This document shows positions 1 through 64,000 of a stretch of 64,000 nt of DNA, piece by piece; the stretch's first letter is position 1; every line of letters begins with the position of its first letter. Source of the stretch: Arachidicoccus rhizosphaerae (GTDB lineage: Bacteria > Bacteroidota > Bacteroidia > Chitinophagales > Chitinophagaceae). The stretch spans positions 62,001-126,000 of the forward strand of contig NZ_FNQY01000006.1 of NCBI RefSeq assembly GCF_900107765.1, read 5' to 3'. The notes under the pieces are model-generated. The model was not told the origin of the DNA. It saw only the letters and a list, made by a program, of their open reading frames with translations, and searched no databases. The translations under genes were made by a program, and so were the position numbers.

Positions 1-93
1 AACACTAATCAGCGGATGCTCCGGAGATCCCAGACCTCTTAGCCGGTGCGCCTCGGTAATCGTATGTAGTCGGTAAATTGGTGAATGACTCAT
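1..93 (-). CDS. AraC-family transcriptional regulator, N-terminal fragment (runs off left edge)
   Basis: Reading the minus strand from an ATG at 93-91 gives 31 uninterrupted codons to the window edge. The peptide contains ITEAHRLRGLGSPEHPLISV, which closely matches the N-terminal region of the AraC-type regulator at 30983-31951 (ISELHRLRGLPQPEHPLISV). I therefore call it a paralogous AraC-family regulator whose sensor and helix-turn-helix domains lie outside the window. It follows the aldo/keto reductase on the same strand, 72 bases after that gene's stop and separated from it by a hairpin terminator. Only the start is visible, so intactness cannot be judged. Confidence 0.7.
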   Translation of the reverse strand, partial: MSHSPIYRLHTITEAHRLRGLGSPEHPLISV

Positions 94-148
94 GGTTGTA
101 TAAAGTAAAAGAGAAAAGCGTAAAACAGATTATACTTGTTAAAGGTAA

Positions 149-179
149 AAAAGAAAGCCCTAATCTCAGGCTTTCTTTT
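149..179 (-). terminator. Rho-independent terminator of the aldo/keto reductase gene
   Basis: An 11-bp perfect inverted repeat (AAAAGAAAGCC / GGCTTTCTTTT) with a 9-base loop overlaps the stop codon of the minus-strand reductase. Read on the minus strand it is followed by a T-rich run. Confidence 0.7.
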
Positions 180-1095
180 CTGTCAGTTGATCCAATGATA
201 AAAGTGTGTTCTCGTGAAGACGGATATTGGCAGCCTCCATATTCTCTTTTAAGTGAGCGGTGCTGGAAGTACCGGGTATCAGCAAGAGATTTGGGGCATG
301 ATGCAGTAACCAAGATAGCCCTATTTGGGCCGGAGTCACTTCCAGGTCCCTGGCAATGCTGATTACAAGGGGATGTTTGGTCACCTGACTGATTCCCGGG
401 AATCCGGCCGAGCCAAGAGGGAAAAAGGGTACCCAGGCGATGTGATGGTCAAGACATAACTGTAAAATAGGCTCGTCCTCCCGGTTCAGCAGGCTATAGG
501 CATTCTGGACACAGGCAATTTTTGCAGGAAGCGCCTTTTGAACCTGCTCCAGACTGGCATTACTAATACCAAACCCCTCTATTTTGCCGGCGTCCCTTAG
601 CTGAATCATGGCCGCAATCTGATCATCCAATAATACCTGCTGGTTTTGGGGGACGGGTCCTCCACCCGGTACAGAGGGCATCATCCGTAAATTCACCACG
701 GAGATACGGTCAATTTGAAGGCATCTGAGGTTGTCTTCCACCCCGGCAATCAATTCTTCCGGCCTTTGGGCCGGAACCCAGCCGCCGGTGTTGTCTCTTT
801 GGGCCCCGATCTTTGTGACCAGAACCAAATCTGGTGCATAAGGATGGAGCGCTTCTTTTATTAATTGGTTGGAAACGTCCGGCCCGTAATACTGCGCCGT
901 ATCGATGTGATTGACACCCAGCTGGATAGCGGTCTTCAGTACGGCAATGGCTGCTTTTTTATCCTTAGGGGGCCCCCACACACGGGGCCCTGGGAGTTGC
1001 ATGGCTCCAAAACCGATCCGGTTTACTTTGTGGCCGGCCAGAAGGCCGTTATTGTCTGTAGTATTATTCTTCGATGCGTCGTTTGTTGTCATCAT
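166..1095 (-). CDS. Aldo/keto reductase family oxidoreductase
   Basis: The 309-residue product fits the NADPH-dependent aldo/keto reductase TIM-barrel family. Visible hallmarks are the start of the barrel (VNRIGFGAMQL), the GVNHIDTAQYYG segment carrying the catalytic Asp and Tyr, a VTKIG strand with the catalytic Lys, and a GFGISNAS segment. The C-terminal part has LLIPGTSSTAHLKENMEAA, the usual NADPH-binding motif. There is no signal peptide, so it is cytoplasmic. Two consecutive ATGs occur at the start and either could be used. The physiological substrate cannot be deduced; many members act on small aldehydes or sugars. An AraC-type regulator begins just downstream, which may control it. 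Confidence 0.9.
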   Translation of the reverse strand: MMTTNDASKNNTTDNNGLLAGHKVNRIGFGAMQLPGPRVWGPPKDKKAAIAVLKTAIQLGVNHIDTAQYYGPDVSNQLIKEALHPYAPDLVLVTKIGAQRDNTGGWVPAQRPEELIAGVEDNLRCLQIDRISVVNLRMMPSVPGGGPVPQNQQVLLDDQIAAMIQLRDAGKIEGFGISNASLEQVQKALPAKIACVQNAYSLLNREDEPILQLCLDHHIAWVPFFPLGSAGFPGISQVTKHPLVISIARDLEVTPAQIGLSWLLHHAPNLLLIPGTSSTAHLKENMEAANIRLHENTLLSLDQLTEKKA

Positions 1096-1391
1096 ATCTG
1101 TCTTTTTTATACTGTAAAATTAGCTCACTAGATTCAAAGCAAAGATGGCGATTGCTTTTAGTCTAAATGTAACCAAATCTCCTTTTGTTGTAGCCTTATT
1201 TTTAATGGTGTAGTAAATTAAATAAGACAAAAGGCAAAGAGCGGCATATTTTACCCTGCCTGCAAGGACCGGGTCATTGGTGTAGAAGATCCGGGTATGC
1301 CTGCAGTACCCTAAAGAATTGGCCTTAACTAATTTTGAATGCTTATCTTGCAATGAGCCTCAGATTCACTGTTCAAAAATCCTGATACGTT
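1096..1391. other. Intergenic region between divergent aldo/keto reductase and GH28 genes
   Basis: This 296-base stretch must carry both divergent promoters. A box matching the Bacteroidota -7 consensus (TAATTTTG) lies at 1330-1337 on the plus strand, about 55 bases before the GH28 start. No good -33 TTG is correctly spaced, so this is tentative. A short minus-strand reading frame here has no recognisable features and I do not call it a gene. Confidence 0.3.
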
Positions 1392-3011
1392 ATGCATTTT
1401 TCGTTTTCTAATCATAAAAGACTGTCCTTTAGTGTCTTATCTGTACTTGTAATGTTTAGCCTTTGTCTTTTGGGGAATTCTTTGTTTGGGCAGTCAGGTC
1501 TTGATTTTAATATTCAGGATTTTGGTGCGGTGGGAGATGGCTTTACTTTAAACACCGAGGCCATTCAAAAGGCGGTTGACAAAGCCAGTCAGCGGGTGGC
1601 CACGGCAATGGAAGCGGGAGACAGAGACGCAAGAGCTACTGTAGTCTTTCCGGCAGGTAGCTACCTGAGCGGTACCCTTCAGTTAAAATCCAACGTGACG
1701 CTACATCTGGATAAAGGAGCGGTTTTACTGGGAAGTACGGATCCGAAGGACTATCACGCCCTTGACAGACCGGGGCATCCGGTCAGTCCCAAGCAGGACG
1801 ATAACTCTGCCATAGCTTTAATCGCGGCATTTAAAGCAGAAAACATTGGAATCACCGGCCCCGGGACTATTGACGGACAGGGGACAGCCCTGGCCCTGCA
1901 TATTGACAGCCTGATCCGTATTGGGCAAATGCAGGATCCTAATTATGCCAGGGGTGCGCTGCGGCCGAGTGAAACTTTACGCCCGAAACTCTTACTTTTC
2001 TCCCTTTGCAGGGACGTGCAACTCGAAGGCGCTACCCTGAAAAACTCCGCCTGCTGGGGACTTTCTTTTGAACTTTGCGAAAGGCTGCGGCTAAGTAAGC
2101 TTCAGGTCGTGAATATGGCTTATTGGAATAATGATGGCACCGATCTGACCGACTGTAAGAATGTCCGCATCACGGATTGTGAATTTAATACAGCTGATGA
2201 TGGTATCTGTTTAAAATCCTATTATCCGGGTCATGCCAATGACTCGTTTTATATTGCTGATTGCAGGGTCCGCTCCGGAGCCAGCGCCATTAAGTTCGGC
2301 ACGGCCTCTTACGGAGGATTTAAAAACATTAGCATACATAATATTGAAGTGTATGATACGTACAGGTCCGCTATTGCCATCGAGTCAGTCGATGGGGCTG
2401 CCATTGAAAATGTAAAGGTCACGGATATAACGGCCCGCAGTACTGGAAACGCAGTCTTTATCCGACTCGGTCACCGGGCGGGGGCGCAGCCGGGCAGTAT
2501 TAAAAATGTTTATATAGGCCATATTAAGGTACAGATTCCTTTTGGGAGGCCAGATATGGCCTATGACTTGAGGGCCACCGAACCCGGATTTCATAATACA
2601 TTTCCTGCTTCCATTACCGGGATCCCGGGGGCGGAGGTAGAAAATATTAAACTGGAGGATATAGAGATTACTTACCCCGGAAGAGCCTCCAGGGCTCAGG
2701 CGTATTTTTCCCTTAGCCGCCTGAGTGAATTCCCGGAAAAAGTACAAAACTATCCGGAATTCTCGATGTTTGGTGAGGTGCCGGCCTGGGGACTCTTTAT
2801 CCGTCATGCTAAAAATATTCAGCTCAGTAATATCCGTTTACAGCTGGCGGCGGATGATTTCAGGGCAGCCATAGTAATGGATGATGTAAACGGGGTTACG
2901 CTACATCAGATTAAGCTGCCCAAAGGGTATCACACGGGACAGATTCTGGTCAAAGATGGTAAAGAGGTTCAATTAAAGTCGTCGGATGGTTTAGCTATTG
3001 AAAGGCTTTAA
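1392..3011 (+). CDS. Secreted glycoside hydrolase family 28 (polygalacturonase-like)
   Basis: The 539-residue product begins with a Sec signal peptide (hydrophobic LSFSVLSVLVMFSLCLLG, cleavage probably after SLFG). Next comes the typical GH28 opening FNIQDFGAVGDGFTLNTEAIQKAV, then a right-handed beta-helix. Catalytic acids are visible as NDGTDLTD (residues about 247-254) and ADDGICLKS (about 268-276), corresponding to the NTD and DD motifs. The usual GHG motif is replaced by SGASAIKFG, as in many Bacteroidota members whose specificity is not polygalacturonate. It probably hydrolyses alpha-linked uronic acid or rhamnose-type linkages in the periplasm or outside the cell. It stands alone; the last 21 bases overlap the 3' end of the convergent WYL gene. 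Confidence 0.85.
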   Translation: MHFSFSNHKRLSFSVLSVLVMFSLCLLGNSLFGQSGLDFNIQDFGAVGDGFTLNTEAIQKAVDKASQRVATAMEAGDRDARATVVFPAGSYLSGTLQLKSNVTLHLDKGAVLLGSTDPKDYHALDRPGHPVSPKQDDNSAIALIAAFKAENIGITGPGTIDGQGTALALHIDSLIRIGQMQDPNYARGALRPSETLRPKLLLFSLCRDVQLEGATLKNSACWGLSFELCERLRLSKLQVVNMAYWNNDGTDLTDCKNVRITDCEFNTADDGICLKSYYPGHANDSFYIADCRVRSGASAIKFGTASYGGFKNISIHNIEVYDTYRSAIAIESVDGAAIENVKVTDITARSTGNAVFIRLGHRAGAQPGSIKNVYIGHIKVQIPFGRPDMAYDLRATEPGFHNTFPASITGIPGAEVENIKLEDIEITYPGRASRAQAYFSLSRLSEFPEKVQNYPEFSMFGEVPAWGLFIRHAKNIQLSNIRLQLAADDFRAAIVMDDVNGVTLHQIKLPKGYHTGQILVKDGKEVQLKSSDGLAIERL

Positions 3012-4037
3012 CGGTCCGTCAGGGGTAAGCGGATAATGATCCAGTGCTGCCTTTAATCTTTTTTGTATCCGGGTGGCCAAAGATTTAGGGGTAATGACCT
3101 GAACGGCTTCTCCCATTGCCAGTAGGTCTTTTTCCAGCTCAAAATTCAGTACTACATCTATTCTAAAGGTCGTTTGCTGCGGCTCCTTTTTTAATATTTG
3201 TTGAGAAGCATGTAACGGTTTTGTAACCAGATAAGGCGCATTGGCAGCATCCACGGTAAAAATAACTTTATGTGCCCTGTCGGCCTTACTTTTGGTGACT
3301 CCGATCAGATCACGATAATAGATGTCAAAGTCGACGCCTTCATATGGGTGAAAAACAAGTGCAGCGGCAGGTTGCACCTCTTTTATCCGGTCAAGGGCCA
3401 GATTTAGCAACTGATCGCCTTTCTGGCTGGCACAAATCAAAAACCACCGGTTTCTAAATTCTTTTAACAGGTACGGATGATAGTTCGCCAGGTGGGCTTC
3501 TTTTGCCTTAAAAGACTGATAGGTAATCCGGACAGGCTTTTTTTGCTGGATATATTGATATAATGGTGTGATAAATTGTAACCCTTTTACGCTGTCATTG
3601 CCTTCAAACTGAATATAGTTTTGTTGCTTATGGGTGGTCTTATGCAAATTGTTCTCCAGACGGGCAATAAGTTCACTGATATCTTCCAGGTAACTAAAAC
3701 CGTTGAATTGCTTTAATAAACCAATGACTTCTTTTAATTTTTCCACTTCTGAATCCGTTATCGGAGCATGGGTAATACTATAATCCGGCTGGGCGTAATA
3801 GTAATATTTACGATCTGATACTTCAATAGGGGCATTATACCCTAATTTATCACTGCGCATTATCTGGATATCATTTTGAATGGTTCGTTTACTCACGCCG
3901 TTTTCAATACCTTCTCTTTCATATAATACTTCGGAGACCTTGTCAATGAGGTCATCCAGCGTCCATTTGCGCACCTTATTGCGCAGGCAATCATCAATTG
4001 TTTTATACCGGATAAGGGCTAGTTTATTAAGTGCCAT
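2991..4037 (-). CDS. WYL-domain transcriptional regulator
   Basis: The 348-residue protein has an N-terminal winged-helix region (residues about 1-85, including the recognition segment VSKRTIQNDIQIMRSDKLGYNAPI). A middle helical linker follows, and then a WYL domain (about 165-260) with PVRITYQSF, YHPYLLKEFRNRWFLI and LALDRIKEV. A C-terminal WCX-type extension closes it (about 260-340). WYL proteins are ligand- or nucleic-acid-sensing regulators, often controlling stress, defence and RNA-repair genes. Divergent to it lies a long structured-RNA region and a slipin gene. Two copies of a palindrome between them are obvious candidate operators, so autoregulation plus control of the RNA/slipin unit is my inference. 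Its stop codon lies inside the end of the convergent GH28 gene. Confidence 0.9.
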   Translation of the reverse strand: MALNKLALIRYKTIDDCLRNKVRKWTLDDLIDKVSEVLYEREGIENGVSKRTIQNDIQIMRSDKLGYNAPIEVSDRKYYYYAQPDYSITHAPITDSEVEKLKEVIGLLKQFNGFSYLEDISELIARLENNLHKTTHKQQNYIQFEGNDSVKGLQFITPLYQYIQQKKPVRITYQSFKAKEAHLANYHPYLLKEFRNRWFLICASQKGDQLLNLALDRIKEVQPAAALVFHPYEGVDFDIYYRDLIGVTKSKADRAHKVIFTVDAANAPYLVTKPLHASQQILKKEPQQTTFRIDVVLNFELEKDLLAMGEAVQVITPKSLATRIQKRLKAALDHYPLTPDGPLKPFNS

Positions 4038-4084
4038 TAGGATCAGGGTTTATTTGTTGAGTAAGCTGGTGTAAATGTAATGCA

Positions 4085-4113
4085 TTCACTACGCAGTCTG
4101 GCTGCGTAGTGAA
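4085..4113. promoter_or_regulatory. Palindromic operator, copy 1 (WYL-proximal)
   Basis: A perfect 12-bp inverted repeat TTCACTACGCAG / CTGCGTAGTGAA with a 5-base spacer lies 48 bases upstream of the WYL start codon. The core ACTACGCAG-N5-CTGCGTAGT recurs at 4240-4262, which makes it a likely binding site for a dimeric regulator, most plausibly the WYL protein. Confidence 0.7.
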
Positions 4114-4239
4114 GTAATTAAAGGTAAGCGACAAAACCCGCGACCGATTTATTTGGATAAAAGCTATCTGGTGTTTTAGTTGTTATCTGTAAATCAATCT
4201 CTTATAGTGCATCTGAAAATTTTTTTAAAAATTATTTTT

Positions 4240-4262
4240 ACTACGCAGATTCACTGCGTAGT
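4240..4262. promoter_or_regulatory. Palindromic operator, copy 2 (RNA/slipin-proximal)
   Basis: ACTACGCAG-ATTCA-CTGCGTAGT is a 9-bp perfect inverted repeat with the same core and spacer length as copy 1. The spacer sequences differ, so the arms have been conserved specifically. It lies just upstream of a possible -7 box (CATCTTTG, 4271-4278), which would place the operator over the -33 region of a plus-strand promoter. Confidence 0.7.
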
Positions 4263-4270
4263 CCCACATG

Positions 4271-4278
4271 CATCTTTG
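4271..4278 (+). promoter_or_regulatory. Possible -7 element for the RNA/slipin transcript
   Basis: CATCTTTG differs from the Bacteroidota TANNTTTG box at one position. No TTG is present at -33, where operator copy 2 sits, so a regulator-dependent promoter is plausible. Transcription would start near 4285, leaving a leader of about 650 bases before the slipin start codon. Confidence 0.3.
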
Positions 4279-4336
4279 TGCTGTCCTTTAAAGACGTGAT
4301 GCGTGTATGTTTTTACTGGTATTTGTTCCAGGGAAT

Positions 4337-4577
4337 GCACCCGTTGTAGTCATTCGTATCCTTTCGCTGGATATTCGAACGGGCTATCCAGCTTTTCGGG
4401 ACGGTGTTTATGAGTCACCTTTTACTCATATCCACGGGTTCGAATCCCACATTGTTGTTTCAAGCAATGAACGCTAATTGGTAGGCGAAATAGTATTGTA
4501 GTTACTATTTATGAATGAGAAGTTTTAGGGCGATTCTTCAAAAAAAGAGCCCACCAGGTAGTATTAAACGGGGGTGC
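4337..4577 (+). ncRNA. Structured RNA module with tRNA-like core (Y-RNA-like candidate)
   Basis: A closing stem pairs GCACCCGTT (4337-4345) with AAC and GGGTGC (4567-4577), leaving two bulged G residues. Inside are an 8-bp hairpin (GCTGGATA 4366-4373 / TATCCAGC 4385-4392) and a 7-bp hairpin (TATGAGT 4409-4415 / ACTCATA 4424-4430). Next comes a T-arm-like element GGG-TTCGAAT-CCC (4436-4448). An acceptor-like helix CATTG 4450-4454 / CAATG 4465-4469 follows. A D-arm-like GCT-AATTGGTA-GGC (4473-4486) is next. Last is an 8-bp stem (4488-4495 / 4503-4510) with a 7-base loop TTGTAGT that looks like an anticodon loop reading GTA. The order T-arm, acceptor, D-arm is that of a circularly permuted tRNA. 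Bacterial Y RNAs are known to carry a tRNA-mimicking module. The base pairing is seen directly; the RNA's existence and role are inference. Confidence 0.5.
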
Positions 4578-4583
4578 GCTTTA

Positions 4584-4693
4584 CCGGTTACCTGTTGTTC
4601 TTTCAAGAGATTTTAGCCAGTTGGCTGGCAGGTAAAAGCTGTACGCAGTGATACGGCTGCCAACCAGGCTACCTTGTAAAAGAGAGGTAACGG
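4584..4693 (+). ncRNA. Second structured RNA module
   Basis: CCGGTTACC (4584-4592) can pair with GGTAACGG (4686-4693), giving 8 bp with one bulged G. Inside are GCCAG-TTGG-CTGGC (4616-4629), with a D-loop-like TTGG, and a 7-bp hairpin AGCTGTA / TACGGCT (4637-4643 / 4652-4658). GCCAAC (4659-4664) could alternatively pair with GTTGGC (4620-4625). It starts 6 bases after the first module and, like it, is closed by a bulged stem, suggesting a second, more diverged copy of the same kind of element. Confidence 0.35.
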
Positions 4694-4732
4694 AAGCCTT
4701 GCAGGGCTTGTAAACCTGTTATATTAAGATAA

Positions 4733-4778
4733 GTGTCTGCAGTTCAACCGGCGGTCATGACGCGCCTGGTTGCTGCCT
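4733..4778 (+). ncRNA. Long bulged hairpin in the slipin leader
   Basis: GCAG, CAACC and GGCG pair in order with CGCC, GGTTG and CTGC, forming a 13-bp stem interrupted only by small bulges around a 9-base loop. A CTGCC just after it can also pair with GGCAG near 4799. There is no following T-run, so this is not an ordinary terminator. A smaller hairpin (CCGC-AAC-GCGG, near 4868) follows before the slipin gene. Confidence 0.35.
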
Positions 4779-4934
4779 CGACTTTCTGAAAAAGGCGGTG
4801 GCAGTTTCCAGGTAAATAGAGATCCTGATCAACGGTTAACTAAGACTGATTTTAAATGACTTGTTTCCGCAACGCGGGGTTAGAAGCGTATCCTGGTTTA
4901 AAACAAATTGTATAAAAGATTAAAATGTAGGATC

Positions 4935-6032
4935 ATGAAAAAGTTGAAAATAGCCTCCTATCAGGTGGGGCTTGTGTTTAAGGCAAAAGAATTGCAGGGT
5001 GTTTTGCCCTGTGGCACTCATTATATCTGGGGAGATAAACAGGTGGAAGTACACAACAAAAAAGGCGCCTTTAAAAGCGCAGTTTTAGATAAGGAGCTGC
5101 TGTTGGAAAATGAAGAGCTGGCAGCTATGGTAGAAAGGATTCAGGTCGGGGATGGTGAATTACAGTTATTATTTGAAGATGGAATTTTTCTTCAGGTACT
5201 TCCCGTTGGTAAATATGCCTTCTGGAAAGAATCCGTGAAAAGAACATTTCTAAAGGTGAATCTGGAAGATCTGTATGTGGATACTTCCATAAACAGGGCC
5301 GTTTTGGAAACGCCTCAGATAAAACCTTATATCAGAAAGCTGGCTGTTCCCCAACAACGCAAAGGACTGTTATTTGTGGAGGGTAAATTTGTGGAACTGT
5401 TGGAAGCCGGCAGCTATTACTACTGGCAAAGCAGCAAACAACTGGAATTGAAGACCATTGATTACCGAATCCAGCAAATGGAAATATCAGGACAGGAGTT
5501 GTTGTCTAAGGATAAGGCAACGCTTAGAGTGAGCTTTTTTATTCAGTATGAGGTGGTTGACTTAATAAAAGCGGTTACGGTCAGTAAAGATTATGAGAAA
5601 CAGTTGTATCTGACGGTTCAATTAGTCTTACGATCCTTTATAGGTGCCCTGTCCCTGGATGAATTACTGGGCAGAAAAGATACGGCCGGACAGGAGCTGT
5701 TGGAGACGCTGGCTGCAAAATCAACGCCTTTCGGGGTCCGCATTCTGGATGCAGGTATCCGGGATGTGATATTAACCGGAGAGATGAAAAATATAATGCA
5801 TCAGGTATTGGAGGCAGAAAAGCAGGCGGAGGCCAATAGCATTATGCGAAGGGAGGAGACTGCTGCCACCAGAAGCATGCTGAATACTGCTAAGATGATG
5901 GAAAACAATAGCATCCTGTGGAAACTAAAGGAAATGGAGTATATAGAAAGGATTGCGGATAAAATCGGCACCATTTCTCTGTCTGGTAACAGTAGTATGA
6001 TTACCCAGCTAAAAGAAATTTTCGTCAAGTAA
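4935..6032 (+). CDS. Slipin (SPFH/band-7 family) protein
   Basis: The ATG at 4935 gives 365 residues (a TTG nine codons upstream is less likely). The protein has no signal peptide. A duplicated N-terminal domain shows matching pieces: LQGVLPCGTHYIWG, FLQVLPVGKYAFWKE and FVELLEAGSYYYW. The SPFH core follows (about 170-300: DKATLRVSFFIQYEVVDLIKAV, LVLRSFIGALSLDELLG, FGVRILDAGIRDVIL). The C-terminal coiled coil is EAEKQAEANSIMRREETAATRSML. Slipins form membrane-associated oligomers. Variants with this soluble N-terminal extension are known from RNA-repair neighbourhoods beside RtcB and WYL or RtcR regulators (recalled, not checked). Here it is preceded by a structured RNA region and WYL operators and followed by a strong terminator. 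No RtcB gene accompanies it. Confidence 0.85.
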   Translation: MKKLKIASYQVGLVFKAKELQGVLPCGTHYIWGDKQVEVHNKKGAFKSAVLDKELLLENEELAAMVERIQVGDGELQLLFEDGIFLQVLPVGKYAFWKESVKRTFLKVNLEDLYVDTSINRAVLETPQIKPYIRKLAVPQQRKGLLFVEGKFVELLEAGSYYYWQSSKQLELKTIDYRIQQMEISGQELLSKDKATLRVSFFIQYEVVDLIKAVTVSKDYEKQLYLTVQLVLRSFIGALSLDELLGRKDTAGQELLETLAAKSTPFGVRILDAGIRDVILTGEMKNIMHQVLEAEKQAEANSIMRREETAATRSMLNTAKMMENNSILWKLKEMEYIERIADKIGTISLSGNSSMITQLKEIFVK

Positions 6033-6076
6033 TCATCTGATGCATGCCGAAGTTTAAAATAGGTCAGCTTTTAAGC

Positions 6077-6117
6077 AACCGGGTAATTTTCTGGAGTTCA
6101 GTTAATTACCCGGTTTT
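6077..6117 (+). terminator. Strong terminator after slipin
   Basis: A 12-bp perfect inverted repeat (AACCGGGTAATT / AATTACCCGGTT) ends in a short T-run. It closes the RNA/slipin transcription unit. Confidence 0.8.
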
Positions 6118-6194
6118 CTGTTTTGCTATTACAGCCTAGATTGTTAAGCAATCCTAATTGTTGAATCACAATTTGGTCATTAGGTTTATCTCTA

Positions 6195-6210
6195 GTATGT
6201 TCGTACATAC
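6195..6210. promoter_or_regulatory. Candidate GntR operator
   Basis: GTATGT-TCGT-ACATAC is a 6-bp palindrome with a 4-base centre, of the size bound by GntR/HutC dimers. It lies 148 bases upstream of the gntR-type gene that opens the carbohydrate locus. Autoregulation is inferred from position and symmetry. Confidence 0.45.
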
Positions 6211-6357
6211 CTACATAATAATGATTACGCTTTTACCTGAAAAGATGGTTGGGCGTTATTGGGAAGGTGTTATTGTTTTTTCGGCAGCGTTTAAATAGAG
6301 CAGCGTAAGGGACGCTATCATCCCTTTATGATTACTTAATAATATCAGATAATCACC

Positions 6358-7095
6358 ATGAAACTAGAGATTAAGCATGATAGTCCGCTACCGCTGCATG
6401 TGCAGGTGGAGGAACTCATGAGAAAATTACTGGAACAGCCCAGGTACAGGGATGGTGCTTTGTTACCTAAAGAAGTGGAACTTAGCAATTTGCTGGGTGT
6501 CTCCAGAAACACCATCCGTCAGGCGACCAATAAGCTGGAAAATGAAGGGCTGCTTGTCCGCAAAAAAGGCGTCGGAAGTAAAGCGGCCCCTAAAAAACCC
6601 TTATATACCGGCCTTGATCATTGGTATAGTTTTACCAATGAAATGCGGGAAAGAGGCATTGAGGTCCTTAACCTGAGTCTGGAAGTGAGGTGGGTACAGG
6701 CAGATAAAAAACTGGCCGCTTTCTTTAACATCGAGGAGGGACGCAAAGTACTTAAGCTGAGTAAATTGAAAGGCACAAAGGAAGGCCTGCAGCCCATCGT
6801 GTACTTTGAAAGTTATTTTCATCCCAGAATAGGCGTGGATGAGCAGGATGATTTTAATATCCCGCTTTATGCCATGCTGGAAAAAAAATACGGGGTCCGG
6901 GTCGTGAAGTCCTCAGAGAATATCAGTGCTTTAATGGCGGGCAAGATGGCTAAAAGGCTGCAAATTAAACCGGAGGATCCGATTTTATACAGAGAACGGT
7001 TTGTCATGGACGCCGGGGACCGTCCGATTGAATACAATACCGGTTACTACCGTTCAGACAGGTTTATATATTCCATTAATATCAATAAGGCTTAA
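6358..7095 (+). CDS. GntR-family regulator (HutC/UTRA subfamily)
   Basis: The 245-residue protein has an N-terminal winged helix (residues 1-75) with the GntR signature HVQVEELMRKLLEQPRYRDGALLPKEVELSNLLGVSRNTIRQATNKLENEGLL. A UTRA effector domain follows (about 90-240: VRWVQADKKLAAFFNIEEGRKVLKLSKLK, IEYNTGYYRSDRFIYSI). UTRA domains usually bind sugar phosphates or related small molecules. The gene is 24 bases ahead of the ROK/isomerase fusion and heads the locus. It therefore probably senses a phosphorylated mannose or hexosamine derivative and controls the operon; that is inference. Confidence 0.9.
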   Translation: MKLEIKHDSPLPLHVQVEELMRKLLEQPRYRDGALLPKEVELSNLLGVSRNTIRQATNKLENEGLLVRKKGVGSKAAPKKPLYTGLDHWYSFTNEMRERGIEVLNLSLEVRWVQADKKLAAFFNIEEGRKVLKLSKLKGTKEGLQPIVYFESYFHPRIGVDEQDDFNIPLYAMLEKKYGVRVVKSSENISALMAGKMAKRLQIKPEDPILYRERFVMDAGDRPIEYNTGYYRSDRFIYSININKA

Positions 7096-7119
7096 ATCCC
7101 TTGCTTTTTACTATTATTT

Positions 7120-10100
7120 ATGTTCAAACATTCAGACAAAATTATTTTAAGCGCAGATATAGGCGGTTCACATGTAACCACAGGCCTGATTCATGTAGAT
7201 ACCCTGGAAGTCATTCCGGGTTCTATTAGGGAATCCAGACTTGACGCCAAGGCCGGCCCTGATATGATTTTAAATACCGGCCTGTTGCCCGCCTTTGATA
7301 CCGCCATTCAGGCGATTGCGGACTTTAAAGAGTCGTATCAGCTGGCAGGACTCGCCATTGCGATTCCCGGACCCTTTGATTATCAAAGAGGGATATTCAG
7401 GCTCAGCGGACTGGATAAATATGGTAATTTATATGGTGTGGACTTTAAAAGGTTCTTATATGATAGATTACCGCTGGATCCGGCCTTGCCTGTATTCTTT
7501 AAAAATGATGCGGACTGTTTTGGCCTGGGTGCCTATGCGACGCATGTGGGAGAAGTGCGGGTGCAGGAACTGGAAGACCGGGCACTGGCCAGTGGCCTGG
7601 CTGTCAATAAAATGATCGGCATTACACTGGGAACCGGACTGGGAAGTGCTTTTGTAGAAGACGGGCAGACCCTGGAAGGCGGCAAAGAAGTGCCGGAGGG
7701 CGGTCATTTATATAATCAACAGCTGCAGTTTTCCATGAAAACAGCTGATTTTGAAAATGTGGATCTACAGGAAGGGCTCTTCTCTTATGGAATGAGTGAA
7801 GAGCTGATCTCTACCAGGGGGTTACTCCATTATGTCAATAACCGGGTTTTTGATGTAAAGACGGATACTGCAGAAAGTAAACTGCTTGAAAACGTTAAGG
7901 ATCTGGCGGTTTTAGCCAGATCGGGCACCGATGCCCTGGGTGAGCATGACAAAGAAGCCGCTGCACTGGCAGTAGAAGCATTTAAAGTAATGGGTTTTGG
8001 TTTAGGTAGTTGTTTAAAGCCCTGGTTTGATAAATTCAAACCAGCCACTCTCGTGCTGGGCGGCGGTATAGCGGAAGCGTCAGATCTGTTTTTGCCTTCC
8101 TTAAAGCGGGCGATCGGGCAGCGTAGAAATCCGGCCGCTCAAACGGATGACCCGCCAGCGTTATCAGGCGCTGCAGACAGCGGAACGGCAGGTGAGCTGC
8201 CCATAAATATTGTTATATTAGATAAGCAGCAGATGCAGGTGACCCCATTAATAGGTGCCGCCTATGCGCTAAAACAATCTCTGGAAAATAATGTAGCTGG
8301 CTCCCTGAGCGCTTTGGATAAAATGCAGGGTCTGGATGTACTGGATACTCAGTGGCGCGGTACCCATCAATCATTACTCCCTAAAAGAATAGATGAAGGA
8401 CTCCAGGATGCAGTGGATAGCGGGAAGTATAATATCTTCCCTTTCCATAACATCGGTAAGGCTAAGATTAAATCCGGTTTTGAAGGGCTGGCCCGGCAAT
8501 TACTTACCATGAGCAGGAATCTACCGGTGAAGGCCATTGCCCTGGACGGTTACAGCGCAGTAGACTGGGCGGCCATGCAGGCAGGGCTGTCTGTTACTTT
8601 TAAGGCTTTAGGGTTATCTGTGCTTTGGATGGATATGGCATCCTTTGCCAGAGCTTCGCAGCAGATTGAAAGGCTGATAGAGCCTTATATTGGGAAGCCC
8701 GGCTCGGTCTGGGGTACCAAAACAGAACTCCATCTGACTGATTTATTTGATCATGGACACATTAAAACAAGCCTGACACCTAAACACATCCAGGCCTTTA
8801 ACAGCGACCTGGTTATTTTTTACGGTCCCGGGGCAGGCCTTGCCATGCCCGATATACCGGTAGCCTACGTGGAACTTCCTAAAAATGAGATCCAGTACCG
8901 GATGCGGGCGGGCAGGGCAGACAATCTGCTGACGAGTCTGAGGCCGGGTTATGCTGATCAGTACAAGCGGGCTTATTTTGTGGACTGGCCCATGCTGGAT
9001 GATTACAGGCAGCGTATAGCGCCTTTCATTAAAGTCAGTATCGACGCTCAGTGGCGCACAGATATAAACTGGATCCTACAGGAAGACCTTACAGCGGCAC
9101 TCCAACAATTGTCCCAGGCTCCCCTTCGCGTGCGTCCCTGGTTTGCACCGGGCGCCTGGGGCGGAGACTGGATGAAAACAAATTTTAAACAACTGAGCCC
9201 CATGGAAGTAAACTATGCCTGGTCTTTTGAGCTGATTGTACCCGAAAACGGTATTGTCCTGGAAAGCGACGGGCTGTTACTTGAAATTCCTTTTGATTTG
9301 CTGATGTTCAGTCATCCGGGTGATATACTGGGAGAAGACCAGCAGTATTTCGGGCATTATTTCCCGATCCGTTTTGATTTTCTGGACACTTTTAACGGCG
9401 GGAATTTATCCATTCAGTGCCATCCCTCTTTGCCTTATATCAAAGAACATTTCGGAGAAATGATCACCCAGGATGAGACCTATTACATCCTGGACGCCCA
9501 GCCGGGAGCAGGTGTCTATCTGGGCTTTCAGGAAGGCATAGAGCCCGAATCATTTAAGGCTGCCCTGGAACTAAGCCAGCAGGAAAATAAAGCACTTGAC
9601 ATCGAGCAGTACGTACAGCTGCTGCCTGCAAAAAAACATGATTTGTTTTTAATACCCAATCAGACCATCCATAGTGCCGGGGTCAACAATCTGGTGCTGG
9701 AAATCAGCGCCACCCCTTATATTTTCACCTTTAAAATGTATGACTGGGTAAGACCTGATCTGAATGGAAAGCCAAGGCCCATCAATATTGAACACGCCTT
9801 CCATAATCTGGATTTTTCCAGAAAAGGAGAGGCGGTTCAGGAAGAGCTGGTCAGCATACCCGAACTGATTGACTCAGGCAAGGATTATGAGCTCTGGGAT
9901 TTACCAACGCATCCGGAACATTTTTACGGGATTCACCGACTGGAATTTTTATCGGTAATGGAGGCTTCGCAGGCGCTATCCGGCAAGTGTAAGATTTTAA
10001 TGGTGGTAGAAGGTCCGGGGGTGATACTGGAACTGCCAGATGGCAGCCGCAGTTTTTATAGCTACGCCGAGACTTTTATTATTCCGGCTGCCGTCACCGG

Positions 10101-10224
10101 CTACCGGTTGATACATCCTGAGGCCGCCACTGACAACAAAGACAACCATCAGCCGGTACGAGAGACCCCTGACGCTCAGCCGGACACGAAGCGGGTGAAA
10201 GTCGTTCAGGCCTTTATCAGGTAA
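7120..10224 (+). CDS. ROK-family sugar kinase fused to a class I mannose-6-phosphate isomerase-like protein
   Basis: The 1034-residue protein is a multi-domain fusion. The N-terminal part (about 1-390) is a ROK-type kinase with SADIGGSHVTTGLI (phosphate-binding loop), FKNDADCFGLGAYA (catalytic Asp region), GITLGTGLGSAF and LVLGGGIAEA. The cysteine zinc motif of many ROK proteins is absent after GGHLY. A middle region (about 400-650) looks like a degenerate P-loop/kinase-type fold. The C-terminal part (about 650-1034) matches class I phosphomannose isomerase, with candidate zinc ligands in IQCHPS, DETYYIL and IPNQTIHSAG. It probably phosphorylates a hexose and isomerises mannose-6-phosphate to fructose-6-phosphate, channelling mannose released by the GH92 enzymes. 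It is cytoplasmic, with the sugar porter 48 bases downstream. Confidence 0.85.
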   Translation: MFKHSDKIILSADIGGSHVTTGLIHVDTLEVIPGSIRESRLDAKAGPDMILNTGLLPAFDTAIQAIADFKESYQLAGLAIAIPGPFDYQRGIFRLSGLDKYGNLYGVDFKRFLYDRLPLDPALPVFFKNDADCFGLGAYATHVGEVRVQELEDRALASGLAVNKMIGITLGTGLGSAFVEDGQTLEGGKEVPEGGHLYNQQLQFSMKTADFENVDLQEGLFSYGMSEELISTRGLLHYVNNRVFDVKTDTAESKLLENVKDLAVLARSGTDALGEHDKEAAALAVEAFKVMGFGLGSCLKPWFDKFKPATLVLGGGIAEASDLFLPSLKRAIGQRRNPAAQTDDPPALSGAADSGTAGELPINIVILDKQQMQVTPLIGAAYALKQSLENNVAGSLSALDKMQGLDVLDTQWRGTHQSLLPKRIDEGLQDAVDSGKYNIFPFHNIGKAKIKSGFEGLARQLLTMSRNLPVKAIALDGYSAVDWAAMQAGLSVTFKALGLSVLWMDMASFARASQQIERLIEPYIGKPGSVWGTKTELHLTDLFDHGHIKTSLTPKHIQAFNSDLVIFYGPGAGLAMPDIPVAYVELPKNEIQYRMRAGRADNLLTSLRPGYADQYKRAYFVDWPMLDDYRQRIAPFIKVSIDAQWRTDINWILQEDLTAALQQLSQAPLRVRPWFAPGAWGGDWMKTNFKQLSPMEVNYAWSFELIVPENGIVLESDGLLLEIPFDLLMFSHPGDILGEDQQYFGHYFPIRFDFLDTFNGGNLSIQCHPSLPYIKEHFGEMITQDETYYILDAQPGAGVYLGFQEGIEPESFKAALELSQQENKALDIEQYVQLLPAKKHDLFLIPNQTIHSAGVNNLVLEISATPYIFTFKMYDWVRPDLNGKPRPINIEHAFHNLDFSRKGEAVQEELVSIPELIDSGKDYELWDLPTHPEHFYGIHRLEFLSVMEASQALSGKCKILMVVEGPGVILELPDGSRSFYSYAETFIIPAAVTGYRLIHPEAATDNKDNHQPVRETPDAQPDTKRVKVVQAFIR

Positions 10225-10272
10225 CCTTGTTTCCCACTAGGATTTGCAACCATTATTTTTTAACAATCACAT

Positions 10273-11706
10273 ATGACTCATTCACAAAATAAGGCGGACC
10301 AGTCAGGCTTTAAATACCTGATTTTAATCTGCGGGATTGCCGCCATTGGTGGTTTTTTATTCGGTTTTGATACCGCTGTGATATCCGGCGTGGTAGGTTT
10401 TGTAAAATCAGAGTATGGCATGAGTGCAGCTAAAGAGGGCTGGTTTGTCAGCGTAGCCCTGCTCGGCTGCATCATCGGCGTTGCGGCTGCCGGTAAACTC
10501 AGTGACAGTTATGGCAGAAAAAAAGTGCTCCTGCTTTCTGCTTTGTTATTTACGGTGTCCGCCATTGGTTGTTGCCTGGTAGTGCCGGAGTCCCTGTTAA
10601 TTGGTTTCAGATTTATCGGCGGACTTGGAATCGGTGTAGCCTCCATGGTCTCTCCTTTGTACATAACAGAGTTTGCGCCGCCAAGGCTCAGAGGCAGGCT
10701 GGTAGCCATTTATCAACTGGCGATTACCCTGGGTATTTTGGCTGCCTATTTTTCCAATGCCTGGCTGCTGGGTTTATCCACAGGTCCTGCCGGAAGCCTT
10801 CACGGCAGCTTCTGGCAGTGGATCATCCATGATCATGTCTGGCGCAGTATGCTCGGTATGGGCGTGTTGCCGGCTATTATTTTTATGGGGAGCCTGCTGT
10901 TTATTCCGGAGTCTCCCAGATGGCTGATGACTAATGGCCGCGCCACGCAGGCCAGTAAATGGGTCCATAAAGTCAATACGCCGATGGCAGCAGAAATCGA
11001 GCTGGCGGCCATCAGAACTGCGGTTCATGGGCCGGAGGATAAAAAGAATAAAAAGGGTTTAAAAGAACTGACAACGCCGCTATACAGAACGGCGCTTATC
11101 ATCGGACTGCTACTGCCTGCGCTGTCGCAGTTCTCCGGTATTAATGCAGTGATTTATTATGGCCCCAGGATCTTGGACGCTGCCGGGTTTAGCCTCGGCG
11201 GAGCTTTTGGCGGCCAGGTCTCCATTGGGATCATCAATATGCTGTTCACTTTTGTCGCTATTTTTACGGTTGACAAATGGGGCCGGCGTCCTTTACTATT
11301 AGTTGGGACTTCTATCGCCTGCCTGGCCCTTGTTGTTATTGGCTTTTTATTTTTTAAGGGCGTTACGCAAGGACCCTGGATTTTACTTTTTATCCTGCTC
11401 TATATAGCCTGCTTTGCTTTTTCCTTCGGACCGGTTTGCTGGATCATTGTAGGGGAAATTTTCCCGACGCATATCAGAGGGCGGGCCATGGGGCTTGCCA
11501 CCTTGTCTTTATGGGTGGCTAATTTTTTTGTGGGCTGGCTGACTCCCGTTTTATTGGACCGGGTTGGTCCGGCTGGCACTTTCTGGATCTTTGCCGTTCT
11601 GTGTGCGCCTACCATCTGGCTGACCATTGAGTTAATCCCGGAAACCAAGGGACATAACCTGGAAGAAATCACCCTGTACTGGGAACAAAGAGCGCATAAA
11701 AAATAA
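10273..11706 (+). CDS. MFS sugar porter (sugar:H+ symporter family)
   Basis: The 477-residue protein has 12 predicted membrane segments and the sugar-porter signatures: GFDTAVISG in TM1, DSYGRKKVLLLSALLF, RFIGGLGIGVASMVSPLYITEFAPPRLRG, PESPRWL, FSGINAVIYYGPRI, KWGRRPLLLVG and the C-terminal PETKG. Members (XylE/GLUT type) import monosaccharides across the inner membrane. It sits between the mannose kinase/isomerase fusion and the GH92 genes, so mannose is the likeliest substrate. The sequence itself does not show specificity. Confidence 0.93.
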   Translation: MTHSQNKADQSGFKYLILICGIAAIGGFLFGFDTAVISGVVGFVKSEYGMSAAKEGWFVSVALLGCIIGVAAAGKLSDSYGRKKVLLLSALLFTVSAIGCCLVVPESLLIGFRFIGGLGIGVASMVSPLYITEFAPPRLRGRLVAIYQLAITLGILAAYFSNAWLLGLSTGPAGSLHGSFWQWIIHDHVWRSMLGMGVLPAIIFMGSLLFIPESPRWLMTNGRATQASKWVHKVNTPMAAEIELAAIRTAVHGPEDKKNKKGLKELTTPLYRTALIIGLLLPALSQFSGINAVIYYGPRILDAAGFSLGGAFGGQVSIGIINMLFTFVAIFTVDKWGRRPLLLVGTSIACLALVVIGFLFFKGVTQGPWILLFILLYIACFAFSFGPVCWIIVGEIFPTHIRGRAMGLATLSLWVANFFVGWLTPVLLDRVGPAGTFWIFAVLCAPTIWLTIELIPETKGHNLEEITLYWEQRAHKK

Positions 11707-11738
11707 AGGTTGCATCCTCAAACATTAATCAGAAAATC

Positions 11739-14267
11739 ATGCTACAGCAACACACAATAAATGATTGGCAAATGACCAGGCGTCATACATTTAAAAACCA
11801 TCTACGGCCCTTTCAGAAACTAGGCTATCTCTTGTGCGGCGTTATGCTGCTGCTGGGCAGTACAGCGACCGGTTGTTTTGCGCAAAAAGCGAAGGAGCAG
11901 GACTCCGCGTTTTCTTTTGTAAAACCTGCCATCGGATCTGCCCAGAGCAGGTGGTTTTTCTTTACGCCCGCGGCGGTGCCGCAAGGCATGGCAAAACTCG
12001 CGGCCTCTACCAACGGGCATTATGGGAACGCCTCCGGGTGGGAAGCGGTAGGATATGATCCCAGAGATAAAACCATTGAAGGATTTGTGCTCTTTCATGA
12101 GTGGCAGTTAGGCGGAGCCATGCTCACTGCGACCAATGGAGATTTATTGACAAGGGTAGGGGATAGTGCTGATCAGGTAAAAAAGGGATTCCGGTCACAT
12201 TTTGACCCGAAGACCCAGCGGGCTGAACCGGGTTATTATAAGGTACTACTGAAAGACTACAATATTAAAGCCGAGCTGACGGCAACTAAGCATGTAGGCT
12301 TTTTAAGATTCAGCTTTCCCCAAAAAGCACCTAAAAACGACGCTCATAACAGGCCGGGCAATCGTATATTGCTACTCATGGGACAAAAATGGGGCGAAAG
12401 CGGGGAGGTTCAGGCCGCCAGTGTCCATATGACTGATGCCACCCATTTTGAAGGTTACGTCCGGACGTCTCCTAAATACGTGGAAATTTTTGATCCCGGA
12501 GGAGCAGTGCAGATGTATATCTACGGGAGCTTAAGTAAGGCACCTCAGTCCGTGGGTAGTTTTAACCGTACGCGTGTGAACCAGGCGGATAACCGCTTTC
12601 AAGCCAGCGACAGCGGGCAGGGGGCCGGACTATATTTTAACTACCCGGACGACCAGTACGCAGAGGGCCCTGTTGAAGTAAAAGTGGGACTTTCTTATAC
12701 CAGTATAGCAAACGCTAAAAATAACCTGGCGGCCGAAGCCGGCTCTTTAGATTTTAATCAGGCCAGAGATCAGGCTTTCAGTATTTGGAGAACCGCTCTT
12801 GGTAAAATTAAAGTTTCAGGAGGTACCCAGGCCCTTAAAGAAAAATTTTATACGGGGCTTTATCACGCTCTTCTCGGCAGAGGGGTGGTCAGTGATGTGA
12901 ATGGAGATTATCCCTTAGCCTATAACCAGCAGGGCGGAGGCTCCGGTCATATTTTGCCACAAAAGGGAATAAAAAACAATTTACCCTTTCAGATGTTGAA
13001 TACAGATGCTATCTGGGGTGGTTATTGGAACCTGACGCAGCTCTGGAGTCTCGTTTATCCCAGTTATTTAACGGATTTTGTTTATACCCAGCTGGAGATG
13101 TATAAAAACAGAGGCTGGTTTTCTGATGGCCTGGTAAATAGTCAATACGCATCCGGAGTAGGAACTAATTTTGTAGGATTAGTCCTGGCATCTGCCTATC
13201 AGATGGGCTTTTTCAAGGATGCAGATGAGAAAACAAAAGAAACGGTCTATGCGGCAGTCCGTAAAAATGTGCTGGGGACTAAAGATAAGGCAGGTCAGAG
13301 GCCGGTAGGTGCCGGCAAAAGTGATCTGGCGGCTTTTGTCAAAAGAGGCTATGTACCTTATATCGACCAGCAAGGCTCTACCGAGGAGGGCTCAAATTTT
13401 TCCGCCTCACATACCCTTGAGTATTGTTTTGGCGCTTATGCAGCTGCCCAGCTGGCAGAGCGTATGGGCAAGACAGCTGATCAGCAGCTTTTTAATCATT
13501 ATGCAAAGGGCTGGCACCATATTTTTGACAGCAGCCTCGGACTGATCAGACCTAAGGATACGGCCGGGCATTTTATTGATCATTACGATCCCTATGAACC
13601 CTGGAGAGGATTTCAGGAAGGCAACGGGATGCAGTACTCCTTTTTTGTTCCCTGGGATCCGGCAGGTCTGGTGGAGGCGGTAGGTAAAGACAGCTTTAAT
13701 ACACGTTTACAGTCCATATTTACCACTGCAGTGGATCAGGGTTTTGGAGGCGGAAAGCAGGTGGATGCCTTCTCCGGTGTTAAAGCCGCCTATAATCAGG
13801 GCAATCAGCCGGATATGCAAATGAGCTGGCTCTTTAACTTCTCGGCACAGCCCTGGCGGACGCAGTACTGGACCAGAAAGATTGTGGAGGATTTTTACGG
13901 GACGCAGCTGGTGCACGGCTACGGCTACGGACAGGATGAAGACCAGGGCCAGCTGGGCAGCTGGCTGGTAATGACATCCTTGGGCCTTTTTGATGTGAAA
14001 GGGCTTACAGACAAGAGGCCGATCATAGAGCTGGGAAGTCCTGCTTTTACCCGCGCCGAAATTCAGCTTGGGAACGGAAAAAAGCTATTGATTGAAGCGC
14101 AAAACAACGGTGAACAAAATCCATATGTTCAATCGGTGACTTTTAACGGAAAGGCGATTGATCAGTGCTGGTTATACAGAGATCAGCTCCTGGAGGGTGG
14201 CACCCTGCATTTTGTAATGGGCAGTACTGCTAATAAAAACTGGGGTATCACCCATCTTCCTAAATAA
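11739..14267 (+). CDS. GH92 family alpha-mannosidase, exported
   Basis: The 842-residue protein starts with an export signal (LGYLLCGVMLLLGSTATGCFAQ; cleavage after FAQ or possible lipidation at the Cys). An ATG at 11772 is an alternative start. GH92 features include DPRDKTIEGFVLFHEWQLGG, NTDAIWGGYWNLTQLWSLVYP, the acid-containing QEGNGMQYSFFVPWDPAGLV, and the metal-binding DEDQGQLGSWLVMTSLGLF. GH92 enzymes are calcium-dependent exo-alpha-mannosidases that invert configuration. The usual NEP motif is altered to GNQPDMQMSWLFN, and the HIHL-type motif is also changed, so linkage specificity may differ from classical members. It is followed by a second GH92 gene after 51 bases. Confidence 0.85.
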   Translation: MLQQHTINDWQMTRRHTFKNHLRPFQKLGYLLCGVMLLLGSTATGCFAQKAKEQDSAFSFVKPAIGSAQSRWFFFTPAAVPQGMAKLAASTNGHYGNASGWEAVGYDPRDKTIEGFVLFHEWQLGGAMLTATNGDLLTRVGDSADQVKKGFRSHFDPKTQRAEPGYYKVLLKDYNIKAELTATKHVGFLRFSFPQKAPKNDAHNRPGNRILLLMGQKWGESGEVQAASVHMTDATHFEGYVRTSPKYVEIFDPGGAVQMYIYGSLSKAPQSVGSFNRTRVNQADNRFQASDSGQGAGLYFNYPDDQYAEGPVEVKVGLSYTSIANAKNNLAAEAGSLDFNQARDQAFSIWRTALGKIKVSGGTQALKEKFYTGLYHALLGRGVVSDVNGDYPLAYNQQGGGSGHILPQKGIKNNLPFQMLNTDAIWGGYWNLTQLWSLVYPSYLTDFVYTQLEMYKNRGWFSDGLVNSQYASGVGTNFVGLVLASAYQMGFFKDADEKTKETVYAAVRKNVLGTKDKAGQRPVGAGKSDLAAFVKRGYVPYIDQQGSTEEGSNFSASHTLEYCFGAYAAAQLAERMGKTADQQLFNHYAKGWHHIFDSSLGLIRPKDTAGHFIDHYDPYEPWRGFQEGNGMQYSFFVPWDPAGLVEAVGKDSFNTRLQSIFTTAVDQGFGGGKQVDAFSGVKAAYNQGNQPDMQMSWLFNFSAQPWRTQYWTRKIVEDFYGTQLVHGYGYGQDEDQGQLGSWLVMTSLGLFDVKGLTDKRPIIELGSPAFTRAEIQLGNGKKLLIEAQNNGEQNPYVQSVTFNGKAIDQCWLYRDQLLEGGTLHFVMGSTANKNWGITHLPK

Positions 14268-14318
14268 AGGCACGTCCATTAAAACAGTTTAAGTCTAAAT
14301 CATTCAAAATATCGAGTC

Positions 14319-17300
14319 ATGATAAACTGCCGCTTAAGGCCCAAGCGTTTTTATGTGAAGGGTAAAGAGTGTTTGCTGGGTGTTTTAATAACGGGTATGT
14401 GGGTGAGTGGTATTCAGGGCCGCTTGTCCGCGCAAGTCATCGTCACTAAAGTAACGGATAACCGGCAGCTGGCGGGCGACTTATCCATGAAAACCCTCTG
14501 GAAAATAGCGGATAAAGACGGGTCATCAAAAGCAATGGCTCTGGCACCCGGCCATTACGAGGATTTTCTGAAGGCTGACTATGGCTGGGAAGATAAGTTT
14601 TACCTCGTAGGCTATTCAAAAGACTCAACGGACTGGCCATATGTTTTACCCGGACCGGATGATTCCTTCGGTGGAACCAGCGGGACGGCAGGAGTCAGAA
14701 ATCCGGTATTAAATATCTTGTTTGGCTTAGATGGCAGCCGCGCTGATCCGGCCGGTTTAAAAAGTCAGCTGGTGATTGAACTGGTCGGCTATCAGGGGGA
14801 CAAACCGGCTCATCTTGAAATAGGCATAAATGGCCATTTATTCAGCTGTCAGCTGCAAAAAGACACCCTGATCAATTTTGTGAAAGGTGACGCCGCATCT
14901 ATAGCTGCTGCTAAAAAAGCGCATTTAGGCCGAACCATTCGGGTGTCTGCTACCGGATTATTAAAAAATGGTGGCAACGAGATAACGCTTACCTCTACGG
15001 CCGGCTCCTGGGTGGTGTTTGATCAGATAAGAATGGAGGTGGCGGGCTCTAAAAATGCTGAGACGCTGCTGAAGCGTCCCGCTCCAGGAAAAAGTTCGCT
15101 CTTTTTACGGGAGGTGCATCCTGCTGATTATGCCATCAGCCGGGACGAAAAGAAATTTCAGCCACTACTGGTGGATGTACAGCAGCTTACAGGAAGACCT
15201 GAACTTAGTGTAAAGCTGGATGGCCGGCAAATTTTTGAAAGAAAACTGGATACGGGCAGATTTGATTTGGAAGTGCCTATGGCCGCTGTCCGGCAAAAGA
15301 CAAAAAGTACCTATGAAATCTACGCCGACGGCACGCTGGTGCAGTCGGGGAGCATTTTGCGTAGTCCGCAGCCTTTAATAACCCCTGCGGATTATATCAA
15401 TACCAGGATGGGTACGGCGCATTCCAGGTGGATGATTGCTCCCGGCCCCTGGGCGCCGTTCAGTATGGTAAAGATCAGCCCGGATAATCAGAACGCAGGC
15501 TGGTCCAGCGGTTATGATCCTATTTATCATAGTATTGGCACTTTTAGTCATATACATGAATGGACCTTGTCCGGGCTGGGGACTTTCCCTACCAGCGGCC
15601 CTTTGAGACTTCAGGTCGGCAAGGCGGGTGGAGCCGGTGTTGCGGGTTCTGATTTAGGTTACCGGTCAAATTATGACCCCGTCTCAGAGAAAGCAGCCGT
15701 TAATTATTATAAGGTGCACCTGACTGACCATGATATTGAAGCTGAATTGACGGCCACCACCCGCTGTAGTTTCCAACGCTATACCTATCCCGGAGGGCAG
15801 GACAGCCGTATTATGATTGATTTAAAAACGCCGGCGGAGTATCATTATAATTTGAAAGAAGTCTATTTTAAAAAAGTCAGTGATTATAAAATAGTCGGTT
15901 ATAGTCATCAGTTTGCGCCTCAGGTCTGGTCCAGCGATGCGGACCAGGACTATACCATCCATTTTGTCATGGAATTTGATCAGCCGATTGCAAAAATCGG
16001 CTACTGGAATGCGGATCATGTTATGACGGGGGACAGTGTCTTATTTGTCTCTGCTGAGTCTGCCGGTGCTTTTGTGGAGTTTGATACGCGTAATAATAAA
16101 ACGGTTCAGGTAAGAACGGGGATCTCTTTGGTCAGCATTGAAAATGCAGAACAGAATCTTTCAACGGAAATCTCCGGGCCTTTTGGCTGGGATTTTAATC
16201 AGGTAAAGGCTCATGCACTGAATAGTTGGAATGATCTGGTCGGCAGGGTTAAAATAGAGTCAGATGACCGCAGGGAAAAGATGCGCTTTTATACGAACCT
16301 ATACCGTGCCCTTTGCAGCAGAAATACCTGGAGTGATGTGAATGGCCAGTGGAGGGATGCCAGCGGGCAGGTACAGCAATTAAATGACGCTTCTGCCAGG
16401 GCACTGGGCTGTGACGCTTTTTGGAATACTTTCTGGAATCTGAACCAGTTATGGAACCTGGCTTTTCCGGAGTGGTCTTCCAGATGGGTGAAGTCGCAAC
16501 TGGCCATGTATGATGCGGACGGCTGGCTGGCCAAAGGGCCTGCCGGCATGAACTACATACCGGTCATGGTAGCGGAGCATGAGATACCCTTAATTGTCAG
16601 TGCTTACCAGATGGGTGTCCGGGATTTTGATGCCCATAAAGCGCTCAGCGCTGCCGTTAAAATGCAGACGACGCCATCTCAGAAAGTGGGCAAATCCGGT
16701 TATGCCGGTAACAGGGATCTTACCGCTTATTTGCAGCATCATTATGTGCCCTCTGATAAAGGCCGGTTCTCTAATACACTGGAATATAGCTACGATGACT
16801 GGACCGTTAGTCAGCTGGCTAAGTCTCTGGGTGACAGTAGCGTTTACCACGACTTTAAAAGCAGAGGCAGCTGGTGGAAAAATGCCATAGATTCTGTCAC
16901 CGGTTATGCCCGTTTAAAAGACGCCGCCGGTAAATGGATGGCGCCTTTTGATCCCTTCAGGTCCGGGGCAAATAGTCAGTACGTGGAAGGCAATAGCTGG
17001 CAACTGACCTATTATGTGCCACAGGATGTTCCCGGGTTAATCAAAACAATCGGACGAGACCGTTTTTTAGAAAGACTGCAGTGGGGCTTTAAAGAAAGTG
17101 AAAAGCTACGTTATAATGCACCGGGGGATCAGTACTGGGATTATCCTGTCATCCAGGGCAATGAGCAGTCGATGCATTTTGCCTATCTGTTTAACTGGGC
17201 CGGCAAGCCCTGGCTCACACAAAAATGGAGCCGTTCTATACTGGAAAGATATTACGGCTATGGCCTGGCCAATGCTTATCTGGGGGATGAGGATCAGGGA

Positions 17301-17633
17301 CAGATGAGTGCGTGGTTTGTGATGACGGCCTTAGGCCTCTTTCAGATGGATGGCGGCAGTGCATCTAATCCCGTATATGAGATCGGCAGTCCTTTATATC
17401 CGGCGGTGACCATAGATCTGGGTGGTCGTTATAACAGGGGGCAAACTTTTAAGATTATTGCTAAAGGAGCCTCCAGAACCAATAAATATGTACAGTCAGC
17501 CCGTTTAAATGGTAATGTGCTTCACCGTTTTTATTTTCCGGCCACAGAGTTGCTCAAAGGGGGCGTGCTGGAACTTCAGATGGGCCCCCGGCCTAATTAT
17601 AACTGGGGGGTTGGGGATTTGCCAAAAAGATAA
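14319..17633 (+). CDS. GH92 family alpha-mannosidase with N-terminal lyase-type accessory domain
   Basis: At 1104 residues this is about 350 longer than a typical GH92. After a signal peptide comes a region (about 40-245) that resembles domains of family 4 polysaccharide lyases (KTLWKIADKDGSSKAMALA, FYLVGYSKDSTDWPYVLPGPDDSFGG, WVVFDQIRMEV). A small beta domain follows (about 250-345). The GH92 catalytic part starts near 350 (ITPADYINTRMGTAHSRWM) and includes DAFWNTFWNLNQLWNLAFPEW, YVEGNSWQLTYYVPQDVPGLI, GNEQSMHFAYLFNW and GDEDQGQMSAWFVMTALGLF. The accessory part lacks an obvious catalytic domain and is likely carbohydrate-binding. It probably removes alpha-linked mannose in the periplasm or at the surface; the domain combination suggests a specific glycan context. 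Confidence 0.83.
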   Translation: MINCRLRPKRFYVKGKECLLGVLITGMWVSGIQGRLSAQVIVTKVTDNRQLAGDLSMKTLWKIADKDGSSKAMALAPGHYEDFLKADYGWEDKFYLVGYSKDSTDWPYVLPGPDDSFGGTSGTAGVRNPVLNILFGLDGSRADPAGLKSQLVIELVGYQGDKPAHLEIGINGHLFSCQLQKDTLINFVKGDAASIAAAKKAHLGRTIRVSATGLLKNGGNEITLTSTAGSWVVFDQIRMEVAGSKNAETLLKRPAPGKSSLFLREVHPADYAISRDEKKFQPLLVDVQQLTGRPELSVKLDGRQIFERKLDTGRFDLEVPMAAVRQKTKSTYEIYADGTLVQSGSILRSPQPLITPADYINTRMGTAHSRWMIAPGPWAPFSMVKISPDNQNAGWSSGYDPIYHSIGTFSHIHEWTLSGLGTFPTSGPLRLQVGKAGGAGVAGSDLGYRSNYDPVSEKAAVNYYKVHLTDHDIEAELTATTRCSFQRYTYPGGQDSRIMIDLKTPAEYHYNLKEVYFKKVSDYKIVGYSHQFAPQVWSSDADQDYTIHFVMEFDQPIAKIGYWNADHVMTGDSVLFVSAESAGAFVEFDTRNNKTVQVRTGISLVSIENAEQNLSTEISGPFGWDFNQVKAHALNSWNDLVGRVKIESDDRREKMRFYTNLYRALCSRNTWSDVNGQWRDASGQVQQLNDASARALGCDAFWNTFWNLNQLWNLAFPEWSSRWVKSQLAMYDADGWLAKGPAGMNYIPVMVAEHEIPLIVSAYQMGVRDFDAHKALSAAVKMQTTPSQKVGKSGYAGNRDLTAYLQHHYVPSDKGRFSNTLEYSYDDWTVSQLAKSLGDSSVYHDFKSRGSWWKNAIDSVTGYARLKDAAGKWMAPFDPFRSGANSQYVEGNSWQLTYYVPQDVPGLIKTIGRDRFLERLQWGFKESEKLRYNAPGDQYWDYPVIQGNEQSMHFAYLFNWAGKPWLTQKWSRSILERYYGYGLANAYLGDEDQGQMSAWFVMTALGLFQMDGGSASNPVYEIGSPLYPAVTIDLGGRYNRGQTFKIIAKGASRTNKYVQSARLNGNVLHRFYFPATELLKGGVLELQMGPRPNYNWGVGDLPKR

Positions 17634-17711
17634 TAAACGGTACAGCTTATTGCAATAGATAAGGAAAGTATTGGATGAATTATATAATCAACAAACAGAT
17701 AATTCCAAAAA

Positions 17712-19133
17712 ATGAAGTCTAAAGGAAACAGTAAACCATTAAAAATCTGGCGCCTTATAACGCCCATGCTCGGCGTCGCCACCCTTGTACTCAGCAGCGG
17801 AGTGGTATTTGCCGGCAGGTCCGCCACCGGTTTTACAGCAGGGGGCATATCCGGTGTGGATGCAGGTCAGGATACTGCCGGTCCTGATCTTAAAATGGCT
17901 GTGCTAAGCGATCCCAGATTGGAAAAAGTAAAACATATGGCAGAGAAACTTATCTCTGAAGGCTTTACGGCAGGCAGCGGTTACGCAGAGGTCTGGATCA
18001 GAGATTTTAATACATTTATCCGGTTATCCTGCAAGGTCATGGCTAAGGATACGGTCAAAGAAAAGTTACTGTTGTTTTTTAAAATGCAGGGTACGGATGG
18101 AAATATAATAGATGGTTATACCCCCGCCTCTTCGGCCGGGGCAGGCTATGACTATATTTATAGTAAACTTGCACCAGAGCTGGCCGGCCATAAAAACACG
18201 GTAGAAACAGATCAGGAATCTTCTTTAATCCAGGCTGTTTATAAATATATCCGGCAGACAGGGGATGCCCGGATCCTTACGCAAAACATTGGAGGTAAAT
18301 CGGTACTTGCCAGAATGGAAATGGCACTCAGGTACTTAATGAGTAGTCATTATAATAAAAAATACGGGTTACTATTCGGGGCTACTACGGCCGACTGGGG
18401 CGATGTTCAACCTGAATCGCCCTGGGGGGTAGTGGTAGACAGCAATAGCCATATGGCTATTGATATCTATGACAATGCCATGTTTTTAATAGCACTGAAT
18501 AATTATATTGAGATGGCCCAAAACGATACGGACAATCTCCCAAGTGCTCAAAAAGCAGATGTCACCAAATGGATGAGGCTGAGAGACAGGTTTATACACC
18601 AGATCAGGGAAGTTTTATGGGATAGGCACAGACAGAAGTTTATCCCTCACATTTACTTACAGGGCAGTCCTTTTCCAAAGGACTTTGATGAAAATAGCAT
18701 CTTATATTATGGAGGAACCGCCACGGCTATCCAGGCCGGACTGTTAAGTAAAGCGGAGGTAGCTGCTGTGAATGACCAGATGCTGGCAGGCGTTAAGGCG
18801 GCAGGCGCCGGTTCAATAGGGCTTACACTATACCCGCCCTATCCTGCAGGTTTTTTTAAAAATAAATCCATGTATCCATACGGATACCAGAATGGCGGGG
18901 ACTGGACCTGGTTTGGAGCAAGGATGATTTTTGAATTAATAAACTACGGTCTGGTGCGTCAGGCCTATCAAGAGCTGAGCCCTATGCTTGACCGTGTTAT
19001 TAAAAATAATGGATTTTATGAATGGTATACCCCGGACGGGAAGCCTTCCGGCTCAGGCCAGTTCAGAGGCTCAGCCGGCGTTTTGTATGACGCAATTGTC
19101 CGGCTGGAAGCCTGGGCCAATAAGAAGTCCTGA
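17712..19133 (+). CDS. Exported putative six-hairpin glycosidase, family not recognised
   Basis: The 473-residue protein has a signal peptide (MLGVATLVLSSGVVFAG). Aromatic and acidic motifs are spaced like an (alpha/alpha)6-barrel glycosidase: YAEVWIRDFNTFI, GNIIDGYTPAS, ETDQESSLIQAVYKYI, ATTADWGDVQPESPWG, DSNSHMAIDIYDNAMF, and GYQNGGDWTWFGARMI followed by GFYEWYTPDGKPSGSGQFRGSAG. The WIRDF and DWGD segments are likely catalytic or substrate-binding. It is 78 bases after the second GH92 gene and ends at a strong palindromic terminator, so it is the last gene of the mannosidase operon. It could be an exo-mannosidase or glucosidase related to the trehalase/GH15/GH125 clan; I could not place it in a family. 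Confidence 0.6.
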   Translation: MKSKGNSKPLKIWRLITPMLGVATLVLSSGVVFAGRSATGFTAGGISGVDAGQDTAGPDLKMAVLSDPRLEKVKHMAEKLISEGFTAGSGYAEVWIRDFNTFIRLSCKVMAKDTVKEKLLLFFKMQGTDGNIIDGYTPASSAGAGYDYIYSKLAPELAGHKNTVETDQESSLIQAVYKYIRQTGDARILTQNIGGKSVLARMEMALRYLMSSHYNKKYGLLFGATTADWGDVQPESPWGVVVDSNSHMAIDIYDNAMFLIALNNYIEMAQNDTDNLPSAQKADVTKWMRLRDRFIHQIREVLWDRHRQKFIPHIYLQGSPFPKDFDENSILYYGGTATAIQAGLLSKAEVAAVNDQMLAGVKAAGAGSIGLTLYPPYPAGFFKNKSMYPYGYQNGGDWTWFGARMIFELINYGLVRQAYQELSPMLDRVIKNNGFYEWYTPDGKPSGSGQFRGSAGVLYDAIVRLEAWANKKS

Positions 19134-19166
19134 TATGTATTGATTATTAAGGCTTCATGCAAAAAC

Positions 19167-19220
19167 AAATATAATAGGCCTGAATGTGGGTTATAACCCA
19201 CATTCAGGCCTATTATATTT
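19167..19220 (+). terminator. 54-base perfect palindrome, terminator of the mannosidase operon
   Basis: The sequence is an uninterrupted 27-bp inverted repeat centred at TTATAA, ending in a T-rich tail. It lies 34 bases after the putative glycosidase gene. A degenerate copy of its core occurs at 19344-19365. Confidence 0.75.
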
Positions 19221-19343
19221 TTCACCTTTACAATTTCTAGCCTGAGTGCCGATAGGCGTATCCATAACCCTTGGTTTCTTGATGATTTGCAATAAATGGA
19301 TGATTAGATAATTATGAGCAATTCTTTGGAGCTTCGGATTTTA

Positions 19344-19365
19344 AATGTGGTGTATAGCCCACATT
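19344..19365. repeat. Degenerate second copy of the palindrome core
   Basis: AATGTGG-7-CCCACATT differs at only three positions from the core of the 19167-19220 palindrome (AATGTGGG-TTATAA-CCCACATT). It has no T-run and is not a terminator by itself. The rest of 19134-19537 holds no gene that I can see. Confidence 0.45.
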
Positions 19366-19537
19366 GTGCTATTTCTTTGCATACCCTGAAAGGCCTTTGG
19401 CATGAAAATCCGCCTGTTTGCCTTTAAATATGCCCTGTTTGCCACTTCCTGCTTTTAAATTCTGAATAAATTTTGCATTTTGCTACTTGTAATTTGAAGG
19501 ACTTCTTATTTAATTGATTGGTTATAAAGAATGTATA

Positions 19538-21112
19538 ATGAAAAAGACGCTTTTTTGTTTAAAATCATTTTTGGTAATTGTGGCGACCTGTAGTTTAATT
19601 TCCTGTGGAAAATCAGATGGATCCTGGACGGATCCTACTTCTGATCAGGGTTCGACGACTGGAACAACGACAGGAGACGGCTCTTCCTCAGCTACCACAA
19701 AGATTGACAGTACCTATACATCAGGCACTGCTGAAGGGTCTACTGAAACGGGGTATGATGAAGATGACCTGGTAGAATCCAGCTTTACCCTGGCCAGTAC
19801 GGTAAAAATAGTTTACGGCTCAACCGTTACAGTTACGAATCCTTTGGCTGGAAATGGGGTTACAATAACGACCGATGGTAATAATGTAGTGATCAATGCG
19901 ACAGTCGCAGGGGTTGCCTATGACGTTTCAGGAACAACCAGCAGTGGATCCCTAAAGATTTATAGTGATAAGAAATTTGAGCTGAACTTAAATGGTGCTT
20001 CTATCACCAGTACGGATCGTCCGGCCATTAATATCCAGTCCGGTAAAACGGCTTTTGTTGTATTACAACAAGGATCAACTAATTCATTAACCGATGCGGC
20101 CAGTTATACATCCCTGACAGACGGAGAAGATGCAAAAGGTGCATTTTTTAGTGAAGGTCAATTGGTCTTTAGCGGTTCCGGAGCACTGACTGTGAACGGT
20201 AATTATAAACATGGTATTGTCAGTGATGATTATATCAGAGTCAGAACCGGAACGCTGAATGTGACCAGTACCGTTAAAGATGCCATTCATACCAATGAAG
20301 GCTTTATAATGGATAATGGCACTTTAAACCTGAAATCTGCCGATGACGGAGTTCAGGTGGACGCAGGTTATGCGATCGTTAATGATGGCACGATCACCAT
20401 TAACTCTACCGGCAAGGGAATTACTGCCGATAATGAGGACGAAGATCCTGAAGTGACCCCTTATGTAGTGATTAATGGAGGGAATATTTCGGTCACTGCA
20501 AAAGACGAGGGCATAGAAAGTAAAGGAGATCTGACCATTAATGCTGGGAATATTGTTTGCAACACGACGGATGACGGTATTAATGCCGCTGATAATATTT
20601 ATATTAACGGAGGTAAGATCTTTGCCTATGCGACGGACAATGATGGCATTGACGCCAATGGATTACTGACTATTACAGGTGGGGTAGTTGTCGCAGCAGG
20701 CGCCAGACAGCCTGAAGCCAGTTTTGACTGTGACGCCAGAACCTTTAAGATTACAGGAGGCATGATTGTAGGAGTAGCGGGTGCTACCAGCGGACCCACC
20801 GCCTCTGCCAGTACCGTTAATTCCGTTATCTTAGGTAGCGGCACCAGCGGTCAGATCATCCATATTGAAGATACGGATGGGAATGAAGTCATGACTTTTA
20901 AGGCGCCGGAAGCATTCAGTACCTTGATATATGCCAGTTCTAAACTGAAATCCAGTACCAGCTACAAAATATATACGGGCGGAAGCGTGGCATCGGGAAC
21001 AGATTTTAATGGCCTTTATATGAGTGGTACTTATTCGGGAGGTACTAATGCAGGATCGTTTACGACTTCCAGTACGGTCACTCAGGTAGGAGGCAGCATT
21101 AGCCGCGGATAA
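19538..21112 (+). CDS. Carbohydrate-binding-domain lipoprotein (DUF4353-like)
   Basis: The ATG at 19538 gives 524 residues and a proper lipoprotein signal (KKTLFCLKSFLVIVATCSLISC, lipobox LISC); a TTG eight codons upstream is less likely. After a Gly/Ser/Thr-rich linker the protein is a repetitive beta-structure with recurring elements such as DDGVQVDAGYAIVNDGTITINS, KDEGIESKGDLTINAGNI and TTDDGINAADNIYINGGKI. This matches the DUF4353 carbohydrate-binding family. It is probably an outer-membrane surface lipoprotein that binds or organises glycan. It has its own transcription unit between strong hairpins. Confidence 0.75.
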   Translation: MKKTLFCLKSFLVIVATCSLISCGKSDGSWTDPTSDQGSTTGTTTGDGSSSATTKIDSTYTSGTAEGSTETGYDEDDLVESSFTLASTVKIVYGSTVTVTNPLAGNGVTITTDGNNVVINATVAGVAYDVSGTTSSGSLKIYSDKKFELNLNGASITSTDRPAINIQSGKTAFVVLQQGSTNSLTDAASYTSLTDGEDAKGAFFSEGQLVFSGSGALTVNGNYKHGIVSDDYIRVRTGTLNVTSTVKDAIHTNEGFIMDNGTLNLKSADDGVQVDAGYAIVNDGTITINSTGKGITADNEDEDPEVTPYVVINGGNISVTAKDEGIESKGDLTINAGNIVCNTTDDGINAADNIYINGGKIFAYATDNDGIDANGLLTITGGVVVAAGARQPEASFDCDARTFKITGGMIVGVAGATSGPTASASTVNSVILGSGTSGQIIHIEDTDGNEVMTFKAPEAFSTLIYASSKLKSSTSYKIYTGGSVASGTDFNGLYMSGTYSGGTNAGSFTTSSTVTQVGGSISRG

Positions 21113-21281
21113 AGCGGGCAACGGCATTAGTGCCATTCACAAGCAAATAGGTTTGGAATAATAATATTGAACCGGAGGGTTGGTTGCGTTAGGTTGTTGA
21201 ATGTTCTCAAATCACTCCGGTTCTATGGATTATAAAAAGAAGAGGATAACTACACTAAACTCAAAATGATTTCCTCTACTG

Positions 21282-21345
21282 CCTGTCCGGTAAAGTAATA
21301 ACAAAGGGTAATGCCCGGTTTTTACTTTACCGGGCAGGTTTTTTT
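21282..21345 (+). terminator. Terminator downstream of the DUF4353-like gene
   Basis: A 17-bp stem (CCTGTCCGGTAAAGTAA with TTACTTTACCGGGCAGG, one T-G pair) is followed by seven T residues. It is 170 bases after the lipoprotein stop codon. Confidence 0.8.
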
Positions 21346-21374
21346 GAGCAGTAGTGGGAGAAAACTGCACCTGA

Positions 21375-21460
21375 TTTTAGGGATTTTTTATCCCTAAAAC
21401 CTGCTTAAGGTTAAGCAAAACGGAAGGTCGATTTTATCCTTCGGTCGAAGGAAAGCCAAT
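21375..21460. repeat. Cluster of three consecutive small hairpins
   Basis: TTTTAGGGAT / ATCCCTAAAA (21375-21399, 5-T loop), GCTTAA-GG-TTAAGC just after it, and TCCTTC-GGTC-GAAGGA near 21440 follow each other within 90 bases directly behind the terminator. Function unknown. Confidence 0.4.
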
Positions 21461-22358
21461 TTTACTTTTAAAAAATAAACATAATCTATTGATTATTATA
21501 GTTGTTTTGCTTGTCCGGCTTTTGTCCGGCCTGTAGAGGATCTTTTTATATAAATGCAGAATATATTTGTTGTCCAAAATTGAGGTATAGGTAAACACAG
21601 TAGGCCGCAATTAAGATTTAACCCTGTAGCATTATTGCTATTCTAACTGCTTATATTTTTTAAAAGTCTTATAGTTTACGTGATTACCTTTTCTCCTCGA
21701 TTGTACTCCGCTTGTCTCAGATGGATTGTACGCCAAAGCGTTGCTTAAAAAAAATCCTGCATTAGGATGGAAATTTCAAGTATATAATTATTATATGTAA
21801 TTAGTAAACTACTTTTTATTAACACCTTATATGAATGCTCTCCTTTACCACCTTCTTGTTTTTCGTAAAGGAAGAGAGGGATAACTGTGAGTCGCCAGCC
21901 GGGCAATTCCCTAAGGGTGACGATATTTTTATGTCCTGTCAGGTAATGATATATATCCATTGTATCCGTATAATGAACGCTTATGGCGCTGCTGAAGGAC
22001 TCGCCATAGACGACTTAATACTTCAGTTTTTGAATTTATGGGCCAGGCAAAAGGGGCACAACCCGGATGATTGCGGACTGAATAAAATCCGTTTAAGAGG
22101 CTGAATGTTGGATTGTTTTTAACTTAAATAGCGTTAAATCAATTAGATACGTATTTGTCCGCTTTTTGTCTGCCCGGAATTTGCGGATTGCTTATTTCCT
22201 TAAATAGTTTTGACTACCCACTGAGGTTTTAGAAGCTGCACTTTCTTTAACCTTACTGCACTGAAGATACCGTGCGAACTGCTTATGAATTTTTTATTGA
22301 AAAACCGCGGCTTAGAACCTACACCGGTTTTGTATGTAAACCAATTATTGTAATAAAA

Positions 22359-24587
22359 ATGAAAATTATGAAACCAATTTTACTGTTTATTTTGGGCTTA
22401 TGCTGCAGCCTCTGCACCTGTGTCCAGGCACAAACGGTTTATTATGTAAAAACTTTATCGAGCGGGTTGACGGGTACGAGCTGGTCAGACGCATTAGGTA
22501 ACCTGCAGGACGCCATTAATATGGCCGCAGCCGGCGATCAGATCTGGGTGGCAAAAGGTAGTTATTATGGGAATAATGGATCCGGTTATGGGGTAGTACT
22601 CAAAGAAGGAGTATCGATTTATGGAGGATTTCTAGGCACTGAATCCCAGCTCTCTGACAGGGATCCGGCAACGAATGTTACAAGTATTATCGGGGATTAC
22701 GCGACAGGGTTTATCGCACTGCAGGCAACAAATTTCAATCTGGGCCTTGCAACGCAGATAGATGGGTTGACTATTAGCGGTAATACTTCACTGAGATTAA
22801 GGGGGATTTTCTTAAGTAATGTTCCCTCCAGTCTGAAAATAAATAATTGCATTATTAAAGATTTTTTTCCAATAATTCCTGCAAATGATGGATTGAACGG
22901 ATATGGCGGTGGAATATATATGAATAACAGTTCTCCCGTGATAACCAACTGTAGTTTTTCGAATAATAAGTCCGGTGGGAATTACGGAGGTGCTGTTTAT
23001 ATTCTGGGTGGGAATCCTGAATTTATAAATTGTTCGTTTTTGGGAAATAACGGAGCCACAGGCGGAGGAGCCGTTTACAGTAACGGGGCCAGTGCCATCT
23101 ACACTCATTGTATTTTTAAAGAAAATACATTATCATCACTGAATTCTAATTATGGAGGTGCGCTTTACCTTACCGGGGGGAGCTCCGTAATAGACAATTG
23201 CCTTTTTACCGGCAATACTGCAGGAAATGGCGGCGCTGCTTTATATGTCTTCCAGAGCGAATTATCCATTCAAAATTGTACGATTACAAATAATGAGGCA
23301 GCTAATGCAACCGGAGGCGGGGCTATCATGTATTCGACCACGGATGGCAGCCAGATTTCCATTGCTAATTCCATCATCTGGAATAATCCCTCAACCTATG
23401 CTGATCAATCGCTGGGACTTCCAGAAATTCAGGACAGGTCTATTGATGGTTCTTCGACCGCGCCGGTCGCTGCCAGCTCCATTATAAAAAATGGCCAGTT
23501 CAGCAGCCTTAACCTGGCACCGGTTTTTGTGGACGGGGCCAGTGGTGATTTTCATCTGGCGGCAAACAGTCCGGGTATCGACGCGGGCGACAATTCCTTA
23601 CTGGATGCTACACTGGATGCAACGGATCTTGCCGGTAACATGCGCATCGTCAATGGAAACGTTGATCTGGGGGCTTATGAATCTGTGACCAACCTGATTC
23701 ATAATAACGGGGACAATACCTTTAATGGTTTTAACGGTGCTTTGGATATCACAGGCAATGATTATGAAAATAATCTGACAAACACCTTTAAGTGGAAAAT
23801 GGTTATTACGAACTCCACATCAGCGGTGCAGGAACTGGAAGTGGATCCTAATGATTTGGCGGCTTACAGCCTTTTGATGACGCAGATGGGAATTGCTTTT
23901 GATGCCACTCATTTTCAGGTAGCAGATCTAACCGTGATGCCGACACTGCTTTCTATAATCACCGGGGAAAGTGACTGGAGTACATTTAGTGGTGAGATCC
24001 TGATTACAAGAGTTGTCTATCCCGGACAGGTGCAGGCGGATTCCGTGGAGTCCAATAGTGAGTTAATTACCATTGCCAGTACACTGCCTGTGACCCTGAA
24101 GGATTTTACAGGTGTATTTCAGGAAGGAGCAGCCGCGCTCCAGTGGCATACGGCCATAGAAACGGGTTTTGATCATTTTGAATTAGAGAAAAGTACGAAT
24201 GCAAAAAGCTTCACCAGGCTGACAGACGTGCAGGCTCAGGGCAGCAACAGTACATATACTTTACAGATGCCACAGACGGAACAAAAAGCTTATTACCGCT
24301 TAAAGCTGGTAAACAAGGACGGTACAAGCGCTTATTTTGAAAAACTCGTGGAAATTGTGGCGAGTAAGGACGGCGAAATAAAAGTTTATCCCAATCCGGC
24401 TACCACAGCGCTATTTATTAACTTACAACAGGGGGGCGTTTTACGTCTCTATGATGCAGCCGGAAGGCTGGTGCATACCGTTTGCTTAAAAGAAGGTCTG
24501 AATAAAGTTAATATCAGTAAGCTGAGCCGTGGTATTTATTTTGGACAAATCGAAGGCGGTCCAAGGTTTAAAGTTGTAAAGCAATAA
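22359..24587 (+). CDS. Secreted parallel beta-helix protein with T9SS C-terminal domain
   Basis: The ATG at 22359 gives 742 residues beginning with a clean signal peptide (MKPILLFILGLCCSLCTCVQAQ). Residues about 25-430 form a right-handed beta-helix with polymorphic-outer-membrane-type repeats (GGGIYMNNSSPVITNCSFSN, GGAVYILGGNPEFINCSFLG). Middle beta domains follow. The C-terminus (KVYPNPATTALFINL ... LSRGIYFGQIEGG) is a type IX secretion sorting domain, so the protein should be exported through T9SS and anchored at the surface or released. Beta-helix proteins of this kind can be adhesins or pectin-lyase-like enzymes; no catalytic triad is visible. It is followed by a strong terminator. Confidence 0.8.
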   Translation: MKIMKPILLFILGLCCSLCTCVQAQTVYYVKTLSSGLTGTSWSDALGNLQDAINMAAAGDQIWVAKGSYYGNNGSGYGVVLKEGVSIYGGFLGTESQLSDRDPATNVTSIIGDYATGFIALQATNFNLGLATQIDGLTISGNTSLRLRGIFLSNVPSSLKINNCIIKDFFPIIPANDGLNGYGGGIYMNNSSPVITNCSFSNNKSGGNYGGAVYILGGNPEFINCSFLGNNGATGGGAVYSNGASAIYTHCIFKENTLSSLNSNYGGALYLTGGSSVIDNCLFTGNTAGNGGAALYVFQSELSIQNCTITNNEAANATGGGAIMYSTTDGSQISIANSIIWNNPSTYADQSLGLPEIQDRSIDGSSTAPVAASSIIKNGQFSSLNLAPVFVDGASGDFHLAANSPGIDAGDNSLLDATLDATDLAGNMRIVNGNVDLGAYESVTNLIHNNGDNTFNGFNGALDITGNDYENNLTNTFKWKMVITNSTSAVQELEVDPNDLAAYSLLMTQMGIAFDATHFQVADLTVMPTLLSIITGESDWSTFSGEILITRVVYPGQVQADSVESNSELITIASTLPVTLKDFTGVFQEGAAALQWHTAIETGFDHFELEKSTNAKSFTRLTDVQAQGSNSTYTLQMPQTEQKAYYRLKLVNKDGTSAYFEKLVEIVASKDGEIKVYPNPATTALFINLQQGGVLRLYDAAGRLVHTVCLKEGLNKVNISKLSRGIYFGQIEGGPRFKVVKQ

Positions 24588-24615
24588 AGAATCAATAAAA
24601 CGACTTGATGATTAG

Positions 24616-24646
24616 CAAGACCAATGATGACTCATCATTGGTCTTG
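24616..24646 (+). terminator. Terminator after the beta-helix gene
   Basis: A 14-bp perfect inverted repeat (CAAGACCAATGATG / CATCATTGGTCTTG) with a 3-base loop lies 28 bases after the stop codon. The T-run is weak. Confidence 0.65.
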
Positions 24647-24864
24647 TCCTTTCCGGGACATCAGGCAGCGCGTGAGCAGAGCACTTTTATTATAAAATGG
24701 TAAAAGACAATCGTTTGCTTAAAATGGGCTTTCCGCCTTATTTAGAGGGGTTGTTAGAAATATATTGGTTAACATTGCCAGACATTTGATTTCGGGTGGT
24801 ACTACTATTCCGAAAACCTCATTGATAGAAAGCATTCTTACTTATTTTTCTAAATCAATTTACA

Positions 24865-27054
24865 GTGAAGGCTAAATTATTGCTACCGCTTATTGTTTTC
24901 GCATCACTTTCCTTAAGTCTAAAAGCGCAGGATTTTCCCGGTGTGCGGGACCTGGTGAAAAGAAGAGTTCCCTGGCTGGATAAGTCCCTGGTCCTGAAAC
25001 GGGCCACCTTTTCCGGGCAGTCAGACGCATTTACATTAAGCTCCCGCAACGGGAAACTGACAGTAGAGGCCACCGGTCCCAATGCGGCAGCCATGGGGGT
25101 TAGCTGGTATCTTAAGTATTATTGTCACCGCTCCATGAGTCATATGGGAGACAATCTAAGCGCAGTGGATCATTTGCCGGTCATTGAAACGCCTATACAT
25201 AGACAAGGCCTTGCCGAGTACAGGTACGCTTTAAATTATTGTACCTATAATTATACCATGAGTTTTTATAACTGGGATGACTGGCAAAAAGAGCTGGATT
25301 ATATGGCGCTGAACGGCGTTAATCTGATGCTGATCGCCAACGGACAGGAAGCGGTATGGGAAAAAGTACTGGAAGAGCTAGGATATACGCAAAATGAAAT
25401 CGATGACTTTATTACCGGACCTGCTTTTAATGCCTGGTGGCTGATGGGTAATATTCAGGGCTGGGGCGGACCTATGAACAGACAAGAAATTGCTGCAAGG
25501 GCGCATCTGGTGCAACAAATGATAGGCAGAATGAAAGTGCTTGGGATCCAGCCTGTGATGCCGGCATTCTTTGGCATGGTCCCATCCTCATTAAAAAACA
25601 AATTTAAAGCACACATTGTGCCCCAGGGCAAATGGGGCGCTTTTGAAAGACCGGATATTTTAGATCCTTCCGACAGTTTGTTCACCCGCATCAGCCATTT
25701 GTTTTACGGGGCCACCAAAGAGCTCTACGGTAAGAATATCCGTTTTTTCTCTGGCGATCCTTTTCATGAAGGGGGTAAGCATGGGGATATTGATCTGAAG
25801 GATGCCGGCATCAGGATTCAGCAGGCCATGCAGGATGCTTTCCCCGGGGCGATCTGGGTACTGCAGGGCTGGCAGTCCAATCCCGATAAACATTTAATTG
25901 AAGGCGTAAATAAAAAGGATATCCTGATTCAGGAACTTTTCGGGGAGAATACAAAAAACTGGGAAGATCGAAAAGGATATGAGGGGACCCCTTTTATTTG
26001 GTGTACAGTCACCAATTTTGGAGAAAGACCGGGCATCAACGGGAAGCTTCAACGCTTTGCAGATGAAATCTACCGGGTGCGTCATAGCCCCTATGGTTCT
26101 CTATGTAGAGGAATAGGCATTATGCCGGAAGGTATCAATAATAATCCGGTGGTCTATGAGCTGATGCTGGAACTGGGATGGCATAAAGATAAGGTAGCTG
26201 TAGGAAGCTGGATAACCAATTATATTTATGCTCGTTACGGGAAAACGGACAGTGTGATGCAGCAGGCCTGGCAGTACTTGCTGGCCTCCGCCTATAGCAG
26301 TGAAACTGCCTATGCGGAAGGCCCCCCGGAAAATATATTATGTGCCCGCCCCGCCTTAAAGATTAAATCGGTCTCTTCCTGGGGGAGTGCCATTAAGAAA
26401 TATGATCTCGTCGCATTTAAAAAGGCCGTAGCATTATATGTCAAAGCATGGCCTCTTTACAAAGATCATAAGACCTATAGAATTGATCTGATTAGTATGC
26501 TGATGCAGCAAATAGGGACAGCGGCAGATTCCTGCTATGCCGGCTTAATAAGTGCCTATTACGGGAGGAACCTGCCTTTGTTTAATCAACAGACAGGGCG
26601 GTTTTTGGGCTTATTGGACCAGGCTGATCAGCTTTTGTCAACGGAGCCGTTTTACCAGTTGTCAACCTATCAGCATCAGGCGCTAGCCTTAAACAGCGAT
26701 CCCGTGACCGCTGAAAACAATCTGCGGAATCTTTTAATGCTGAACACCTACTGGGGTGGCAATGACCCAAATAATGATGATTTGCATGAGTATGCGTATA
26801 AAGAGTGGTCGCCCATGCTGCAAACATTTTATAAACCAAGGTGGGTAGCTTTCTTTGATAAATTAAAGACGGATTTACAGGATGGGAAATCAGACAGTGC
26901 GACGCTTACACCTGTTTCTTATTTTAAATGGGACAGAAACTGGGTCCAGGAAACGCTTACAAAAATAATGCAGGCGCCCGGCTCAAATAAGAACGTAGCT
27001 ACGGACTCCTCAGCGCTGGGAGCTTTGGCAAAAAAGATAATTAAGGAGCTGTAA
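24865..27054 (+). CDS. Alpha-N-acetylglucosaminidase (GH89)
   Basis: The 729-residue protein begins with a signal peptide (KLLLPLIVFASLSLSLKAQ) read from a GTG start at 24865; no in-frame ATG precedes the signal. GH89 features are strong: RYALNYCTYNYTMSFYNWDDWQKELDYMALNGVN, GQEAVWEKVLEELGYTQNEIDDFITGPAFNAWWLMGNIQGWGGP (probably containing a catalytic Glu), FSGDPFHEGG and MPEGINNNPVVYELMLELGW. GH89 removes terminal alpha-linked N-acetylglucosamine from heparan-type or mucin-type glycans. It is exported and immediately precedes the GH123-like gene (21 bases), which suggests joint action on N-acetylhexosamine glycans. Confidence 0.9.
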   Translation: MKAKLLLPLIVFASLSLSLKAQDFPGVRDLVKRRVPWLDKSLVLKRATFSGQSDAFTLSSRNGKLTVEATGPNAAAMGVSWYLKYYCHRSMSHMGDNLSAVDHLPVIETPIHRQGLAEYRYALNYCTYNYTMSFYNWDDWQKELDYMALNGVNLMLIANGQEAVWEKVLEELGYTQNEIDDFITGPAFNAWWLMGNIQGWGGPMNRQEIAARAHLVQQMIGRMKVLGIQPVMPAFFGMVPSSLKNKFKAHIVPQGKWGAFERPDILDPSDSLFTRISHLFYGATKELYGKNIRFFSGDPFHEGGKHGDIDLKDAGIRIQQAMQDAFPGAIWVLQGWQSNPDKHLIEGVNKKDILIQELFGENTKNWEDRKGYEGTPFIWCTVTNFGERPGINGKLQRFADEIYRVRHSPYGSLCRGIGIMPEGINNNPVVYELMLELGWHKDKVAVGSWITNYIYARYGKTDSVMQQAWQYLLASAYSSETAYAEGPPENILCARPALKIKSVSSWGSAIKKYDLVAFKKAVALYVKAWPLYKDHKTYRIDLISMLMQQIGTAADSCYAGLISAYYGRNLPLFNQQTGRFLGLLDQADQLLSTEPFYQLSTYQHQALALNSDPVTAENNLRNLLMLNTYWGGNDPNNDDLHEYAYKEWSPMLQTFYKPRWVAFFDKLKTDLQDGKSDSATLTPVSYFKWDRNWVQETLTKIMQAPGSNKNVATDSSALGALAKKIIKEL

Positions 27055-27075
27055 AATTAATGAAGGAATATTTTT

Positions 27076-28968
27076 ATGAACCGACAAATGATGATATCAA
27101 CAAAGATTAAGAACAGAAAACCTAAAGCCCGCGGACTCTTTAATATGCATGGCCGAAATAGCACGTTCAGGATTTTACCGCTTATAGGTCTGTTTTTATT
27201 GGGCAGGGCGGCGGCTCAAAATGCAGCAAATCCTGTGAACCTGGTAAATAATAACGATATAGCGGTGAATGCAGGGTTTGCAGACCCGGATATTCGCTAT
27301 CCGGCCTATTTTAAAAACACGGCTACCTATAACAAGGATTATGGGGAATTAACAGGCATACTGAATCTGGCAAAGACTTATCAAATAACCGGATGGCAGG
27401 GAGAACGGGTCTTTATGCAACTACTGATACAGGCAAATGAACCGGTGAACGGCTGTAGCGTCATAGCGCAGGATTTACAAAGCATGGCTAAAGAAGGGAC
27501 GTCAAAAGCTGGCACCGTGCAGAAATCCGTGGATAAAACGATAAAAGCCAGCTATGTCAAGGCTGGGTTTGTAGGCTATGTGCTGTCTAATGGGATAGGT
27601 GCTTCAGGCAGCGGCTGCGGCATTGATACGGCTACGCAGCACTTGTCTTATGTTATGGCGGACCGTATTGGAAAAGCAGCTATCAACGCTATTGGCAGCG
27701 GTAAAAACCAGCCGGTCTGGGTAGGGGTTCAGATCCCTGAAAATGCAACGCCGGGCTTGTATAAAGGAACTTTGAGGATGGTGTACCAGCCAGCCGGTGG
27801 CAAAAAAAGAGAGGAGCTGTTCCATTATCAATTGGAGGTAAAAAATCACAGGCTCCCAGCCGCCAGTCAATGGAAATTTCATCTGGACCTCTGGCAATAT
27901 CCCATGGCTGTTGCCAGGTGGTATCAGGTGGAGCCCTGGTCTAAAGCACACTTTGAAAAAATGCGCCCTTATATGCAGTGGCTGGCCCGTGCCGGACAGA
28001 AGGTCATTACAGCGGGTATCATCCATGATCCCTGGAACGGTCAGACCTACGACGCCTATCCATCCATGGTAAAATGGACCAGACATAAGGACGGTAGCTG
28101 GAGTTATGATTACCGGATTTTTGATAAGTGGGTTCAGTTTATGATGGATATGGGCATTAATCAGCAGATTAATTGTTATTCCATGGTGCCCTGGCACAAT
28201 ACCTTTACTTATTTTGACGAGGCTACGGGTACAGATAAAAAACTGGTGGCTACTCCCGGAACACCTGAGTACAATAGTTTCTGGAAAAACATGCTGGAAG
28301 ACTTTGCCCGCCATCTGACGGCTAAAGGCTGGTTTGATAAGACCTGTATTGCCATGGACGAGCGCCCGCTGGAAGCCATGCAAAAAGTTATCAGCCTGAT
28401 CAAAGGGCTTCCCCATCCCTTTAAATTGTCTCTGGCCGGCAGCTATCATAAAGAACTGGACAAGGAGATTTATGACTATAGCATTACCACCAGAGAGTCC
28501 TATGATCAGGAAGTGCTGCATAGAAGGCTGGCGGCAGGTCTGCCCACCACTTATTATACCTGCTGTAGTGAAGACCACCCCAACACCTTTAGCTTTTCTC
28601 CACCTGCAGAGGCGGCATTTATACCGCTACTGTCCGCCTCCAGGCAGCTTACCGGCTATCTGAGGTGGGCCTATAACGCATGGCCGGAAAACCCTTTAAC
28701 CGACAGCCGTTTTGGCAGCTGGTCCTCGGGGGATACTTATCTGGTTTATCCGGGCCCGCAAAGCGCTGTGCGCTTTGAACAACTGATCCGGGGTATCCAG
28801 GATTTTGAAAAGATTCGGCTGTTGAAAGAAAGCTTTAAGGCGGCCCATAATGAGCAGGTCTTAGAAAACCTGGAAAAGGTTTTATCGCAGTGCACGGTAG
28901 AAAATTTAAAAAAGCAGGGCGCGAAGGCGCTCGTTCAGGCCGTGGAAACAACGATTAATCAGTATTAG
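27076..28968 (+). CDS. GH123-like / DUF4091 domain exported protein
   Basis: The 630-residue protein has a signal sequence (FRILPLIGLFLLGRAAAQ). An internal ATG at 27145 would give a more conventional leader. An N-terminal beta-sandwich (about 55-270) is followed by a TIM barrel (about 280-530) with WKFHLDLWQYP, MQWLARAGQKVITAGIIHDPW, and TCIAMDERPLEAM, which holds an Asp-Glu pair as in GH123 N-acetyl-beta-galactosaminidases. The C-terminal part (GYLRWAYNAWPENP, SGDTYLVYPGP) is the DUF4091 signature. It likely cleaves a terminal N-acetylhexosamine by substrate-assisted catalysis. It is paired with GH89 upstream and ends the carbohydrate locus before a terminator. Confidence 0.8.
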   Translation: MNRQMMISTKIKNRKPKARGLFNMHGRNSTFRILPLIGLFLLGRAAAQNAANPVNLVNNNDIAVNAGFADPDIRYPAYFKNTATYNKDYGELTGILNLAKTYQITGWQGERVFMQLLIQANEPVNGCSVIAQDLQSMAKEGTSKAGTVQKSVDKTIKASYVKAGFVGYVLSNGIGASGSGCGIDTATQHLSYVMADRIGKAAINAIGSGKNQPVWVGVQIPENATPGLYKGTLRMVYQPAGGKKREELFHYQLEVKNHRLPAASQWKFHLDLWQYPMAVARWYQVEPWSKAHFEKMRPYMQWLARAGQKVITAGIIHDPWNGQTYDAYPSMVKWTRHKDGSWSYDYRIFDKWVQFMMDMGINQQINCYSMVPWHNTFTYFDEATGTDKKLVATPGTPEYNSFWKNMLEDFARHLTAKGWFDKTCIAMDERPLEAMQKVISLIKGLPHPFKLSLAGSYHKELDKEIYDYSITTRESYDQEVLHRRLAAGLPTTYYTCCSEDHPNTFSFSPPAEAAFIPLLSASRQLTGYLRWAYNAWPENPLTDSRFGSWSSGDTYLVYPGPQSAVRFEQLIRGIQDFEKIRLLKESFKAAHNEQVLENLEKVLSQCTVENLKKQGAKALVQAVETTINQY

Positions 28969-28986
28969 CCCGGCAGTGAATAATAG

Positions 28987-29038
28987 ATACCCATAAAGGC
29001 GTTTGCCGGACCCGGCCGGTAGCCGCCTTTATGGGTAT
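28987..29038 (+). terminator. Terminator at the end of the carbohydrate locus
   Basis: A 15-bp perfect inverted repeat (ATACCCATAAAGGCG / CGCCTTTATGGGTAT) lies between the convergent GH123-like and SDR genes and can serve both strands. Confidence 0.65.
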
Positions 29039-29107
29039 TGTATCACCATCACCAGCCTGTAATGGTAGCGCTATGATCCCTGAAGAACGCTTTTTTAATG
29101 CGAGGCA

Positions 29108-29911
29108 TTACATAGCCGCTTTTTCCAGTTCTTTGTGGAAAAGATCCGCCCCCAGCTTCATTCGTTTGTCATAATTGCTATCAGCCACTGCTCCGGCCAG
29201 ATAGCGAAGCTGGTCTTTGCCGTCGGTGGCTGCCTGATATATGACGGCTGTTACGAGGTCTACGGGCTGAAATTTACGGACCATTTCTTCCATCAGATAG
29301 CCATTGGTAAATTTATTAAAACCTGCTTCATAATCCGGGTGGACCGCGGTTATAATGGCGTTGCCAAAATCCGTTTGTGTAGGTCCCGGCAGGATGGTTT
29401 TAATCTGTATGCCAAAAGGTTTTAACTCAAAGGCCATGCTCTCTGTCCATCCTTCAACCGCCCATTTTGTGGCGTGATACAGGGAGAAATACGGATAGGC
29501 CATAAAGCCGCCTTCTGAGGAGATGCTGATCAGTACACCGCTCTGCCGCTCTCTGAAATGAGGGAGAAAGGCACGGGTAACACGGATAACCCCCAGAACA
29601 TTCGTATCCAAAATACGTTGCATGTCCTGGTCGGTAGTGCCTTCAAGCGCACCTACAATACCGAAGGCTGCATTGTTTACAACGACGTCTATGGGCCTCA
29701 AGGCGATAGCCTTTTGCACCGTGGTCAGAATTTGTTCCGGGCTAGTGACATCCAGGGGCAAAACCGTTACATTTTCCAGTCCTGTCAGTTCCGTTTCCTT
29801 TTCAGGATGACGCATTGTAGCGATTACATGCCAGCCTTTTGCCTGAAAAAAACGGGCAGTTGCCTTCCCTATTCCTGAAGAAGCACCCGTTATAAAAATT
29901 GTCTTTGCCAT
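29108..29911 (-). CDS. Short-chain dehydrogenase/reductase (SDR)
   Basis: I choose the ATG at 29911 (267 residues) because the protein then begins directly with the Rossmann strand MAKTIFITGASSGIGKATA. An upstream in-frame ATG at 30001 would add 30 residues outside the fold. Visible motifs are the TGASSGIG cofactor loop, VVNNAAFG, and the catalytic Ser and YHATK (Tyr/Lys). The substrate is unknown. Upstream on the same strand is an AraC regulator, a common partner of inducible SDR genes. Confidence 0.9.
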   Translation of the reverse strand: MAKTIFITGASSGIGKATARFFQAKGWHVIATMRHPEKETELTGLENVTVLPLDVTSPEQILTTVQKAIALRPIDVVVNNAAFGIVGALEGTTDQDMQRILDTNVLGVIRVTRAFLPHFRERQSGVLISISSEGGFMAYPYFSLYHATKWAVEGWTESMAFELKPFGIQIKTILPGPTQTDFGNAIITAVHPDYEAGFNKFTNGYLMEEMVRKFQPVDLVTAVIYQAATDGKDQLRYLAGAVADSNYDKRMKLGADLFHKELEKAAM

Positions 29912-29997
29912 TACGCTGATTTTTTTTGTTGACACAAAATTAGACCCCGGTAAACGGCAGGCATAACAAGCTTCAAAGGGATTACTACAAAATTCAA

Positions 29998-30888
29998 TCA
30001 ACCGGCGCGGTATTGCAAAGGCGTGACGGTAAGCTTCTTTTTAAAAAAATTATGGAAATGGGTGCTTTGCTTAAAGCCTAACTCGAAGGCAATCTCTGAG
30101 ATATCCTTCCCGGTATGTTTCAATAAGGATTTTGCTTCAGTCAGGATGCGGTCCTGGATGATTTCGGTGGTAGACTTATGTAGGGTTTCCTTTAAAGCCT
30201 TATTGAGATGATTTACATGCACCGCCAGGTTTTCAGCGTAGTCAGCGGGCGTTCGAAGTTGCAGGGAATCGCCCGCTGAAAACTGGCTTTCAAGTAGTTC
30301 CATAAACTGCGTGGTGATCTTCCCGGCGGCATTAATCGGGGATGGCGGTGCCAGTATGGCGGGCTGCAGCTTTTCTGCTTTAAATAATAATTCAAAAACC
30401 AGCACCCTCATTTTATCGAACTTATGTGGGTCGTCCAGCTGCCAGGTGTCGAGCATCTGTTCAAATAAGCGGCTGGCTATTATAGCCTGATGATCGGATA
30501 TATTAATGACCGGCAACCCTCCTGGCTGAAATACCGTATAACGCCCGGGATCTCCAAAATGATGAAAAAAGCTCTCCGTAAATAAACAGAAAAATCCGTG
30601 TTGCGCGCTGCCAAGGGCCTCCCAGCTATAGGGAACGCTGGAGTTGGTAAATAACAGCGCCTGTTTGTCTATGGCGTAGGTGGTATCCGCGTACTGCACC
30701 TCGTATTTTCCATAGATAAGCCCGATTTTAAGATAGTTCCTATACTGAAAGGCAATGGGTTTGATCATACAGCTGGCATAGTCATTAAAGGAGAAAACGT
30801 CAAAGTGTCCGATCTGATTCCAGAGCTCCGGAACAGCCGCGTCTAGCTGCGTCTTGTAAAACTGTTCTAATGACTGGACTTTGTTCAT
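29998..30888 (-). CDS. AraC-family transcriptional regulator
   Basis: The 296-residue protein has an N-terminal cupin-like sensor region (about 1-170). The C-terminal double helix-turn-helix (about 195-296) shows NHLNKALKETLHKSTTEIIQDRILTEAKSLLKHTGKDISEIAFELGFKQSTHFHNFFKKKLTVTPLQYR, the classical AraC/XylS pattern. Located just upstream of the SDR on the same strand, it probably regulates that gene. The ligand is unknown. Confidence 0.93.
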   Translation of the reverse strand: MNKVQSLEQFYKTQLDAAVPELWNQIGHFDVFSFNDYASCMIKPIAFQYRNYLKIGLIYGKYEVQYADTTYAIDKQALLFTNSSVPYSWEALGSAQHGFFCLFTESFFHHFGDPGRYTVFQPGGLPVINISDHQAIIASRLFEQMLDTWQLDDPHKFDKMRVLVFELLFKAEKLQPAILAPPSPINAAGKITTQFMELLESQFSAGDSLQLRTPADYAENLAVHVNHLNKALKETLHKSTTEIIQDRILTEAKSLLKHTGKDISEIAFELGFKQSTHFHNFFKKKLTVTPLQYRAG

Positions 30889-30982
30889 CTGATAAAGATA
30901 CTAAAACTTAACGGACGGCCCCCTTTTTTGACGGCCCCCTGAAAGTCCTGAAGACAGGCTTTACAAGGGCCACCCTTACGAT

Positions 30983-31951
30983 TTAATTAAAACTGGCCCT
31001 GAATTGTAAGGGAGATTGCCGGGTCTTTGTTTTAAAAAGCTTATGAAAGGACTGAACATGTTCAAAGCCTAATTCATAAGCAATTTCACTGACGGAAAGA
31101 GCGGTCGTGGATAATTGCAGCTTGGCTTTTTCGATGAGCTTTTCATGGATATGTTCCTGCGTGCTTTTGCCGGTCAGTGTTTTTAATAGCCCGCTTAGAT
31201 AGCCTGCGGAGATATGCAGACTGTCAGCAATAAACTGTACGGAAGGTAATCCCTTGGTGGCTGCTGCGTCTGAATTAAAATAATTTTCCAGTAAGCTGTT
31301 CAGCTTATCTAACATTTGGTGACTGGATATCTTTCGGGTAATAAACTGCCTTTCGTAAAACCTTCTGGAATAGTTCAGCAGGGTTTCTATCTGCGACAGG
31401 ATAATATCCTGGCTGAACTTGTCGATATTGGAGTGATATTCTTGCTGAATGTTCTGGATGAGCCCGTTCAGCACTTCTTCTTCCTTGGGAGATAGAAATA
31501 AGGCTTCGTTGGAACTGTAATCAAAGAAGTCGTACTCGTGGATGGTCTTAGCCAGGGGGCTATTCCAGAGAAAATCCGGATGAAAATACAGTATCCAGCC
31601 GGAACGATTGGCTGGCGGCGTAGAGGAGGGCAGAGAACGCAGGATCTGATTAGGCGCTAAAAAGAACATAACGCCTTCGTTAAAATCATAGGTCTGCTGA
31701 CCGTATCCAAGCGTCGGAACGCCTCTTTTGACCGCAATGGAATAAAACTCCTGCAGGACAGCTCCGCTCTTATCTGTTTTCATCTGAGCGTAATCCACTA
31801 CACTGATGAGCGGATGCTCCGGCTGAGGAAGCCCTCTGAGCCGGTGCAGCTCACTGATAGATTTAATCCTCAATATACCCCCGTCCCTGGCCCTGGTTGC
31901 GGCCTTGCCGCTGGGGACGATTTTTCCTTTAGGGTCATTTGCTTGTGCCAT
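30983..31951 (-). CDS. AraC-family transcriptional regulator
   Basis: The 322-residue protein has an N-terminal sensor region and a C-terminal AraC helix-turn-helix (ISAGYLSGLLKTLTGKSTQEHIHEKLIEKAKLQLSTTALSVSEIAYELGFEHVQSFHKLFKTKTRQSPLQFR). Its N-terminal segment resembles the partial regulator at 1-93, indicating paralogues about 31 kb apart. It is placed downstream of an SDR and an NmrA-like gene on the same strand and may control that pair. Confidence 0.93.
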   Translation of the reverse strand: MAQANDPKGKIVPSGKAATRARDGGILRIKSISELHRLRGLPQPEHPLISVVDYAQMKTDKSGAVLQEFYSIAVKRGVPTLGYGQQTYDFNEGVMFFLAPNQILRSLPSSTPPANRSGWILYFHPDFLWNSPLAKTIHEYDFFDYSSNEALFLSPKEEEVLNGLIQNIQQEYHSNIDKFSQDIILSQIETLLNYSRRFYERQFITRKISSHQMLDKLNSLLENYFNSDAAATKGLPSVQFIADSLHISAGYLSGLLKTLTGKSTQEHIHEKLIEKAKLQLSTTALSVSEIAYELGFEHVQSFHKLFKTKTRQSPLQFRASFN

Positions 31952-32055
31952 TTGTCAAAGTTATTATTTTTTGTCATGCCCGCTCAGACGAGCCTGCCTG
32001 CTTACCCTAGGTAAAATCAGGCCGCCTGATAGTTTCCTGACAGTTCCTGTTACCG

Positions 32056-32781
32056 TTACCACGGAACGGCTCCCTGACGGCTAAAAAAGCCGCCTGTAGG
32101 GCCATTTTGGTCAATGGTTGCATATTGGACGATAACTTTAGCAGCCTCCTCAACCGTGTTAAAGCCTTGATAGTTGTTCAGGTTAGTCGCTGTATAGCCA
32201 GGCGTCACGCTATTGATTTTGAACGCTTTGTTCTTTAGCTGGCCGGCCAGAAGGACGCTTAAGGCGTTGAGTGCGGTTTTTGAGGCGCTATAGGCATCGT
32301 AATTCAGGTAGTTAGCGCTGTCAGTAGCTAAATGGGTATGGAGCGACCCCAGTTCACTGGACACATTGACGATGACTGGCAGCGGCGCTTTTTCCAGTAA
32401 GGGTAAAAAGGCCTGTGTAACCTGAACCGCCCCGAAAAAATTAGTTTCAAATAGGACCCTCAGATTACTTAACGCCCCCTGGTGAATACTTTGATCCTTA
32501 TCTCCTGCAATGGCCGCATTATTAATCAGAATGTCCAGAGCGCCGGCCTCCGCTGCTACCACTTGTGCGGCGGAGTGAATGGAATCGGTGCCCGTGACAT
32601 CTATTTGGAGTAAAGAGATGTGCCGGGCGCCTGCCTCTTGTAAGGCTGCCACGGCCACCGCTCCCTTCGCCCTGTCTCTGGAGCCTATATATACATGGTA
32701 TTTGTCATTATCCAGGGCCAGTATTTTTGCGGCGGCCAGACCAATGCCCTGATTGGCGCCCGTGATCAGTACTGTTTTCAT
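32056..32781 (-). CDS. Short-chain dehydrogenase/reductase (SDR)
   Basis: Start chosen at 32781 (241 residues), where MKTVLITGANQGIGLAAA opens the Rossmann fold; an ATG at 32808 adds nine residues. Motifs: TGANQGIG, ILINNAAIAG, the catalytic Ser in NVSSELG and YSASK. It lies just behind the NmrA-like gene, 34 bases away from the chosen start (7 from the alternative), so the two are probably co-transcribed. Substrate unknown. Confidence 0.9.
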   Translation of the reverse strand: MKTVLITGANQGIGLAAAKILALDNDKYHVYIGSRDRAKGAVAVAALQEAGARHISLLQIDVTGTDSIHSAAQVVAAEAGALDILINNAAIAGDKDQSIHQGALSNLRVLFETNFFGAVQVTQAFLPLLEKAPLPVIVNVSSELGSLHTHLATDSANYLNYDAYSASKTALNALSVLLAGQLKNKAFKINSVTPGYTATNLNNYQGFNTVEEAAKVIVQYATIDQNGPTGGFFSRQGAVPW

Positions 32782-32815
32782 TGGGTGAATTGTTGTCGTT
32801 TTAAACATTGTTTTC

Positions 32816-33715
32816 CTATGACTGACCTTGATAAATACGGGTAAATTCCGGGAGGTAATCCCGCAACTTCACTTTTCCGAGCGCGGGACGATGGCGGTAA
32901 TAGTCCTCATACATGCGGCCCTCTCTCATGGATGATTGCATTTCTGTAAAACCTCTGGCGATGGATTCAGGCAGGCCGTTTTGCGTCAGGTTCTGCACCA
33001 TCTGCTCGTCCGGTATGGTGATCCATTTTAAATCCGGGACCCCGATAGCTGCTCCCAGCATATCTGCAATTTGCTGGCAACTGATTTCTTCGCTGGCAAT
33101 ATATTGAACGGTTCTGCCTGCAAAGGGACTTAATAATGCCGAGGCCACGGTATCTGCGATATCATAAGGAGAGACCCAGGGCTTTTTAGTTTCCCCGCCA
33201 TAATTGCTGGCAATGATTCCCTTTTCCTTAATGAGGGGAATAAAACCCAGCAGGTTATAATAAAAGCCAACGGGCCGCATTATCTTAAAATCTACATCAA
33301 AAGGCAACTGGTGGTAAATTTGTTCGATCAGATATCCATATTCAAGGATGCCGTTGCCACTGGCCTTGTCTGCACCCACGGTACTTAGAAAAACAACTTT
33401 TTTTATACCGGTCCGCTGGATGGCCGTTATATAATTTGTGGCAATCTGACGCGTACGGTCCAGGAGCTCGTCTTTAGACAGCTTAAATCCGGGCATGGCG
33501 ACCATGGCATACAATATGTCAGCACCCGTGAAGGTCCTTGTCAGAAATTCGAGGTCTTCTATTTTGCCTAGCGCTGCTGTTGCGCCTATGGATTCAATTT
33601 GATTTTGTTTTTCCGGATTGCTACTGATAATGGTTACCTCCTGCTGCTGCTTAATCAGTGAAGTCGCAAGTGGCCTGGTAATATGGCCCAGAGAGCCGGT
33701 AAGGATAATTTTCAT
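32816..33715 (-). CDS. NmrA-like NAD(P)-binding protein
   Basis: The 299-residue atypical SDR begins with KIILTGSLGHITRPLATSLI (nucleotide-binding loop) and contains DILYAMVAMPG, KKVVFLSTVGADK and DVDFKIMRPVGFYYNLLGF, typical of NmrA/quinone-oxidoreductase-2-like proteins. These are redox sensors or reductases that lack the canonical YxxxK site. It forms a probable operon with the SDR downstream. Confidence 0.85.
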   Translation of the reverse strand: MKIILTGSLGHITRPLATSLIKQQQEVTIISSNPEKQNQIESIGATAALGKIEDLEFLTRTFTGADILYAMVAMPGFKLSKDELLDRTRQIATNYITAIQRTGIKKVVFLSTVGADKASGNGILEYGYLIEQIYHQLPFDVDFKIMRPVGFYYNLLGFIPLIKEKGIIASNYGGETKKPWVSPYDIADTVASALLSPFAGRTVQYIASEEISCQQIADMLGAAIGVPDLKWITIPDEQMVQNLTQNGLPESIARGFTEMQSSMREGRMYEDYYRHRPALGKVKLRDYLPEFTRIYQGQS

Positions 33716-33930
33716 ATTTTTTATTTAATGTTAGGTAAAAGGAGTTGTCTTTTGCTTCAGCAAAGGTGGCAGTTAGTTACCCCTTAATTGTAGCCGAATC
33801 ATAGATTATTGTATCCAAAAATCATATGCGCTTTGGTGGCCGTGTACTTTGTACTGTGTACTGTGTGCTGGCCAGGTGATGATGGGTCATGGCAGCGTCA
33901 TAGCCGCATTATGGCAACTGCTGCTATCAT

Positions 33931-33980
33931 TAAAAAGCCGGCCATTTGCTTTGAGAGGCAAATAAGTGGCCGGCTTTTTA
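33931..33980 (-). terminator. Terminator downstream of the sulfatase gene
   Basis: Perfect arms TAAAAAGCCGGCCA / TGGCCGGCTTTTTA flank a partly self-complementary loop. It is symmetrical enough to work on both strands and sits in the 323-base gap between the NmrA-like gene and the sulfatase. Confidence 0.75.
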
Positions 33981-34038
33981 ATGAGCCCAAAGGTGGAAAT
34001 TAAGACAAGGAGGCTTTAATCAAGCGCTTCAGATCTCG

Positions 34039-35445
34039 TTAATTTTTGGGCGGATCGGTTCTGTCAGGGGTTAAATCAGGCAGATACATGCGCCAGGTGT
34101 TAAGTTTTGCGGCGAGCTGCTGCACCAGCTTTTTGTGATCCGCAGCAAGATTAGTCGTTTCATATTTGTCTTTATCCATGTCATATAGCTCCGCGTCCGA
34201 TAACTTGCCATGAAAATCCATCAGCAGTTTCCATTTACCCGAGCGGATAGCCAGGTTGGGGCTTCGGTCCCGGCCTTTGGGATAATTAAATGCGTAGGTG
34301 TTTCTACCATATTCCCAATACATATCCTTATTTCTGGCAGCGGGCTGTCCCAGCAGCACAGACACCCTGTTTTCTCCATCCCCTTTATAATTAGCCGGCA
34401 GCAGGGCGCCTGCAATGGCGGTGAGTGAAGGCAGCATATCCGTGGAATTTAATACGGAACTGCTGTCAATATTTCCTGCCGGAACGTGACCCGGCCATTT
34501 TATGATAAAAGGCATCCGGATGCCCCCTTCATAGAGTGAAAGCTTTGAGCCTCTCAGGCCGGCGGCGCGGCTGCCCCGGAAGCTGGGCAAAGGCCCGTTG
34601 TCACTGGTAAAAATAACCATTGTATTTTGATCGATACCCAGCTGTTTTAACCCATCCAACAGCCGTCCGATCTGCAGGTCATATTCTTTTAATACCAGTT
34701 TAAAGGCTGCTTCCTGTTCCGGGTTCATGGGGAACTTGCCCTCGTACACCTGGTCGACGTAAGGAACCCAGGGCGTATGCATATCATCCGGCCAGAGGTT
34801 GACAAAGCAGGGCTGCCCTTTATGTCTTTTTAGAAAATCCAGCGTTTTGTCAACAAAATACCGGGTTCGGTTCCATCTTTTAATACTGTCTTTATCAGAC
34901 CAGATCCAGTCGGTGGCCGTAATCAGGGAATCCGGGTCGGGGCTTTCATAAGTACTGATGTGCTCATCAAATCCGTACTTATCAAAATTCGGCGCATTTT
35001 TAATATCCCTGCCGCCGCCCATATGCCATTTGCCAAAATGGCCTGTCGCGTATCCTGCCGCTTTTAAAATTTTTGCCAGTGACGGCGCATGGACGTTCAG
35101 GTAGTTGGCCTGCTCCGCCAGGCCGTTACTGCGACGGTCGTTTAAAAAGGTCGTGAAATTCCATTCAGCAGGGAACATGCCGGTTAAAAGGCTTACTCTG
35201 GAAGGGCTGCAAATAGGTGCAGCGCTGTAATACTGTGTGAATTTGGTGCCTTCCCTGGCGATACGGTCTATATTCGGCGTAGAAACAAATTTGCCGCCGA
35301 ATGCGCTGATGTCGCTATAGCCCATGTCATCGGTCAGTATAAAAATTATATTGGGCTTTTGCTGGGCATAAAGGATCTGGGTGAGTGCCAGAAGTGCAAC
35401 GCATATCAGTATCCGTTTTTTGACTGTTTTCATGGAAAGTAGCAT
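34039..35445 (-). CDS. Exported sulfatase (arylsulfatase A-like)
   Basis: The 468-residue protein has a signal peptide (ILICVALLALTQILYAQ) and the sulfatase core beginning PNIIFILTDDMGYSDISAFGG (metal-binding Asp pair). The activation signature CSPSR (Cys79) is of the formylglycine type and needs a formylglycine-generating enzyme. Further family motifs are GYATGHFGKWHMGGG, FVNLWPDDMHTPW and FTSDNGP. It hydrolyses a sulfate ester, probably on a sugar. Occurring after the GH89/GH123-like genes, it could process sulfated N-acetylhexosamines, but it is a separate unit on the other strand. An ATG four codons in is an alternative start. Confidence 0.9.
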   Translation of the reverse strand: MLLSMKTVKKRILICVALLALTQILYAQQKPNIIFILTDDMGYSDISAFGGKFVSTPNIDRIAREGTKFTQYYSAAPICSPSRVSLLTGMFPAEWNFTTFLNDRRSNGLAEQANYLNVHAPSLAKILKAAGYATGHFGKWHMGGGRDIKNAPNFDKYGFDEHISTYESPDPDSLITATDWIWSDKDSIKRWNRTRYFVDKTLDFLKRHKGQPCFVNLWPDDMHTPWVPYVDQVYEGKFPMNPEQEAAFKLVLKEYDLQIGRLLDGLKQLGIDQNTMVIFTSDNGPLPSFRGSRAAGLRGSKLSLYEGGIRMPFIIKWPGHVPAGNIDSSSVLNSTDMLPSLTAIAGALLPANYKGDGENRVSVLLGQPAARNKDMYWEYGRNTYAFNYPKGRDRSPNLAIRSGKWKLLMDFHGKLSDAELYDMDKDKYETTNLAADHKKLVQQLAAKLNTWRMYLPDLTPDRTDPPKN

Positions 35446-35649
35446 TTTAGAAGATCGTGACCCGGTAAAAAAGGATGATCGGGCTGTCAGATACTCCAGT
35501 ACCGGAAGCCTCCCTTTAGAGGCCTTATAAAGTTATAAAAGCTTGTATTAAAAGTCCGCAAACCAGCACTAAATAACAATTTGTTTAATAGTATAGATAA
35601 GAAATCCGCAGCGACGCTACCTTTGCCCTTTTATTCTTTAGACAGATGC

Positions 35650-37575
35650 TCAGGCAGGCTTTCTAACCGGTCCCGCTACAGTTTGATGGGCCGGCGCATC
35701 AAGAGGCAGTTCTATAATAAATACAGATCCGTTTTGGGATAGGGCGCTTTGCTGGTCACTTAAATAGAGTTTTCCTCCATGGGCTTCGATGATTTCCCGG
35801 CTCGTATAAAGGCCGAGGCCAAAAGGGATTTCGCCTTTTGTGCCTGAGCGTTTAGCGGAGGTAAAGGGGGCGAATATCTGATCTTTAATCTCTTCGGGGA
35901 TGCCGATGCCATTGTCTTTTACTTTTATAAAAATGGTATCCTTTTGTTTATACAGACTGACGACCGTGGCAGCTTTCTCTCCACTGAATTTAATGGCATT
36001 AATTACCAGATTGTCTATGACCCTGATAAATAGGTTTTTATCAATGCTGGCCATCTGGTTTTTGCTACTGCATTTGTATAAAAGAACCTGTTTTTTTTCA
36101 GCAGCTCTGTATCTCAGCAGCTGGATACTCATGGCAATGATTTCATCCAGGTTGAGTAGTTGTTTATTGAGATGAAGTTGCCTGTCAAAATCTGTTTCGA
36201 GTAATTTATTAATCAGTTCTTTACTGTTGTCCGCAGCCATATGGATCATACCGACCAGTTCACTGTTCTCTTTGTCAAGCGACTGCTGCTTTAATAAGGA
36301 GGAAATACTGAAAATAACGCCTATGGGATTGCGCAGGTCATGAGCAATGACTTTAATGAGTTTATCATAATTAAGGTTGAGCGTATTTAAAGCATTTTTA
36401 GCTGCTTCAGCCTGTTCGTATTGCAGGCGAAGTATTTGTTGGTTTTTGCGGGCCTTTTTTCGGCTCTGCCATACATAAATAAGTATGATCAGCGCTAACA
36501 GGCAGATCAGTCCAATCATAAAGGCGAGCCGGGTCGTATAACTGCTTTTTTGCCGGGCTTTTTCCAGTTCTTTTTCCTGCAGCGCATAATCAACATAATC
36601 TACGCCTGAGCTATTGGAGAGCTGAACCTGTTTGTCAATCAAATTCAGTAGTGTGTCACTATACTCAAGCGCCTTTTGCGGATCTCCCGCTTCCTTATAA
36701 TATTCATAGAGTTTTCTGGCATACATTTTAAAGTATAAATTGTACTTTTTTCCTCTGGCCAGTTGGTAGCCCTGATTTAAATAGCTCAGACACTCAGCAG
36801 GTGAGCTTTTTTTAAGCCGGTCTGCCATATCAATGAGCATATCCATCGCAGCAAAATTCAGGCCCCGGTTCAGCGCATTTTGCGTGGTTTGTTGAAGCAG
36901 CTTAAAGCCATCTTCGGTGTTGCCCAAATCTATCTGCCGGTCTGCAATTAACTGATCCAGGGCCGTTAGCACCCGGGTATCCTTATATTTTTCTGCAATG
37001 GCTCTTATTTTGCCAAAATAAAAAGTAGTGGAGTCGTTGGAGTACTGATCAGGGTATTGAAGCAGGTAATTATAATATAATAAGGATAAGATAGAATCCT
37101 GCTTTAAATGATTGCCCAACTCAATAGCCTTCTGGTAAGTGAAAAAACCTTTATTTCTGTTGCCGGATTCCACATATACCATGGCCATATTCATATAGGT
37201 CTGTACAATATTAGAACTGTCTTTTATTTGCTGATAGATGCCCTGGGCCATGTTGAAATAGCGAAGGGCCAGTGTCGGGTTACCCTTTGTGTCATAAAAG
37301 GCTCCAAGATTATTGTCCAGGTCAGCCCTTCCTTTTGGATAGTCAATGTCCCTGAGCTGCGCTGTGGCCAGCTCAATATAATGAAAAGTGCTGTCAATGC
37401 TTTGTTCATACATTTCCATAGCCAGCCGGTTTAGCTGATCGATGTCTCTTTTTTTCTGATCAGAAACGGTGGAGATGTTCTTTTGGCAGCTGCCTGGAAA
37501 AAGTCCGCAGTACCCAATCAGAGAGGTGGCTAAAATGATTTGTATATATTTGAATATATTGCCCGATTGACGCAT
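35650..37575 (-). CDS. TPR-containing membrane sensor histidine kinase
   Basis: The 641-residue protein starts with a signal-type segment ending in a possible lipobox (FPGSC, Cys30). Tetratricopeptide repeats (about 65-310, for example GAFYDTKGNPTLALRYFNMAQGIYQ) lie in the periplasm. One transmembrane helix follows (about 350-369) and a short coiled coil. The kinase core has IAHDLRNPIG (His412 as the phosphoacceptor), NLVINAIKFSG, GIGIPEEIKDQIF and GLGLYTSREIIEAHGG. No response regulator gene lies beside it, so its partner is elsewhere. The signal is unknown. Confidence 0.88.
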   Translation of the reverse strand: MRQSGNIFKYIQIILATSLIGYCGLFPGSCQKNISTVSDQKKRDIDQLNRLAMEMYEQSIDSTFHYIELATAQLRDIDYPKGRADLDNNLGAFYDTKGNPTLALRYFNMAQGIYQQIKDSSNIVQTYMNMAMVYVESGNRNKGFFTYQKAIELGNHLKQDSILSLLYYNYLLQYPDQYSNDSTTFYFGKIRAIAEKYKDTRVLTALDQLIADRQIDLGNTEDGFKLLQQTTQNALNRGLNFAAMDMLIDMADRLKKSSPAECLSYLNQGYQLARGKKYNLYFKMYARKLYEYYKEAGDPQKALEYSDTLLNLIDKQVQLSNSSGVDYVDYALQEKELEKARQKSSYTTRLAFMIGLICLLALIILIYVWQSRKKARKNQQILRLQYEQAEAAKNALNTLNLNYDKLIKVIAHDLRNPIGVIFSISSLLKQQSLDKENSELVGMIHMAADNSKELINKLLETDFDRQLHLNKQLLNLDEIIAMSIQLLRYRAAEKKQVLLYKCSSKNQMASIDKNLFIRVIDNLVINAIKFSGEKAATVVSLYKQKDTIFIKVKDNGIGIPEEIKDQIFAPFTSAKRSGTKGEIPFGLGLYTSREIIEAHGGKLYLSDQQSALSQNGSVFIIELPLDAPAHQTVAGPVRKPA

Positions 37576-37938
37576 ATTGATCTAAATAGGGTCCTGTAAA
37601 ACGTTTTTAACCGGCTATAAACAGTAATGGTTGCTGATACAACTACTTTAAGGATTTTGGTCATTTTTTGGAGATTCCATTCCCAAAATAGGATCAAGCG
37701 GTTTTACCTTTAGGATAAAGATAAGAAATTCAGTACCAAAAGCAGCCAGGAGTTTCAGGCCCTGAAACCAGTCGCGGTATAAGTTTGGTAATCTGTGGAG
37801 AGGTGCAATGGACTGAATTAAGGGTTGTAAATCAATATTTTCCTTTTCGCGTAAATGATTTTCCGTTTTTGAATACTTTCTGAATTTTGGCTGTTCTAAT
37901 TTTGCGAAGCGAAAATAATTAAAGTCGGATTATTTGTT
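37576..37938 (+). promoter_or_regulatory. Promoter region of the iron-uptake locus
   Basis: This 363-base gap separates the histidine kinase from the divergent membrane-protein operon. TAATTTTG at 37897-37904 matches the Bacteroidota -7 box and would start transcription about 28 bases before the first gene. A well-spaced -33 TTG is not evident. I see no clear Fur-type palindrome. Confidence 0.45.
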
Positions 37939-38271
37939 ATGTATTCATTATTACTTCTCATTTGCTGTGTAGGCTTTTTCTGCCTGTATAATACTTCTCA
38001 AAAAGCAAAACTATCAGGTGACGGGTCTATTGAGCGTTGGCTGCAATCCAATGTGGGGCTGTCCAGGATATTTGGAATAGCAGCGATAGTGATATCTCTG
38101 GCAGGCTTGATTGTAAAGGATGGCGCGGTAATGGGAACGATGAGTGCCCTTTTGATGACCATGGCTGCCGGCTGTTATATCATAGGCCTTGCCCCATTTA
38201 GGATCATAAGAATTCAGCATATTTTGGCACTTGGGCTGTTCGCTTTTTTACTGGAAATTTTAATTTATTAA
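37939..38271 (+). CDS. Small inner-membrane protein (DUF3325-like)
   Basis: 110 residues with three or four hydrophobic helices (YSLLLLICCVGFFCLYNTS, IFGIAAIVISLAGLIV, GTMSALLMTMAAGCYIIGL, HILALGLFAFLLEILIY). The size and position directly ahead of another small membrane protein and a PepSY protein resemble the DUF3325/DUF3649/PepSY sets of siderophore-uptake operons in proteobacteria. The family assignment is inference. Confidence 0.6.
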   Translation: MYSLLLLICCVGFFCLYNTSQKAKLSGDGSIERWLQSNVGLSRIFGIAAIVISLAGLIVKDGAVMGTMSALLMTMAAGCYIIGLAPFRIIRIQHILALGLFAFLLEILIY

Positions 38272-38272
38272 T

Positions 38273-38563
38273 ATGCCTGCCAATAAAAAACATCTGACGG
38301 CTTCTCCCTGGCAACGACTGCTTAAAGTGACTGCCGCATTTGTTGGGGGTTATATGGTCTCCATGAGCTTTCATTTATTACTGATGGCATTTATGGACAG
38401 GACCACTGTATTTATCACCATGCGGTTCTCCGTATATATCCTCTGGGCGGCTTTAATGGTGATTGCCTTTTTAGCCAAAAATGGCTGGAAAATCTGGGGC
38501 ATTTACCTGGGATTAAGTCTTATTTTCTTTTTACCATATCTGTTAAAGATGATGGGTAAATAA
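38273..38563 (+). CDS. Small inner-membrane protein (DUF3649-like)
   Basis: 96 residues with three helices: VTAAFVGGYMVSMSFHLLLMAF, FSVYILWAALMVIAFLA and IWGIYLGLSLIFFLPYLL. It begins one base after the preceding stop codon, so translational coupling is likely. It is 8 bases before the PepSY gene. It probably helps a membrane reductase release iron from siderophores, by analogy with similar operons. Confidence 0.6.
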   Translation: MPANKKHLTASPWQRLLKVTAAFVGGYMVSMSFHLLLMAFMDRTTVFITMRFSVYILWAALMVIAFLAKNGWKIWGIYLGLSLIFFLPYLLKMMGK

Positions 38564-38571
38564 TTTATTCG

Positions 38572-40161
38572 ATGAACCTTAGAAATTATAATATCTATTT
38601 TCATACACATACGATCAGTGGGATTATTATCTCATTAATATTATATGTCATCTTTTTTGCCGGCTCTTTTGCCTTCTTTAAAACAGAGATTGCCAGCTGG
38701 CAAAAAAATACACCTAATAGCGTGGTGGAGAAATCGGGAACCGATATGAACCGCATCCGTGATACGATGGCTGCCGGTATGGATTTATACGGCCGTGATC
38801 TGTATATCACGTTAAATGAACGAACAAGCAGGATGACGGTCTCCGCTTCCGCCTCTAAGGATACCACGATTAAAGACAAGGGCGGTTTTTTTTATATGGA
38901 TGCCACCAGCTTTAAAAAGCAGGATTACCGCAAAAGTTATGACCTGGGCGAATTTCTATACAGACTGCACTTTCTGGCTCCTTTGAATGTAATCGGAGGC
39001 AGAGGCTTTCTTTTTGGGTATTATCTGGCCGGTCTCGTAGCCTTTCTGTTTTTATTTGCCATTATTACCGGTACCCTGGTACACTGGAAAAAGATTGTCA
39101 GTAATTTTTATGTGTTCAGGCCCTGGGAAAAATTAAAAACACTCTGGACGGATATACATACAGCCCTTGGGGTGATCACACTGCCGTTTTTATTTGTATT
39201 TGCGGTTACAGGCACTTATTATTTGGTCAGTTTTCCCCTGGTGACCCAGCCAACGGCTAAAGTGCAATATGGAGGAAGTACGGACTCGCTATTTCAGCAA
39301 ACCATCCCGGGCCGTACAAATTACGCTTTTGAAGACAAAAAGCTCAATCACGTACCTGATTTGAACGCCTATTTTAAGGATGCGCAGCAAAAACTTAAAG
39401 GCGCTGAACTCCGTAATCTGATCGTTTATAATTATGGCGATCAGGGAATGCGTATCCGCATAAGTGCGGTTAACCAGCAAAGAAGCTTTACAGAACCCGG
39501 CACTGTTATTTATAATGGTAAAACTGGAAAAGTGGAGAAACTAACGCCGATTGACCAAAAAGGGTCCTATATAAAGGCGGTCGACAGCCTGGTGTATAGT
39601 CTGCATTTTGGCAATTATGGGGGCAATATTGTCCGTATATTATATTTTTTACTAGGGATAGCCGGGTGTATTGTTATTATTTCCGGAGTGATGATCTGGC
39701 TGGTGGCCAGAAATAAAAAAAATATCCCGGAGAAAAAGCGCCGGTTTAATGAGTGGCTCGCCAATATTTATTTGTCGGCCTCCATTGGTATGTATCCGGT
39801 GACAGCCGCTGCTTTTATTGCGGTCAAACTAAATCCCGGTGCTGACAGAGGTTTTGTGTATAGTTTTTATTTCTGGGTATGGTTGGTCATTACCATTTTA
39901 TTAGTACTACGCAGAAATAATTATAAAACCACCAGAGATTGTTTACTGATTGGCGGGTTACTGGGTGTGGCGATACCTATTGTAAATGGCCTTGTGACAG
40001 GTAACTGGATCTGGGTGAGTATGCGCCATGGATATACAGACATCTTATTAATTGATTTATTATGGACGGTGATAGGTATTACATCACTTGTGACCTGGCT
40101 GCTGGTTGTCCGCCAGCAACAAGAAAAGTTACTGCACAAGCTGTCACCCTCCGGAGTTTAA
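38572..40161 (+). CDS. PepSY-associated transmembrane protein (putative ferric reductase component)
   Basis: The 529-residue protein shows an N-terminal helix with HTHTISGIIISLILYVIFFAGSFAF. A periplasmic PepSY-type segment follows (about 40-135). Further helices carry histidines (GTLVHWKKIV, LWTDIHTALGVITLPFLFVFAVTGTYYLV, LHFGNYGGNIVRILYFLLG). The C-terminal helices lie beyond residue 400. PepSY_TM proteins near siderophore receptors are thought to reduce or release iron in the periplasm. It precedes a TonB-dependent receptor on the same strand. Confidence 0.82.
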   Translation: MNLRNYNIYFHTHTISGIIISLILYVIFFAGSFAFFKTEIASWQKNTPNSVVEKSGTDMNRIRDTMAAGMDLYGRDLYITLNERTSRMTVSASASKDTTIKDKGGFFYMDATSFKKQDYRKSYDLGEFLYRLHFLAPLNVIGGRGFLFGYYLAGLVAFLFLFAIITGTLVHWKKIVSNFYVFRPWEKLKTLWTDIHTALGVITLPFLFVFAVTGTYYLVSFPLVTQPTAKVQYGGSTDSLFQQTIPGRTNYAFEDKKLNHVPDLNAYFKDAQQKLKGAELRNLIVYNYGDQGMRIRISAVNQQRSFTEPGTVIYNGKTGKVEKLTPIDQKGSYIKAVDSLVYSLHFGNYGGNIVRILYFLLGIAGCIVIISGVMIWLVARNKKNIPEKKRRFNEWLANIYLSASIGMYPVTAAAFIAVKLNPGADRGFVYSFYFWVWLVITILLVLRRNNYKTTRDCLLIGGLLGVAIPIVNGLVTGNWIWVSMRHGYTDILLIDLLWTVIGITSLVTWLLVVRQQQEKLLHKLSPSGV

Positions 40162-40347
40162 TCTGAAAGAATATGCTTAGAAGGTAGCTGATTTCTAAGT
40201 AATAGCAGAAAGGCTTGTTTTTCCTGCATCAAAGGAGCAATTTAGTTTTTGCCTGAACAAAAGGCTGATTGCCCTCTTCTTTTAGAAGGGCAGTGGCGGA
40301 GCCTTGTCTCAACGCTAAAGGGGATTTGGAATTATTCAATTACACAT

Positions 40348-42822
40348 ATGTCGATTACATCTATTTTCAGAACTAAAATGAGATTACGCGGTGCCGGATT
40401 AACTGCCTTGTTAAAAACAGGAAGCCTTCTTGTCTTTTTACAGCTGATCCTGGCCACCGGTACATTTGGACAAAGCAGTAACCCGGCTGCTGATCAGGCG
40501 GTTATTACCGGACAGGTGTCCGGTAAAGAAGGGGAAGCTTTAGCGCATGTAGCCATACAGTTGAAGGGCTCCAACATCGGTGCATTAACGGATAAGGAAG
40601 GTCATTATGAGATTGCTGTACCTATGGGGAAGCAAAGGTACACCTTAACCTTTACCTATGTCGGGTATGCCGGTGAGCAGGCGGAGATAAGCGCTGCTGA
40701 ACTAAAAAATGGACCTGTTTATATTCATATTAAATTAAATAAGCTGGATCAGAAAGATCTTCAGGATGTATATGTCCTGGGCAGATCCGCCAATGACCTG
40801 GCCAACAGACAATCCTATAATGTTACTGCCATAGATGCAGAAAAACTCCATAATTCAACCCTTGATATTGCGGCGGCTTTGGACCGGGTATCCGGTGTAA
40901 GAGTAAGAGAGAGCGGAGGAGTGGGGTCTGACTTTAATTTTTCACTCAACGGCTTCTCCGGCGGGCGGGTTAAGTTTTTTATAGACGGTATCCCCATGGA
41001 TGATCTGGGCTCATCATTTCAGATTAATAATATACCGGTGAATCTGGCTGAAAGGGTCGAGGTATATAAAGGTGTCGTCCCTATCTGGCTCGGATCTGAC
41101 GCGCTGGGCGGTGCCGTAAATATTATCACCGGCAACAAAAAGGCCAATTATATAGATGCTTCTTATTCCTATGGATCATTTAATACGCATAAAACCAACC
41201 TGGCGGCAGCGGCGACTTCTAAGAAAGGATTTACTGTTCAACTGAATGCCTATCAGAATTATTCTGATAATGATTATAAAGTGACCCTGGACGTCTCTGA
41301 TATTAATACAGGGGCCTATAGTCCCAATACGACCGTCAGAAGATTCCATGATAAATATCACAATGAGATGGCCATCGCCAATATTGGCTTTCTGGATAAA
41401 AAATGGGCCGACAAATTTTTAGTGGGTATTTCTGTAGGTAAATCCTATAAGGAGATACAGACAGGCGCAAGAATGGTCTCTGTATTCGGGGCCTATCATA
41501 CAAGAGGTAATATCTTAATGCCCAGTTTTAAATATGAAAAAAATGATTTGATTAAAGGGCTGGATGTAAAGCTGAATGCCAATTATAATTTTGGGAAAGA
41601 AACTTCTATTGATACCGCTAACAGAAGATACGATTGGTATGGAAACTATAAGCAGTATAGCGGGACCGGGGGCGAGCGTTCCAGGGCTTATTTTGAGTTT
41701 GGCAATAACCTGGGTATCGCCACGGCCTCTTTGCAGTATTCACTGGCAGACAATCAGCAGCTTGCCTTAAACGATGTGTTTACGCATTTTAATCGTAAAA
41801 CCACTGACCTGCTGCTGGAAGGTAGCAGCCTGTATCATCAGCCGCAGAAAACTGATAAGAATGTACTGGGGTTGAGCTATAAGTATGACATCGGTAAATC
41901 AGCCAGCTTCACCTTTATTGGCAAACATTTACATCAGCATGCCTATACCAGACTTTCTTATAATCCGACCGGTAACTGGGGAGACGTGGCCTATAAGGAC
42001 GTCTCTGCCAATACAGATAAACTGGGCTATGCGCTGGCTATGTCCTATTACCTGCTTCCCAATCTTGAAGCCAAACTTTCCTATGAAAAGGCTAACCGTT
42101 TACCGGACAATGAAGAGCTATTTGGAGATATGATCAATCAGGACAGCAATTTTGATTTAAAACCGGAGTCCAGCCAGAATGTGAACCTGGGCTTTATGTA
42201 TAATTTTAAATTAAATGAAGTGCACCGGTTTTTACTGAACGCTACAGGAATTTATCGCAAATCCACTGATTATATCTATAATATTTTCAATAATAATCAG
42301 ACAAAACTGGTGGCTGCCAATCTGGATGGGGTCCGTAATCTGGGGGTAGAAGCAGAGCTCAGGTATTCTTATCAAAAGCGCTTTTCGGCAGGGGTGTCTG
42401 GCACCTATCAAGATTTGCGCAATATGCAAAAATATGAGCCTGAATATGAGACGGTGAGTGTGGTATATAAGGACAGGCTTCCCAATGTGCCTTACTTATA
42501 CGGTAATGCGGACGCATCTGTTTTTTTTCATGATGTGTTTAAAAAAGGAGATCATCTGACCGTCGGCTATAACCTGCTCTATGTCCATGCCTTTTACCTG
42601 TACTGGCCCAGCAGAGGATCATCCTCGGATAAGTATGGAATTCCCATGCAGCTCTCCCATGACGCCAGTATTGTTTATTCCATGAAAAACGGTAAATATA
42701 ATATTGCCCTGGAGGGCCATAACCTGGCTGACAGGCTGCTTTATGACAATTTTAGTCTGCAAAAGCCCGGCAGGTCCTTCAGTATTAAATTCCGGTATTT
42801 TATCAATAAAGCTTCCAAATGA
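40348..42822 (+). CDS. TonB-dependent outer-membrane receptor
   Basis: I place the start at the ATG at 40348 (824 residues); ATG 40378 is an alternative directly before the signal peptide (TGSLLVFLQLILATGTFGQ). A carboxypeptidase-regulatory-like beta domain (VITGQVSGKEGEALAHVAIQLKGSNIGALTDKEGHYEI) comes first. The plug follows (VTAIDAEKLHNSTLDIAAALDRVSGVRV, LAERVEVYKGVVPIWLGSDALGGAVNIIT). The 22-strand barrel ends in FSIKFRYFINKASK. Its neighbours, a PepSY protein and a DUF4374 lipoprotein, point to siderophore or heme uptake. Confidence 0.9.
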   Translation: MSITSIFRTKMRLRGAGLTALLKTGSLLVFLQLILATGTFGQSSNPAADQAVITGQVSGKEGEALAHVAIQLKGSNIGALTDKEGHYEIAVPMGKQRYTLTFTYVGYAGEQAEISAAELKNGPVYIHIKLNKLDQKDLQDVYVLGRSANDLANRQSYNVTAIDAEKLHNSTLDIAAALDRVSGVRVRESGGVGSDFNFSLNGFSGGRVKFFIDGIPMDDLGSSFQINNIPVNLAERVEVYKGVVPIWLGSDALGGAVNIITGNKKANYIDASYSYGSFNTHKTNLAAAATSKKGFTVQLNAYQNYSDNDYKVTLDVSDINTGAYSPNTTVRRFHDKYHNEMAIANIGFLDKKWADKFLVGISVGKSYKEIQTGARMVSVFGAYHTRGNILMPSFKYEKNDLIKGLDVKLNANYNFGKETSIDTANRRYDWYGNYKQYSGTGGERSRAYFEFGNNLGIATASLQYSLADNQQLALNDVFTHFNRKTTDLLLEGSSLYHQPQKTDKNVLGLSYKYDIGKSASFTFIGKHLHQHAYTRLSYNPTGNWGDVAYKDVSANTDKLGYALAMSYYLLPNLEAKLSYEKANRLPDNEELFGDMINQDSNFDLKPESSQNVNLGFMYNFKLNEVHRFLLNATGIYRKSTDYIYNIFNNNQTKLVAANLDGVRNLGVEAELRYSYQKRFSAGVSGTYQDLRNMQKYEPEYETVSVVYKDRLPNVPYLYGNADASVFFHDVFKKGDHLTVGYNLLYVHAFYLYWPSRGSSSDKYGIPMQLSHDASIVYSMKNGKYNIALEGHNLADRLLYDNFSLQKPGRSFSIKFRYFINKASK

Positions 42823-42907
42823 ACAGCTTTTTAATCTGTAAAAGAGGATAAGAATGACCATTATTATTCATCAACATAGTTATACAATTCAATAAAAATC
42901 TAATATT

Positions 42908-44161
42908 ATGAAAACGACTAAATTGTTATTGGGTGCCTTTTTAGCACTTAATTTTGGACTGTGGACCGCCTGTAGCAAATCTGATAAGCCGGTGGATACC
43001 GGTGGCGGAGACAGCGGGACGGAAGGGAAATTTATTATTGCCGCCACGCCGGCCGCCACGCAGGGAGTGGCAGATTATCTGTTAACCACAGACAATCTGG
43101 ATCAGGGAACCTTGAGTACTAAAAACAACGGAGTAGAGCAGGACGGAACCTGGCGTTATTATACCACTTCAGGTAATCTGTTTTTCAGTATGTTATATGG
43201 CCAGGGGAATCCCGGAGCCGTTACTGCCTATAAACTGGACGCTGCCGGTGCGCTGCAAAAAGTCACTAATTTTCAGACGGAAACCGTACAGGCTTTTGCC
43301 CCGGTGGATAAAGATATCCTGCTGATGAAAATTGCCCGCAGTGCGTCAAACGATATCTCGCACTGGTATAAAGTAAATACGGAAACCCTGCAATTAAATG
43401 GCGAAGGAGAAATCAACACCCGGGCACTGGCAGGCAATGGAGAGCTTGCTCATTTTTCCTGGCTCACCCAGGTAGGCAATAAAGTATTTGCCCCTTACTT
43501 CAGTATAAAAGCAGACGGTGTGGATGGATTCGGGACTAAATATCCGGACAGCTCCTGGATTGCCGTATTCAATTATCCGGATATGAGCTTAAATACGGTC
43601 ATCCGGGATAACAGAACCAGCTTTATCGGCGCTTATTTCACAAATGGGCTGGAAGTAGATGAAAAAGGAGATGTATATGCCTATGCTTCTCCGAATGCCA
43701 CTTCTAACGGAGTCATTACCTCTACCACTCCCTGCGCTTTTATGCGTATCAACAGCGGCACTACGCAATATGATAAAAGTTATTTCTTTAATATCTCCGA
43801 AAAATCCGGAGCTTCCTATATCAGTTTTAAATTATATCTGGGTAACGGCGCTTTCTTACTGGGAATGACTGATCCGGAGAACCCGGCCAGCGGTTCAACG
43901 GACAGATTTGCCATCGCCAATGTTTATAACCAGACCTTTGCCTGGGTAACAGGAACGCCTGATCCTGCCAAAATAACTTCCGTATCTGAGCTCAACAGTT
44001 ATTCACCAAAAGATGGCAAGACCGGCTATGTAGGTATTACGACCAGTGACGGCAAAAGCGCGGTGTATAAGTTCGATGCTGCATCCGCCACAGCCAGCAA
44101 AGGGCTGGAAGTGGAAGGAGGTACGATTACGGCTATCAGGTGGCTGCCTTCAAAAGCCTAG
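42908..44161 (+). CDS. DUF4374 lipoprotein
   Basis: The 417-residue protein has a lipoprotein signal (LLLGAFLALNFGLWTAC) and then a beta-propeller-like body (GKFIIAATPAATQGVADYLLTTDNLDQG, LDAAGALQKVTNFQTETVQAFAP, TYPDSSW-type strands). I recognise it as DUF4374, a family usually found beside TonB-dependent siderophore receptors and possibly binding the siderophore at the cell surface or in the periplasm. It lies 85 bases behind the receptor and is followed by a strong terminator. Confidence 0.8.
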   Translation: MKTTKLLLGAFLALNFGLWTACSKSDKPVDTGGGDSGTEGKFIIAATPAATQGVADYLLTTDNLDQGTLSTKNNGVEQDGTWRYYTTSGNLFFSMLYGQGNPGAVTAYKLDAAGALQKVTNFQTETVQAFAPVDKDILLMKIARSASNDISHWYKVNTETLQLNGEGEINTRALAGNGELAHFSWLTQVGNKVFAPYFSIKADGVDGFGTKYPDSSWIAVFNYPDMSLNTVIRDNRTSFIGAYFTNGLEVDEKGDVYAYASPNATSNGVITSTTPCAFMRINSGTTQYDKSYFFNISEKSGASYISFKLYLGNGAFLLGMTDPENPASGSTDRFAIANVYNQTFAWVTGTPDPAKITSVSELNSYSPKDGKTGYVGITTSDGKSAVYKFDAASATASKGLEVEGGTITAIRWLPSKA

Positions 44162-44204
44162 GCTATTTCAAAAGAGCAGACTTTAAGCTGAGATTCAAAA
44201 TAGA

Positions 44205-44244
44205 CCATTCCTGTTCATTTTTTAGACAGGGATGGCTTTTTTTT
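44205..44244 (+). terminator. Terminator after the DUF4374 gene
   Basis: A 10-bp stem (CCATTCCTGT / ACAGGGATGG, one T-G pair) is followed by nine T residues. It ends the first iron-uptake unit. Confidence 0.8.
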
Positions 44245-44495
44245 TGATTGTTTTGCATGGATGTCAAGCTCCAGGGTCTTTACTTTGAATTTTACCGTTA
44301 TTTTGGGGCAAGACAAAAACGGACAGTTGGAAAAGCGATTGTATCAAAAACGGACACCTGATCCGAAGATGTATTTTTAATTGATTGATTATCAAGTTCT
44401 GTTTTATTGGCATATTGTTTAATGATCTTAGTGCCCGCCCTTTTCCTTAAGTGGGAGGTAAGGACACAGGATGATCCATCAAAATGTAAATCGCC

Positions 44496-46925
44496 ATGTT
44501 TAAAACATATCTGAAAACTGCCTGGCGCAGTCTGATTAAACATAAAGTCAATTCCATTATTAATATAACGGGTCTTGCCATCGGACTTGCCTGTTCTATT
44601 CTGATAACCCTGTATGTTGCGGATGAATTAAGTTATGATCAGTTTTTTCCCGGTAAGCAGCAGATTGTCCGGGTAAATACAGATTTTAATTTCGGGGGCA
44701 GGGAAATGAAAATGGCACAGAGCTCAGATATCATGGGCCCGACCCTGAAAAAAGATTACCCGCAGGTGCAGGCCTATACCAGGATTTATAATAATGACGG
44801 GGCCAGGTTAATCAAAAAAGATAATGAATACTTTAACGAGAAAAGGGTAGCCAGCGTTGATTCAACTTTTTTTGAGGTATTTGAGTTGCCGGCCATTGCC
44901 GGGGATCTCAGCCATGCTTTAGATAAACCAGGTACGGTGGTCGTTACTGCCAGTGCGGCAAAAAAATATTTTGGAACGACAGATGCACTGGGCAGGCGAT
45001 TAGAAATTAAAAATGAAGATTCCATAAAGCCTTTTCTGGTCACAGCCGTTATCAAAGATATGCCGGCCAATAGCCAGTTCCAGTTTGATTTTTTGTTTGA
45101 TATGCAGGATGTGCATTATAATTGGGGGGCCGCGACCAGTCATAATTTTTATACCTATTTAAAACTGAAAAAAGGTACGGATTACCAGGCATTCGAAAAG
45201 CATTTCCCTGAGTATGTACATAAATATGTGCTTCCCTATGCGGCCAGGTTTATTGATGTCTCTTCGATGGGGGCTGATAGCGTAAATCAAATACTCAGCT
45301 ATTCTTTGATGCCGCTGACAGATGTGCATTTGCATAGTGACCGACTGTCCGAGATATCTCCCGGCGGCAATATCCAGTATGTATATATTTTCAGTGCGGT
45401 CGCCTTGTTTATCTTACTGATGGCCTGCATCAATTTTATTAACCTGACAACGGCAAAATCGGGAGCCCGGGCCAAAGAAGTTGGCGTAAGAAAGGTATTT
45501 GGTACGGATAGGAAGCAGCTGATCTATCAATTCCTGCTAGAGTCGATTGTTATGGTCGTTATCGCTATGTTATTTGCCCTTTTGCTAGACTTTTTTCTGC
45601 TTCCGGGATTCAATGAGCTGACAGGCAAGAACCTGAGTTTTTCTGTCCTGCTTTCACCGGGTTTTTTGCTGATGCTTGTGCTGCTGCCCTTGGTAGTTGG
45701 CTTCATGGCAGGGATCTATCCAGCGTTTTTTCTGTCCGGTTTCAGACCGGTCCAGGTGCTGAAAGGGAAATTCAAAATAGGGGGTAGGTCCGGTAAATTC
45801 AGAAACGGTCTGGTTGTTTTCCAGTTTTCTATTTCCATTATTCTGATGATTGCGACCATTGTGGTGTACAGGCAACTCCATTATATCCAGACAAAGAACA
45901 TTGGATTCGTAAAAGACCAGGTGCTGATATTAAATGAGACGGGACCTTTAGCAGACCATGCGACAGCATTCAAAAATGAACTGCTTAAAATGCCGGAAAT
46001 AAAATCGGGTACCTTTAGTGGTTATTTACCTGTTTCCAACTCATTTAGAGCAGATAATTCCTATTCGGCTGCACCGGTAATGACATCTGCCAACGGCTTC
46101 TCTATGCAGGACTGGAAGGTCGATGAGGATTATATCCCTACTTTAGGGATGCAGTTAGTCCAGGGCCGGAATTTTTCCAGGGATTTTGTCAGTGATTCAA
46201 CGGCAGTCGTTATCAATGAAACGGCCGCAAAATACCTGGGTGCCGGTAATCCGGTGGGTAAATATCTGTACGGGACAGATTATCAGGGCAATATCCTTAA
46301 ATATCACGTTATCGGTGTGCTGAAAAACTTCAATTATGAATCCTTACACAGTAATATAGGGCCACTCGGGTTATTTCTAAAATCCAGTCCCTATACCGCC
46401 TCTTTTAAAGTCAGTACTTCCAACATGGCTCAGCTGATTGACCGTATTAAAAATGTCTGGGAGAAATTCGCCCCGGGGATGCCTTTCAGTTATAGATTCC
46501 TGGATGATTCCTTCAATGAAATGTACCTGACGGAGACCAGGGCGGGGACAACGGCCATTGTGTTTGCTGCTCTGGCGTTATTTATAGCCTGTCTGGGATT
46601 ATTCGGTCTCGGGATGTTTGCAGTAGAGCAGCGGACCAAAGAAATCGGGATCAGAAAAGTGCTGGGTGCCAGTAATCGGGGAATTATTCAGCTCTTATGC
46701 AGGGAGTTTTTGTTACTGGTGCTGCTGGCCTTTGTAATTGCCGTTCCGGTGGCCTGGTTCTTTATGCACTCCTGGTTACAGGAGTTCGCTTTCAGGACGA
46801 ATTTTGCCTGGTGGATTTTTGCAGTAGCCGGCGGGGCCGCAATGCTGATTGCGCTGTTCACGATCAGTTTTCAGGCAATTAAAGCAGCCATGAGAAATCC
46901 GGTCACTGTGCTGAAGGCAGAATAG
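44496..46925 (+). CDS. FtsX/MacB-type ABC transporter permease
   Basis: The 809-residue membrane protein has the Bacteroidota FtsX layout. It opens with MFKTYLKTAWRSLIKHKVNSIINITGLAIGLACSILI (TM1), followed by a MacB-type periplasmic domain (about 50-250). Three helices follow (about 285-410: ALFILLMACINFINLTTAKSGARAKEVGVRKVFG). A second half repeats this pattern (LSISIILMIATIVVY-type helix; final triplet after LFIACLGLFGLGMFAVEQRTKEIGIRKVLGASN). No ATPase gene accompanies it, which is common in this phylum. It probably acts with an unlinked MacB/LolD-type ATPase in export or stress response. Confidence 0.88.
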   Translation: MFKTYLKTAWRSLIKHKVNSIINITGLAIGLACSILITLYVADELSYDQFFPGKQQIVRVNTDFNFGGREMKMAQSSDIMGPTLKKDYPQVQAYTRIYNNDGARLIKKDNEYFNEKRVASVDSTFFEVFELPAIAGDLSHALDKPGTVVVTASAAKKYFGTTDALGRRLEIKNEDSIKPFLVTAVIKDMPANSQFQFDFLFDMQDVHYNWGAATSHNFYTYLKLKKGTDYQAFEKHFPEYVHKYVLPYAARFIDVSSMGADSVNQILSYSLMPLTDVHLHSDRLSEISPGGNIQYVYIFSAVALFILLMACINFINLTTAKSGARAKEVGVRKVFGTDRKQLIYQFLLESIVMVVIAMLFALLLDFFLLPGFNELTGKNLSFSVLLSPGFLLMLVLLPLVVGFMAGIYPAFFLSGFRPVQVLKGKFKIGGRSGKFRNGLVVFQFSISIILMIATIVVYRQLHYIQTKNIGFVKDQVLILNETGPLADHATAFKNELLKMPEIKSGTFSGYLPVSNSFRADNSYSAAPVMTSANGFSMQDWKVDEDYIPTLGMQLVQGRNFSRDFVSDSTAVVINETAAKYLGAGNPVGKYLYGTDYQGNILKYHVIGVLKNFNYESLHSNIGPLGLFLKSSPYTASFKVSTSNMAQLIDRIKNVWEKFAPGMPFSYRFLDDSFNEMYLTETRAGTTAIVFAALALFIACLGLFGLGMFAVEQRTKEIGIRKVLGASNRGIIQLLCREFLLLVLLAFVIAVPVAWFFMHSWLQEFAFRTNFAWWIFAVAGGAAMLIALFTISFQAIKAAMRNPVTVLKAE

Positions 46926-47178
46926 GAGGTTAAGAAGTTTAGCTATATTCTCCTTATAATGAATGACTTAAGATATTGTCAGGAAGCAATGCGTCTGTAG
47001 CTCCCACGCCCGTTGCATCAGGAAGGCCAGGGGGCATTGCCCGCTTATGATTATAATTAAATGTTATCGAGTTGTATTATTAACAATAAGATTGCTTTTG
47101 CCGGATTTTATTTCCCGATAGGGGTTTTGTAATTCTGAATTTTTCCTGAATTCGTAAATGATTGCTATAGTGGCGTTT

Positions 47179-47186
47179 TAATTTTG
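47179..47186 (+). promoter_or_regulatory. -7 box of the second receptor operon
   Basis: TAATTTTG matches TANNTTTG and lies 33 bases upstream of the receptor start codon. The rest of the 293-base gap (46926-47218) shows no gene. Confidence 0.45.
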
Positions 47187-47218
47187 CCCCCTCTTAAAAT
47201 AATTAAGTTAGAAACCAA

Positions 47219-49606
47219 ATGAAAGGAAGCAATTTATTAATCAGAACTACAAGTTTATTGGCACTGTTTTGTGCTATTATGATGAGTCTTTCCAACAACC
47301 TTTTTGCCCAAAGCGGAGCCACAGGTGTGATTGAAGGCCGTGTATTAAACGCAGACCGCAAACCGGAAGAAAATGTGGTGGTGTCTTTGAGCCCCTCTGA
47401 TAAACTGGTGGGAACCAGCGATGACGGTCACTACGAGTTCAGAAATGTACCCTATGGTACCTATACTATTTCCATTAAATCCCTGGGTGTTTCTGCTAAA
47501 ACCATTACAGTTGAAGTATCCGACAAAAAAATAAAGGCAGAAGATATTATACTTAAAGAAGAGGCGGATGAGCTGGAAAGAGTGATTGTCTCTTCCTCTT
47601 ATCGCCACGTTAATAAAAACAGTGATCAGGTAGCCAGAATGCCAATGGATTATATTGAAAATCCACAAAACTATGCGGTGGTGCCTAAAGTCCTGTTAGA
47701 GGATCAATTGGCCACTACCACGGAGCAGGCACTGGTAAATGTACCGGGTGTCAGCAACCTGTCTGTTGTAGGGGGTAGCGGTGGATCTTCTCTTACTTTC
47801 CGTTCCAGAGGCTTTGCCAACGGATCTGTAATTTTGCGCAATGGCGTATCCTCCGGTTATGTAACACTGACTGACCTGTTTAATGTGGAAAGAATTGAGG
47901 CTATTAAAGGGCCTGGAGGTACTTTGTTTGGTGGTAATGAAAGCGCTTCCTATGGTGGCGTTTATAATATGATTACCCGCCAGCCACTGGAAGTGAGACG
48001 CGGAGAGCTGTCTTTTACCACCGGTTCTTATGAAATGGCCAGAACCACTATTGACTACAATACACCGCTTAATGAAGACAAGACTGCATTATTACGTGTA
48101 AGCGGAGTTTATGATTCCAGAAATACTTTCCAGAATCTGAGTCAGCAAACCGTAGGCTTTGCCCCTTCTTTACAGGTACAGGCAACTGACCGTTTAAAAT
48201 TGAATTTTGACGGATATTATTATAAATCTGTTCGCCCGGTTGTATTATTTGGTTATAATATTCCTCCAGGCGTAACAGGTCAGACAACCAGCGTTCCTTC
48301 TACCGTGGAAGAGCTGGGTCTGGATCCTAAAAATCCTTATTTTACGACTGATTTAAACGGTGAACAACAAACAATCTGGGCCAGTGGAAAGGCGGATTAT
48401 ACCATTTCTCATGACTGGCATTCTCAGACGCTTTTCTCTGTTTCAAGAAGTAATAACAATACGCCTTATATCACGCTGCGTATCAATAAGCCGACTACAG
48501 ATGCGACAACCTCTATCGTTAGAAGTATTACGGATATCCCCCACAGTTACCTGGCTACCCAGCAATTCCAGCAGAATTTTATCGGTGATTTTAAAATCGG
48601 CAGCTTAAGAAACAGAATGGTTATCGGATTTGATTATTTCCGTACCAGTGTGGAATCTTACCGAGCTTCGCTGTCTTATGATCAGATATCCGTGGATGCC
48701 ACCGGTGCCGCACTAATTATCAATTCTGCCAGAGTAGACAGCCTGAGAAGCAATGCAAAATACAGTTATAGCAACGATGCTACCAATAGTTACGGATTAT
48801 ATGTATCAGACGCCTTAAATATAACGGATCGTTTACTGTTAATGGGTAGCTTAAGGGTTAACCGTTTTGAACAGGTAAGCGCAGATTACAAGCAGACTTC
48901 TTTGTCTCCAAAAATTGGGTTGTCTTATCAGATTATCCCTCAGGTCTTATCCGTATATGGTAACTACAATAACGGGTACAGAAATGTGGGTTCCAAGGAT
49001 TCTGCCATGCACCTGTTAAAACCAGAATATGCGAATCAGTTGGAAGGGGGTATCAAATTTGATCTGTTCCAAAACCGTCTGACAGGAACCTTGAGTGTAT
49101 ATGATATCAAAGTTAAAAATATTGCCAGACAGGTTACAAACGAAGATTATTATGTACAGGACAACACCCAGAAAAGCCGTGGGGTAGATATCGACATCCT
49201 GGCTACTCCGGTAACCGGTTTAAATATCGCCATGGGTTATGGTTATAATGATATCCGTTATACGGAAGACAGAGGTAATGTCGGATTTTTAAATAACAGG
49301 GTTGAATGTTCTCCTTATAACACAGGTAATATCTGGGCTTCTTATCAGTTTACAGCCGGTAGCTTAAAAGGCTTAGGATTTGGAGCCGGAGGTAATGGTC
49401 AGAGCTCTACTTATATTAATAATTTAAATACCATCACGCTGAATGGATTTGCCGTGGCAGGAGCAAGTGTATTCTATAATGCCTTGAAATTCAGAATTAC
49501 GGCAAAACTGGATAATATAGCTAATAAGAAATACTATACCTATAATTCCTGGATGCTTCCTGGTCAGCCGAGAATGTTATCCTTTAACGTAACCTATCGT
49601 TTCTAA
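47219..49606 (+). CDS. TonB-dependent siderophore-type receptor
   Basis: The 795-residue protein has a signal peptide (LLALFCAIMMSLSNNLFAQ) and a carboxypeptidase-regulatory-like domain (GVIEGRVLNADRKPEENVVVSLSPSDK). The plug region reads LLEDQLATTTEQALVNVPGVSNLSVVGG, VERIEAIKGPGGTLFGGNESASYGGVYNMITRQP, typical of siderophore receptors. The barrel ends with the classical terminal Phe (LSFNVTYRF). A PepSY-type membrane protein follows, which supports a role in ferric-siderophore uptake. Confidence 0.92.
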   Translation: MKGSNLLIRTTSLLALFCAIMMSLSNNLFAQSGATGVIEGRVLNADRKPEENVVVSLSPSDKLVGTSDDGHYEFRNVPYGTYTISIKSLGVSAKTITVEVSDKKIKAEDIILKEEADELERVIVSSSYRHVNKNSDQVARMPMDYIENPQNYAVVPKVLLEDQLATTTEQALVNVPGVSNLSVVGGSGGSSLTFRSRGFANGSVILRNGVSSGYVTLTDLFNVERIEAIKGPGGTLFGGNESASYGGVYNMITRQPLEVRRGELSFTTGSYEMARTTIDYNTPLNEDKTALLRVSGVYDSRNTFQNLSQQTVGFAPSLQVQATDRLKLNFDGYYYKSVRPVVLFGYNIPPGVTGQTTSVPSTVEELGLDPKNPYFTTDLNGEQQTIWASGKADYTISHDWHSQTLFSVSRSNNNTPYITLRINKPTTDATTSIVRSITDIPHSYLATQQFQQNFIGDFKIGSLRNRMVIGFDYFRTSVESYRASLSYDQISVDATGAALIINSARVDSLRSNAKYSYSNDATNSYGLYVSDALNITDRLLLMGSLRVNRFEQVSADYKQTSLSPKIGLSYQIIPQVLSVYGNYNNGYRNVGSKDSAMHLLKPEYANQLEGGIKFDLFQNRLTGTLSVYDIKVKNIARQVTNEDYYVQDNTQKSRGVDIDILATPVTGLNIAMGYGYNDIRYTEDRGNVGFLNNRVECSPYNTGNIWASYQFTAGSLKGLGFGAGGNGQSSTYINNLNTITLNGFAVAGASVFYNALKFRITAKLDNIANKKYYTYNSWMLPGQPRMLSFNVTYRF

Positions 49607-49641
49607 GAGGCGAAAGGCCATAAATTGAGTAAATCAGCTTG

Positions 49642-49673
49642 TAAGCACAGCACGGTTTTCGTGCCTGTGCTTA
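49642..49673 (+). promoter_or_regulatory. Intercistronic hairpin between receptor and PepSY genes
   Basis: TAAGCACAG and CACG pair with CGTG and CTGTGCTTA, 13 bp with a single bulged C and no T-run. Sitting between two co-directional genes, it may protect the upstream message or lower expression downstream. It also argues that translation starts after it, at 49694. Confidence 0.5.
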
Positions 49674-49693
49674 TGCTGCTAAAAGGGGGAACC

Positions 49694-50890
49694 ATGAAAG
49701 GAGAGAAAAAGAGTAAAAAAAGCAAAAAATCGGTTTTCAGCCGCGTCAATGCCTGGCTGCATCTCTGGCTGGGAATTTTCAGCGGTGTTATCCTGGTCTT
49801 TGTGGCACTGACCGGTACCATGGTCGTCTATGGCGACGAGATCATTGACTGGTCTGCCGGCAGTGCCCGGTATGTACAAAACGTATCTACTGAGCGCCTG
49901 CCAATGGAAAAGCTGATGGTCGGCGTGACTTCGGCCTATCCCCAGGCAAAACTTTCGGAGGTGACCGTTTACAAAGACCCGCACCGCAGCGTACGGTTCA
50001 GAGCTTTTTCCAAAGAACAGGGGCTGGCCTTCGCCTATGTCAATCCTTATAACGGAGCCGTATTGAAATATGATAATACGGGTAATTTCTTTTTTGTTGT
50101 AGCACACCTGCACTCCAGCTTCCTATGGCATGGCCCGGGGACCTGGATAGTAGATATTGCTACTATCATTTTTTTAATAGAACTGATTTCCGGGATTGTT
50201 CTTTGGTGGCCTAAGAAATGGACCAAGAAAACCCGGGACGACAGCTTTAAGATTCGCTGGAAAGCCAGGTTTAAAAGAGTGAATTACGACCTCCACAACG
50301 TACTGGGTTTTTACTCTTCCATTTTAGCACTTATTCTGACGGTAACCGGTTTGATTATTGCATTCAAACCTGTTTTTGAGTCTACTGCCCAGATCTTCGG
50401 TGGTGATATACAGACGCCCTGGCAAAAACAAATGCCCAAGGCAGAACCTGCTCTGCAGGCAGTTCCATTAAATCAGGTTATCAATGCCGCCTTTACGGAA
50501 CATCCGCAGCAGCGCATGGCTCAGGTCTGGATCTTTAATATCTCTAAGGAGGGCTATTATACTGTTTTTACCGGAAGTAATTTTGGTCTGAAAAGCTCAG
50601 AAAACTCAAAGATAAATTTCTATGATAAAGTCTCTGGAAGGCCGATTTCAATACCTGAGAAAAGCCTGAGAGGTGAATACGTAGAAAATTATGTCTGGCA
50701 ACTGCACATGGGTACCTGGATGGGTCAGGTGGGCAAACTATTTACCTTCCTATGCGGGCTGATCTGTACCTCCTTGCCGATAACCGGTTTTTTGATCTGG
50801 TGGCACAGAGGACGCAAAAAGAAGAAAAAATCATTCAAACAGCCTCTTCCACATAAAAAGCGTCCGGAGGAGCAACTGGAGATGGCTTAA
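49694..50890 (+). CDS. PepSY domain membrane protein (putative siderophore/heme reductase)
   Basis: The ATG at 49694, preceded by AAAAGGGGGAACC, gives 398 residues; an upstream TTG at 49625 lies before the hairpin and is unlikely. The protein starts with basic residues and VNAWLHLWLGIFSGVILVFVALTGTMVVYGDEI (TM1 with His). A PepSY segment follows (MEKLMVGVTSAYPQAKLSEVTVYK). Three further helices carry the histidine motifs VAHLHSSFLWHGPG, VNYDLHNVLGFYSSILALILTVTGLIIAF and VWQLHMGTWMGQVGKLFTFLCGL. The conserved histidines suggest heme binding and electron transfer. It ends with a Lys-rich tail and a terminator. Confidence 0.88.
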   Translation: MKGEKKSKKSKKSVFSRVNAWLHLWLGIFSGVILVFVALTGTMVVYGDEIIDWSAGSARYVQNVSTERLPMEKLMVGVTSAYPQAKLSEVTVYKDPHRSVRFRAFSKEQGLAFAYVNPYNGAVLKYDNTGNFFFVVAHLHSSFLWHGPGTWIVDIATIIFLIELISGIVLWWPKKWTKKTRDDSFKIRWKARFKRVNYDLHNVLGFYSSILALILTVTGLIIAFKPVFESTAQIFGGDIQTPWQKQMPKAEPALQAVPLNQVINAAFTEHPQQRMAQVWIFNISKEGYYTVFTGSNFGLKSSENSKINFYDKVSGRPISIPEKSLRGEYVENYVWQLHMGTWMGQVGKLFTFLCGLICTSLPITGFLIWWHRGRKKKKKSFKQPLPHKKRPEEQLEMA

Positions 50891-50939
50891 CATCTGGAAG
50901 TATGCATTTTTGACGGTTACTTTTACTTACTTATAAAGG

Positions 50940-50987
50940 AGTCCGCTGCGAGATCTATATATCATGGATAATGCTGCGGACTTTTTG
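50940..50987 (+). terminator. Terminator after the PepSY gene
   Basis: AGTCCGC / GCGGACT arms flank a long AT-rich loop and are followed by a run of T residues. The AT-rich island begins here. Confidence 0.6.
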
Positions 50988-51257
50988 TATTGGCAAATAA
51001 AATGATAGTATCGGAAAGCATAGGAAAGTAAAAGTGAAAAAATAGAACCGTCAAAGGTCAATGGGGCTTGCTGAAAAAATTATTTATGGTATCCTGAGAT
51101 GTAGGTAAATCGGGCCTGCGTCTTTAAAAATTATTTGGCTTCCTACAATCCCCTCTTTACCCCGTTGTCGTGAATTCAATTCTATTCCCGTTGGTGATTT
51201 AAAAAAGAATTCTGTCATATAAGGTTGTTCCATTTCAAATTATTAATAAATTTACAG

Positions 51258-51431
51258 ATGAAGAAAATATTGTCAATCAGCATTTTAATACTTTTTTTAA
51301 TTTCCTCAGTCTTATTGTTTTTTGATGAAAATTTCACTAATTATTTCAAAAAAGAATTAAGGCTAATTAATGTGATTGGCTGGGGATACGTCCTTTATCT
51401 ATCCTTCATGCGTAGAAGAAATAAGGAATAA
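51258..51431 (+). CDS. Small hydrophobic protein, unrecognised
   Basis: The ATG at 51258 gives 57 residues: a hydrophobic helix (KKILSISILILFLISSVLLFF), a charged middle (DENFTNYFKKELRL), a second short hydrophobic stretch (VIGWGYVLYLSFM) and a basic end. It looks like a small inner-membrane protein. I do not recognise it, and its AT-rich surroundings make a chance frame possible. Confidence 0.4.
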   Translation: MKKILSISILILFLISSVLLFFDENFTNYFKKELRLINVIGWGYVLYLSFMRRRNKE

Positions 51432-52174
51432 TTATGGTTCTTCATCAAAATCCGTGTGGAGGAGACTGGGGCTTTCTGTTCTTCTTATTTCCGTGATCTT
51501 CATCCGAATCCCAAAGCATTGCAAACATTGAATAATAATCTGGTACAACAGAAAGACCTAAGGAAAAGGTGAAGTCACCTCGTTAATTATTATTTTACTG
51601 AAAATAAGTATAAGTGGCAAATATATAGGCAATAAATCACTAAATTTTTGCTCTGAAATTTTTTTTTAAGTTAGGTAGACAGATAGTAATCGTAATTTGT
51701 TTGAGAGGAGTAGTTGCTAAGTGGGATTGTGTCGCCATATTTGATTGTTGATAATTTATTTAATGTATTTGTTTTCAATTAGTAATCAAATTTTGAAAGA
51801 TAATTAATTTAGATTCTTTGGCTAATACAATTGGCGGATCAATGAGTAATACTAAATTGTTGGGAAAACGTTTTATACCAAATTTACACCTGGATTGTTG
51901 TAAGTTACCTGATAACCAGTTGTTTTGAACATACTGTATTGGCAAATAGGAAAGCAAAGGTATAATAATGGAAAAATAATGGCTAGTAATTTTATTAAAT
52001 TCTGGGACTTAAGTTTTTGGGTTAATTTGGTTGAGGAATTATTTGTCCTAACTTAAATTCATACCTTCGGGCAAGTCGGAAGCTAGTATATGTTGATGTA
52101 AATTATCAATTCGAGAAATGTAGAGTTACCAGCAAAAAAGTTAATTTCAATTGTAAAAATACTATAATAGGTTA
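51432..52174. other. AT-rich non-coding region before the YhcG gene
   Basis: About 740 bases without a credible gene and with base composition clearly richer in A and T than the flanking genes. Near its right end it holds the first copy of a repeat that recurs before the second nuclease copy. Confidence 0.4.
51880..51958 (+). repeat. Upstream repeat, copy 1
   Basis: About 80 bases with the conserved pieces TACACCT, TTGTTGTAA, TGATAA and TACTGTATTGGCAAATAGG. The same pieces occur in the same order at 53347-53427. The core TGTATTGGCAAATA also appears at about 50985 on the plus strand and, inverted, near 53490. Confidence 0.55.
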
Positions 52175-53215
52175 TTGTACATGGATATCAAAAGTTATAA
52201 GAGTTCGGATTTTGTAAATGATATAAAACAAATGCTTGCTCAAGCACGTCAAAAGTCCTATCAAGCAGTTAATTCTAGCATGGTAGAAGCTTATTGGCTT
52301 ATGGGTAGAAGAATTGTTGAGGAGGAGCAACAAGGAAATGATAAAGCTAATTACGGAGATGAATTATTAAAAAAGTTGTCGCAGGCTTTAACAAATGACC
52401 TTGGGAATGGTTTTTCTTATTCTAATTTGCGAAATTTCAGGCAGTTTTATCTTACATACCCTGATATTGAGATTTGCTACACACTGTGTAGCAAATTGAC
52501 ATGGAGCCATAATCGTTTGATTATGAGGGTTGATGATCCTCTGGTCCGTAAGTTCTACCTTGAAGAGGCAGCAAGTCAAAATTGGAGCGTGAGGGTGCTA
52601 GAGAGGAATATCAATACTTTTTATTACCAACGTGTGTTGAGCACGCAAAAACGAAGCATCCCGCACGATTCTAGCCCAATAGCAGCAGGAGGTGGAAACC
52701 CAGAAGATTTTATCAAAGATCCTTATGTCTTTGAATTTTTCAATATCCCTGAGCCATTAAGTGCAACAGAAAATCAAATTGAGTCTGCATTAATTGACAA
52801 TTTACAAAGGTTCTTACTGGAACTTGGGAAGGGGTACTCATTTGTGGGTAGGCAAATTCGTATAAGTACTGAAACGTCACATTTTTATATTGATTTAGTC
52901 TTTTATAATTATATACTCAAGTGTTTCGTTTTATTTGACTTAAAGGCAGGAAAACTTACGCATCAGGATACAGGGCAGATGGATATGTATATCCGAATGT
53001 TTGACGATTTGAAAAAGCAGGAAAATGATAATCCTACAATTGGTATTATTTTGTGCGCTGAAAAGGATGAAACTGTGGTCAAATATAGTATCTTGGCCGA
53101 GAATAAACAGCTCTTTGCTACTAAGTATATGCCATATTTGCCGACGAAAGATGAACTGAAGAATGAAATTGAGCGAGAAAAACGAATTTTTAATCAAAAG
53201 AATGAAAAAGATTAG
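52175..53215 (+). CDS. YhcG/DUF1016-family PDDEXK nuclease
   Basis: The 346-residue protein has the DUF1016 N-terminal helical region (SYQAVNSSMVEAYWLMGRRIVEEEQQG, SQALTNDLGNGFSYSNLRNFRQFYLTYP, LTWSHNRLIMRV). The C-terminal nuclease fold follows, with FYIDLVFYNYILKCFVLFDLKAGKLTHQDTGQMDMYI (Asp, Asp-x-Lys and Gln of the PDDEXK site). These proteins are nucleases of uncertain role, often found in restriction-modification and defence neighbourhoods of variable islands. An in-frame start is read as GTG/TTG-type near 52175 or ATG soon after (ATG at 52181). Codon use is AT-rich, unlike the flanking iron-uptake genes, which suggests horizontal acquisition. Confidence 0.85.
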   Translation: MYMDIKSYKSSDFVNDIKQMLAQARQKSYQAVNSSMVEAYWLMGRRIVEEEQQGNDKANYGDELLKKLSQALTNDLGNGFSYSNLRNFRQFYLTYPDIEICYTLCSKLTWSHNRLIMRVDDPLVRKFYLEEAASQNWSVRVLERNINTFYYQRVLSTQKRSIPHDSSPIAAGGGNPEDFIKDPYVFEFFNIPEPLSATENQIESALIDNLQRFLLELGKGYSFVGRQIRISTETSHFYIDLVFYNYILKCFVLFDLKAGKLTHQDTGQMDMYIRMFDDLKKQENDNPTIGIILCAEKDETVVKYSILAENKQLFATKYMPYLPTKDELKNEIEREKRIFNQKNEKD

Positions 53216-53346
53216 TATGATTGTTACCCCAAACTGGAGAATCAAAGATAAATTTGAAATACAAAGGACGGTAGTTAGTTAGTTCTGTATGCTTATTTGT
53301 TGTGCCATATTTTTTTTATTACTAATTTATTTGTCTGGTGTGTTAC

Positions 53347-53427
53347 ACCTATACTACACCTCATTTGTTGTAATTGATTGATAATTATAATAGTTGAATT
53401 TACTGTATTGGGAAATAGGAAAGAAAA
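53347..53427 (+). repeat. Upstream repeat, copy 2
   Basis: The counterpart of the 51880-51958 element, about 1.47 kb further on and ahead of the decayed nuclease copy (ACTGTATTGGGAAATAGG). It shows that the nuclease gene and its upstream region were duplicated together. Confidence 0.55.
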
Positions 53428-53622
53428 GCACTATCTTGGTAATTAAATGGATTGAAAGTGTTTTATTTGTAATCTTTGTTATGCTTTTTGCCAATACAAA
53501 TATTAATATTTAATAAGTTCAGCTGCACTAACTTTGTTTTTGTATTTTATTTACTATTGGTTAATGGTCTAATGAATTCAAATTGAGTTTAATCAAGCTA
53601 GTTACTTATTATTTTTATAAAT

Positions 53623-54419
53623 ATGAAAGAAAATGGACAGGAGCTTTATTCGCCGAAGGAGTATAATCATTTAAAACAACAAATTGGGAATTTATTTATT
53701 GAAGGTCGGTCAAAGGCCGGCTATACAGTAAATAATATTTTAGTTCAAACATATTGGCATATAGGGGCAACATATTGTTGAATTTGAACAAAGTGGTAAG
53801 GTTAAATCCGAATAGGAAGTTTATTACTGGAAAGACTTTCTGCAGATTTAAGATTGGTGTATGGGAAAGGATTTAGTAGATCCAATTTGACATATATGCG
53901 TAAATTTTATTTGTCTTTCCCAATTAGTGAGACGGTGTCTCACTAATTGAGTTGGAGCCATTATTTTGAAATTTTAAAAGCCGACAATAATTTAGAAATT
54001 GAATTTTATACAAAACAGTGTGAAAAAGAGAATTGGAGTGTTAGAGAGTTAAGGCGTCAGATGAAATCTATGTTATTTCATAGAGTTGCTTTGAGTAAGG
54101 ATAAGGAAGGGGTATTAGCAATTGCTAACAAAGGTGCTGAAATTAACCAACCCTCAGGTATAATTAAGCAACCTTATGTATTTGAATTTGCTGGCATTCC
54201 TGAAAAATATCCATTCCTTGAAGGTGAATTAGAAGAAAAGTTAATTTCGAATCTTGAAGCATTTTTGCTTGAACTGGGAAAGGGCTTCGCTTTTATTGGG
54301 AGGCAATATAGAATAACATTATCTAACCGCCATTTTTACGTCGACCTAGTCTTTTATCATTATAAATTAAAATGCTTTGTGCTTATTGATTTGTTATGTG
54401 GGGTACAACATAAGAACTG
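53623..54419 (+). pseudogene. Decayed second YhcG/DUF1016 nuclease gene
   Basis: An ATG at 53623 opens a DUF1016-type reading frame (ENGQELYSPKEYNHLKQQIG) that is broken several times. A frameshift occurs near 53770 after YWHIG. A missing base near 53814 turns SEYGSLLLERL into SE-stop. A TAA at 53944-53946 sits where relatives have Gln (VSH-stop-LSWSHYFEIL). From 53947 the frame is open and continues through the nuclease region to CFVLIDL, then ends after a few unrelated residues at 54419. The last 85-90 residues of the nuclease, including the active-site Lys, are missing. It is a diverged tandem paralogue of the intact gene at 52175-53215, not a recent copy. Confidence 0.8.
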
Positions 54420-54491
54420 AAAGCAAGGGCGTTTCTTCCTGAGCATCCTGGCCAATTAAATTTTCACCTAGGAGTACAATGCCTGACACCC

Positions 54492-54863
54492 TTAAGTGTT
54501 TATAAAATGACCGAAATGCCAAAGAATACCTGCCGGATCATGTAAAAAAAATTCCCTGCCCCAGGTTTCTTCTTTGATTTCACTGAGCCTTGTCCCTGTA
54601 AATTGTCTGGGCAGGTTAAGCGCTTTAATCTGCCGGTGACAAGTATCCAGGTCTTCAATTTCAATAAAGAGCATGGTATTTTCTATCCAGGCTTTATCAT
54701 AATAATCCTGGAGATAGAAAACAACGTTTTGATTCACACATACCGATAATGTAGGGCCTATCTGAGTTACAGTAAAACCCATGGCTGCATAAAAACGAGC
54801 GGAGACGGCGTAGTCTTTGGCGCCGATAAAGGGTCTGGTAGAAAGAGCATTTAATTGCATCAT
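54492..54863 (-). CDS. VOC (glyoxalase/bleomycin-resistance fold) protein
   Basis: The ATG at 54863 gives 123 residues that start right at the fold (LSTRPFIGAKDYAVSARFYAAMGF); an ATG at 54896 would add 11. The paired beta-alpha-beta modules contain VVFYLQDYYDKAW, LFIEIEDLDTCHRQIKAL and EFFLHDPAGILWHFGHF, the usual VOC pattern with a metal-site His/Glu partly recognisable. Substrate unknown. It lies between the pseudogene and dinB and on the opposite strand to both. Confidence 0.8.
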   Translation of the reverse strand: MMQLNALSTRPFIGAKDYAVSARFYAAMGFTVTQIGPTLSVCVNQNVVFYLQDYYDKAWIENTMLFIEIEDLDTCHRQIKALNLPRQFTGTRLSEIKEETWGREFFLHDPAGILWHFGHFINT

Positions 54864-55066
54864 CTGGCTTGATTTGTATGATTTAACAGCGTCCAATAAA
54901 GAGAGCCTTAAATTCTTAAATAAAATTAGCCCTAAAAGGCGAAGGGGAGCCGGAAAATTTAAATTCTACATCTGCTCCGGAAAAATTGCTTTTATTTATA
55001 GTACATTTGATGAGTGTTATATAAAACTATTAGTAAAGGTGCGTGTAAACATCCATTTTAATTACC

Positions 55067-56245
55067 TTGTCCAGTTCAGACCTCTCAGGAAAACAGCGTA
55101 AAATAATCCATATTGATATGGATGCGTTCTACGCGTCCGTAGAACAGCGGGATTTTCCGGAACTCCGGGGGAAGCCACTAGTTGTCGGAGGTTCTCCTGA
55201 GGGAAGAGGAGGTGTTGTGGCTACCGCTTCCTATGAAGCCCGGAAGTTCGGGATACATTCCGCGATGTCCTCCAAAACGGCAGTGCGTTTATGTCCTGAG
55301 GTTATTTTTGTTTATCCTCGTTTTGATGTTTACAAAGCCGTTTCCAGAAAACTACATGAGATTTTCCACCGGTATACAGATATTATTGAGCCCTTGTCTT
55401 TGGATGAAGCCTATCTGGATGTAACGGAAGATAAGTTAGGCATAGGGTCTGCTATAGAAATTGCCGGAGCCATTAAAAAAGCCATTAAAGAAGAGCTGAA
55501 GCTGACGGCTTCGGCCGGTGTATCGGTCAGTAAATTTGTGGCCAAGATTGCTTCAGACCTGGAAAAGCCGGACGGCCTTACTTTTATAGGTCCTTCCAAG
55601 ATTGAAGCCTTTATGGAGTCCCTGAAAGTGGAGAAGTTCTACGGGGTGGGGAAGGTAACAGCAGCCCGTATGAAATCCATGGGGATTCACACAGGAGCTG
55701 ACCTTAAAAAATTTGAGAAGACCGAGCTGGTGCGCCGTTTTGGCAAGGTCGGTGTGTTCTACTATCACATTGTCCGGGGAGTGGATGACCGGCCGGTGCA
55801 GCCGTTCCGGGAGACAAAATCAATCAGTGTGGAAGACACCTATCAGCAGGATCTGACAGATAAACAAGACATGCTCGTGGAACTGATGGTGCTGGCTAAA
55901 AGGCTGCTGGAAAGATTAGAAAAGCACGCGCTTAAAGGAAAGACACTGACCTTGAAGTTTAAATTCCATGACTTTACTATTATCACCCGCAGTAAATCAA
56001 TTGACTGTGCTATAGACTCGCTATCGCTTTTAGAATCCCTGACCCTTATGATTGTGGATAAAACGGACCTGACAGATAAGCGTGTCCGGCTACTGGGCAT
56101 AGGCGTATCTAATTTTCTGCAAACAGATATTCCGCCAACAGATTCCGGGCAGAAAACAGCAAACACTAGAAAACCAGGCCATGGTCAGGACGCACAAAAA
56201 AATGGGACCGGCAATGCCGGACCCATTCAACTAAAATTATTTTAA
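55067..56245 (+). CDS. dinB: DNA polymerase IV (translesion Y-family polymerase)
   Basis: 392 residues with all Y-family landmarks: IIHIDMDAFYASVEQRD (first catalytic Asp), YEARKFGIHSAMSS, SLDEAYLDVTE (second acidic pair), ASAGVSVSKFVAKIASDLEKPDGLTFI, FYGVGKVTAARMKSMGI and the little-finger domain to the end. It performs error-prone bypass of damaged template in the cytoplasm. No ATG lies ahead of the catalytic IDMDAF segment, so a TTG at 55067 is the most likely start. The last 40 codons are a low-complexity polar tail. The 3' end carries the terminator for the convergent gene. Confidence 0.93.
   Translation: MSSSDLSGKQRKIIHIDMDAFYASVEQRDFPELRGKPLVVGGSPEGRGGVVATASYEARKFGIHSAMSSKTAVRLCPEVIFVYPRFDVYKAVSRKLHEIFHRYTDIIEPLSLDEAYLDVTEDKLGIGSAIEIAGAIKKAIKEELKLTASAGVSVSKFVAKIASDLEKPDGLTFIGPSKIEAFMESLKVEKFYGVGKVTAARMKSMGIHTGADLKKFEKTELVRRFGKVGVFYYHIVRGVDDRPVQPFRETKSISVEDTYQQDLTDKQDMLVELMVLAKRLLERLEKHALKGKTLTLKFKFHDFTIITRSKSIDCAIDSLSLLESLTLMIVDKTDLTDKRVRLLGIGVSNFLQTDIPPTDSGQKTANTRKPGHGQDAQKNGTGNAGPIQLKLF
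56196..56226 (-). terminator. Terminator of the transporter-thioesterase gene, inside the dinB 3' end
   Basis: ATGGG-CCGGC-AAT-GCCGG-CCCAT (one A-A mismatch per arm) is followed on the minus strand by seven T residues. It lies within the last codons of dinB. Confidence 0.7.
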
Positions 56246-56255
56246 GGCCTATTGG

Positions 56256-58121
56256 CTAGGTTGTAAAAGGCGTAAAGGCCGCCAGCACTTCTGAAGGGAT
56301 GTCAATCTGCTCATAGGTATCTGCCTTAACAAAAAGCAGGGACTGAGATCCTTTGCCGAGTAATCTTTCTTTCTGATCCACAATACGGTGTTCCAGGGTC
56401 GCAAATTTGCGGTTAAAGTTCTTGACCTTTATTTTTACTTTGATAATATCAAACTCCCTGGCCTCCAACGCAAATTTATGCTCAAAAGAACGGGTCAAAA
56501 TTAAAAAGGCGGTTTTTTTCAGATCAAAATCAGGCAGACAGTAATTAAAAAACAGCTCTCTGGTTTTCCCTACCCACATGGCATACATCCCAAAATAGAC
56601 ATTACCCACGGAGTTGGTATCACCATAGGTAGCCCTGAAAGCATGGACATACCATTTATCCTGGACATATTCGCTGGCAATATTGTCGGAGCCTGCTAGC
56701 TGGGTGGCGGCAGCGGAATGGACGGGCGTGTCCAGCGAGTCTGCTTGCCGGACATCTTCGAAACTATCCGTCTGACCATCCTGAAGCGGTTGGTGGGAGG
56801 ATTGGATGGCAGCAATGGGTTTTCTGGTCGCCAGCCAGCCACCGACAATCACCGGTATCAAGGTGCCTGCTATTAAAAGAATGGGTTCCAGATGTATATA
56901 TCCCAGTCCTGCAATGACCAGGGATAAACAGCTGATCGCGAAAATCTTAGTCTTCGCCAGATGGATTTCTAAAGGATTGTCGCCTAATGATCTGATGATT
57001 AATATAATGGCGTAGCTCACAAAATAGGTCGCGAAGAAAACCATAAAATATTCCAACTCTAAATTCGCTTCAATAGCCACGAGCGCCGTAATGGCAGCTG
57101 CTACAAATAAGGGGATTGGAGAGGTCAGCAGGCTCTTGGGCAAAATGGAATAAAGCATATTCTTGCCTTCTTTGACATGATGCTGTAAATGCCATTTTAC
57201 GGCGATATAGCCACTGTCAAGCGTCGTGATAATACAGATAATCAGAAATGCAAAGTAAGCCAGTGGTAATACTCCGGTCAGATTGGTGCCCTGAGAAGTC
57301 AGCAGCCGGGTGATCATGTCCTGCGCATAAAATATTCCATCTATGCCCTTTCTGGCATAAATGCCTGCTCCTTGCTCCATGGCCCAGAGGGTCAGGCTGC
57401 CATGAAAAAGTAGAATGGCGAAAAATAACAGGGAACCGACCAGATATCCTGCCCTAATGGAGGTTTTCTCTTTGTGCATCTCAATGGCTCTTTGCCATTG
57501 TTGTAAATCCAGCCAGGGACCGGTGAAAAAACCGACACATACCGGAATCAGATAACCCAGGAAATTCAGGTCGTTTTTTGGAGCGTTACCCATGCCGGGC
57601 AAGGAAGCTACCGTGTCTTTGGTGACCCAGATATAAATACCCAGAATAATCAATACGCCATAGAAAAATGCGTGACTGTATTTTATCTTGGTAATCCCGA
57701 ACTGCTCACCCAGTAAAAAGGCAATCGCCAAAAGGGCAATAACGACCAGTAAAAGCAGTAATAAGGAGTTGGCCAGATCCAGTGCCTGGAATAAATATCT
57801 GGTTAACGCAAATATGGTCAGCGATAAGGCGATAAACTGATAAAATAAAAATACGGAAGACAGCTTGGTGGACCATTTTTGAAAGATCAGTTCCAGTGAC
57901 TGACCCGGTTTAGCCTTTTTGGCTATATGGGCCGTTCCGGCTCCAAACAGAAATAAGCCGATGGCATTGGGTATTGCAAAGGACAGTAGCCCTTTTAAGC
58001 CAAACTGAAAAGTAAATTGTACCGCAAAGAATAGTCCGAGTCCCCAGGTCCAGGATAGTGCTACAGAGCTTCCCCAAAAAAGGGATTTAGAAGCAGATGA
58101 TTTCATAGTATGGATGGACAT
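56256..58121 (-). CDS. Multi-pass transporter-like protein fused to a hotdog acyl-CoA thioesterase
   Basis: The 621-residue protein has about 12 hydrophobic helices in residues 1-430, in an arrangement that resembles the sodium/solute symporter fold (GLKGLLSFAIPNAIGLFLFG, LGYLIPVCVGFFTGPWLDLQQWQRAIEM, FAFLIICIITTLDSGYIAV). A polar linker (about 445-487) follows. The C-terminal 134 residues form a 4HBT-type domain (YGDTNSVGNVYFGMYAMWVGKTRELFF, with the catalytic Asp region, and FARTRSFEHKFALEAREFDIIKVKIKV-like strands). I have not seen a well-known protein with this combination. Both halves are in one uninterrupted frame. An ATG five codons in is an alternative start. Confidence 0.75.
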   Translation of the reverse strand: MSIHTMKSSASKSLFWGSSVALSWTWGLGLFFAVQFTFQFGLKGLLSFAIPNAIGLFLFGAGTAHIAKKAKPGQSLELIFQKWSTKLSSVFLFYQFIALSLTIFALTRYLFQALDLANSLLLLLLVVIALLAIAFLLGEQFGITKIKYSHAFFYGVLIILGIYIWVTKDTVASLPGMGNAPKNDLNFLGYLIPVCVGFFTGPWLDLQQWQRAIEMHKEKTSIRAGYLVGSLLFFAILLFHGSLTLWAMEQGAGIYARKGIDGIFYAQDMITRLLTSQGTNLTGVLPLAYFAFLIICIITTLDSGYIAVKWHLQHHVKEGKNMLYSILPKSLLTSPIPLFVAAAITALVAIEANLELEYFMVFFATYFVSYAIILIIRSLGDNPLEIHLAKTKIFAISCLSLVIAGLGYIHLEPILLIAGTLIPVIVGGWLATRKPIAAIQSSHQPLQDGQTDSFEDVRQADSLDTPVHSAAATQLAGSDNIASEYVQDKWYVHAFRATYGDTNSVGNVYFGMYAMWVGKTRELFFNYCLPDFDLKKTAFLILTRSFEHKFALEAREFDIIKVKIKVKNFNRKFATLEHRIVDQKERLLGKGSQSLLFVKADTYEQIDIPSEVLAAFTPFTT

Positions 58122-58303
58122 TCAACATGTCCATATGGTAATTATTTTAAATTTATATATGGATGACCTGAACTAAAAATTATATTAAATTATTGAGTAT
58201 CAGTTGTTTATTAATTTGGGCCACAGTATTTGACGGTGGTTTCCAATTAATCATTGCAAAAGTACGCTATTTTGAATTGAGCAGCAGGGGATGTTTTGGC
58301 CGC

Positions 58304-58816
58304 TTACTGCTGCGTCGCAAATCCCTTGTCTATCCAGTCCGTACGGATATTATGTTCCAGATTTAATAACTTTGCATGTGTAAAGTGCATCTCTTTAAGT
58401 AAGTTAAATGCAGGACGGACATTCGGGCAATGCGTAAAGGGGCAGCATCCGCAATAAATAACAATGTCCTGGTCTTTGGGTAATTTCTCCAGCGTCTTTT
58501 TTAGTTGGGCCAGATTTTCTGCTTGTGATGCGGGGCCTATATCCCGGGATCCTTTAATTAAAGCCGCCGGACCCACACTTAAGATGATGGGCTGCTCACT
58601 TTTGGAACCCGATTCAATCAATCGTGCCAGCTCTGAAGGGGCCATTAAATCCTGCGCCTTCCACGGATCTCGTGCTTTGGAATCGGCGTTTGAAGTTTTC
58701 TGTAGGGACGACTGCTGGGCAAATAATCCGGTAGGACAACTTAATCCCATTATAAGAAGCAGTAGCATCCCAAGTGCTATCTGAGTGCATCCTGACTTAG
58801 CGGTGGATATATACAT
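58304..58816 (-). CDS. Exported rhodanese-like protein
   Basis: The 170-residue protein has a signal peptide (IALGMLLLLIMGLSCPTGLFAQ) and a rhodanese fold. The segment DIVIYCGCCPFTHCPNVRPAFNLLKEM places a cysteine where the catalytic loop of rhodaneses lies. The loop CGCCPFTHC is unusually cysteine-rich, suggesting metal or thiol chemistry. It acts in the periplasm. It forms a single-gene unit beside the transporter-thioesterase gene. Confidence 0.75.
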   Translation of the reverse strand: MYISTAKSGCTQIALGMLLLLIMGLSCPTGLFAQQSSLQKTSNADSKARDPWKAQDLMAPSELARLIESGSKSEQPIILSVGPAALIKGSRDIGPASQAENLAQLKKTLEKLPKDQDIVIYCGCCPFTHCPNVRPAFNLLKEMHFTHAKLLNLEHNIRTDWIDKGFATQQ

Positions 58817-59142
58817 CTCTGATCTGAATTTTAGAATTGTACTTGATTTTGTTCAGTCTCACTAGAAGGCAGCTATATTGTTGGTAGCGCGCTCCGTGAA
58901 CCGAAGGGTAAAAGTACCACATTGAAAATAGACCTTGGTTAAATCAGGGAATTTTAACAGCTGTATAGTGAATTTTTATTATATTGACAGACCGTAAAAG
59001 CGGTAACCTTTCAGCATGCCTGCCGTGGATCTGCCCAGTGAAGAGAAAGAAGAACCATAAATCACCTTCCTAAGGAACATAATCCTTAAGTTTGTACAGG
59101 CAGACGCTATTTATAAATATTGCCTTTTATTATCAAAAGCCT
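58817..59142 (+). promoter_or_regulatory. Intergenic region with -7 box of the BT4734-like gene
   Basis: TAAGTTTG at 59087-59094 matches the TANNTTTG box and sits about 50 bases before the ATG at 59143. I see no gene or other clear element in the remaining 270 bases. Confidence 0.45.
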
Positions 59143-60159
59143 ATGGAAACAAAACATTTATTAAACCTGAAGGTGAGTCTGCAGCCTAAAATCTGGTTGC
59201 CCGTCGATAAGGAAATCTCAATCGAGGATGTATTAAACACCATCCAGAGCTGTCAGCTGGAACCTGAGATTGAACAGGTGCGGCAATTTTTGCTGGAGAA
59301 GGACATGGATTCATTTGCCATGTATAAGCGCGGACTGCCGGCAGTTACTTTCTGTGGCTGTTTTGATCATCAGCGAAAAACGGAAAATCTTACCAGCTAT
59401 AATTATGTTTTGGTACTGGATATTGACAAGTTGGACGCCGGTCTGTTAGAGCAAACAGCAGCGGTATTAGAAAATGATCCTTTTGTTTTTACCTATTGGT
59501 TAAGTCCCTCGGGGAAGGGCTTTAAAGGACTGGTGGCACTTGAATATAAATTTGAAGTTAAAAAACAGGAGATTGCCACTGCCCACAAAAAAGCCTTCCA
59601 GAAGCTGGCCGGTTATTTCTGGGAACATTATAATCTCGGCCTGGATGAAAGTGGGTGTGATCTTACAAGACTCTGCTTTTTATCCAGTGATGCCGATCTG
59701 GTGATTAAGCAGCAAACCTTGCCTTTTGTGGTGGATGCTATTGATTTAAGGAGTAGTTTTAAAACGGCCGCAAATGTTCACTCTGGTCAAAACAAAGGGG
59801 CTGTCGCTCAACAGGATCCGGATTTGCAGGAAGATAAAAGAAAACTGCAATATAAAAATAAAGCGGAAGAGAAGGTGCTGGTCGGCCAGATCATTGATTA
59901 TCTGCAGGAAAATAACCTTAGTATAACGCGGTCTTATGAACAGTGGTACAGGGTGGCCTATGCACTAGCAGAAGCCTTTACTTATAAAGTCGGGCTGGCC
60001 TATTATTTAATGCTGTGTGCAATGGACGGCCCCGGCTTTGACCGGCAGGGCTCAGAACAGATGTTTCATTATTGTTATAAGAATGCAGATGGACGCATTA
60101 AGCTAAGTTCTCTGTTGTTCTTTGCCGCCAAGTCCGGCTTTAAACAGCAAAGCAGCTAA
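59143..60159 (+). CDS. BT4734/VirE-type N-terminal domain protein with primase-type C-terminus
   Basis: The ATG at 59143 gives 338 residues; a TTG at 59092 overlaps the promoter box and is unlikely. The N-terminal part (about 1-190: SYNYVLVLDIDKL, FVFTYWLSPSGKGFKGLVALEYKF, YFWEHYNLGLDESGCDLTRLCFLSSD) matches the BT4734/BF3469 domain, a primase-like fold with an acidic pair DID. The C-terminal part (about 240-335) resembles the PriCT_2 domain of primases. Relatives occur in mobile elements and in chromosomes of Bacteroidota. Usually a VirE/helicase part follows; here it is missing. Function is therefore open, perhaps replication-associated. Confidence 0.75.
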   Translation: METKHLLNLKVSLQPKIWLPVDKEISIEDVLNTIQSCQLEPEIEQVRQFLLEKDMDSFAMYKRGLPAVTFCGCFDHQRKTENLTSYNYVLVLDIDKLDAGLLEQTAAVLENDPFVFTYWLSPSGKGFKGLVALEYKFEVKKQEIATAHKKAFQKLAGYFWEHYNLGLDESGCDLTRLCFLSSDADLVIKQQTLPFVVDAIDLRSSFKTAANVHSGQNKGAVAQQDPDLQEDKRKLQYKNKAEEKVLVGQIIDYLQENNLSITRSYEQWYRVAYALAEAFTYKVGLAYYLMLCAMDGPGFDRQGSEQMFHYCYKNADGRIKLSSLLFFAAKSGFKQQSS

Positions 60160-60261
60160 GAGGGCCCTATTATGGGCCATATAAGAAACATGATAAAAAA
60201 ATAACCCTGCTCGGAGGTAAGGGAAAATATAGATATTTAGTTTGCAATAAAATTTATTAAG

Positions 60262-61089
60262 ATGAGTCATTTTGGTCTTTTCCGTTTATGTATAATGAGT
60301 AGCCTGATGAGCCTTTTAGTCTTAACAGGCTGCAGCAGCGCCCAGTCCACTACAACGCAGCGTACGCAAACAAAAATTCAGTATAGTGTTCAAAATGCAC
60401 ATTCCCATAATGATTATGAGCAGCCCCGGTTTTTTTTCGATGCTTATAAGGCAGGCTTTGGTTCTATGGAAGCGGATATTTATTTAGTAGATGGAGATCT
60501 GTTGGTGGCACATGGCAAAAATGAGATTGACCCACACCGCTCATTAGCAGCTATGTATTTATCACCATTGGCTAATAATTTAAAAATGAATAAAGGCTAT
60601 CCTTATAAAAATCATCAGGCTAATCTGGAACTTTTAATTGATCTGAAGGATCCAAAGGACAGCCCGGCATATCAGAAAGCCGTAACGCTTATTTTATCTT
60701 ATAAAGCCCTTAAAGGAAGCAAACACCTGCGGATTACTTTTACTGGGAATATTCCCAGTGATTCCGTAATGGCTGCCGCTACAGGTATGTTTTATTTTGA
60801 CGGCGTCCCCGGCAGATCCTATAGCCCCGACGCCCAAAAAAGGATCTACATGCTTAGTGACAATTTTGCTGATTATTCTGCCTGGAAGGGTGAAGGGGAG
60901 ATTTCAAAAGAAGATTACCGGAAGTTGAAATCAACGGTAGAGGCTGCCCATGCCGCCGGGAAAAAAATCAGATTCTGGAATGCGCCGGATAATAAGACTG
61001 CCTGGGAAACAATGGAAAAGCTTGGCGTTGATTATATCAATACGGATAAAATAGACGCACTGGCTGTTTTTTTACATAAAACCTATTAA
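60262..61089 (+). CDS. Lipoprotein with phospholipase C/glycerophosphodiesterase-like TIM barrel
   Basis: 275 residues with a lipoprotein signal (MSSLMSLLVLTGCSS). The fold begins with VQNAHSHNDYEQPRFFFDAYKAGFGSMEADIYLVDGDLLVAHGK, in which the His/Glu/Asp/His pattern is that of the PI-PLC/GDPD superfamily. It ends with KIRFWNAPDNKTAWETMEKLGVDYINTDKI. It probably hydrolyses a phosphodiester in the periplasm or at the outer membrane. Substrate unknown. Confidence 0.82.
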   Translation: MSHFGLFRLCIMSSLMSLLVLTGCSSAQSTTTQRTQTKIQYSVQNAHSHNDYEQPRFFFDAYKAGFGSMEADIYLVDGDLLVAHGKNEIDPHRSLAAMYLSPLANNLKMNKGYPYKNHQANLELLIDLKDPKDSPAYQKAVTLILSYKALKGSKHLRITFTGNIPSDSVMAAATGMFYFDGVPGRSYSPDAQKRIYMLSDNFADYSAWKGEGEISKEDYRKLKSTVEAAHAAGKKIRFWNAPDNKTAWETMEKLGVDYINTDKIDALAVFLHKTY

Positions 61090-61270
61090 CCGACCGTAGT
61101 GACCACTTTATCTGTGTAGACGTTGATTGGATAATATGTCTAACTTATTGCTTTAATACTCAGCCTTCCTGACCGGGATAAGGTTTTTTATCCTCGATCA
61201 CTACGGAAATGTTTTTTACTTAAGAACATTTGTTTGTACTTTGCCCCCGATTTTCGGCAACCTTCCAGTA

Positions 61271-61837
61271 ATGATTGATAAAAAAAGATTGGATCTTGAA
61301 AAAAATGCATTGGGTGGAGCTAAAGGGCTGGCTGCCTATGAAGCTATATTCCATATGGTCTTCACGGATCTGGTGCGTTTTGCATTATCGATTGTTCATA
61401 GCATTGTGCTGGCCGAAGAAGTGGTGTCTGATGTGCTGATCCGTATCTGGGAGAAAAGAAGGGAACTGGGTACAGTGGAGGATTTTCGCTTATATTTATT
61501 TGCCAGTACCAGAAACAGGGCCATCAACTACCTTAAAAGTAAAAAACTGGGGCTCACAGAAAATGTAGATCAACAGGTGGTTGACTGGGATAACTGCACC
61601 CCTCAATTAAAATCCAAAGACCTTGATCCGGAGGCTTTGATTGAGTTTGCTGAACTCAATCAAAAAGTAGCGGCGGCCATTGAAGGCTTGCCCGCTAAAT
61701 GTAAACTGATTTACCAGTTGGTTAAGGAAGACGGGCTCAAATATAAGGAAGTGGCTTCGCTGTTGGGGATATCCGTTAAGACGGTGGAGAACCAAATGAC
61801 CATTGCTTTTAAAAAATTACATGAGCAGCTGGATTAA
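61271..61837 (+). CDS. ECF-type RNA polymerase sigma-70 factor
   Basis: The ATG at 61271 gives 188 residues; a TTG ten codons upstream is less likely. Region 2 is visible as YEAIFHMVFTDLVRFALSIVHSIVLAEEVVSDVLIRIWEKR. Region 4 is CKLIYQLVKEDGLKYKEVASLLGISVKTVENQMTIAFKKLHEQL. Together with the FecR protein and SusC-type receptor downstream it forms a trans-envelope signalling set. The sigma factor directs transcription of the receptor operon when substrate binding releases it from FecR. Confidence 0.95.
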   Translation: MIDKKRLDLEKNALGGAKGLAAYEAIFHMVFTDLVRFALSIVHSIVLAEEVVSDVLIRIWEKRRELGTVEDFRLYLFASTRNRAINYLKSKKLGLTENVDQQVVDWDNCTPQLKSKDLDPEALIEFAELNQKVAAAIEGLPAKCKLIYQLVKEDGLKYKEVASLLGISVKTVENQMTIAFKKLHEQLD

Positions 61838-62039
61838 CTGTGCGCTTACCGCCTTTTTTCAAATATCATACTTCGATAACTTTTCTTATTAGGATACTTA
61901 AATTCAATGAGTTAAGTATATATTTCAGGTTTGTTAATACCCCGCCGTAAATTTTTTTATAATCTTTTAGGGGTTTTGTTAAATACTACTGTCTATTAGT
62001 TGGAAGGCCTGCTTTCCTATAACCTATATTTTAGAAAAG

Positions 62040-63242
62040 ATGGATAACACGGTTAGACTCTGGACCTTGCTTAGCAAACAAAAGCATGATGCACTTTCAG
62101 ATGAAGAGCTACTGGAATTGGAAGATTTGCGTTCCAATCCGGACAATCAAAAGGCACTTGCTTCTTACGCCAAATTGGAATCCTACTGGGATAAGGTTCG
62201 TATGGATCATTCCGAAGACCTGTCCGCCTTCTGGCAAAAACAAAAAGAAAGGCTTGGATATGAGGATCAGACTCAAAATGAGCAGCCACCTGATAGCCGG
62301 ACGCCGGATAGCAATACGTTATTTGTAGCGGCTTCTTCTAAATGGTATAAAAGGAAATCCTTTGCACTGGGTACTGCGGCGGTATTGCTGATTTTAATAG
62401 GCTTAGGTCTTGTTTTTAAATTTCAGTCTGCCCCTGACACCGGAAATCAGCAAGGGGATACCGTGATTGTTGCCCACAATGGAGCGCAAAGGCAGGTGAC
62501 TTTGCCCGATGGCAGTAAAGTATGGCTGAACAGTGGCAGCGAACTCTCTTATAATAAATACTTTGCCGGGGCGCCCATTAAAGAAATCACCCTCACAGGA
62601 GAGGCATTTTTTGATATTAAGCACGACCCGAACCGGACTTTTATTATCCATACCAGGTATATGGATATCAAAGACTTAGGTACGCGTTTTAATGTCAAAG
62701 CCTATGACGACGAGGATAATATGGAAACCAGCCTGATTAACGGCTCCGTAGAAGTCTATCCTAAAAATCATCCGGAACAGATGATCCGCTTAAAGCCCAA
62801 TGAAAAAATTGTTATCAATACCAGGGCCTTGCAAAACGGACAGTTTAAAAAAGGGCAGATGTCGGGACAGGAACCGTTGCATCTGGATTCAATTCAGGCG
62901 CTAATCAAGGCTTCCGGCGGCGCAGCTAAGCTGAACGCCGGCCTGGCAGCCGTTTATATAACCACCTTAAAACCTCAGATTAAAACCCAGGGTGATTCTA
63001 CACTCATGGAGACAGCCTGGATGCAGCATCAGCTGGCCTTTAGCGGTGAACCTTTTACCGCTTTAGTCCGCAATCTGGAAAGGTGGTATGATGTACAGAT
63101 TAAGATAACGAACCCGGAAGTGGGTCGCTATATATTTACCGGAATCTTTAAAGAAGAAAGTCTGGACCAGGCACTTAAGGAATTACAGATGATTCAGCCT
63201 TTCCAATATGAGATTCAGGGCCGCGAAGTACGGATATATTAA
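62040..63242 (+). CDS. FecR-family anti-sigma factor
   Basis: The 400-residue protein has a cytoplasmic sigma-binding region (1-95), one transmembrane helix (KSFALGTAAVLLILIGLGLVF, about 105-125) and a periplasmic FecR domain (DTVIVAHNGAQRQVTLPDGSKVWLNSGSELSYN, ITLTGEAFFDIKHD, GTRFNVKAYDD). A C-terminal DUF4974 region follows (about 330-400: QHQLAFSGEPFTALVRNLERWYDVQIKI, EESLDQALKELQMIQPFQYEI), which contacts the receptor. It is separated from the sigma gene by about 200 bases. Confidence 0.95.
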   Translation: MDNTVRLWTLLSKQKHDALSDEELLELEDLRSNPDNQKALASYAKLESYWDKVRMDHSEDLSAFWQKQKERLGYEDQTQNEQPPDSRTPDSNTLFVAASSKWYKRKSFALGTAAVLLILIGLGLVFKFQSAPDTGNQQGDTVIVAHNGAQRQVTLPDGSKVWLNSGSELSYNKYFAGAPIKEITLTGEAFFDIKHDPNRTFIIHTRYMDIKDLGTRFNVKAYDDEDNMETSLINGSVEVYPKNHPEQMIRLKPNEKIVINTRALQNGQFKKGQMSGQEPLHLDSIQALIKASGGAAKLNAGLAAVYITTLKPQIKTQGDSTLMETAWMQHQLAFSGEPFTALVRNLERWYDVQIKITNPEVGRYIFTGIFKEESLDQALKELQMIQPFQYEIQGREVRIY

Positions 63243-63487
63243 CGAAAGAAAAGCCTTAAAAGAGCACCTGAGCATTTTTTAACCTGTAAACCTGTTTGAA
63301 AAAAATGAAAAAGCAACTGTGGCAGCAAGGTGTCGTGCCCTGATCAACCAAAATTTTATCTGTAAAAAAGTACGAGGAATGATTGGACCCATTCCCCGTA
63401 CAGACCTGGCAGCTGGAAACTGCCGGCTGTGGCGTCTTTAAAAAGACGGCCACCATTTTCAATTAACATTAAAAACTTATCGAAAGT
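63243..63487 (+). promoter_or_regulatory. Structured leader of the SusC-type gene
   Basis: Three hairpins follow one another. At 63370-63401 GTACG and GGAATG pair with CATTCC and CGTAC (one mismatch). At 63408-63424 GGCAG pairs with CTGCC. At 63429-63453 GTGGC and GTCTTT pair with AAAGAC and GCCAC (one bulge). The last ends 34 bases before the start codon. This may be an attenuator or antisense-RNA target. Confidence 0.45.
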
Positions 63488-64000
63488 ATGAAAAAATGTT
63501 CGTTTCATAGGGGGTATCCTATAGGGAAATCCCATCTAAAAGTTATTCTTTACATGAAGCTCAGCGTGTTTTTAATATTGGCCACTTGCCTTCAGGTGTC
63601 GGCTAAAACTTATTCCCAGAAAATTTCGGTCAAATTTAAAAATGCGACTATTAAAGAGGCTTTGTCCGATATTGAGCATAAAGCCAATTGCCGCTTCTTT
63701 TACAGTGATAATCAATTGCCTGAAAATACCCTTGTGAACCTAAAAGAAAAGGATATTCCATTAGAGGATCTGCTTGGTAACCTTTTTGCCGGTACCAGGC
63801 TTAATTATAAAATCCTGGATAACAGGGTGATTATTATTTCCCGGACCATGCAGGAAGCCCAGATCAAAAAAATATCCGGCACCATAAAAAATGAATCCGG
63901 TCAGCCGCTGTCCGGCGTTAGTGTCCAGATTAAGGGTTCCAATAAGGGAGCCATCAGCGATGATAATGGTGTTTTTAGCCTGGAGGTTCCCGATAATGCC
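63488..64000 (+). CDS. SusC/RagA-type TonB-linked outer-membrane protein, 5' part
   Basis: 171 codons are open from the ATG at 63488 to the window edge. A signal peptide (VILYMKLSVFLILATCLQVSAK) is followed by an STN (secretin/TonB N-terminal) domain (ISVKFKNATIKEALSDIEHKANCRFFYSDNQL) that receives the FecR signal. The start of the carboxypeptidase-regulatory-like domain comes next (ISGTIKNESGQPLSGVSVQIKGSNKGAISDDNGVFSLEV). It is the transport partner of the sigma/FecR pair, probably with a SusD gene beyond the edge. Confidence 0.9.
   Translation, partial: MKKCSFHRGYPIGKSHLKVILYMKLSVFLILATCLQVSAKTYSQKISVKFKNATIKEALSDIEHKANCRFFYSDNQLPENTLVNLKEKDIPLEDLLGNLFAGTRLNYKILDNRVIIISRTMQEAQIKKISGTIKNESGQPLSGVSVQIKGSNKGAISDDNGVFSLEVPDNA

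What the first reader, a model, noticed from the sequence alone, without database searches (positions are those of the whole stretch)
2991..6032. WYL regulator, structured RNAs and slipin form a compact module without RtcB
The sequence shows a WYL gene, two copies of one palindrome, about 650 bases of leader rich in long-range complementarity, a slipin gene and a strong terminator. Known RNA-repair operons combine RtcB with slipin, Ro or Y RNA under RtcR or WYL control. Here only regulator, RNA and slipin remain. This may be a reduced or new RNA-stress system in which the slipin acts with the RNA directly or with a ligase encoded elsewhere.
Basis: partly seen in the sequence, partly recalled or inferred. 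Interest (0 to 1): 0.85.

Follow-up and report, generated by a model that had tools for sequence, protein, structure and literature searches.

The report
WYL-controlled tRNA-mimic RNA and slipin
A bacterium carries a switch gene, an RNA that imitates rearranged tRNAs, and a scaffold-type protein, a set-up that relatives usually keep alongside an RNA-repair ligase this bacterium lacks, which makes it a good place to ask what the scaffold and the fake tRNA do on their own.

Summary
In detail: a WYL gene, two palindromes, a structured leader of about 650 nt and a slipin gene, in a genome without RtcB or Ro. The leader belongs to a conserved RNA. Relatives carry one or two circularly permuted tRNA mimics (T-arm, closed acceptor hairpin, D-arm), an anticodon-like arm that keeps tRNA loop rules but varies in anticodon, and often a pseudoknot; covariation is strong. 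The window holds a divergent one-unit form. The palindromes match an operator found before 59 of 112 slipin loci, mostly 13-14 nt before a promoter-like TTTG. In the family 30 of 32 slipin genomes have RtcB; the exceptions are the window's genome and a congener. 14 of 34 loci scanned have two or more tRNA genes upstream on the same strand. In the genus a PF09414 RNA ligase follows the slipin (3 of 3 with, 0 of 3 without). The window's slipin has no membrane segment and three N-terminal beta repeats. Best reading: a tRNA-damage stress module, reduced here. Slipin with a tRNA-like RNA is, by recall, known (Burroughs and Aravind 2016): a new variant of a known kind.

The parts
2991..4037 (-). WYL-domain transcription regulator, 348 aa, transcribed away from the RNA
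   Evidence: Pfam WYL and WCX over cut-off; PADLOC WYL models E 2e-20; a WYL relative in the fetched flank of 19 of 112 slipin loci, 18 of which carry the operator
4090..4108 (.). operator 1, TACGCA-N7-TGCGTA, near the WYL start (probable autoregulation, inferred)
   Evidence: the TRCGCA-N7-TGCGYA form occurs in the 4.87 Mb genome only here and at operator 2
4242..4260 (.). operator 2, in front of the predicted promoter of the RNA
   Evidence: the last operator is followed 13-14 nt later by TTTG in 55 of 59 loci with a site
4271..4278 (+). CATCTTTG, candidate Bacteroidota -7 element (consensus recalled); transcription start inferred near 4286
   Evidence: CATCTTTG or CAACTTTG lies 10 nt after the second palindrome in two congeners as well (read)
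4366..4392 (+). hairpin GCTGGATA...TATCCAGC in the place where most relatives have mimic unit 1
   Evidence: sequence; compared
4410..4429 (+). hairpin ATGAGT...ACTCAT just before the T-arm
   Evidence: folds
4433..4545 (+). permuted tRNA mimic (one unit): T-arm 4436-4448 (3-bp stem), closed acceptor-like hairpin 4450-4469, D-arm-like hairpin 4472-4487, anticodon-like arm 4491-4507 with loop TTGTAGT
   Evidence: covariance model R1, built without this sequence, matches at 23 bits, E 2e-4 in 147 kb; arm found; folds
4517..4552 (+). H-type pseudoknot: GAGAA 4517-4521 with TTCTT 4534-4538, GGGC 4528-4531 with GCCC 4549-4552
   Evidence: template met in 64 of 108 regions against a shuffled mean of 6.4
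4553..4934 (+). 3' part of the leader, strongly folded in this genome, function unknown
   Evidence: z -5.8 over about this stretch (12 shuffles); congener G018 has z 0.0 there
4935..6029 (+). slipin/SPFH protein without membrane segment, 365 aa: three N-terminal beta repeats, SPFH domain, long C-terminal helix
   Evidence: Pfam; hydropathy; AlphaFold2 model, pLDDT 79, pTM 0.57; fold search
6077..6115 (+). possible terminator hairpin
   Evidence: inverted repeat, 17-nt arms, 88% complementary; not listed by the consensus scan

Best explanation
This is a WYL-regulated stress module. The WYL protein holds back its own gene and a promoter just before the RNA by binding the two palindromes. When a signal of translation or tRNA damage releases it, a transcript is made that holds a permuted tRNA mimic and then the mRNA of an SPFH protein. 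The SPFH protein builds a ring or cage that holds the mimic. The mimic, which has tRNA elbow and anticodon arms but a closed acceptor end and so cannot be charged, presents itself to enzymes that act on tRNA: either soaking up or reporting anticodon nucleases, or bringing repair enzymes to broken tRNAs. In relatives the same unit is often joined by RtcB and by tRNA genes that could replace lost tRNAs. Here RtcB is absent and a PF09414 RNA ligase elsewhere may stand in. Shown by sequence: the genes, the RNA structure by covariation in relatives, the operator, the RtcB absence and the co-occurrences. Inferred: repression by WYL, RNA binding by the slipin, the cage, the tRNA-damage signal and the ligase replacement.
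For: T-arm motif upstream in 30 of 30 family loci and 80 of 80 named loci, though in 2 of the 80 only at -55 or so. 84-sequence alignment: 92.0% of cells paired against 68.6% shuffled and 38-49% slid; 598 two-sided changes against 193. Anticodon-like arm in 92 of 107 loci; 60 distinct arms, 51 with U33, 55 with R37, 47 with both (shuffled mean 1.2). Operator about 35-fold enriched (59 of 112 loci); 18 of 19 loci with a WYL relative have it; 55 of 59 have TTTG 13-14 nt after it. It also stands before rtcB in 5 of 7 cases where rtcB lies 2.4-22 kb from the slipin (contigs). Slipin with RtcB: p 8e-10. Model R1 also matches within 2 kb of Ro genes in 10 of 13 Ro genomes, probable Y RNAs. 14 of 34 loci scanned have two or more tRNA genes upstream on the same strand. 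PF09414 ligase in 3 of 3 genus members with the slipin and 0 of 3 without. In Anabaena a slipin-family gene, rtcB and a tRNA array share a repressor and rise under chloramphenicol (PMC10272220, passages).
Against: The window copy is weak: T-stem of 3 pairs, AA in place of U8-A9, unit 1 missing, R1 score 23 bits. Congener G193 has lost the T-loop consensus and G018 has a 6-nt anticodon-like loop. No expression data; slipin-RNA contact not shown. 53 of 112 loci lack the strict operator, and 0 of 13 rtcB genes far from the slipin carry it, so a regulon acting in trans on rtcB is not supported. The ligase link rests on 6 genomes, the ligase has no such operator, and none of the other loci held carries it near a slipin. 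Acceptor-2 and D2 helices are only about 75% paired. 44 of 108 regions did not meet the pseudoknot template. L092 and L095 lack the tandem RNA.
Confidence: 0.55

Rival explanations
1. The leader is a cis-acting control element: the tRNA-like fold senses free, damaged or modified tRNA or a tRNA-binding protein and sets slipin transcription or translation, in the manner of a T-box though built differently.
For: It lies directly upstream of the slipin on the same strand in nearly all loci, and in 21 loci that I picked a stretch of 222-427 nt, often well folded, separates it from the start codon.
Against: Rfam finds no T-box or other family; model R1 also matches beside Ro and RtcB genes, which fits a trans-acting RNA; the anticodon identity is not fixed.
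Confidence: 0.2
2. A decaying remnant: in this genus the repair system is falling apart and the RNA is on its way out.
For: RtcB and unit 1 are absent, T-arm weak; slipin absent from 3 of 6 genus members; G193 T-loop lost.
Against: Slipin frame whole at 60-61% identity between congeners; WYL, two palindromes (with changes) and promoter spacing kept in three congeners; a pseudoknot with changed pairs in all three.
Confidence: 0.15
3. A decoy only: the RNA is bait for anticodon nucleases, and the slipin merely stabilises or places it; no repair takes part.
For: Native-like anticodon loops spelling 25 different anticodons at one place look like tracking of changing nucleases; Hughes et al. raise the decoy idea for YrlA (PMC7790460, passages); RtcB can be absent.
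Against: Strong co-occurrence with RtcB and tRNA genes upstream in relatives.
Confidence: 0.2

Closest known systems
SPFH/Band-7 RNA-repair systems with a novel tRNA-like RNA (Burroughs and Aravind, NAR 2016, gkw722; abstract recalled, paper not held)
   Same: Band-7 protein with a cognate tRNA-like non-coding RNA in an RNA-repair setting
   Different: No RtcB in the genome; dedicated WYL and operator; one-unit RNA; how far their RNA matches the permuted tandem form found here could not be read
Bacterial Y RNA YrlA and the rsr-yrlBA-rtcBA operon (PMC7790460, passages; structure details recalled)
   Same: tRNA-mimic RNA in an RNA-repair setting; model R1 matches next to Ro genes in 10 of 13 Ro genomes
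   Different: No Ro protein here; partner is an SPFH protein; relatives have two tandem mimics, an anticodon-like arm and often a pseudoknot
Anabaena trn operon and TrcR regulon (PMC10272220, passages)
   Same: tRNA array, rtcB and a slipin-family gene under one repressor, raised by chloramphenicol
   Different: The terms 'WYL' and 'tRNA-like' do not occur in its main text; different repressor
Vault (major vault protein, PMC13347060, passages)
   Same: Beta repeats, then an SPFH-like shoulder, then long helix; a cage that carries a small RNA; MVP is among the fold matches
   Different: 3 repeats instead of 9; low TM-scores; cage formation not shown; vault RNA is not this RNA

Membership tests
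Band-7/tRNA-like-RNA repair system (as recalled) | Band-7/SPFH gene next to a tRNA-like RNA | tested here: met
   R1 match 23 bits in the window, divergent; strong in relatives
Band-7/tRNA-like-RNA repair system (as recalled) | RNA ligase of the RtcB or ATP-grasp kind in the system | tested here: inconclusive
   RtcB absent; PF09414 ligase elsewhere in the genome, linked only by co-occurrence in 6 genomes
Bacterial Y RNA (YrlA type) | Ro/Rsr protein partner | tested here: not met
   no TROVE in the genome
Bacterial Y RNA (YrlA type) | tRNA-like module | tested here: inconclusive
   clear in relatives, weak in the window; no Rfam match in the window
tRNA gene or tmRNA | recognised by ARAGORN, free acceptor end | tested here: not met
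   acceptor closed by a hairpin loop
Slipin (stomatin-like membrane protein) | SPFH domain | tested here: met
Slipin (stomatin-like membrane protein) | N-terminal membrane hairpin (recalled) | tested here: not met
   window maximum 19-residue hydropathy 1.31; residues 1-133 unmatched by stomatins in sequence
Vault/MVP | closed cage of many subunits | not testable with these tools
   monomer model only
T-box riboswitch | Rfam T-box match | tested here: not met

The most novel reading that the evidence does not exclude
A bacterial mini-vault: an SPFH protein without membrane anchor and with MVP-like beta repeats forms a cage around a permuted tRNA mimic whose exchangeable anticodon arm is bait for anticodon nucleases. 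In this genus the cage and bait work without RtcB, with a PF09414 RNA ligase taking over the sealing.
Probability: 0.2. Interest if true: 0.92.

Novelty: new variant of a known kind. Interest (0 to 1): 0.72.

Why it matters
Slipins and Y RNAs travel with RNA-repair ligases for reasons not known to me. A natural case where the regulator, the RNA and the slipin remain but RtcB is gone separates their function from RtcB ligation. The anticodon-like arms, with tRNA loop rules kept and identities varied across species, make a direct, testable claim about what the RNA meets in the cell. The operator gives a way to find the regulated genes in other Bacteroidota, and the SPFH model raises a possible link to vaults.

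Tried and rejected
Rfam at curated and lax thresholds found nothing credible in the gap; the two weak hits (E 4.7 and 7.5) look like chance. ARAGORN found no tRNA in the window. tmRNA and T-box were considered and dropped. Phage origin: none of 73 candidate viral stretches encodes a relative of the slipin. The first pseudoknot search was too permissive and was replaced by a stricter template with shuffles. A regulon acting in trans on rtcB: I first took 20 rtcB regions as unlinked; checked against contig lengths and positions, 7 of them lie 2.4-22 kb from the slipin and 13 lie on another contig or about 1 Mb away. The operator is in 5 of the 7 and 0 of the 13, so the trans idea is rejected on this sample. 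R1 matches under about 50 bits away from slipin, Ro and RtcB look like ordinary neighbouring tRNA genes (145-200 nt) and were not counted. The PDB second-look library was not available. Foldseek alignments to MVP have about 400 columns with gaps, so coverage of the N-terminal repeats is not proven. My paper searches listed no paper that I recognised as describing the slipin-linked RNA, but the 2016 paper is not in the library, so I do not claim that it is absent from print.

Rows dropped: L003 from the slipin alignment (internal stop); L092 and L095 from the RNA set (no tandem motif at the usual place); L096, a duplicate of L007, but still counted in the 112 loci and in the 108; 84 of 108 loci used for the covariation alignment (T-arm spacing 55-76 nt, distinct sequences); 2 of 48 named loci not held. 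The WYL and RtcB neighbour searches used profiles seeded from one WYL and four RtcB proteins and can miss distant members.
Full report
What is there. The WYL gene (2991-4037, minus) and the slipin gene (4935-6029, plus) are clear. Between them lie two 26-nt palindromes and a leader that folds far better than shuffles (z -4.38, 0 of 20 shuffles). The genome, 4.87 Mb and given as 99.99% complete, has no RtcB and no Ro/TROVE. Rfam and ARAGORN find nothing in the gap.

The RNA. Reading the gap showed a T-arm sequence (GGGTTCGAATCCC), a 7-bp closed hairpin, a D-arm-like hairpin and an anticodon-like hairpin with a 7-nt loop, in that order: a tRNA cut open and re-closed at the acceptor end. A T-arm motif lies upstream in 30 of 30 and 80 of 80; in L092 and L095 it lies only at about -55 and these two were set aside. 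Of the remaining 108 (one a duplicate), 95 have two tandem T-arms. The usual form has unit 1 (a short anticodon-stem strand, variable loop, T-arm, closed acceptor hairpin, U8-A9, D-arm, the other anticodon-stem strand), then unit 2 (T-arm, closed acceptor hairpin, D-arm, closed anticodon-like arm), then often an H-type pseudoknot. The outer stem of unit 1 was read from an alignment of 24 sequences and not counted separately.

Covariation. On 84 distinct two-unit sequences (A2) the structure has 92.0% paired cells against 68.6% in shuffles and 38-49% when partners are slid, and 598 cells with two-sided changes against 193. 24 of 28 pairs have a two-sided change, against 21.6 in shuffles. The acceptor and D helices of unit 2 are weaker, about 75% paired, perhaps partly from alignment. 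RNAalifold alone gave 19 pairs, 15 with compensatory change. The pseudoknot template is met in 64 of 108 regions, against a mean of 6.4 and a maximum of 12 in 25 shuffled sets; 44 regions do not meet it.

Anticodon-like arms. In 92 of 107 loci a 5-bp, 7-nt hairpin starts 44-69 nt after the last T-loop motif. Of 60 distinct arms, 51 have U33, 55 have R37 and 47 have both; composition-shuffled regions give on average 8.6 arms and 1.2 with both. The 47 spell 25 different anticodons. The loci are related, so these are not independent events. The window's loop is TTGTAGT. Several Flavobacteriales loci, such as L033, L039, L059, L062 and L086, carry a second such arm.

The window's copy. It is a one-unit, divergent form: T-stem of 3 pairs, AA where relatives have U8-A9, and a match of 23 bits to the model R1, which was built without it (E 2e-4 in 147 kb). 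Congener G018 also has one unit (26 bits) and a 6-nt loop. Congener G193 keeps an anticodon-like arm and a pseudoknot but has lost the T-loop consensus. This counts against full function of the tRNA elbow here.

Relatives of the RNA. Across 147 family genomes the 21 best R1 matches (75-103 bits) all lie just upstream of a slipin; all 21 are sequences that went into the model, so they are no independent test. Among the next matches (37-67 bits), mixed with other slipin-linked ones and with probable pairs of tRNA genes, some lie within 2 kb of Ro/TROVE genes in 10 of 13 Ro genomes. Five of these ten genomes have matches above 50 bits; the other five score like tRNA pairs and are credited for their place and length. 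So the model probably also finds Y RNAs. Two matches lie by RtcB without Ro or slipin at that place (G085 C1:6577596, G089 C4:129256). The list is cut, so weaker matches near the other three Ro genes were not seen.

Operator and promoter. The palindrome core generalises to TRYGCA-N7-TGCRYA. With a spacer of 6-8 it occurs at -1000 to -250 of the slipin in 59 of 112 loci (65 sites in 83 kb) against 26 sites in 1,149 kb of the rest of the loci. 53 loci lack it. It is present in 18 of 19 loci with a WYL relative in the fetched flank, and in many without one. After the last site, TTTG starts 13-14 nt downstream in 55 of 59 loci; 46 other TTTG fall elsewhere in the 50 nt, with smaller peaks at 5-6 and 40-46 nt. 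The fixed place fits a repressor site between the promoter elements of Bacteroidota (consensus recalled). In the window's genome TRCGCA-N7-TGCGYA occurs only at these two places, so the regulator looks dedicated. I fetched 20 rtcB regions. By contig and position, 7 lie 2.4-22 kb from the slipin and 13 lie on another contig or about 1 Mb away. The site is upstream of rtcB in 5 of the 7 and in 0 of the 13. So rtcB in the neighbourhood may share the control; distant rtcB does not.

RtcB and other partners. In the 147 family genomes RtcB occurs in 30 of 32 with a strong slipin match (two of these, G067 and G071, have a stop in the frame) and 40 of 115 without (p 8e-10). The two exceptions are the window's genome and congener G018. 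In the genus (6 genomes) slipin is in 3 and RtcB in 2, with one overlap. Among named slipin genomes 41 of 46 searched have RtcB; two more were not held, and completeness is not given for these. The five without include Proteiniphilum acetatigenes, which also has the WYL-RNA-slipin order. RtcB lies in the fetched flanks of 32 of 112 loci and WYL in 19. Of 34 loci scanned for tRNA genes, 19 hold at least one, up to 18 (L133); 15 hold two or more, and in 14 of these they stand upstream of the RNA on the same strand. None was found in the window or near the slipin of G018 (L123). The window's genome has a PF09414 RNA ligase (435 aa) beside a phosphoesterase-like protein that is 29% identical to one upstream of the slipin in Chryseobacterium; Pfam gave the window-genome protein no family. 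The PF09414 model also rings in 6 of 14 control genomes, so it is not rare. That ligase is in the three genus members with slipin and in none of the three without: suggestive, small n. None of the other loci held has it near a slipin.

The slipin. By sequence it matches stomatins only from residue 134 on. The window's protein has no transmembrane stretch (maximum 1.31); 4 of 27 relatives pass 1.6, at residue 52 or about 260. The model (pLDDT 79, pTM 0.57) shows three similar five-strand repeats, the SPFH domain and a long C-terminal helix of low confidence. Foldseek ranks stomatin and HflK/C first; the major vault protein appears at rank 26 with E 2e-8 and low TM-score. MVP has nine beta repeats, an SPFH-like shoulder and cap helices (PMC13347060, passages). 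A vault-like cage is an inference.

Mechanism. I take the module to be a tRNA-damage or translation-stress response that has kept regulator, mimic and scaffold. In Anabaena a repressor other than RtcR silences a 26-tRNA array, rtcB and a slipin-family gene, and these rise under chloramphenicol (PMC10272220, passages). Hughes et al. [quoted passage not shown] These support, but do not show, the reading given here.

Novelty. By recall, Burroughs and Aravind (2016) already named SPFH/Band-7 proteins with a novel tRNA-like RNA as RNA-repair scaffolds; the paper is not held. I therefore file the window as a new variant. I could not compare with their paper the permuted tandem structure with varied anticodon arms, the WYL operator and its promoter geometry, the RtcB-less genomes with a co-occurring PF09414 ligase, and the membrane-free repeat architecture.

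Changes on checking. The claim that unlinked rtcB genes carry the operator was wrong and is corrected above; the tRNA-locus count was corrected from 20 to 19; the source of the 21 top R1 matches is now told.

Noticed in passing
L133:8333-10011, L102:1602-2757, L127:2139-3643, L099:1497-2672: Arrays of 9-18 tRNA genes upstream of the mimic RNA and slipin in the window's family and relatives, reminiscent of the Anabaena trn operon.
   Followed up: partly
G085 C1:6577596-6577724 and G089 C4:129256-129376: Matches to the tRNA-mimic model beside RtcB genes with no slipin or Ro gene at that place.
   Followed up: no
L181:1426-2733 and 716-1270 (window's genome, contig C31): PF09414 RNA ligase next to a phosphoesterase-like protein; a possible separate RNA-repair cassette that follows the slipin in the genus.
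   Followed up: partly
L126, L139, L151 upstream of the RNA: RNase H-like protein PF04308 encoded next to the mimic RNA in several family members.
   Followed up: no
L078, L079, L082, L084-L087, L089: Chryseobacterium slipins of about 504 aa, with extra sequence compared with the usual 365 aa.
   Followed up: no
window, start of the WYL coding region (site at -940 of the slipin ORF as listed): A TGCGCA-N6-TGCGCA match inside the WYL coding start, also in G018 and G193; may be coding constraint or a third site.
   Followed up: no
L092, L095: Slipin genes without the tandem mimic RNA at the usual place.
   Followed up: no
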